A stretch of DNA of 25,637 nt from a virus: positions 1-25,637 of the IMG/VR virus record IMGVR_UViG_3300044845_000013; one strand, written 5' to 3'. Shown one piece after another: positions 1 through 25,637 of this stretch (the first letter of the stretch is position 1; each line of letters begins with the position of its first letter). The notes under the pieces are model-generated. The model ran no database searches. It saw nothing but the letters and a program-made list of their open reading frames with translations, and had not been told where the DNA came from. A program made the translations under genes and the position numbers.

Positions 1-1112
1 AGTGCAGAAGTAGTAGTAAATGTAAATCTTTGCCACTCGCTTGTTGTTGTAAAGTCAGAAGAAAAATCATCTCCACCAGTTGTTGCGTTGGCTAATTTTA
101 TTCTGAATTTTTTTCCAGTTGAAGATTTTGCCCATACACTTGCGGTATGTGTATTAAGTCCATCTCCTTGATTTGAGTAAACTTGAGAAGCAAGACTTGA
201 GGCAAAATTTAAGGTGTCAGCGTTTTGAGTTCCGTCTGGACTTATTGTTGTGTTTGTTGATATTGTTGCTGAATTATACAAAAGCCAAGGAGAGAAATCA
301 TTACTTGGAAAAATAAGGTTAGTCCTCTGCGGTTCTACAAGTAAACTTGGACAAGTTCCGTTTGAGTAGTCAAGTCTTGGGATGTTAAGTCTTGTTTCCG
401 TTTTTTGGTAGTCTTTAGCGGTTGAGCCTTCGACAAGTTGTGCGCCCCAAATGTAGACACCAGTTCCACTACCAGCATAGCCAGCAGAAGTAAAAGTCGA
501 TTGATTGAGAAGCATACCTAAAACATAGGCATTGCCACCAGCTAAAGCAGTCGCATAAGTGAAAGTCCCAGTCACTCGATACCACCCATTTCCTACACTT
601 GTTATTGTACTTGTAAGAGTATCTAAACCAGAAGACTTGTAATTTTCTGTAATTGTGCCATTCACTAAATCCACAACCACTTGAGACCTATAAAAAGAAT
701 CATCCGTAACACCGATTGAAGTATATTGGTGGTCTTTGTATTTTAAATATACTGAAAATGTAATTGTTTGAGGTTCGCCTAAATTAGCTATAGGCCCTTG
801 ATAATACCTATGAAAAGCATTTGTATTGTTATTTACAATAGTGTCAGCAGTCAAAGTCCCGTCAGGTGCGGCAATAGTATTTGCACTTGGTGTGCTATTG
901 TCGTAAGACCAAACGCTTGTAAAGTCTTGGCTATTTCGCAATAGGTTGTAAGGCACTAACTCAACCAAGCCAGCAGAGTTAACTCGTGTTGCGGTGGTCG
1001 CTCGGGTTACTGACATATCGCCACTTCCGTCGGACGGAATAACGGAATAAAGTTTGCCCTCCTTATATCCGTTTGGTGTTACAATTAAAGAGGCAGTATC
1101 TAATAGGCTCAT
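1..1112 (-). CDS. Tail fibre / receptor-binding protein with carbohydrate-binding-like modules (partial)
   Basis: The gene starts at an ATG at 1112 and reads without a stop for 370 residues to the window edge, so the C-terminus is missing. The N-terminal part contains SVTRATTATRVNSAGLVE, and near residue 257 there is LLVEPQRTNL; both are motifs I associate with phage fibre and spike proteins. Two similar modules can be seen. One begins NLLRNSQDF at about residue 57 and includes APDGTLTADTI; the second begins NLIFPSNDF at about residue 265 and includes SPDGTQNADTL. The first ends with IWGAQLVEGS near residue 221, as in carbohydrate-binding-like beta-sandwich modules. Its ATG overlaps the stop of the preceding 123-residue gene (ATGA). 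Thr, Ser and Leu codons (ACA/ACT, TCA/AGT, CTT) differ from those of the adjacent tail genes. Likely role: host surface recognition; the exact ligand cannot be read. Confidence 0.75.
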   Translation of the reverse strand, partial: MSLLDTASLIVTPNGYKEGKLYSVIPSDGSGDMSVTRATTATRVNSAGLVELVPYNLLRNSQDFTSVWSYDNSTPSANTIAAPDGTLTADTIVNNNTNAFHRYYQGPIANLGEPQTITFSVYLKYKDHQYTSIGVTDDSFYRSQVVVDLVNGTITENYKSSGLDTLTSTITSVGNGWYRVTGTFTYATALAGGNAYVLGMLLNQSTFTSAGYAGSGTGVYIWGAQLVEGSTAKDYQKTETRLNIPRLDYSNGTCPSLLVEPQRTNLIFPSNDFSPWLLYNSATISTNTTISPDGTQNADTLNFASSLASQVYSNQGDGLNTHTASVWAKSSTGKKFRIKLANATTGGDDFSSDFTTTSEWQRFTFTTTSA

Positions 1113-1480
1113 ATATCAAATGAATTTAAAGTAATTTCTAAACAAGTTTCGGCTTCGAACACCCCGCCGTCTGTGGCTATCCTATCCATAAAAATATCTA
1201 TAAGGTCAGCGTTCGCTTGTATTTGTAATGCAAGGGCTTGAATCCATGATCCGTTTACGGGCGCAGTTGCTCCGAAGTCCTCGGCTAAAGCTTGAATCCA
1301 TGCTTCGCCTTCTTCTTTGTTTACGTTAAAAAAGTCACAAAGGGCCTCTAGCCAAGTGCCGTTTACCGTTTGGGTTATTCCGTAGTGGTAACATATTGAT
1401 TGCCACAAGTTCCCGTTTACGTCCGCCGCTTGTAAGTCGTGCGCTATGGTGTGCAGCCATGATTGATTGTAAATAGCCAT
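1109..1480 (-). CDS. Small virion-associated protein with five Trp-centred repeats
   Basis: This 123-residue protein has five copies of a short repeat centred on Trp8, Trp26, Trp43, Trp61 and Trp79, a spacing of 17-18 residues. Later copies read roughly W-(I/L)-(Q/E)-A-L-(A/C)-x3-F/L, with VNGxW joining several copies. The C-terminal part (residues 100-114, RxxTDGGxFEAxxCL) matches a motif near the N-terminus of the 945-residue tail protein, which suggests both sit in the same virion structure. It lies between a tail-terminator-like gene and the fibre gene, consistent with a linker or baseplate component. The start is preceded by AATATTGTT, a variant of the element before other tail genes. 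I do not recognise a named family; tail function is inferred from context. Confidence 0.7.
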   Translation of the reverse strand: MAIYNQSWLHTIAHDLQAADVNGNLWQSICYHYGITQTVNGTWLEALCDFFNVNKEEGEAWIQALAEDFGATAPVNGSWIQALALQIQANADLIDIFMDRIATDGGVFEAETCLEITLNSFDI

Positions 1481-1496
1481 AACAATATTATTTTAA

Positions 1497-1943
1497 TTAG
1501 TCCCCTTGTTTTAGCGGAACTGCGCAGTCGGTCCAATTGTTTACGCAGAAAGTTGCGGACATAACCCACCCCGCCGCGTAGTCTAACAAGTCGTTGTTTA
1601 ACGGCGTGAAAGTTGGCGTATCTACAAAGTCAAAGTCGTAGTTTGTAGAATTGATAAAGTAGGTAAACAAGTCGTATAGTATTTGCTGGCAGTCGGACAA
1701 AATTACGTTAATATTTGCGCGGTCTTTTTGGATTATGTCAAAGCAATAAATGTCTAACACAAAGTCGTTCGTGTTTTCGGTGGCTAAAGCTGACACGGGA
1801 ACTATAAAAACAATAGGGTATTTCTCGTCTTTAGTAGCGAAGTTAAACATTTGTTCTTGAAAGTCCGAACCAACCTTTTTAACTTGTACATGGTTGTTGT
1901 AAAACGTTTCAATTTCGTTAATGAGTGCTTGGTAACTTGTCAT
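1497..1943 (-). CDS. Putative tail terminator / minor tail protein
   Basis: This 148-residue soluble protein has no signal peptide. It begins with an amphipathic helix and continues as alternating beta strands (YPIVFIVPVSA, FVLDIYCFDI), followed by SDCQQILYDLF and the C-terminal segment YAAGWVMSATFCVNNWTDCAVP. The length and alpha/beta layout resemble tail-terminator or tail-completion proteins of siphoviruses, and similar proteins occur near tape-measure genes in Bacteroidota phages. Its ATG overlaps the tape-measure stop codon (ATGA), implying coupled translation. The specific function is an inference from size and position; it could equally be another minor tail protein. Confidence 0.6.
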   Translation of the reverse strand: MTSYQALINEIETFYNNHVQVKKVGSDFQEQMFNFATKDEKYPIVFIVPVSALATENTNDFVLDIYCFDIIQKDRANINVILSDCQQILYDLFTYFINSTNYDFDFVDTPTFTPLNNDLLDYAAGWVMSATFCVNNWTDCAVPLKQGD

Positions 1944-3967
1944 AATTCAGACCCTTGTTTAATTTTATTGATTTTACTTTGCGTGTTTGTAATGTCGCTT
2001 TCGCTTACAATGGCTTGCACTACTATGTTTTGGTTTGTGCTTACGCTTTGCGGTTGTCCTACCGTGTTTAACTGGTTTCCTTGTCCAAACATTTGAACCG
2101 CTGGTGTTAATGGGCTAACGCTTGTAGACGATCCACTAGGCGAACCACCACCGCCACCACTTACCGTACCGCTAGGGTTTGTAAGAAGTGTTTTTGCTTT
2201 AGCTATGTTCGTGGTAATTTGTAGAATACCCGACGCGAATTGTGCAATACCAGCCGCACCCGCTGACACCCCGTTGAAAGGGTTTGACTGCGAGGCCGCA
2301 ACTAGAGCCGAAATAGCTTTTGCCGTGTCGATACCTATCTGGATTAATGCGCTAGCCTTGTTGAAGTTTTCTAGTTTCTTTTGGTCTTTAATAAAGGCGT
2401 TCCCTAGTGCGCCTATGCCGTTTACCACGTCACTGGCTAAAGTTAGTTTAGCGTCGCGTTCGTTTTTAGCGTCTTCAATTTTCTTTAGGCTAGCTTCTTT
2501 TTCGTCTTTTGCTACTTTGTCGTTAATAGCTTTAATTTCTGCCGCGCGTTTTTCCTCTATCGCTTTGGTGTCCATACCGTATTGTTCGGCTAGTGCTATA
2601 AGTTCAAAATACTTTGTTTGTACGGCGTCTATTTCGCGTTGTGCGTCCGTCATTTTCAACTGGCGCACTGTTTCCTCAAAGTCTTCTTGTGCTTGTAGTT
2701 GTACGTTTTCGTTGTCTTTGATTGCTTTGTTTATGTCCGCTTGTCGTTTTGCGGCAGCGTCCGCTTGCACTTTTGCGCTTGCATCTAGTTCCGCTTGTTT
2801 TTGGCTTTCGTATAGCTTAGTAAGTTCGACTTTTTCTTTGCCCGTAAGGTTTTCGTTTTTCTTTACGTCTTCAATTAGGCGTCTATATTTCTCGTTTGTC
2901 GTAGCTATTTCGCGTTCGTTTTCGTCGGCGATCAAAGCTATTTCTATGTCCTTAATTGTACGCGCTGCGTCTAGTCTATTCTTAGCGTAGGCCTTTGCGT
3001 TTTCCACGCGTTTAGCGTTAGCCTCTTTGTTCTTTTGTTCTTGTTCGGCTGCGTCTTGAATTTCTAGCAATTGGCGTTCTTTACGTCCCTCGCTTAATAT
3101 CTTTTTTTCAGCAGCAATTTGTTCGCGTAATTTCTTACGGCGTTCTAGGTTGTCTTTAGATGCTATCTTTTGTAGTGCTGCGTATTCCTTTTGTTGGTCA
3201 CTTAGACGACCTTGCGCCTCTTTGCTTACTGCCTTTGACTTAGCCACCTCTAGATCCGTGGTATCTTTACCCGCTGCCTTTGCTTTGGCTATTTCTATGT
3301 CGTATGCGTCACTAACTTTCTCGGCGCGTTTCTTAGAACTTTCGGCAGCCTTTTCGTTAGCCTTCGCCATTTTCTTTGCGTTTTCTTCGGCGGCGTAATT
3401 GGTTAAGCCCATTTCATCCGTTAGCTTTTTAAAGCCGTCTATAATAGCGTTTATGGGCGCCATTAAAACGTCGAAAGCTTTTTGTAATAAGCCAATTTTA
3501 CCTAGAAAAACAACTATACCAGCGACTACCGCGGCAATAACGGCAGCAATGAGAAACAACGGGTTTGCAAGTATTTGAACACCTAGCTTAACAAAAGCAC
3601 CGCCCAAGGTTTTAACCGTTCCCGTAATGCCTTTAATGGCACCCGAAATGTCGGCTTTGCCAATAGAACCTAAGTTCTTTGCGAATACTTGCGCCTTTTC
3701 ATTTGCGCCCTCAAAGTCTAAGCTTGCAAGGTCGCCACTTATTGCACTAAATGAATTACTTACCGACTCGAATTTTGAACCCGCTGTAAAAACCGCTACT
3801 TGTTCGTTGGCATCTTTTAACCTATCCGCAACCTCACCCGCTTTTTGAGCGAGTTTAGTCATTTGTTCTGGATCGGTTGCCGCGGCTATTTCAGCTTTTA
3901 ATTGCCTAAGCTCGGCCTTCATTGAGCCAATGCCCGTAAGTTTTAAAGGTATTTGTACTTCGTTCAT
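1940..3967 (-). CDS. Tail tape measure protein
   Basis: This 675-residue protein has the typical tape-measure make-up. The N-terminal 130 residues are helical. A strongly hydrophobic segment at about 137-158 (LFLIAAVIAAVVAGIVVFLG) is followed by a long Lys/Glu/Ala-rich coiled coil from about 195 to 510. A second hydrophobic, Gly/Ala-rich region lies near 520-600, then a GGGGG low-complexity stretch and a polar tail. Such proteins set tail length and can help DNA entry; at about 1.5 angstroms per residue this one would predict a tail near 100 nm. The start is preceded directly by TTAATATAGTT, shared with other tail genes. It lies after the two large tail proteins rather than before them, so the gene order is not the textbook one. 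Confidence 0.85.
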   Translation of the reverse strand: MNEVQIPLKLTGIGSMKAELRQLKAEIAAATDPEQMTKLAQKAGEVADRLKDANEQVAVFTAGSKFESVSNSFSAISGDLASLDFEGANEKAQVFAKNLGSIGKADISGAIKGITGTVKTLGGAFVKLGVQILANPLFLIAAVIAAVVAGIVVFLGKIGLLQKAFDVLMAPINAIIDGFKKLTDEMGLTNYAAEENAKKMAKANEKAAESSKKRAEKVSDAYDIEIAKAKAAGKDTTDLEVAKSKAVSKEAQGRLSDQQKEYAALQKIASKDNLERRKKLREQIAAEKKILSEGRKERQLLEIQDAAEQEQKNKEANAKRVENAKAYAKNRLDAARTIKDIEIALIADENEREIATTNEKYRRLIEDVKKNENLTGKEKVELTKLYESQKQAELDASAKVQADAAAKRQADINKAIKDNENVQLQAQEDFEETVRQLKMTDAQREIDAVQTKYFELIALAEQYGMDTKAIEEKRAAEIKAINDKVAKDEKEASLKKIEDAKNERDAKLTLASDVVNGIGALGNAFIKDQKKLENFNKASALIQIGIDTAKAISALVAASQSNPFNGVSAGAAGIAQFASGILQITTNIAKAKTLLTNPSGTVSGGGGGSPSGSSTSVSPLTPAVQMFGQGNQLNTVGQPQSVSTNQNIVVQAIVSESDITNTQSKINKIKQGSEL

Positions 3968-3982
3968 AACTATATTAACCTT

Positions 3983-6820
3983 TTAGTAAGTGCGAATTTC
4001 TAGAGTTGTGTTATTTAATACGTTGTCGTTGTGCTGGTGGTTTTGTGTGTTGGTAGTTTTTACTACTATATTGCCGTCCGTGTTTATGTAAGCGCTACAA
4101 AGGTGGTCATGTTCGTTGCTATTAATCATTACATAGGTTGTAAGCGTGTCTAGTGGTAAATCTGCCGCACCTAAATAATCACCTTTCGCAGTTCTAAACC
4201 ATCGTACATTGCCTATGTTATTGGCTAATTCCAAGGCCGTAGGCGCAGCCGTTCCGACTTGGGTAAGGTTAGCTATGTAAGACGTGGTTTGCGTGGCTAT
4301 GCCGTTAATTCTAGGTGTTATAATTCCGTCTTCGTTTAGCGTTCTATCGTCGCCAATAACTAAGCCGCGAACACCTGGTGCAATTGTGTTACGCGTGCCG
4401 TACACCGCTACGTTTGCACCCTCTAGGATGAGGTTGCCAGAGGACATGCGCGACGTGTATACAGATGACAAGGCAACTTGCGTTGTAACGCTAGGCGCGG
4501 TTGCACCCGTGTTTGAAATGAAAGGCGCTAGCTCTAATTCGGTGTCTACGCTTATAAGTTCTACTTTGGTTAGCGTGTCCGCGTTTGCATTGTAGTCCAT
4601 TACCTTATTGATATTCCACCACGAATTGTCTATGCGGATTTTGTCGTTAAGCTTTAGGCCGTGAATGTCCGCTTCGGTTAACCTAAAGAACGCCGTAAGC
4701 ATTTTGCCTTCGTTTATCTGGTTAATTGTACGTCGCCAGTATAGGTTGTAAAGGTTGTTATTGGTTAGCGTTTGCGGTTGGTAATAGTAAAAGTCGCAAG
4801 TCCCAAAGTTTAAGTCGAAACTAGGCGTGTTTGCGTTGTCGAAATGCGTAATGGCTGGGTAAGTAGTAACGCCGTACGTACCAGTTAACCCGCCGTCGAT
4901 TAGATCGTAAGACCCGCAAGGTTGCACCCCGCCGTCGTAAAGTATTCTTAACCCCGTCTTAGGCGTTTGCCCGTCAATCATTGGCACAATTGCACCGAAT
5001 GTAGTTGAGGTTATTGGCGTAGGGCTAAAGATTAGTTCCTTTGTGTCTATGTCTTTAACGTACTCCGAATTAAAAATGTATTCGAGTTGCCCGTAAACCT
5101 CGCGCGTTGTGTCAAAATACAACTGGTTTGCGCTGTCGGTGTCTTGTTTGTAGGTTAAGATTAAGCGCTTGTTTGTTACGTCTGGTAGGAACTCTAGGTT
5201 TTGTTCGCGGTCTTTGGCTAGTTTGTTTGTCCAGTCTTTCTCGTCGCCGTTGTCGTAGTATTCGTCGCGGTGTGTTAGGATTATATTGTTTGGTTGTTCT
5301 GGGTCTACGTCTGCAAATAGGTTGTACATTGTAAAGATTGACTTAACAAAGTCGCTTTGCTTTATCTTTTGCGGTACGTATTCATTCATGGTAACGAACC
5401 CGCCTATCGGTTGGGTGTTACTATTCGGCGTAATTTCTAGTTGTATGTCTGTAATTTCTACTTGAATGGTTACTTGCGCGGGAACGCCAGCAGCAGTTCG
5501 CCACGTAGTTAAGCCAAATTGCCAGTTTGATTGTAGACCAACTTGCAAACGTAGAATATCACTAGTCGAAATATAACCCGAGGGGCTAGTTACTACTAGG
5601 TTGCTATAAGTTCCAAACACAGAACCGCCAACGGGTACAAATGTGCTAATTGTGGTAGGCGTTAAAAATGCGCTAGCACCTTGCAAAGATGGGCCAACCG
5701 CTTTAAGGTACGGCGTAAACGTTCTAGCTTGTGGCACGTATGTAGCCGACTGGCTATTAAATACATAAGGTTGTACTGGTGCGGCCCCGTAATTGAATAC
5801 GCGTAATTGATACGTAATGGTTGACTTAAATTCGTAGCCTTGCGAAGCCGCTGGGTCGGTGTCGGTTGGTGCGGTGTACAAACCCGACGCTGGCGCAAAC
5901 AAGCCTTGCGGGTCTTGGTCTTCCGTCCATCCTACAATGTCTTCAACAAAGCCAATAAAGTTGCCGTTCGTTGGTTGGTTAGCGTTTGTATTGTATACGT
6001 TACTAGCAAGAACCTTGTAGTCCGACCAATCTATTTGGTTTTCGTCGCCGTTGTAAGGAATTAGCAACTTGTCAAAGCGTGCCGCCGCTTGCGCCGCCCA
6101 AGTGTATGTAAAACCAGCGTTTGCAAATATCCTATCAAAGTACGTCTTTGCGTATATTGCGGGTTTAAGTTGGCGAACGTTGTATAGGTTGTCCGTGTCG
6201 TAAGGTAACACGTACTTATAGCCGTTGGCTTGCGTGAACGCGTAAGTAGAAATAATGCTACTAGAGTTCGAAAAGTGGTTAAGGTCTGAAAAGTCTATGT
6301 CGGTAAGTTCGGCGTTTGTTATGGCCGTGAATAGTTCCGCTTTCGTGTCCTTTATTAACACTTCGTAGTTAGCAACTTGTTCGTAGGCGTCCGTTGTTTG
6401 TGTTTTGTTGACGGCTACCAATTGCAAAATAGCGTCTTCAAGAATTAAAACGTCGTTTTGATATACTTGGCAATGCGTTATTTTGGTTAAGTCAAACGTT
6501 CCCGCGTCTATATTGACGTCGTAGTAATGGTTTAAAATACGGTTGTTGTTGTCCGTAGATGGTAGCACAATGGTTTTGGAAAACGTACCCGTGCGTTTTG
6601 TAATGTCGCGAATTTCACCCACCGAAAAGGTAAGCGGGACATTCACGTCGGGGCGTACGTCTAAAATGCCGCCTATAAGTTCCTCGCCACCTAATGATTT
6701 TAGGAACGCGGACAAACACGCGGGGGCCTCAAAAGTTCCCCCGTCCGTTATTACTCTATTTTGAAAGCTACCTACTTGGCCGCTTATTGTAGTGCCACCA
6801 CCTAAAACTATCTTAACCAT
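3983..6820 (-). CDS. Large tail / baseplate protein
   Basis: This 945-residue protein is rich in beta-strand-like sequence, Thr, Asn and Tyr, and lacks a signal peptide. Residues 22-36 (RVITDGGTFEAPACL) match a motif at the end of the 123-residue repeat protein. Residues about 60-150 (PLTFSVGEIRDITKRTGTFSKTIVLP) resemble the N-terminal domain of large tail proteins in Bacteroidota siphoviruses. The C-terminal third is repetitive and Thr/Asn-rich, ending in a His- and Asn-rich segment (NTQNHQHNDN), as in fibre-like or metal-binding tips. The start overlaps the end of the preceding 476-residue gene by 8 nt. A distal-tail or baseplate-hub role is inferred from size and location; no enzymatic motif was seen. 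Confidence 0.65.
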   Translation of the reverse strand: MVKIVLGGGTTISGQVGSFQNRVITDGGTFEAPACLSAFLKSLGGEELIGGILDVRPDVNVPLTFSVGEIRDITKRTGTFSKTIVLPSTDNNNRILNHYYDVNIDAGTFDLTKITHCQVYQNDVLILEDAILQLVAVNKTQTTDAYEQVANYEVLIKDTKAELFTAITNAELTDIDFSDLNHFSNSSSIISTYAFTQANGYKYVLPYDTDNLYNVRQLKPAIYAKTYFDRIFANAGFTYTWAAQAAARFDKLLIPYNGDENQIDWSDYKVLASNVYNTNANQPTNGNFIGFVEDIVGWTEDQDPQGLFAPASGLYTAPTDTDPAASQGYEFKSTITYQLRVFNYGAAPVQPYVFNSQSATYVPQARTFTPYLKAVGPSLQGASAFLTPTTISTFVPVGGSVFGTYSNLVVTSPSGYISTSDILRLQVGLQSNWQFGLTTWRTAAGVPAQVTIQVEITDIQLEITPNSNTQPIGGFVTMNEYVPQKIKQSDFVKSIFTMYNLFADVDPEQPNNIILTHRDEYYDNGDEKDWTNKLAKDREQNLEFLPDVTNKRLILTYKQDTDSANQLYFDTTREVYGQLEYIFNSEYVKDIDTKELIFSPTPITSTTFGAIVPMIDGQTPKTGLRILYDGGVQPCGSYDLIDGGLTGTYGVTTYPAITHFDNANTPSFDLNFGTCDFYYYQPQTLTNNNLYNLYWRRTINQINEGKMLTAFFRLTEADIHGLKLNDKIRIDNSWWNINKVMDYNANADTLTKVELISVDTELELAPFISNTGATAPSVTTQVALSSVYTSRMSSGNLILEGANVAVYGTRNTIAPGVRGLVIGDDRTLNEDGIITPRINGIATQTTSYIANLTQVGTAAPTALELANNIGNVRWFRTAKGDYLGAADLPLDTLTTYVMINSNEHDHLCSAYINTDGNIVVKTTNTQNHQHNDNVLNNTTLEIRTY

Positions 6821-8243
6821 TTATTACGTCGTTGTTTGAAAGCTTAACTACTATCGTTTGTTTGATTAGGTTCTTGTTACGTTGTTTGAACACTTCGTAA
6901 CTATTTGTTGTAAGGATTACTGGCACGTATTCCGTACTTGTCACCAGCGGGCCGTCGGGGCAAGTGTAAGTTACGCGCTTCATGTATACTTGCGGGCTTG
7001 TAACTAGTTCCTCAAAGTAAGCGGCCATTTCGCCGTTCATCCAGTTGGTATTTAGTTCTAGTGTTTTGGTAGCGCTTACTTGAAACGTATTGTAGCCAAA
7101 TTCGTGGGTATCGTATTTCCATTCCCCGCTAGATACAAAGCCCGTCACGTCTTTGTTGTACTCGTCGCGTGTCACTTCGCCACGTTCGTAGTTCTTGAGT
7201 TGAAAAGCAAAGCTAGACATTGAACCCATGCGATCCAAAAACACTAGGTCTACTTCTTCGATGCTTTCGCGGCGGTCTATATTCACGCGGTACTTTGCAG
7301 ACTTTTGCCCGCTATCGTCGTAATAGAACGTGTAATAGCTTGTGTCGGACTTTATCAAAGGTAAACTGCCCGACGTTACGGTAAGCGTGCCGAGGTTGTT
7401 AGGGCCTACGGCAATGCCTAGAATTGAACCCGTGCTAGCGGTGTTTTTATACAATATGTCGCCGTTGCTATTTTCAAACACTATCTTTTTACTAGGTTTG
7501 GCTTTAGCGTTTAGCCAAAGGTCTTGACCTAGCGTTGCGTAAAATTCCGTTTGCGGTTGGTTAGTAAGCCAAAGTTTCGTGTTTGTATTTAGGGTGTACT
7601 TGTTTTCGTCGTATGTCGGAAAGTCAGCCCAACGGAAAGCACCGTTAAAGACTTGTTTGCCAAACATTGTAATATCGTAGGTAACTATTTTGCGGTTGTC
7701 GGCATAGGTTACCACCCCGTCAATTGCTGCGTTTGTTACGCTAGACCATGACACGCCAATTTCGAACCATGTACCCGACGCGTTTGTAACTACATGTAGG
7801 CCCTCAACTAGTGGGTTTGCCGTGCCGCCGTCCGATTGCACTATGTTTATTTGGTCGCCTATTGAAAAGGTGTTAGTAACGTTCACGCGTACAAAGCCGC
7901 CCGAGTTGGTTAGTGAACTAGTGTAGGTAAATTCGGCTAGGTATTCTTCGCCCGTTTGTAGGGTAAAGGGTAGGAAACAATTTGCCGCGTCGTAGTCCGT
8001 GTTTACGTTGGGTTCAAAGTTCCATGATAGGTAGCTAGTTAAGAACCTACTTAGGTCAAGTTCGCCGTAGCCGTCCGCTATTCTTGGTAAGACTTTGAAA
8101 CGTCCTATTCGGGTAGGCCCGTCGTATACGTCAAAAATGTACTTGAACCCGTCTAGGTTTTTGTTCGTTGAGTCTATTAAGAACTTAACGGGGTTGAAAG
8201 CGGGGGTGAAGCTTTGGGGTTGTGCTATTGTAGTTTGTGCCAT
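6813..8243 (-). CDS. Minor structural (tail/baseplate) protein
   Basis: This 476-residue protein is mostly beta-strand-like. Its C-terminal half contains IEEVDLVFLDRMGSMSSFAF, YERGEVTRDEYNKDV and FEELVTSPQVYMKRV, a layout I associate with uncharacterised virion proteins of Flavobacterium-type phages. It is the first gene after the large terminase and is preceded directly by TTAATATAGTT, so it may open a tail translational unit. It overlaps the 945-residue tail gene by 8 nt, and the two are probably made together and assemble together. The exact location in the particle is unknown. Confidence 0.6.
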   Translation of the reverse strand: MAQTTIAQPQSFTPAFNPVKFLIDSTNKNLDGFKYIFDVYDGPTRIGRFKVLPRIADGYGELDLSRFLTSYLSWNFEPNVNTDYDAANCFLPFTLQTGEEYLAEFTYTSSLTNSGGFVRVNVTNTFSIGDQINIVQSDGGTANPLVEGLHVVTNASGTWFEIGVSWSSVTNAAIDGVVTYADNRKIVTYDITMFGKQVFNGAFRWADFPTYDENKYTLNTNTKLWLTNQPQTEFYATLGQDLWLNAKAKPSKKIVFENSNGDILYKNTASTGSILGIAVGPNNLGTLTVTSGSLPLIKSDTSYYTFYYDDSGQKSAKYRVNIDRRESIEEVDLVFLDRMGSMSSFAFQLKNYERGEVTRDEYNKDVTGFVSSGEWKYDTHEFGYNTFQVSATKTLELNTNWMNGEMAAYFEELVTSPQVYMKRVTYTCPDGPLVTSTEYVPVILTTNSYEVFKQRNKNLIKQTIVVKLSNNDVING

Positions 8244-8273
8244 AACTATATTAAAATTCTAGTTCGTGTTAAT

Positions 8274-9425
8274 TTAGAACGCAAAATAGGCGTCGTCGGT
8301 AAAGTATTGCCCTTTGATATAGGTAGTCGCGTACCTTACGGCGTCCATAGCATCGTCGAATAGCTTAACTGGTTCGTCGGTAATGGTGTCGCCTATCTTT
8401 TTCCATTTGTAATTCTGGTATTCCTTTTCCAAATTCTTGTCGGCTAGGGCAAACACACCGAAGGTTTTAATGTTGTCGATACCCTTTTTGACGACCTTGT
8501 TTGCGTTAAGGACGTTATACCCCGCGTTGTTCATTTCGGCAATGATCTCTGGGCGTGCGTAGTCCGCTATTATTTCGGTTTCCTTTTCGACGTCTAGCGA
8601 TGCCATGCGGTCTATAAGGTTCGAGGTTGTTAGGTAGCTTTCGTATATTACGGGTTCTATGAATATGTCTTTTTCATGCCAGTAAATACGCATTAAAGCG
8701 GTGGGATGATTGTAACCAAAGTCTAGCCCGTATACAAATTGCGTAAAGCGTGCGGGTCGGTGTGGTAAAAACGTCCAGTTTGAATAGATATTAGCTTTGC
8801 TTATTGCGTGTTCGCCTAGCGCGTAAATTTGATATAGCGCCTCGTCGGTTCTTTTGAGGTCCTCGATTTGGCGTTTGATGCTATCTGGTAGAAACGGGTT
8901 GTCGCGGTACGTGCTTTTGATTAAGATGCTTTCGTCTTTTGGTAGTTCGTAAAGCCAGCTTGTTGAGTCGGACGGGTTATAATCAAAGATTAGCTTTTGT
9001 TCGGTACGCATGTTTAGCTGAGTGAAGTCGTCTAGAAAAAGTTCGTTTGCCTCATTGCACCATGCCACGTGCCTTTTTCGGCCCCTTATTTTCTGCTCGT
9101 CATCAACACTAAAGAACTCAACTATCGAACCATTTGGGAAGGTGTAAATATGTTCGCTCATGTTATGGCTAGTCTTGTCGTATATTCCCGCCTCTTTAAG
9201 CACTTCTAAAAAGTCGCGCATAGCCGTTGCCCGTAACGCTGGGAACGTCTTACGAATGATGCTAACAACCTTTTGCGGGTTCTGTAAGCAATACACCATT
9301 ATAAGCTGACAAAGTGAATACGTCTTACTTGAACGGCTACCCCCCTCGTTAATGATAAAACGCGCCTCGTTATTATAAAGCGCGTCGTAATTTCGTTCAA
9401 AGACTATCGTACTCTTTAGGTCCAT
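8274..9425 (-). CDS. terL: Terminase large subunit
   Basis: This 383-residue packaging motor ATPase and nuclease has Walker A GGSRSSKT at residues 28-35. A Walker B-like segment HVAWCNEANE lies at 119-128, with the likely catalytic Glu125, followed by a coupling-like segment LIFDYNPS. The nuclease half shows acidic positions expected of an RNase H-like fold: Asp235 in GLDFGYNHP, Asp288 in ADYA, and Asp357/358/361 in DDAMDAVRYA. It pumps DNA into proheads through the portal and cuts concatemers. The start overlaps the small-subunit stop by 1 nt (TAATG). At 383 residues it is slightly short, but all core motifs are present. The pattern fits the Terminase_3/PBSX-like group. Confidence 0.95.
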   Translation of the reverse strand: MDLKSTIVFERNYDALYNNEARFIINEGGSRSSKTYSLCQLIMVYCLQNPQKVVSIIRKTFPALRATAMRDFLEVLKEAGIYDKTSHNMSEHIYTFPNGSIVEFFSVDDEQKIRGRKRHVAWCNEANELFLDDFTQLNMRTEQKLIFDYNPSDSTSWLYELPKDESILIKSTYRDNPFLPDSIKRQIEDLKRTDEALYQIYALGEHAISKANIYSNWTFLPHRPARFTQFVYGLDFGYNHPTALMRIYWHEKDIFIEPVIYESYLTTSNLIDRMASLDVEKETEIIADYARPEIIAEMNNAGYNVLNANKVVKKGIDNIKTFGVFALADKNLEKEYQNYKWKKIGDTITDEPVKLFDDAMDAVRYATTYIKGQYFTDDAYFAF

Positions 9426-9856
9426 TACTCTAGCTCTTTGGTGTCGGGTCTGATTATCGAAATTTTGATTTCGTTTATGTTTTCGCCGTTTGAGGTTACG
9501 TCCGTCTTTTCGGTGAGGTTGTTTAGCCTTTGAGTTATGGACGGGTTGTATTGGCCAACCATGCCACCTTCAATTTGGTCTTGTCGAATTGCTTTCTTTA
9601 TACGTTGGCAGACCCCGCAATAATCTTCGTACGCTCCATTGGTATTTCTAAAATAATGGTCAATTGTTACGCCTAGTTCGTACCCGAATACTTCGAAGCC
9701 TTCGTACGTTAACGGAACGCGCAGTTTTTCTTGAACTACTTTACCGCTTTGTAAAGCTTTGTCTATTACCCTTGGGTTTGATTGTACTTTGTCCTTGTAG
9801 GCTAAAAACATTTCTAATAGCTTTTCTGGTGTTTCTATGTACTTATGCTTTCCCAT
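9425..9856 (-). CDS. terS: Terminase small subunit / DNA-packaging protein
   Basis: This 143-residue protein lies directly upstream of terL. The N-terminal half contains TPEKLLEMFLAYKDKV and LTYEGFEVFGYELGV, a likely helix-turn-helix DNA-recognition region. The C-terminal part EGGMVGQYNPSITQRLNNLTEKTDV is characteristic of small terminases in Bacteroidota phages. Its role is recognition of phage DNA and regulation of the large subunit. The start overlaps the preceding 63-residue ORF by 14 nt, and its stop overlaps the terL ATG by one base, consistent with coupled translation of the two subunits. Confidence 0.85.
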   Translation of the reverse strand: MGKHKYIETPEKLLEMFLAYKDKVQSNPRVIDKALQSGKVVQEKLRVPLTYEGFEVFGYELGVTIDHYFRNTNGAYEDYCGVCQRIKKAIRQDQIEGGMVGQYNPSITQRLNNLTEKTDVTSNGENINEIKISIIRPDTKELE

Positions 9857-10034
9857 TATTCGTGTTTTTATAGTGGTCTAAAAATTGGTCTTCGGTTAGT
9901 TCTTCTACGCATAGTAGGTTTGGCATGTCTGTTAAGTAGACAATTATATGGTTTTCGTCTTTTCTTAGTTCGACTTCTACGGCGTGGCCTATATGGCTCA
10001 TGTTTACGCCCATGTCTATAAGATAAAAAGCCAT
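9843..10034 (-). CDS. Hypothetical protein (63 aa)
   Basis: This small acidic protein (MAFYLIDMGVNMSHIGHAVE...) has no membrane segment, signal peptide or recognised domain. It starts immediately after the 59-residue ORF stop and overlaps terS by 14 nt, so it belongs to the packaging transcript. Alternating hydrophobic residues in HIIVYLTDM suggest a small beta-rich fold. Function unknown. Confidence 0.6.
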   Translation of the reverse strand: MAFYLIDMGVNMSHIGHAVEVELRKDENHIIVYLTDMPNLLCVEELTEDQFLDHYKNTNNGKA

Positions 10035-10214
10035 TTACTTTTTCTTTAGTGACTTAACGTATTGCGTTAGGGCCTCGCGTTTGTGCGTTTCCCATACCCT
10101 ATTACATACAGCGTAACGTTCAAACTTGTCTGGGAAGCTATTTACACTTTCCTCAGCGGCCATGCAACGTTCTAGGTACTTTTCTTTACCCTCTCCTTTA
10201 ATTGGTTGTGGCAT
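10035..10214 (-). CDS. Small hypothetical protein with FPDKFERYAVC motif (59 aa)
   Basis: The start chosen is the ATG at 10214 (MPQPIKGEGKEK). An upstream in-frame ATG at 10292 would overlap the preceding 88-residue gene by about 95 nt and add an unlikely Arg/Lys-rich extension. The protein contains RCMAAEESVNSFPDKFERYAVCNRVW. This RCM...FPD...QR/ER-AVC-xxxW pattern occurs at the ends of phage head-related proteins and in small orphan phage proteins, but its function is unclear to me. It overlaps the preceding gene by 17 nt and abuts the 63-residue ORF. Confidence 0.6.
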   Translation of the reverse strand: MPQPIKGEGKEKYLERCMAAEESVNSFPDKFERYAVCNRVWETHKREALTQYVKSLKKK

Positions 10215-10464
10215 TTTTTCTTCTTTTTCGTGTTTTCTTAACAACTGGCTTCGGTTCTTCAACTGCGTCCGCTTGCGCCACTTCGTGATCAATGCCCGTG
10301 TAGCTAATTGTTTGGTTTTCCTTTTCGAATAGGTAGCCCAAACCTAGTGTAGTGTAATACGTGAAGCGCTTAGGGTCTATTTTGTCTACTTCTACTCGGC
10401 GTTCGCCTAGGACACTATCGTAAATAATGATTGTTTTGCCCTTGTATTCTTCTTTAATTTTCAT
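10198..10464 (-). CDS. Hypothetical protein, basic Lys/Arg-rich tail (88 aa)
   Basis: The start is the ATG at 10464 (MKIKEEYKGKTI), which overlaps the stop of the preceding 53-residue membrane ORF as ATGA. A longer in-frame start at 10557 would lie inside that ORF and is rejected. The N-terminal two thirds look like a small beta-rich domain (KTIIIYDSVLGERRVEVDKIDP, FTYYTTLGLGYLFE). The C-terminus is strongly basic (KKTRKRRKNATTN), suggesting nucleic-acid binding. No family recognised. Confidence 0.6.
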   Translation of the reverse strand: MKIKEEYKGKTIIIYDSVLGERRVEVDKIDPKRFTYYTTLGLGYLFEKENQTISYTGIDHEVAQADAVEEPKPVVKKTRKRRKNATTN

Positions 10465-10622
10465 CTTTCGTGTTTTTCTATGGTTTCTACTATAATTCCT
10501 ATGCCGCTCAAAGCAATAAAGCACCCCGTTAAAAACAAAGCGTGTCGGTATTCGCATAGGGCTATTAATGTACCTATTGACGTAACAACAATGCCCGCAG
10601 CTATTTTATTGGTCTTTTCCAT
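10461..10622 (-). CDS. Small two-pass membrane protein (53 aa)
   Basis: This short gene runs from the ATG at 10622 to a TGA that overlaps the next ATG (ATGA). The product begins MEKTNKIAAG and has two hydrophobic segments at about residues 7-22 and 28-46 (ALFLTGCFIALSGIGIIV), ending in a charged ETIEKHER tail. It starts within the 3' end of the sigma-like gene (17-nt overlap). The hairpin-like two-helix layout could fit an accessory holin or superinfection-type membrane protein, but nothing shows which. It is supported by the exact coupling to the downstream gene and the coherent membrane profile. Confidence 0.65.
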   Translation of the reverse strand: MEKTNKIAAGIVVTSIGTLIALCEYRHALFLTGCFIALSGIGIIVETIEKHER

Positions 10623-11187
10623 TTCTATAACTATATTCGATTTCCTTAATTCTTTGTTTCAAAGCCTTTATCATGTAGTACGCCGAGGTTCTAGGTATGT
10701 CGAAGAACTCGGCCATTTCCCTAGAGGTTTGGCGGCGGTGTTCAAAATACGCCTCGGCTATCCTTTTTTCAACTGGGCTAACCAATTCGTCCAGATAAAT
10801 AGCTATGCAAGCTTTGCGTAGGTTTATAAGTTCTTCTATTTTGACCTTATGCTCTATTTCGGTGTCGTTGGGTTCGTCTTTTGCTATGTATTCTTGGCTA
10901 TAAACCTCGTCTTGTTTTCTACTTACCGACGTTGGCCACCATACTTGCATTTTGATTGTGTTGAGTAGGTAGCTTTTTACCGTGTTTTGGTCGGCTTCGT
11001 GGTCGTCCATGCTAGCAACGTGCAAATATGCGTTGTTTATTATGGTGTCAGCCTTGACCATTATAAGATCTAGCTTTTTATGGTGGCGTAAACGCGTTAA
11101 CATGTGGTTAGTATATGCCCTAACCTCGTCGTAATTCGCGGTTATATACGCGTCAAGAATTTTTTTGATACCAGACAAGGAACTCAT
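10606..11187 (-). CDS. Sigma-factor-like helix-turn-helix protein
   Basis: This 193-residue protein has two helical regions. Residues about 45-85 (ADTIINNAYLHVAS, VKSYLLNTIKMQVWW) resemble the region-2 helices of ECF-type sigma factors. Residues 153-180 (TSREMAEFFDIPRTSAYYMIKAL) form a clear C-terminal helix-turn-helix like region 4. It sits at the head of the packaging and tail transcript, just after an early-region terminator, a sensible place for an activator of late transcription. A role as an alternative sigma factor is inferred; it could instead be a sigma-derived DNA-binding regulator. It overlaps the preceding 67-residue ORF by 35 nt. Confidence 0.55.
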   Translation of the reverse strand: MSSLSGIKKILDAYITANYDEVRAYTNHMLTRLRHHKKLDLIMVKADTIINNAYLHVASMDDHEADQNTVKSYLLNTIKMQVWWPTSVSRKQDEVYSQEYIAKDEPNDTEIEHKVKIEELINLRKACIAIYLDELVSPVEKRIAEAYFEHRRQTSREMAEFFDIPRTSAYYMIKALKQRIKEIEYSYRNGKDQ

Positions 11188-11356
11188 TATAATAGTTCAC
11201 GCGATCCGAAGCGGCGCACAAACATCGGTTGTCATTTTGGCCCGTTACGGCGTTCTTTATCTTTTGCAGCTTTTTAAGGTGCATTTTACTTAGCCGCGTT
11301 GGCGTAAGTTGTTCGAGCAATTTGCTAGCCTCTAGTTGTTGAGCCTCTGTAAGCAT
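11153..11356 (-). CDS. Hypothetical protein with CLC motif (67 aa)
   Basis: The N-terminal 35 residues are helical and basic (LTPTRLSKMHLKKLQKIK). The C-terminal part reads NRCLCAASDRVNYYNEFLVWYQ; the paired cysteines and conserved-looking aromatic segment resemble small orphan proteins of phages. It overlaps the preceding membrane-protein gene by 25 nt and the sigma-like gene by 35 nt. Function unknown; two Cys alone are not enough to call a zinc site. Confidence 0.6.
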   Translation of the reverse strand: MLTEAQQLEASKLLEQLTPTRLSKMHLKKLQKIKNAVTGQNDNRCLCAASDRVNYYNEFLVWYQKNS

Positions 11357-11583
11357 AGGTCTAAAGCATGAGCGGTTAAACTTATAAGCGTAGCCGTTAA
11401 AAAGTCACCAGTTAAAGCCCAACTAGTCCAAAAGCCTACGCACTTAGGGCAACCGAAAGCGGCGTGTATAGCTATTGTAAGGTTGTTAATTGGTATACGG
11501 CTAAAGATAGCGTCCAAAAGTAGCTGTAAAGGCTCAAAATTGACAAGCCACCACGCTAGCGAAACATATATTAGTATTTCCAT
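11332..11583 (-). CDS. Small membrane protein with CPKCVGFW motif (DUF1360-like)
   Basis: The start chosen is the ATG at 11583, giving 83 residues. A TTG start at 11619 would add 12 residues (95 total) and cannot be excluded. The protein has an N-terminal hydrophobic helix (EILIYVSLAWWLV), then CPKCVGFWTSWALTG and a second hydrophobic stretch. The CxxC-x-GFW signature within a membrane protein resembles the DUF1360 family. It is the first gene after the terminator at 11632-11654. Function unknown. Confidence 0.6.
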   Translation of the reverse strand: MEILIYVSLAWWLVNFEPLQLLLDAIFSRIPINNLTIAIHAAFGCPKCVGFWTSWALTGDFLTATLISLTAHALDLCLQRLNN

Positions 11584-11587
11584 AAGC

Positions 11588-11612
11588 CAAAAGTATACGT
11601 TTTTATATTCGT
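11588..11612 (-). promoter_or_regulatory. Weak promoter-like element after the early terminator
   Basis: On the minus strand, TACTTTTG (11595-11588) matches TAnnTTTG and is followed within five bases by the ATG at 11583. A good TTTG element at the expected distance is not evident; a TTG lies about 21 nt upstream. A promoter is expected here because a terminator lies just upstream and the packaging genes begin, but a start site this close would give a nearly leaderless message. Tentative. Confidence 0.25.
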
Positions 11613-11631
11613 GTTTCAATTATTTTTCAAC

Positions 11632-11654
11632 AAAAAAGCCCCAATTAAGGGGCC
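11632..11654 (-). terminator. Rho-independent terminator of the early/recombination operon
   Basis: On the minus strand, GCCCC-TTAATT-GGGGC is followed by six T residues. It lies directly after the 66-residue HTH gene, separating the recombination operon from the packaging operon. Confidence 0.85.
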
Positions 11655-11673
11655 TCTAGTAGTAGTTAAGCGT

Positions 11674-11874
11674 TTAAAGCTGGTGTCTTATTATGTACTC
11701 GTCTAGCTTTACCGCCGTACTTAACGAAACGTCTTTACCATCTAGGAAATTTTGAATTTGAAATGGGTGAAACTTACCCGTTTTTTCTTTGATTTCCTCG
11801 GCTATTTGGTTACGTGTTTTCGACTTTAAAACCTCGCGCATCTTATTACGCAATTCTATGTCGTTAATGTTCAT
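11674..11874 (-). CDS. Small helix-turn-helix DNA-binding protein (66 aa)
   Basis: This compact protein has a helix-turn-helix around residues 19-58: NQIAEEIKEKTGKFHPFQIQNF followed by a helix ending SLSTAVKLDEYI. The arrangement resembles Cro/CI-type or XRE-like minimal domains. It is the last gene before the terminator at 11632-11654. A regulatory role on phage promoters, for example the palindrome over the early promoter, is plausible but purely inferred; no CI-like partner was seen. Confidence 0.6.
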   Translation of the reverse strand: MNINDIELRNKMREVLKSKTRNQIAEEIKEKTGKFHPFQIQNFLDGKDVSLSTAVKLDEYIIRHQL

Positions 11875-11880
11875 AACTTT

Positions 11881-12114
11881 TTAAAATGGTAGGTCGTCGT
11901 TAAGTGCTACTGGTGGGTTTGTAGTTTCTTGGGCTACGTATGGTTCACTGAATGATGCCGAAAAGAACTTTTCGCCCGTCTTTGTGTCCTTTACCCAAAG
12001 TGCTATTTCCATTTCTTTGCCGTTTACTACGCATTTTCCTTTGTAGTCTGGGTGGCTTTCCGTCTTTTTGTAGGTGTTTTTAAAGATTGCACCCGCGTTG
12101 TTCTTTGTTTCCAT
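11881..12114 (-). CDS. Small protein with SSB-like acidic C-terminus
   Basis: This 77-residue protein has a beta-rich core (residues 7-58: GAIFKNTYKKTESHPDYKGK, MEIALWVKD, KFFSASFSEPYV) and a short linker ending in NDDLPF. The terminal Asp-Asp-Leu-Pro-Phe closely resembles the DDDIPF tip by which bacterial SSB proteins recruit repair and replication partners. It sits in the operon with an annealing protein and an exonuclease. It may be a minimal ssDNA-binding protein or a recruitment factor; the core fold is not proven. Its ATG overlaps the preceding 42-residue gene by one base (TAATG). Confidence 0.6.
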   Translation of the reverse strand: METKNNAGAIFKNTYKKTESHPDYKGKCVVNGKEMEIALWVKDTKTGEKFFSASFSEPYVAQETTNPPVALNDDLPF

Positions 12115-12242
12115 TATATATTATAGATTAAATTGATTACTAAAATAATTGCAATGACTGTTACCAGTATCATTGTGCCGTATGCCGATAGTTCATTTCG
12201 GCTTTTATCTTGACGGCTTGGTTTATATTCTTTTTGTTTCAT
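12114..12242 (-). CDS. Single-pass membrane miniprotein (42 aa)
   Basis: This short gene runs from the ATG at 12242 to a TAA overlapping the next ATG. The product has a basic N-terminal half (MKQKEYKPSRQDKSR) and one hydrophobic helix at about residues 22-40 (GTMILVTVIAIILVINLIY), giving an N-in topology by the positive-inside rule. The preceding MazG-like gene ends only two bases upstream of its ATG, so it fills the space between two genes exactly. Function unknown. Confidence 0.6.
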   Translation of the reverse strand: MKQKEYKPSRQDKSRNELSAYGTMILVTVIAIILVINLIYNI

Positions 12243-12243
12243 A

Positions 12244-12501
12244 TTACTTAGTTCGTTTTGTAATTGCTTCGCGGTAACCATTGCTAAACGCTTCGACCTC
12301 TAATAGCGCTATGTCTTTTTTAATGCGCTCTAGGTACAACGTGGCGTCCATTAGTTCTTCTTGTAAGTGGGTTAGCCATTGATCTAGAGTTAAGTCGTTT
12401 CGTGTTAGCGGCGTTCCGTATTTTTTTAGGCCCGTGTTTGAGCGTTCGACGTATTTAGCTAGTACGCTTTTTACTATCTGGTCTTCTACTTCTTGTTTCA
12501 T
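12244..12501 (-). CDS. MazG-like / nucleotide-metabolism small protein (85 aa)
   Basis: The sequence RSNTGLKKYGTPLTRNDLTLDQWLTHLQEELMDATLYLERI (residues about 20-60) is a pattern I associate with short phage proteins annotated as MazG-like or dATP/dGTP pyrophosphohydrolase. It includes an EELMDA segment that may supply metal-binding acidic residues on a helix. Full-length MazG proteins have more helices, so this is a reduced version and activity is uncertain. Its ATG overlaps the end of the exonuclease gene by 4 nt. Confidence 0.5.
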   Translation of the reverse strand: MKQEVEDQIVKSVLAKYVERSNTGLKKYGTPLTRNDLTLDQWLTHLQEELMDATLYLERIKKDIALLEVEAFSNGYREAITKRTK

Positions 12502-13178
12502 AGGAAATTATATAAGGTGTTAAAATACTCGCGGCATAGTTCTACGCGCTCTTTGATTTCGGCTATTACTTGTTCGTCTTTTTCTACTTTAAAGACCTTT
12601 ACACGGCGATTGTCGGGTATATGGTCAAACGAATGGCGCTTTAACACCTCGTCGCGTAGTTCCTGGCTTTCGTCCATAAGTCTAGCGTTCCAATGAGCGC
12701 GGCGCACTTCGTCTTCAATCATATCCGCTGGGGTGTTGACTAGGCAGTAAACTAGCAAAGCTTCTGTTTTACCCGTCAATTCAAGGTAGCCTTGCAACTG
12801 AAAATAATAATCCTTTGTAGGTATTTCGGTAGCAAAAAATGGAAAAGTAGTTGCATCCCATGAGCTTTTGACGTCCAAAAGTATGTCGCCCGTGTTTACG
12901 TCTGGCGTTCCCGTTAAGAACTCGTTTTCAAAGTGTTCATGGTTCTTATATAAGAAACCTAATTCTAGCGCGTTTGAGGCCATTTCTATGGCTTCGTCTT
13001 CTACTAGGTTACCTTTGTCGGTGTAACGGCTTGAAAACGTCTTAATAACGCCGTATTTTGCACTTAGCACTTGTTCTTCTATGTACGTCTTTGCGGTTTG
13101 GCTTAATAACTCCCCCTTTGTGCGAGGGGAAGTCATTATTTTACCTATGGCAGAACATCGAATTTTGAAAGTCTTCAT
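12498..13178 (-). CDS. YqaJ-like / lambda-type recombination exonuclease
   Basis: This 226-residue protein shows the PD-(D/E)XK pattern. Glu61/Glu63 lie in an early helix, then GTPDVNTGDILLDVKSS gives Asp93 and Asp102-x-Lys104, followed by the QLQGYLELTG helix (around Gln127) typical of YqaJ and lambda Exo-type nucleases. It probably resects dsDNA ends to expose single strands for the ERF annealing protein encoded immediately upstream; the two genes overlap by 4 nt (ATGA). Together they form a two-component recombination system comparable to lambda Red or RecET. Confidence 0.85.
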   Translation of the reverse strand: MKTFKIRCSAIGKIMTSPRTKGELLSQTAKTYIEEQVLSAKYGVIKTFSSRYTDKGNLVEDEAIEMASNALELGFLYKNHEHFENEFLTGTPDVNTGDILLDVKSSWDATTFPFFATEIPTKDYYFQLQGYLELTGKTEALLVYCLVNTPADMIEDEVRRAHWNARLMDESQELRDEVLKRHSFDHIPDNRRVKVFKVEKDEQVIAEIKERVELCREYFNTLYNFL

Positions 13179-13702
13179 AACGCGTTAAGCATATCGGTTT
13201 GTCCTTCGGTTAATTCAAAGCTAGCTTCTAGCTTTTCGCGGGTATATTCACCTTTTGCGATAGCTTGTACTGCTGCGCTAAAACGCTTTTGGTCAATAGG
13301 CTTTTTCTTTGGTTCGTGTTTTACTTGTTCGCCGCTTGCGTCCGTGTCTTTGTCCGTCACTAGGCCGAGGCTACTAGCCAAAGCGTAACGACGAAAATAG
13401 GTCACGCCCGAACCAAAGCTTTGATAGTCATTCATGCCTTTAAGTGTTACACTAGGAATAGCCACGGAACTTTCCATGTTTTCGCCAGACTCTACGTGAA
13501 AAATAATAGTACAAATGTAGTTTTCACCCTCTTTGGTGTGTAGGTTTTGGGTAAAGCCTAGGCCGTGTTTTGCTAGTAGCGGGTTAATTGTTTTAAAAAT
13601 TGCGGGTAGATCGCTATAAGAATAGCCGAACCCTTGCGTACCTTTGTGAATTACTGGTACTTCTTGCTGAAAAGCCGCAAGCGCTTTGAATAAATGTTTC
13701 AT
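13175..13702 (-). CDS. erf: ERF-family single-strand annealing protein
   Basis: This 175-residue protein contains the ERF core: YSYSDLPAIFKTINPLLAKHGLGFTQ (in pieces around residues 28-52) and NDYQSFGSGVTYFRRYALASSLGL (around 91-114) followed by DKDTDA. ERF proteins anneal complementary single strands during phage recombination and genome circularisation. The C-terminal 50 residues are more variable. It is the first gene behind the promoter at 13733-13762 and is coupled to the exonuclease gene downstream. Confidence 0.9.
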   Translation of the reverse strand: MKHLFKALAAFQQEVPVIHKGTQGFGYSYSDLPAIFKTINPLLAKHGLGFTQNLHTKEGENYICTIIFHVESGENMESSVAIPSVTLKGMNDYQSFGSGVTYFRRYALASSLGLVTDKDTDASGEQVKHEPKKKPIDQKRFSAAVQAIAKGEYTREKLEASFELTEGQTDMLNAL

Positions 13703-13732
13703 AACTTGTTGTTTTTAAGTATTAACTATACG

Positions 13733-13762
13733 CAAATATATAAAGATATTTCGATATACAAA
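13733..13762 (-). promoter_or_regulatory. Bacteroidota-type promoter for the recombination operon
   Basis: On the minus strand, TTTG (13762-13759), an 18-nt spacer and TATATTTG (13740-13733) match the TTTG/TAnnTTTG consensus of the Bacteroidota housekeeping sigma factor, with a spacer one base short of the common 19-21. It lies 30 nt upstream of the erf ATG in a 64-nt AT-rich gap. A short GTAT-N5-ATAC palindrome lies between the -7 box and the gene. Confidence 0.7.
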
Positions 13763-13766
13763 CTTT

Positions 13767-14249
13767 TTAAGTAAATTTTTTTATATTTTTTATTCTGGTG
13801 GTGTACGTGTCGCTTTTGAATACCCAGCTACCCCAGTCTATTTCGCCTTTTTTCTTTAGTTGAGCTATTTTATAAAATTCGTCTTTTGCTAGGTAGCCTA
13901 TAATATATCCGTATTTCATGCTTTTAGAAACGCTACACCATAAATAGAAGTCTGTTTTTTGTCTAGTGTTACTTGCGTCTATATTGGCGTTGAAGTCGTT
14001 TGTAGGTTCTTTATCGGTTTGTATGGTCTTAACGTCTATTTTTTTTCCGTTTATTTCTAGGTCGTTGTCGTAACTGCCTACGTATTGCACGGGTTTGTTT
14101 ATTGATCGCAAAAAGTGCATAGCAATAACCTCACCTAGCGCCCCGTAAATTTGACTTTCGCCTTGCGTTATTGAATTTGTTAGCGCCTTAAAGTTGTAAA
14201 GCTTTTGCGCTTGTAAAATTTGCTCGTCTGTAATTTCTATTTTTATCAT
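13767..14249 (-). CDS. Putative PD-(D/E)XK endonuclease
   Basis: This 160-residue protein has IYGALGEVIAMHFL (Glu40 on a helix), then YDNDLEINGKKIDVKT, giving Asp63 and Asp72-x-Lys74, a plausible PD-(D/E)XK active site. The order of motifs resembles restriction-type or repair nucleases. It lies between ninG and the recombination promoter, suggesting a DNA-processing role such as branched-DNA cleavage or host DNA degradation. It is adjacent to genes for a methyltransferase, so a restriction role was considered, but nothing shows sequence specificity. It overlaps ninG by 4 nt. Confidence 0.6.
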   Translation of the reverse strand: MIKIEITDEQILQAQKLYNFKALTNSITQGESQIYGALGEVIAMHFLRSINKPVQYVGSYDNDLEINGKKIDVKTIQTDKEPTNDFNANIDASNTRQKTDFYLWCSVSKSMKYGYIIGYLAKDEFYKIAQLKKKGEIDWGSWVFKSDTYTTRIKNIKKFT

Positions 14250-14764
14250 GGTATTTGGTTTATTTTTTTCTTGTATATTTTTATTAGTTCTTTAAGTTCT
14301 TCGACGTCCCAGCGTTTCTCTAGGTGCGCTCGGCCTTGTAATTCTATTAATTTGGCGGCGCCTATGCGTTGTTCTATGCCTATTTGGTAGTTCAAAAGAT
14401 TGCCAGACAAAAAAGTGTTGCAGTGTTCGCATTGTAAATGCACGTTGTCTTCGTCAAACCTTACGTTTGAGTGGCCGCCTTGGCTATAATAGTGGCCCGC
14501 GTTCTTTTTCTTGGGCGGTTGGTTGCAAGAAATGCAAGGCTTACCCTCGTCGCGTTTACGTATGTAGGTATTGAATACTTTTTGTGCGTCTTTTAGCCAG
14601 TCGGTTGTTGTTTTTAGTTCGGTTGTCCATTTCTTTTTCGTGTTTTTCCATGCCGAAGTCTTGACTTCTTCTACAAAAGCCTTAACGCATTCGTCTTTTA
14701 GGCAAAATTTATGGTTGAAGCGTATGGGTTCGAACTTGTCTTTGCAATTCTTACAACGTGGCAT
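14246..14764 (-). CDS. ninG: NinG/Rap recombination protein
   Basis: This protein matches the lambda NinG (Rap) pattern: an N-terminal zinc site C-x2-C...C-x4-C (MPRCKNCKDKF, FCLKDEC), then FNTYIRKRDEGKPCISC, the AGHYYSQGG motif, and VHLQCEHCNTFLSGN. These cysteines and histidines form the HNH-like core. Rap is a structure-specific endonuclease that cuts recombination intermediates and supports Red-type recombination. I chose the ATG at 14764 (172 residues); a TTG two codons upstream is also possible and overlaps the preceding stop codon. A close functional link to ERF and the exonuclease is likely. Confidence 0.92.
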   Translation of the reverse strand: MPRCKNCKDKFEPIRFNHKFCLKDECVKAFVEEVKTSAWKNTKKKWTTELKTTTDWLKDAQKVFNTYIRKRDEGKPCISCNQPPKKKNAGHYYSQGGHSNVRFDEDNVHLQCEHCNTFLSGNLLNYQIGIEQRIGAAKLIELQGRAHLEKRWDVEELKELIKIYKKKINQIP

Positions 14765-14766
14765 TA

Positions 14767-15057
14767 TCAAAAGCTTTGTGTTTGTATTTCTATTTCTAGT
14801 TCTTTAACCCTTTGTAATAGGTCTATGTTTCGGCTAGCGAGAATTGTATTTTCTCGGCTTATTGATACTGCGTGTTCGTGTAGTCTACTAAAAAACGAAA
14901 TAGCTTCAAGCAATTCTTGTTCGCTTTGCTCTGCGCCTTTTATGTAGTCCTTTGCTTCGGGCCTTGTTTTTAGTATTTGTTCACGTGCGGTCTTTATTCT
15001 TTGCTGAATAGCCCAAAGGTTAGCCCGTGTTTTTATAATTTCTAGTCCTAGTTCCAT
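14767..15057 (-). CDS. Coiled-coil protein of unknown function (96 aa)
   Basis: This protein is almost entirely helical with heptad-like hydrophobic spacing (ANLWAIQQRIKTAREQIL and LLQRVKELEIEIQ). There are no membrane segments or motifs. It lies between the methyltransferase gene (2 nt upstream) and ninG. It may be a scaffold or oligomerisation partner in replication or recombination, but no direct evidence exists. Confidence 0.65.
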   Translation of the reverse strand: MELGLEIIKTRANLWAIQQRIKTAREQILKTRPEAKDYIKGAEQSEQELLEAISFFSRLHEHAVSISRENTILASRNIDLLQRVKELEIEIQTQSF

Positions 15058-15059
15058 CT

Positions 15060-15926
15060 TTATTGTTTTTTAAATATTAAAATATTTTGGTGTACTTTAA
15101 CAAGTTTTCGTGTTTTCATATTTCCGTTAGCGCGCAGCATTGCCGTTCCGTATGCGTTTACTAAAATAGCTTCATTATAAAACTTCATTCCGCATTTTTC
15201 AAAGGCGCGTATAGTGTCTGGCACAAATCCAATATAGTTACCTTGTTTATTTCTAACCTCACCCACAACAAAACAAGCTAGCCCGTCGGTTTTTAACAAG
15301 TTACATGCTTTTGCTATAATGCTTTCGTAAGCTTGCATAAATTCGTTGTATGGCATATTTGAAATATCGCCTTTTAAGTCGCTATAAACCTCAAGGTCGG
15401 CGTATGGTGGGCAACTAAAAACAAAGTCAAATGTTTTAGTAAATCCGTTTAAAACCTCGTTGCTATCCCCTACGTACCATTGCGGCTGATTTTCTAACTT
15501 TAGAATATCTAACGCTTGTTCGCGGTTGCTATCTATTTGTTCTTTTCGTATGTCTATTCCCGTGTATTTATAGCCTAGTTTGTTGGCTACTATGCCACGA
15601 ACCGAACCACCCGCAAAAGGGTCTAGTATTTCGCCCCCATCAACACAAAACCACTTGTAAAGAACTTCGCACAAAGCTGGATCAAAAATACTAGTGTCTG
15701 ACATTTTAACCTCTTTACCAGCAAACATATTTGTTTTACCTTTTGAATTAAATGTAGTTGCCGTTCTACCAAGTTCACTTTTTATACCTATTGAAAGCCA
15801 TGCTTTTTTTCTGTTTTGCCAGTTGCCGCCTTTGGTATCTAGTATTGTAAATGGTGGTTCTATAAAACGTTCACGTAAAATTGGGTCTGTTACTATTTCG
15901 TTTCCGAATAAATCAAAATTTTTCAT
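15060..15926 (-). CDS. DNA methyltransferase (gamma-type motif order)
   Basis: This 288-residue protein has AdoMet-binding motif I as DPFAGGSVRG (residues 102-111), an acidic loop GIDIR (123-127), and catalytic motif IV SCPPY (171-175). The FxG motif precedes the PPY motif with no large insert, as in the gamma class of amino-methyltransferases acting on adenine N6 or cytosine N4. The motif is CPPY rather than DPPY or NPPY; the class and base target are therefore uncertain. No specific restriction partner is adjacent, so it may protect phage DNA or act as an orphan methylase. It starts after the helicase gene with a 2-nt gap. Confidence 0.8.
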   Translation of the reverse strand: MKNFDLFGNEIVTDPILRERFIEPPFTILDTKGGNWQNRKKAWLSIGIKSELGRTATTFNSKGKTNMFAGKEVKMSDTSIFDPALCEVLYKWFCVDGGEILDPFAGGSVRGIVANKLGYKYTGIDIRKEQIDSNREQALDILKLENQPQWYVGDSNEVLNGFTKTFDFVFSCPPYADLEVYSDLKGDISNMPYNEFMQAYESIIAKACNLLKTDGLACFVVGEVRNKQGNYIGFVPDTIRAFEKCGMKFYNEAILVNAYGTAMLRANGNMKTRKLVKVHQNILIFKKQ

Positions 15927-15928
15927 AA

Positions 15929-16870
15929 TTAAAAAGGTGTTTCATTAGCCAGGCGTCTAAGCTTTTCACTGGTGGTTAGTATTTCGTTTGTTTGCAGTTT
16001 GGTTTGTTGTTCGCGTGGGCGTAATTCTTTAAGCGCGTCTTTGTTTTCAATTACAAAGCCCAGGCCTTGGTTAAATTCACAAAATATAAAGTCTTCAAAC
16101 CCAGTAATTGAGCCGCCAGTTTCTTGGTCTTTAATCTTTTCGGTTGTTACTAGGGTTACGTACTTCATTGTTTCGTGTTTTACTAGCCTATGTACTACTA
16201 TCATGTCGTCGCAGCGGTTTAAGAACGCTTTACCGCCCTCTATGTGGTCTTTCATTGGCGGTTTAAGGTGGCCTTTCCACATATGGTTGTCTGGGTAAAT
16301 GTTACCACTACGTCCGCTTTCTGTATTTGGGTGCGTGTTTATGTACAAAGTCTTACCCGTTTCGTTGCAAAATTGGCGGGCGTCGTTTAGAAACTTATAA
16401 TTACCCTCGTAGCCCATTTGGCGGTCTAAGCCCGTGTAAGGGTCAATTAAACACGCGTCGGCGTCCGACTTGCGAAATAGTTCGAATAGTTCGCTAGGTT
16501 TGTAAAGCTTTGAGTTATCTATAAATTCAAAGTATTGTTCTAGGTATGCCGTGTAACTAGATATTTGGCGCTCGCTTAATTGCTTAAATGGTTTGCCCGA
16601 GTAAATTTGCACCATGTCGCGAAGAACTTGCCAGTATTGGTTTTCACCAGACCACATTACAAACTTTAATTCGTGTTTAAGTGCAAGGGTAAGAAAATAC
16701 CAATTGATCCAATAGGTTTTTCCGACGTTGTCATGTCCTAAAATGATATTTAGTTGTCTAGGCTTGTATCGCAAATAGTCGTCTAGCTTAGTGCCTATGC
16801 CTAGCCCTTGTTTTATTTTGCCGTTCTTATAGTCGAAAAGCTTTTCTAGGTGTATTCCTTTACTTAACAT
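15929..16870 (-). CDS. DnaB/Twinkle-like replicative helicase ATPase
   Basis: This 313-residue protein has Walker A GHDNVGKT at residues 45-52, a Walker B-like strand ending in ACLIDPYTGL (Asp143), and ETGKTLYINTHPN with a conserved His180 as in RecA-fold helicases. It lacks a primase or N-terminal DnaB domain, so it is a core helicase or loader ATPase. In the operon it follows the initiator that carries the candidate origin, so it probably acts at phage replication forks. The start at 16870 overlaps the initiator gene by 11 nt. Confidence 0.8.
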   Translation of the reverse strand: MLSKGIHLEKLFDYKNGKIKQGLGIGTKLDDYLRYKPRQLNIILGHDNVGKTYWINWYFLTLALKHELKFVMWSGENQYWQVLRDMVQIYSGKPFKQLSERQISSYTAYLEQYFEFIDNSKLYKPSELFELFRKSDADACLIDPYTGLDRQMGYEGNYKFLNDARQFCNETGKTLYINTHPNTESGRSGNIYPDNHMWKGHLKPPMKDHIEGGKAFLNRCDDMIVVHRLVKHETMKYVTLVTTEKIKDQETGGSITGFEDFIFCEFNQGLGFVIENKDALKELRPREQQTKLQTNEILTTSEKLRRLANETPF

Positions 16871-17480
16871 AACCTAGTTTTTTAGCTTGTTCATAAAGTG
16901 GGTCGTTTACCATTTCTATTTGTTCTTTTGGCTTTGCCCAACGTCTTACCGTAGCTTTCCAGTCTTTCATATTGTTTTTACCTACTTTCCAACCGTTGCT
17001 ATCGTAATAGTCTATAAATGTTTGGGCGTTTAGTTGTAAGTTTTGGTCTAAGCAATAGGCGTCAATTTCTTGAACACTTGGGCGTATAAATATATTTCTT
17101 TCTTTCTTTACATTCTTGTTAGTGGTCGTTTGCTGGTCGTTTGCTGGTCTCTCGTTGGTCGTTTCGCTGGTCTCTATTTGATACTTTTGGTAGTTAACTA
17201 TTTGAATAATAGTACCTTGACCGCTTGTTTTAATGGTCAATTCGTTGGTCGATTTTAGCTTATCTAGTGCGGTTCTAGTTTGACGTACACTTAACCCAAC
17301 TTCTAAAGCTAGAATGTCTCGACTTGTTAAAATAGTACCCGATTGTAATAACATACCCCTATATTTTTTTTCTTTATGGTTAGCTTTTAAAAGCAAATGA
17401 ATAAACAAACGAAATGCATTGTGGTCGTCGTACCATTCCCAGTCTAAAATTTGTCTATGTAATTTAATCCACCCGCTCAT
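16860..17480 (-). CDS. Replication initiator / replisome organiser with internal iterons
   Basis: The N-terminal 100 residues (WIKLHRQILDWEWYDDHNAFRL, LTSRDILALEVGLSVRQTRTAL) form a winged-helix DNA-binding domain of the phage replisome-organiser type. Residues 103-128 are a polar low-complexity linker, encoded by the iteron repeats. The C-terminal domain (FIDYYDSNGWKVGKNNMKDWKATVRRW) resembles the helicase-contacting part of DnaD or phage-O-like initiators. This domain order, with origin repeats encoding the linker, parallels lambda O. The gene lies behind a structured leader with its own terminator, and it overlaps the helicase gene. Confidence 0.8.
   Translation of the reverse strand: MSGWIKLHRQILDWEWYDDHNAFRLFIHLLLKANHKEKKYRGMLLQSGTILTSRDILALEVGLSVRQTRTALDKLKSTNELTIKTSGQGTIIQIVNYQKYQIETSETTNERPANDQQTTTNKNVKKERNIFIRPSVQEIDAYCLDQNLQLNAQTFIDYYDSNGWKVGKNNMKDWKATVRRWAKPKEQIEMVNDPLYEQAKKLGYVK
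17075..17250 (-). other. Candidate replication origin: iteron repeats plus AT-rich tract
   Basis: On the plus strand, five adjacent units ending in TGGTC lie at 17118-17172, two of them exact copies of GTTTGCTGGTC (17128-17138 and 17139-17149). Two further TGGTC copies lie at 17234-17238 and 17243-17250; the latter shares CGTTGGTC with unit four. The period is 10-12 nt, about one helical turn and not a codon multiple, so this is a DNA-level repeat rather than a protein repeat. Next to it is an AT-rich purine tract at about 17080-17115, as expected for an unwinding element. It encodes the initiator's linker, as in the lambda origin. Not experimentally shown. Confidence 0.65.
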
Positions 17481-17489
17481 ATTAATATT

Positions 17490-17547
17490 TTAAAATAAAA
17501 AACCCCCAAACTTCGTTGCGGCTGGACGTGCAAGTCGGTTTGAGGGT
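17490..17547 (-). terminator. Rho-independent terminator upstream of the initiator gene
   Basis: On the minus strand, a 10-bp stem (17547-17538 with 17511-17502) has a 26-nt loop and is followed by a T-rich tract ending near 17490. The stem position right before the initiator ATG suggests controlled read-through into the replication genes. Confidence 0.55.
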
Positions 17548-17587
17548 AAATAATTCCTTTTGAGTTTATGGTGTCCAGCCAACTCGT
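17495..17587 (-). ncRNA. Structured leader RNA or small RNA with intrinsic terminator
   Basis: A TATATTTG box (17598-17591) is followed by a region with two perfect or near-perfect long pairings. GGCTGGAC (17580-17573) pairs with GTCCAGCC (17527-17520) over 8 bp, with possible GTT/AAC extension. ACCCTCAAAC (17547-17538) pairs with GTTTGGGGGT (17511-17502) over 10 bp with one G-U. The second stem ends in a T-run (17507-17491 region, T-rich). The four half-stems interleave, so the RNA could be a pseudoknot or switch between forms. It ends just before the initiator ATG at 17480, so it could be an attenuating leader or a stand-alone RNA of about 90 nt. No known family recognised. Confidence 0.5.
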
Positions 17588-17590
17588 CTA

Positions 17591-17598
17591 CAAATATA
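17591..17598 (-). promoter_or_regulatory. Promoter -7 element before the structured RNA
   Basis: TATATTTG on the minus strand matches TAnnTTTG exactly and lies inside the end of the small gap after the DnaA-like gene. A clear TTTG at -33 is not visible at the usual distance (the sequence there is CAACC or CTTTTAG), so the promoter is weaker than the two consensus ones or needs an activator. Confidence 0.4.
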
Positions 17599-17602
17599 AC
17601 GT

Positions 17603-18031
17603 TTATTTTTCTAAAAGGTTGCTTTCCGCTAAAAGTTTTTCGTAAACACCTAGCTTAACACGTCGTCGAATACGTTTGAAGTCGCGAATAGTTCGGGCCT
17701 CTATAATGTCCGTTTTTAGGTCGCGTTTTTTAGCCGTGCTTTCTTCTGGAAATATCAATACGCTACCCTCTAGTTGTTGTTTGAGTTGTATAGTTTCGAA
17801 CTTGTAGTCTTCGTCGTTATAACCCATTAGGTTTTCATGCGTTTTAAGCCCATGAATTATAGTAGCGTGGTGCTTACCGAATATTTCACCAATTTGCGAA
17901 AGGCTAAAGCCGCTAGTTCTAAGTTCGTGGTATAGGAACGCGCGTTTGTAAATCAATCCGCGATCTCTACACTTGTTTGTTAAGTCGTAAGCCGCTATAA
18001 GTTCGTGAATAAGTGCTATTTTGTTTTTCAT
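17603..18031 (-). CDS. DnaA domain IV-like DNA-binding protein
   Basis: This 142-residue protein has RAFLYHELRTSGFSLSQIGEIFGKHHATIIHGLKTH at about residues 30-65 (read in pieces). It matches the helix-turn-helix and signature of DnaA domain IV, where FGKxH-(A/T)-(T)-I-I/V-H contacts the DnaA box. The ATPase domains of DnaA are absent and the C-terminal half is a basic helical region (IRDFKRIRRRVKLGVYEKL). Such stand-alone domains occur in phage replication or regulatory regions. It may bind host DnaA boxes or phage operators. It overlaps the preceding 48-residue gene by 4 nt (ATGA). Confidence 0.75.
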   Translation of the reverse strand: MKNKIALIHELIAAYDLTNKCRDRGLIYKRAFLYHELRTSGFSLSQIGEIFGKHHATIIHGLKTHENLMGYNDEDYKFETIQLKQQLEGSVLIFPEESTAKKRDLKTDIIEARTIRDFKRIRRRVKLGVYEKLLAESNLLEK

Positions 18032-18174
18032 ATTTCCGTTATTTTAAATTTCCCAAGGTTGTAGTTTTCCGTAAATAGTAGCTCGGACTTTGCAGCGTAG
18101 GCCATTGCTTTAGAGTAGAAACGCCAGCTTTGCACGGCTTTAGTTCCAACGTAGTAGGTTAGTAAGTATTTCAT
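18028..18174 (-). CDS. Hypothetical protein (48 aa)
   Basis: This short gene runs from the ATG at 18174 to a TGA overlapping the DnaA-like ATG. The product begins MKYLLTYYVGTKAVQSWRFY and is a basic, aromatic-rich protein with alternating hydrophobic residues (beta-type) then a short helix. Its position, coupling and coherent sequence support it. Function unknown. Confidence 0.6.
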   Translation of the reverse strand: MKYLLTYYVGTKAVQSWRFYSKAMAYAAKSELLFTENYNLGKFKITEI

Positions 18175-18392
18175 ATTTCTTGCATTTTAATTTCACAAAT
18201 TCGGTTATAAAGACCCTCGTTAAAGTTAGTCCAAAATCGGTTTATTTGGTAGCGGTTAAATGGGCCAGTCAGTGGAGAAATGGTATTCGTCGTTGTATTC
18301 GGTAACGTATTCGTCTTCGAAGTAGTTGTCTTCGTAAAGCTTAACAAGGCGTTCGTCACATTGGCGGGTTTGTTTAATAGTAAGTTTTTCAT
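18171..18392 (-). CDS. Possible overlapping ORF (73 aa)
   Basis: This ORF overlaps the 111-residue gene by 137 nt in another frame. Its start (MKNLLLNKPANV) is an ATG, and its stop overlaps the 48-residue gene ATG as ATGA, like true genes here. The first half is Thr/Asn-rich and may be a frame shadow; the last 30 residues (FNRYQINRFWTNFNEGLYNR...) look protein-like and lie in otherwise uncovered DNA (18175-18255). Low confidence. A shorter gene with a non-ATG start, or no gene at all, is also possible. Confidence 0.3.
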   Translation of the reverse strand: MKNLLLNKPANVTNALLSFTKTTTSKTNTLPNTTTNTISPLTGPFNRYQINRFWTNFNEGLYNRICEIKMQEI

Positions 18393-18591
18393 TATAGTCT
18401 TTTTTAGTTATTTTATAATTTGCGTAAGCGTCGTATATTTCTATTTCGTATTCGGCTAGGATTTCTCCGTTCGTTTTTGTGTCGCCCTCATCCCATAGGG
18501 TAACCATTAAGTAAACAAAGTTTTTGCCGTGTGCCTTGTAAACTTCAAAGTCTTTAATTTCTGGTGCTATCATGTTATTTGAATTTGTCAT
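18256..18591 (-). CDS. Acidic hypothetical protein (111 aa)
   Basis: This soluble protein is rich in Asp, Glu and Tyr, especially at the C-terminus (EDNYFEDEYVTEYNDEYHF). The start at 18591 overlaps the previous gene by 17 nt; a second ATG six codons in, at 18573, would remove the overlap. It is in the early-region leader operon. Highly acidic small early phage proteins are sometimes DNA mimics or host-protein inhibitors, but there is no direct evidence here. Confidence 0.65.
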   Translation of the reverse strand: MTNSNNMIAPEIKDFEVYKAHGKNFVYLMVTLWDEGDTKTNGEILAEYEIEIYDAYANYKITKKDYNEKLTIKQTRQCDERLVKLYEDNYFEDEYVTEYNDEYHFSTDWPI

Positions 18592-18811
18592 TATATACGT
18601 GGTTCATGTACTTGTTATAACTCGTCTTTAATTCGTACTTGTTTTGCTTGTACGTTTGCGGATCTGTTGTCGCGTGGTCTAAACGTGGTGGGGTGTTTGT
18701 ACTTACCAACCAAAAGAAACCAATAAACAAAACTATTCCTACTAGGATGCTATGCGCTAGGTCTTTTTCGTCTTTGTTAAATGCGCGGTATTCGTTAATT
18801 AAGTTTTTCAT
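18575..18811 (-). CDS. Single-pass membrane protein (78 aa)
   Basis: The product has a charged N-terminus (MKNLINEYRAFNKDEKDL), one hydrophobic helix at about residues 20-37 (HSILVGIVLFIGFFWLV) and a polar Lys/Tyr-rich tail. Its ATG overlaps the stop of the 49-residue gene (ATGA). Early phage single-pass membrane proteins are sometimes superinfection-exclusion factors; the role here is unknown. Confidence 0.65.
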   Translation of the reverse strand: MKNLINEYRAFNKDEKDLAHSILVGIVLFIGFFWLVSTNTPPRLDHATTDPQTYKQNKYELKTSYNKYMNHVYNDKFK

Positions 18812-18957
18812 ATTGCTGCTATTAAGTGTTTTAACATTTCGTTGTAAAGGGCAAAAGCCAGGCGGGTGTCGGCATGGTCGTAACCTAGCGCGTCGCGTGT
18901 AGCTTCGTAAGCGTTCCAGAGGCGGGCTTCTTCTTGAATAATTTGTTGTGTTGTCAT
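18808..18957 (-). CDS. First early protein, helical (49 aa)
   Basis: The gene starts at an ATG at 18957 and ends in a TGA overlapping the next ATG. The product begins MTTQQIIQEEARLWNAYEAT and is predicted fully helical (EARLWNAYEATRDALGYDHADTRLAFALYNEML in pieces). It is the first gene behind the strong early promoter at 18980-19010. No family recognised, but the coupling and position make it a convincing gene. Confidence 0.7.
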   Translation of the reverse strand: MTTQQIIQEEARLWNAYEATRDALGYDHADTRLAFALYNEMLKHLIAAI

Positions 18958-18979
18958 GTTGTTAGCGTTTTTGTATATG

Positions 18980-19010
18980 CAAATATATACACTTAATCGT
19001 TATTAACAAA
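18980..19010 (-). promoter_or_regulatory. Early promoter with overlapping operator-like palindrome
   Basis: On the minus strand, TTTG (19010-19007), a 19-nt spacer and TATATTTG (18987-18980) fit the Bacteroidota consensus exactly. The perfect inverted repeat TGTATAT-N6-ATATACA (18972-18991) overlaps the -7 box and the likely start site, the expected position for a repressor operator. It drives the small early genes and probably the replication genes. Confidence 0.8.
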
Positions 19011-19100
19011 AAAAAGTTGCATTTTTTTAACATTATTTTTTAAATGCTAGTATTTACGTGGGTTACAGACGCAAAATATTTTTAGAAAATTTTTAGGAAA
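19011..19100. other. AT-rich intergenic stretch upstream of the early promoter
   Basis: Between the lysis terminator and the promoter, this stretch is rich in A/T runs (for example TTTTTTTT and AAAATATTTT) and includes no ORF of note. It may serve as an UP-like element. No further signal was recognised. Confidence 0.4.
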
Positions 19101-19127
19101 ACAAAAAAGCCACCCCGAAAGGTGGCC
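19101..19127 (-). terminator. Rho-independent terminator after the lysis operon
   Basis: On the minus strand, GCCACC-TTTCGG-GGTGGC is followed by six T residues. It lies 26 nt after the metallophosphoesterase stop and separates the structural/lysis transcript from the early promoter. Confidence 0.9.
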
Positions 19128-19152
19128 TAGAACAATTATGAAACGTGTAAAG

Positions 19153-20217
19153 TTACGTAAAAAAGTATTCGTTTATACTTTTGCGGTGTTCGTCGTAGTT
19201 AAAATGTACAAAGCCAGACTTACCTAGTTGAAAGTTTGTAGCTACCCAGTTACTTGATGGGCTAAAAGCGGGGTAATTATAGTATTTGAAAACGTCCGAA
19301 CTTGAACTATCGAATAAGTATAGGTGCGAGTCGCCTTTTTCAAAGGTAATATCTAGGCCTTTGTTTACTAGTTGCTTCGTGTTTAGGTAGCCTAGTATTT
19401 TGTTTATTTGGTTTGGATCAATCTTTGGTTTGAAACCATGCTTTAAATTGTGGGTGTCTTTGCCATGCGTTGTAATAAAACAATAATTACCTACTAGTTC
19501 GTAGTCTATAAAGGTCGTTTGGTTGGTTACTTGAACGTTTTTTAGTTCGCGTTCTATATAGTGTTTGAAAGACTGGTTTACAAAGTACGCAAAGTCGCCG
19601 CTATGGTTGTCGTTGCAAATGTTTCGTATTTTGATAGCCTTATAATAAGGTGCAAGGCTTTGAATTAATTGTACTTTAAACATAAACCCAACGTCAAAAG
19701 CTTTTTGATTGCTCATGTTTTGGGGTAACGCGTGGCCGCCTCTAGTCGTTTGCGCATTAAACCCGTCTAAATAGTCGCCTAAATCTAGAATATAAAGCGT
19801 TTCGCTGTTCTGTTTTGCTAGCGTGTAACTTACCATTTGCTTAAGGCGTTCGAATAGTATTGTTTCATTCCATTCGGAATCGTACATACTACGCCCTTTG
19901 TCGCTAGCATCCATTCCTATATGTACATCCGTAAAAACTAGCTTGTCAAATAGGCCGTTAAAGGTTCTAGGTTGTCGCTTTTCTATTTCTAGTTTCGGCG
20001 CATCTTTAATTAACTCTTTAAAGTCTATATTTTTAATGTCGAAATTGCTACCGAATGACGGGTTTTTAAAGAATAAACTAGCATCGTTTGTTTTTAACCA
20101 CCCGTGCTTTACGTCTTTTTCATCTAGTCCTAGTTCGTTAGCTTTGTTTTTAATGGCTCTATATTGCGCCACTATGTCAAATTCTTCGCGTGTTATTCTA
20201 GGTCTAAATTTACTCAT
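19153..20217 (-). CDS. Calcineurin-like metallophosphoesterase
   Basis: This 354-residue protein has the metal-binding motifs of the calcineurin-like fold in order: TDVH (Asp97, His99), LGDYLDG (Asp148, with Asp151 nearby), NDNH (Asn204, His205) and TTHGKDTHN (His251 and His256). The N-terminal 85 residues are helical and extra to the core. Members of this group hydrolyse phosphodiesters such as nucleic acids or signalling nucleotides; the substrate is not readable. It ends the lysis operon and overlaps the spanin gene by 4 nt (ATGA), an unusual location for such an enzyme. Confidence 0.85.
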   Translation of the reverse strand: MSKFRPRITREEFDIVAQYRAIKNKANELGLDEKDVKHGWLKTNDASLFFKNPSFGSNFDIKNIDFKELIKDAPKLEIEKRQPRTFNGLFDKLVFTDVHIGMDASDKGRSMYDSEWNETILFERLKQMVSYTLAKQNSETLYILDLGDYLDGFNAQTTRGGHALPQNMSNQKAFDVGFMFKVQLIQSLAPYYKAIKIRNICNDNHSGDFAYFVNQSFKHYIERELKNVQVTNQTTFIDYELVGNYCFITTHGKDTHNLKHGFKPKIDPNQINKILGYLNTKQLVNKGLDITFEKGDSHLYLFDSSSSDVFKYYNYPAFSPSSNWVATNFQLGKSGFVHFNYDEHRKSINEYFFT

Positions 20218-20663
20218 AAAACGTTTTTAGAAAACTTAAGTAGCCAATTTGTAAGGAAACCAGCACCGAAACCTATAATGAAAAGCCAAAGATTAGCTTT
20301 TGTTTTCTTATTACGTTCGGTTTTCCACTTAACTACCTCAACTTTTTCAATCATTCGTAAGGTGTCGCGCTTTAGTCTGTATTCAATACGAGTCTGGAAT
20401 CGCGTTTTAGGCACGAAAGAACGCTTGTAACGCACTATTGTATCTTTTTGGACTAATACCCTTTCCCACATAATAGAGTCCCTTAAAACGTACGGGATCG
20501 AGTCAATAGAAGTTATGACAAATGTATCTGCAACCTCCTCGCAACGGTAACCCTTTTTAATGGCTTTACGGACGTGGTAATTTACATTGCAACTTGTCGC
20601 AAGTATTGTAAATATTACCGACAGAATTAGTTTATTTCGCAATTTCAAAGTGCATCCAGTCAT
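20214..20663 (-). CDS. Unimolecular spanin (u-spanin) candidate
   Basis: I chose the ATG at 20663, giving 149 residues and overlapping the endolysin gene by about 32 nt; a start at 20714 would add 17 residues and spoil the signal peptide. The N-terminus has a basic region (KLRNK), hydrophobic stretch and lipobox LATSC with Cys25, so it should be an outer-membrane lipoprotein. A C-terminal membrane segment at about 125-142 ([18 protein letters not shown]) would anchor in the inner membrane. One protein spanning both membranes is the architecture of T1 gp11-type u-spanins, which fuse the membranes in the last step of lysis. Its place directly after endolysin and holin supports this. Confidence 0.75.
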
Positions 20664-21096
20664 AGTTCTTTTCTTTACCGAGTGAAATAAATCCGTGTTT
20701 ATAGAAGATATCAATCATTTGCTTGTATTCGGGTCTGGCAAAGCGTGCCGTTCTACTTGTTTCTTTTAACGTGTTACGTGCGGGGTCTAAATCTATGGCA
20801 ATTCCCCAGGCGTGCTTACTCCATGACGTACCGCCTCGCATTTTGCGAAAGTTGAAACAACCCCCGTATAGGTCTATTCCTAGTTCTACTATACGTTCGT
20901 ACCCATACACGGCTAAAAGTTCGTTAAACACGCTTAAAAACGCATCTGCTACGTCTTTGTGGCAACGCATTTTATTTACTTTTATGTTTAAGTCCCAAGC
21001 AATGCGCATCGGGTAAGGTAGATTTATAGTCTTTAGGTACGTTCCTCTTTCGTTAGGTTGTCCGTATTTGGCTATGGCTTGCGCGGTTGTTATCAT
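20632..21096 (-). CDS. M15-family peptidase endolysin
   Basis: This 154-residue protein has the zinc-peptidase motifs: [11 protein letters not shown] supplies His95 and Asp102, and DWMHFE supplies His149 with Asp146 as a likely catalytic residue, as in L-Ala-D-Glu or D,D-peptidases of the VanY/M15 group. There is no signal peptide, so it needs the adjacent holin to reach peptidoglycan. It overlaps the holin gene by 4 nt (ATGA) and the spanin gene by about 30 nt. Confidence 0.88.
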
Positions 21097-21518
21097 TTTA
21101 GTTCTTCTAATTGCTCTTTGCTACGTAGGGCAAAAGCTTTGAACTTGTCCCAAACATTTACACCAGTAACACTAAAGTAACTTTCGTTAATGCTTTTAAT
21201 TTCGGTTACTACGCAAAAGAAAGTAAACATTTTTGTTAACACTAGGTCAATAGCAATAAATTGGCCTAGAATGTCGGCTACTACAAATTTTTCAAGTAAG
21301 AAAATAAATACAATAGCGCCAGAATATAGTAGGCTTTTGCTAATCGTATGGCTTAGGCGTCGCGATCTTATAGAAACCCAGCCACCCTTTTTAACGCTGC
21401 GCCAAATACCAAAACACGTATCTAAAAATATTGAAAGCACGGCTATTAAAACTAGCGGTGTAACGGGTGCTAGAATAGACAACACGGCAAAGGCGAAAAT
21501 TTGTAGCTTAGTTGTCAT
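21093..21518 (-). CDS. Holin (phage_holin_4-like)
   Basis: This 141-residue protein has three or four hydrophobic helices at about residues 7-35 (perhaps two), 62-78 and 84-106, with a basic loop [18 protein letters not shown] between the first two and a charged C-terminal tail ([10 protein letters not shown]). [17 protein letters not shown] resembles the conserved Asp-containing segment of the Phage_holin_4/toxin-secretion holin family. It would form membrane lesions that release the endolysin encoded directly downstream. Confidence 0.8.
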
Positions 21519-22076
21519 TTAAAAAACCATTATAGCGTTGTTGTACCCGTTGTCGTTGTAACGTTGCCCACAACGTCCAAAACACGTACCTACGCAGTCG
21601 CACGCATCAATCATGGGGCGTAAATCGGTGTCGCGGTTTTGTAAGCTAGTGAATAACGGAAACAAATTTTTGTTAGCTAGTAACCATCTAGACAAACGGG
21701 CCTCAAAGAAACTGGCTTTTTGTGCGTAATGCTCCATTGAAAACGCAACTTCGGCACGGCTTACGCTATTTGAATAGTCGCCGTTCTGTGTTTGAATACC
21801 TTTGTTTTTAAGTTGGTACGAAAGCCCGAAAACGGCATCCTCTGCCGAGCGCCAAGCCACAACGGGCTGAATGAAAGCTACTAGTTCTTGTTCGTCTTGG
21901 GTTAACGTTTGGTCATTGTAGGCAGCTAGTAGGTAGTTGTAAAACACCGAACCGAGAATAGGTTGTACACGCAAGTCTGATTGCGTTTTAATATACGGGG
22001 TTACGTCTGTAACGTCTACGTTCGCCGTTATTGGCGTGTTCGTCTTTAGGTAGTTTTCAGTTATAAAGTAAATCAT
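21519..22076 (-). CDS. Head-tail connector / adaptor-like protein
   Basis: This 185-residue mostly helical protein begins MIYFITENYLKTNTPIT and contains YIKTQSDLRVQPILGSVFYNYLL, then paired helices (AEVAFSMEHYAQKASFFEARLSRWLL). The helical layout and position right after the portal fit gp6-like connector or adaptor proteins that seal the head; a similar Bacteroidota phage family is DUF6712. The C-terminal CDCVGTCFGRCGQ has four cysteines that may bind metal or be structural. It overlaps the portal gene by 4 nt. Confidence 0.6.
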   Translation of the reverse strand: MIYFITENYLKTNTPITANVDVTDVTPYIKTQSDLRVQPILGSVFYNYLLAAYNDQTLTQDEQELVAFIQPVVAWRSAEDAVFGLSYQLKNKGIQTQNGDYSNSVSRAEVAFSMEHYAQKASFFEARLSRWLLANKNLFPLFTSLQNRDTDLRPMIDACDCVGTCFGRCGQRYNDNGYNNAIMVF

Positions 22077-23386
22077 TTCTTAAACGTTTGGGCGGGTTCT
22101 GGTTGTGCTACTACGTCGCCACCTTCAACGGGTGGTAAGCTTGCAAGCGCTCTAATTTCGTTAGGTGTCATGGTGTCAAGAACTTTTGTAGCTACTAACG
22201 GCGACATAGCGTTCAATGCGTCTTGCGTTTTACTAGCATCGCCCTCAACTTCTACAATTGTTTCGTTAATAATCTGGAAATTCTTAATAGAAAACGCCGC
22301 GCTAATTCTAGACACGTTCAATAGTTCTTGGAAAATTTCGGTTACTTGTTCGCGTAAAGGAATAACAACGTTTTTTTCAAAGATTACGTAGGCTTGTTTA
22401 ATGTCAGCGCCACCACCTAGCGATCCCGTTGTACGCACGCCCATTAAAATAGGGTCGATTGTATGGGCAAAGCAAATTTGCTCGGTGTTTAAAGCACTAG
22501 CCTCTTGAAACAATTTGTCGTTTTGGTTTACTGGGATGCTTTCAATTTTTGGTAATTGGTCTTGGCTATTTGCAAAAAACGCCACACCTTTACCAGCGTT
22601 GGCCGCGCCTTTCATTCTATCAATAGTGTCACGTAACACCTTCTTTTCTTCTTCGCTTTGTGGGCGTTTAGGGAAAAGCATAGCAAAAGACGGGAAAATA
22701 CTATTTTGAATGTTCGACTTTGCAAAATACGAAAGCTCACCCGAAAGAAAAGCGAAGTTTAACGCGCTAGAATACTGCGGTAATGCGTAGTAGTCTTGTC
22801 CAATGCTAGGCAATTCGTAGGCCCATAGCTGGCATTTGTCTGGGCAAAGCGGGTGAAATGGTTTTATTTCTTCTACGTCAATTCTACTTGACCAATCCTC
22901 GCATAAATAGTAGCGGTCTTTTTTATTATTGATCCGTACCTTTTCGGGGCTTACGTTTTCGATGCTTTTAACCTTTCCTTTGTCGTCAAAATGCAACTTA
23001 AAGTAAACACGGTGGTGCATTACTAGTTGTTTTGTAACGGCTTTAACAGACTTTGAAAGCTTCATTTTCTTTTCCCAAGTGTAAAGCGCTAGCTTTTCGT
23101 CTGGTGTTAGCTTGTCCGTTTTAATTTCGTAGCCCGCACCGATTGCCGCATTAACTTTAAAGTCCACTATTGCCCCGTGTAGTGGCGACATATAGTAAAG
23201 TTGGTTTAAAGTTTCTGGAAAAAGGTTGTCTTGTCCGAATGGCACGTAGCCCGCCACTTGGTAGCGTCCGTTTACATAAGGCAAAGTAAGGTTACCGCCG
23301 CCAATTTTACCAAAAGGTGTAGAGAATGACTGGTAGCCCTCTAGTACTTCGGTTTTAGGTTGTTTGAATCTATCGAAAATTCCCAT
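22073..23386 (-). CDS. Portal protein
   Basis: This 437-residue protein has the portal-like features: an N-terminal extended region, a beta-rich wing (HRVYFKLHFDDKGKVKSIENV with SPEKVRI), and the long stem helix after GGADIKQAYVIFEKNVVIPLREQ (about residues 325-360). It ends with MTPNEIRALASLPPVEGGD, the NEIR-type tail common in portal proteins. The portal dodecamer forms the DNA gate to which terminase and tail attach. It lies after capsid and tail-tube genes and about 13 kb away from terminase, an unusual order. Confidence 0.85.
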   Translation of the reverse strand: MGIFDRFKQPKTEVLEGYQSFSTPFGKIGGGNLTLPYVNGRYQVAGYVPFGQDNLFPETLNQLYYMSPLHGAIVDFKVNAAIGAGYEIKTDKLTPDEKLALYTWEKKMKLSKSVKAVTKQLVMHHRVYFKLHFDDKGKVKSIENVSPEKVRINNKKDRYYLCEDWSSRIDVEEIKPFHPLCPDKCQLWAYELPSIGQDYYALPQYSSALNFAFLSGELSYFAKSNIQNSIFPSFAMLFPKRPQSEEEKKVLRDTIDRMKGAANAGKGVAFFANSQDQLPKIESIPVNQNDKLFQEASALNTEQICFAHTIDPILMGVRTTGSLGGGADIKQAYVIFEKNVVIPLREQVTEIFQELLNVSRISAAFSIKNFQIINETIVEVEGDASKTQDALNAMSPLVATKVLDTMTPNEIRALASLPPVEGGDVVAQPEPAQTFKK

Positions 23387-23389
23387 TGT

Positions 23390-23740
23390 TTAGTCGTATA
23401 TCGAAGAAACGGCAACGCCAGCAACAACCATGCGGCCTTCTTCTATTAAATTTAAGTCTGTTGTATTCGTGTTTTCATCTACTATTATAGGCGTGTCACT
23501 TTCAAACACGCTGTATTTGTATTGGCCTTTGATTAGCGTAACGTCTGTGCCTTCTTCTAACGTGAAAAGGTTGTAACGTACGGGCCAGTTGCTAGTGTCT
23601 GTGCCTACCCAATAAATAGGCTCTACGGCGGTGTTATATTCACCCTCAAACACGAACAAATAGTAGGGGTTAACTAACGTCGTCACCTCGCTTAAAGTCA
23701 AAGCAAACGTGTTTATTTCCCCTTTGTCTATGTAAATCAT
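23390..23740 (-). CDS. Small structural protein (116 aa)
   Basis: The start is the ATG at 23740 (MIYIDKGEI), directly preceded by TTAATATAGTT; an upstream ATG at 23779 would remove this shared element. The protein is beta-rich with YYLFVFEGEYNT, RYNLFTLEEG and LIKGQYKYSVFE, a pattern I know in small virion proteins of Bacteroidota phages. It lies between the tail-tube-like and portal genes. A head decoration or connector role is possible; not proven. Confidence 0.65.
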   Translation of the reverse strand: MIYIDKGEINTFALTLSEVTTLVNPYYLFVFEGEYNTAVEPIYWVGTDTSNWPVRYNLFTLEEGTDVTLIKGQYKYSVFESDTPIIVDENTNTTDLNLIEEGRMVVAGVAVSSIYD

Positions 23741-23772
23741 AACTATATTAAAGTTCAAAACCTTAACGTTCA

Positions 23773-23800
23773 AAAACACAAAACCCCCTATAAAGGGGGC
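23773..23800 (-). terminator. Intrinsic terminator after the tail-tube-like gene
   Basis: On the minus strand, CCCCC-TTTATA-GGGGG is followed by TTTTGTGTTTTT. Only about 33 nt separate it from the next start codon, and no promoter is seen, so it probably acts as a partial terminator. Confidence 0.75.
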
Positions 23801-23827
23801 TAGTGTATTCCGAATAAAAGGACCTAA

Positions 23828-24340
23828 TTAAACGAGGCCAGCAACGATAGCTGGGTCAACTGCGTAGGCCAATGTTTCGTTCTCAGCAACAAGCGTAACG
23901 CTGTATTTAGAACCGTCAGCGCGGACCGTCCCAGAACCTTCGCCGAATGCGCTAACTTGCAAGTATGGGAAATACCAATAATTGCCGTTTGCGTCACCGA
24001 TTACAGCGTTCAAGTATTGTTGACCAGCTGCAAGAACTTTAATAGCGCGGCTTTTCTCTTGGTCGCGGCGGTGAAACATTAAGTTAATAGTTTGAGTAAC
24101 GTAAGACGAACCATTGATTAAGTCGATAGTTCCGTCTTCGGTAAAGCTGCCAGTATTACGTTTGAACTCTAAAGCTACGTATGGGGCAGTTTTTGTAATT
24201 GCAGTAACTTCCCAATTTGTACCAGTTGTGTCGGTTGTAATTGCTGTAATGTTGTCTTGTTGGTTAATCAACAAAGTATAAATCCCGCCCGAATTGTTCA
24301 AGCAGTCTTTTAGGATTTCTTCTAAAGTAGCACAAGCCAT
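23828..24340 (-). CDS. Major tail (tube) protein candidate
   Basis: This 170-residue protein is beta-rich: INLMFHRRDQEKSRAIKVLAAGQQYLNAVIGDANGNYWYF, then FGEGSGTVRADGSKYSVTLVAENE (read in pieces). The GSGT-xxxDGSxYxVTL segment resembles tail-tube domains, and the gene sits between two strong terminators like the capsid gene, implying high expression. Role: polymerised tail tube. An alternative is a capsid decoration protein. Confidence 0.65.
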   Translation of the reverse strand: MACATLEEILKDCLNNSGGIYTLLINQQDNITAITTDTTGTNWEVTAITKTAPYVALEFKRNTGSFTEDGTIDLINGSSYVTQTINLMFHRRDQEKSRAIKVLAAGQQYLNAVIGDANGNYWYFPYLQVSAFGEGSGTVRADGSKYSVTLVAENETLAYAVDPAIVAGLV

Positions 24341-24363
24341 TTTTTCTAGTTTTTTTTAGTTAT

Positions 24364-24392
24364 AAAAAAGGGCGGCGTATTATGGCCGCCCC
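24364..24392 (-). terminator. Intrinsic terminator after the major capsid gene
   Basis: On the minus strand, GGGCGGC-N8-GCCGCCC is a perfect 7-bp GC-rich stem followed by six T residues, about 28 nt after the capsid stop codon. The next gene starts just 24 nt further on, so it must allow read-through. Confidence 0.9.
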
Positions 24393-24418
24393 GTATCATT
24401 TTAAATTGTGTCTAACGA

Positions 24419-25345
24419 TTAGTCGAAACAAACGTTGTACATTACAATTTGGTCTGGGTTCGTGTAGTGGAAACCAGCTTTCAAGTTAGCACGTGTACGG
24501 ATGTACGGCTCAGCAACTGAATCAGAAAGGTTAACCGCTTTCAATGCTTTAGCGTCGCCCTCTGCGTCAAATGCGTAGATAAGGTCTGTCTTAAGTGCAA
24601 GAACGATTGTGTTAGCTGGTGCGCCTTCTGCCAAAACAATTTTAATACCTAAGAAAGTAGGTGCTAAAGGTGCAGTAACATAAGTCAAAGTGTTGCCAGA
24701 TGCAGCAGCAATTTGGTAGTCAACGAATACGTCAGAAGAAACGAACATACGAAGGTCAGCGCGCTTAGATTGTACGGCAGCTGGTGAAGCTTGTAGTACG
24801 GCAGTCATTTGCGCAAGAACATTTGAGCTATTGATAGCACCATTGTAAAGGCCGATTACTGCATTGTCAGCACAAAGTTTTTTAACATAACCATCACACA
24901 AAGAAAGAACTGCGTCTTCGCTTTCTGTGTCACCTTGCCAACGGATCAACTCTAAGTCGTTACCGATACGGCCAGCCATTTCATTCCAGTAGTAAGCCAT
25001 GAAAGAAGGTACGCTAAAGTCGCCGTTTGAACCTTGCGACATTTGCAAAGCCAAGAAAGACTGCTCGAGGTCGAACTGACAAATTTGGCTCATTGCTGAA
25101 AGCGCACATACGTCGATGTCTACTGCGTCGAGGTTGTCCGTAGGGGCAGCAAAGTTACATGTAGAAGGCGCAAGTAAGTTACCAAAAGTAACGTTTGCAA
25201 GTTTCGTTGCTGACTTAATACCAGGCAAAGTGCGGTAATTGTCCGCGATGTCTTCGGTTAAGTAAGCTTTTGAGTAGAACTCGTCTGGGTTAGGACATAA
25301 CAACGCGTTTGTGTCTACGTCCAAGTCAAATTTAAGATTTCTCAT
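24419..25345 (-). CDS. Major capsid protein (HK97-like)
   Basis: This 308-residue protein has FMAYYWNEMAGRIGNDLELIRWQGD (about residues 115-140, read in pieces), the spine-helix-like region, and later RMFVSSDVFVDYQIA and TDLIYAFDAEGD followed by RTRANLKAGFHYTNPDQIVMY, a classic HK97-fold C-terminal layout. It follows a scaffold-like gene and precedes a strong terminator. Codons are more uniform than in neighbouring genes, consistent with high expression. No protease gene is visible in the window. Confidence 0.85.
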   Translation of the reverse strand: MRNLKFDLDVDTNALLCPNPDEFYSKAYLTEDIADNYRTLPGIKSATKLANVTFGNLLAPSTCNFAAPTDNLDAVDIDVCALSAMSQICQFDLEQSFLALQMSQGSNGDFSVPSFMAYYWNEMAGRIGNDLELIRWQGDTESEDAVLSLCDGYVKKLCADNAVIGLYNGAINSSNVLAQMTAVLQASPAAVQSKRADLRMFVSSDVFVDYQIAAASGNTLTYVTAPLAPTFLGIKIVLAEGAPANTIVLALKTDLIYAFDAEGDAKALKAVNLSDSVAEPYIRTRANLKAGFHYTNPDQIVMYNVCFD

Positions 25346-25375
25346 TTTGTTGGTTTTTATTTTGTTTTTATTTGT

Positions 25376-25637
25376 TTACTTGTTTGATGCGCGAAAGGCT
25401 TTGAACTTGTCAAATACGCTTGACATTTTTGTGTCTTTAGCCATTTCGATTTCTTCTTCTTCACGAATTACTCCCATTTCTTCGATTTGGTTTTTCAAGT
25501 CTGCAATCATTCCGATTACTGCGTTTACTTGTTCTTCGATGATAGGCATAACAACCGCTTTGATTGCTTCGGCGTCCGTAGCTGGATCAACTGCCATTGC
25601 AGTTTCAGTTACTTCTTCTTCGATTACTTCTTCTTCG
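25376..25637 (-). CDS. C-terminal part of scaffold-like head protein (partial)
   Basis: The frame is open to the window edge beyond the internal ATG at 25597, with an upstream acidic repeat of EEEVIEEEVTETA, so the true start is outside. The visible 87 residues have an acidic helix (NQIEEMGVIREEEEIEMAK) and a basic C-terminal tail (FDKFKAFRASNK). Acidic helical proteins with a basic capsid-binding tail directly before the capsid gene fit scaffolding or assembly-protease/scaffold proteins. This is based on position and composition; no catalytic motif is in the window. Confidence 0.6.
   Translation of the reverse strand, partial: EEEVIEEEVTETAMAVDPATDAEAIKAVVMPIIEEQVNAVIGMIADLKNQIEEMGVIREEEEIEMAKDTKMSSVFDKFKAFRASNK

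Follow-up and report, generated by a model that had tools for sequence, protein, structure and literature searches.

A conserved kissing-loop RNA, probably a terminator-bearing leader, in phages of Bacteroidota

On the minus strand of the viral DNA analysed here (the whole 25,637-nt stretch, referred to as the window), positions 17497–17598 hold a promoter box, then an RNA of about 90 nt, then an intrinsic terminator. Relatives of this element share a conserved fold, the promoter box and the terminator anatomy, and they are tightly linked to unrelated following ORFs that can move with the element. We consider it fairly probable that this is a conserved structured leader of Bacteroidota phages in which expression of the next ORF depends on read-through of the terminator and is thereby limited in cis, and probably controlled conditionally. 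The RNA is probably one not yet described: no Rfam 15 family matched the window or nine of its relatives at the gathering threshold, only sub-threshold matches being returned, and a literature search that did not extend to a 2017 survey listing 224 candidate RNAs found no description of such an element.

Results

Anatomy of the element

All features lie on the minus strand. The −7 promoter box TATATTTG (17591–17598), pointed out by an earlier sequence-only reading of this DNA, matches TAnnTTTG, which is the −7 consensus for the primary sigma factor of Bacteroidota (PMC7366714). No clear −33 element accompanies it, and none could be recognised in Flavobacterium either (PMC7366714). No antisense TAnnTTTG was found here on the opposite strand. 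The 5′ end of the RNA is predicted 5–8 nt past TANNTTTG, at about 17583–17586, and covariance model R1, described below, places the entire RNA element at 17495–17590 (91.7 bits).

The RNA starts with the 5′ arm of hairpin P1, GAGTT (17581–17585), which pairs with AACTC (17562–17566; compensatory change in 5/5 pairs) and encloses the 5′ arm of helix A, GGCTGGAC (17573–17580). An unpaired linker, AAAAGGAATTATTT (17548–17561; consensus AAAGGAATTATT), is almost invariant in the columns of our first alignment, A1. It is followed by the terminator stem P3, formed by ACCCTCAAAC (17538–17547) and GTTTGGGGGT (17502–17511) with compensatory change in 7/9 pairs. Within P3 lies P4 (TTGC, 17530–17533; GCAA, 17516–17519; compensatory change in 4/4 pairs), a stem absent from the sequence-only reading, and the P4 loop carries the 3′ arm of helix A, GTCCAGCC (17520–17527). 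The intrinsic-terminator U tract is U6 (17497–17502). The coordinates bear out the two interleaved stems proposed earlier, an 8-bp stem A and a stem B of 10 bp (P3, if its outer A-U pair is counted), in the order A5′, B5′, A3′, B3′. Helix A joins the P1 loop to the P4 loop and would make an intramolecular kissing loop.

The minimum free energy (MFE) fold of the transcript contains P1 (GAGUU/AACUC), P3 (10 bp) and P4 (UUGC/GCAA). In this fold GUCCAGCC lies in an open P4 loop, and the P1-loop sequence GGCUGGAC is free apart from a weak 3-bp pairing.

The ATG of the following gene (17478–17480) lies 16 nt past the U tract, which places the predicted terminator of P3 and U6 just before an initiator start codon, as the sequence-only reading had it. 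This ORF (16860–17480, 206 aa) encodes a DnaD-like helicase loader / replication initiator (PHROG 2514, E 7e-31). The co-directional ORF upstream (17603–18031) resembles a DnaA C-terminal HTH domain, with a sub-cut-off match to PF08299 (E 1.4e-6, 28.7 vs 31.5 bits).

Covariation supports four helices

The single sequence folds with only modest stability (z −1.57 on the RNA strand, −1.19 on the + strand), and a z of only −1.2 to −1.6 is what chance inverted repeats in AT-rich sequence might give. Comparison of relatives refutes this explanation, which we regard as scarcely credible. A search with the downstream protein yielded 80 IMG/VR loci, many with the same layout in different letters upstream of that gene. 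In A1, which comprises 21 of these loci, all four helices show compensatory change; 94.6% of cells are paired, compared with 70.0% after shuffling, and the covariation score is 0.732 versus 0.246, a value reached by 0 of 500 shuffles. We built R1 on P1, P3 and P4 only, leaving helix A and the promoter box outside the model; it gave 44 matches (E ≤ 2.7e-11) in 81 sources. A second set of 80 loci was fetched by a DNA pattern requiring no pairing, and R1 found 41 strong matches among them. Here 99.8% of cells are paired (72.9% when shuffled, 28–47% for slid structures), and the covariation score of 0.764 (0.244 shuffled) again lies beyond all 500 shuffles. Neither the pattern nor the model had included helix A, yet in this second set it is 100% paired, with compensatory change in 6/8 pairs.

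A scan of all column pairs returned exactly four covarying helices, P1, P3, P4 and A. The sequence-only reading had staked itself on covariation of its two long stems, and both covary; its suggestion of a pseudoknot holds, with the interleaved helix A covarying together with the other three. It had further proposed that the pairing of GAGTT with AACTC competes with stem A. That pairing is instead the conserved helix P1, which coexists with A. No antiterminator or fifth helix covaries in the scan, although an invariant alternative pairing would escape it. Because the scan gives four helices and no alternative, a classical switch by mutually exclusive helices is not shown. Of the features of a transcription attenuator, the element has an intrinsic terminator between promoter and ORF and shows no covarying antiterminator structure. 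The earlier idea of a replication-gene switch stands as far as the terminator adjoins the gene for a DnaD-like helicase loader, and falls short in that no alternative helix covaries.

Relatives in phages

The searches gave about 120 distinct relatives, most of them IMG/VR sequences, as well as members in cultured phages. Besides those resembling the window's RNA (type A), there is a second type, B, whose P1 loop is smaller and whose internal loop, UUAGUA/CGAA, resembles a bulged-G / loop-E module, judging by its letters. A type-B model, R2, gave 83 matches in 100 sources, 65 of them distinct. The type-B P1 and P4 loops, of about 6–8 nt, are almost wholly complementary to one another: the longest loop complement averages 5.66 nt within a molecule versus 3.42 ± 0.16 nt with permuted partners. 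Linker length did not correlate with P1+P3 length; since P1 was ill-defined in that comparison, the result hardly bears on whether pairing is intra- or intermolecular.

Three cultured phages have members: Cellulophaga phi18:3 (3073–3173; R1, E 7e-6), Croceibacter P2559S (33912–33996; R2, E 2e-10) and Flavobacterium 11b (33635–33724; R2, E 3.5e-4, with the helix pairing visible by eye). The element is therefore directly testable. Weak R2 matches in phages 6H and phi14:2 look by eye like ordinary terminators and were discarded. Under strict filters, R2 matched 1 of 296 sampled Bacteroidota genomes, that one being the genome used as centre; R1, run with the same filters and no positive control, matched none of the same 296. 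Since only the centre genome among some 300 sampled had type B, this type looks phage-borne, given the strictness of the search filters. The RNA used as a DNA-level query found no similarity among phages and plasmids, and genome contigs gave no match to a strict type-A pattern.

Further forms were seen. Two loci carry types C and D (L020, ~2700–2790; L059, ~2880–2980), which have the same anatomy with other internal loops and are not matched by R1, and L305:7502 is another variant. Six contigs carry two copies of the element (L343, L346, L358, L305, L380 and L054), and the loops differ between copies where checked.

Promoter and terminator signals

The end of TAnnTTTG lies no more than 2 nt from the model start in 57 of 58 distinct type-A RNAs, compared with 1% in shuffled flanks; part of this set was fetched via a pattern containing the box, and the protein-fetched type-A set, which did not use that pattern, shows the box as well. 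Among type-B RNAs the box is found near the model start in 34 of 64. A run of at least five U follows the stem in 58/58 type-A and 62/64 type-B RNAs. Only 4 of 122 (3/58 type A, 1/64 type B) have another TAnnTTTG within the RNA or the gap, and this scarcity implies that a separate promoter for the following ORF is generally lacking there.

The genes behind the element

All 58 type-A RNAs (median distance 17.5 nt) and 58 of 64 type-B RNAs are followed within 45 nt by the start of an ORF of at least 40 aa, whereas ordinary short-loop terminators on the same contigs have an ORF that close in 14 of 72 cases. The type-A counts for context and promoter are partly biased, because these loci were fetched via the downstream protein or via a promoter/loop pattern.

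Among the cluster representatives scanned, the first ORFs include DnaD-like and DUF6291 replication-type proteins, small ORFs and one methyltransferase; mostly behind type B come NUMOD4/HNH, GIY-YIG-type, endonuclease VII-like and homing-endonuclease-like ORFs. The downstream genes have no metabolic theme in common that would point to a riboswitch. The link to an initiator, as first proposed, is thus present in the window and does not extend to all relatives, which also precede several unrelated genes. In many phages (L006, L009, L029, L075 and others) the RNA is separated from the initiator gene by diverse small ORFs (~55–88 aa). In Croceibacter P2559S, the annotated start of CDS P2559S_48 (33955–34194; L421:956–1195) falls inside the RNA element; the true start is probably the ATG directly past the terminator.

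This range of genes bears on whether the RNA could prime replication or mark an origin ahead of the initiator. Replication initiators do follow many copies, and the window has a gene with a DnaA domain upstream of the element. However, the ORF behind a copy may also be that of an endonuclease or a methyltransferase, in some cases away from replication modules, and no DnaA-box-like TTATCCACA with at most one mismatch occurs in window positions 1–25637, where shuffles predict 4.7. We regard a replication element as very improbable.

Type B stands right before freestanding HNH/NUMOD4 or GIY-YIG-like endonuclease ORFs at L054:5792–5874, L359:3637–3719, L372:4370–4454, L320:4402–4484, L271:10611–10699 and L305:8446–8529; such pairs also occur outside replication modules. 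L359 contains about 640 nt, made up of a promoter-like box, the RNA and an HNH-type ORF, that L288 lacks. In L038 an endonuclease ORF is inserted exactly at the ATG behind an RNA that is 93% identical to that of L044, where the RNA is followed directly by the DnaD gene. The promoter, RNA and endonuclease appear to form a mobile cassette.

Discussion

We propose the following mechanism. Transcription would start from the TATATTTG box, and the nascent RNA of about 90 nt would fold hairpin P1, whose loop would capture the loop of the next hairpin, P3–P4, through the 8-bp kissing helix A. P3 with the U tract would then act as an intrinsic terminator at which most transcripts end, giving a short RNA. 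The ORF starting 10–20 nt further on would be expressed by read-through only, and the element would thereby limit, and probably conditionally control, that ORF in cis. We infer from the sequence signals that the terminator is functional and that read-through is the control point; regulation of that read-through by some phage or host factor is likewise suggested. A trans-acting factor or a state of RNA polymerase is likelier than a helix swap, because no alternative structure is encoded.

The anatomy itself does not single out a leader. A stand-alone small RNA with promoter and terminator would look the same, and by these sequence signals the element has both. Such an RNA might act in trans by binding a protein or another RNA, its 3′ end lying before a gene by happenstance; the compact fold would fit, a binding site could lie in the unpaired linker and loop nucleotides that are conserved, and some contigs carry two different copies. 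Near-obligate close spacing to an ORF and co-insertion with unrelated ORFs are, however, not expected of a purely trans-acting RNA, and we think this explanation unlikely. A leader whose read-through controls the next ORF is favoured because of the linkage in cis, the scarcity of second boxes and the movement of the element with its ORF.

A leader need not be regulated. Promoter, leader and terminator could be a fixed unit that keeps a low basal level, shields the gene from upstream transcription or stabilises the mRNA. The lack of an alternative structure agrees with this, as does the low expression plausibly needed for homing-type endonucleases and initiators, and co-directional upstream ORFs are frequent. 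Genes of this kind could also feed transcription through the element, which counts against the leader reading as a whole. On the other side, a kissing loop and conserved unpaired nucleotides seem beyond the needs of a simple terminator. We rate a fixed unit as slightly less likely even than a trans-acting RNA. That no antiterminator covaries counts against regulation as opposed to fixed attenuation.

The element can be set beside several known systems. The HK022 put RNAs are small phage RNAs with two stem-loops that affect transcription in cis, putL lying just past an early promoter (PMC9378689). Judged by their description, they resemble the element, itself a small phage RNA that would act on transcription in cis; put, however, suppresses termination far downstream and is no terminator itself, whereas a terminator forms the end of the element, which also has a kissing loop.

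Leader terminators before replication genes are found in the repR/repC leaders of pIP501/pT181 and in the P4 CI RNA, which depend on antisense RNA or alternative pairings. The element shares the leader terminator with these attenuators, but has no antisense box and no alternative helix. In phi29 pRNA, complementary loops pair between molecules and serve packaging. The element too has complementary loops, but the way they are ordered and linked allows them to pair within one molecule, and its setting is different; loop pairing between molecules is also conceivable here.

Two Rfam families share parts with type B below threshold, both with the RNA at L375:1736–1855, which resembles the 3′ hairpin of RT-14 and also TEG147. 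The last hairpin of the reverse-transcriptase-associated RNA RT-14 (RF02921) has the UAGUA/CGAA internal-loop module in common with type B; the match, to this one type-B sequence only, scores 28.3 bits versus a gathering threshold of 48.1 over the 144-nt model. In six further sources with type-B or variant RNAs RT-14 was not matched at E ≤ 1, nor did type A match it. The S. aureus small RNA TEG147 (RF03535; 20.3 bits versus a threshold of 56.1) has a hairpin with a GAGUAG/CGAAAU module and a U tract like type B, the hairpin alone being in common. A UAGUA/CGAA terminator-hairpin module may be common to several mobile-element leaders.

As a more tentative possibility, we speculate that the element belongs to a new class of portable RNA switch, a kissing-loop terminator leader, common to initiators and homing-type endonucleases, which travels with its gene and times expression by sensing a transcription factor of phage or host. 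If the leader reading is true, the element would represent an undescribed, widespread, well-conserved class of regulatory RNA in Bacteroidota phages, where the control of transcription is little known, and it would tie the control of replication genes to the spread of homing-type endonucleases.
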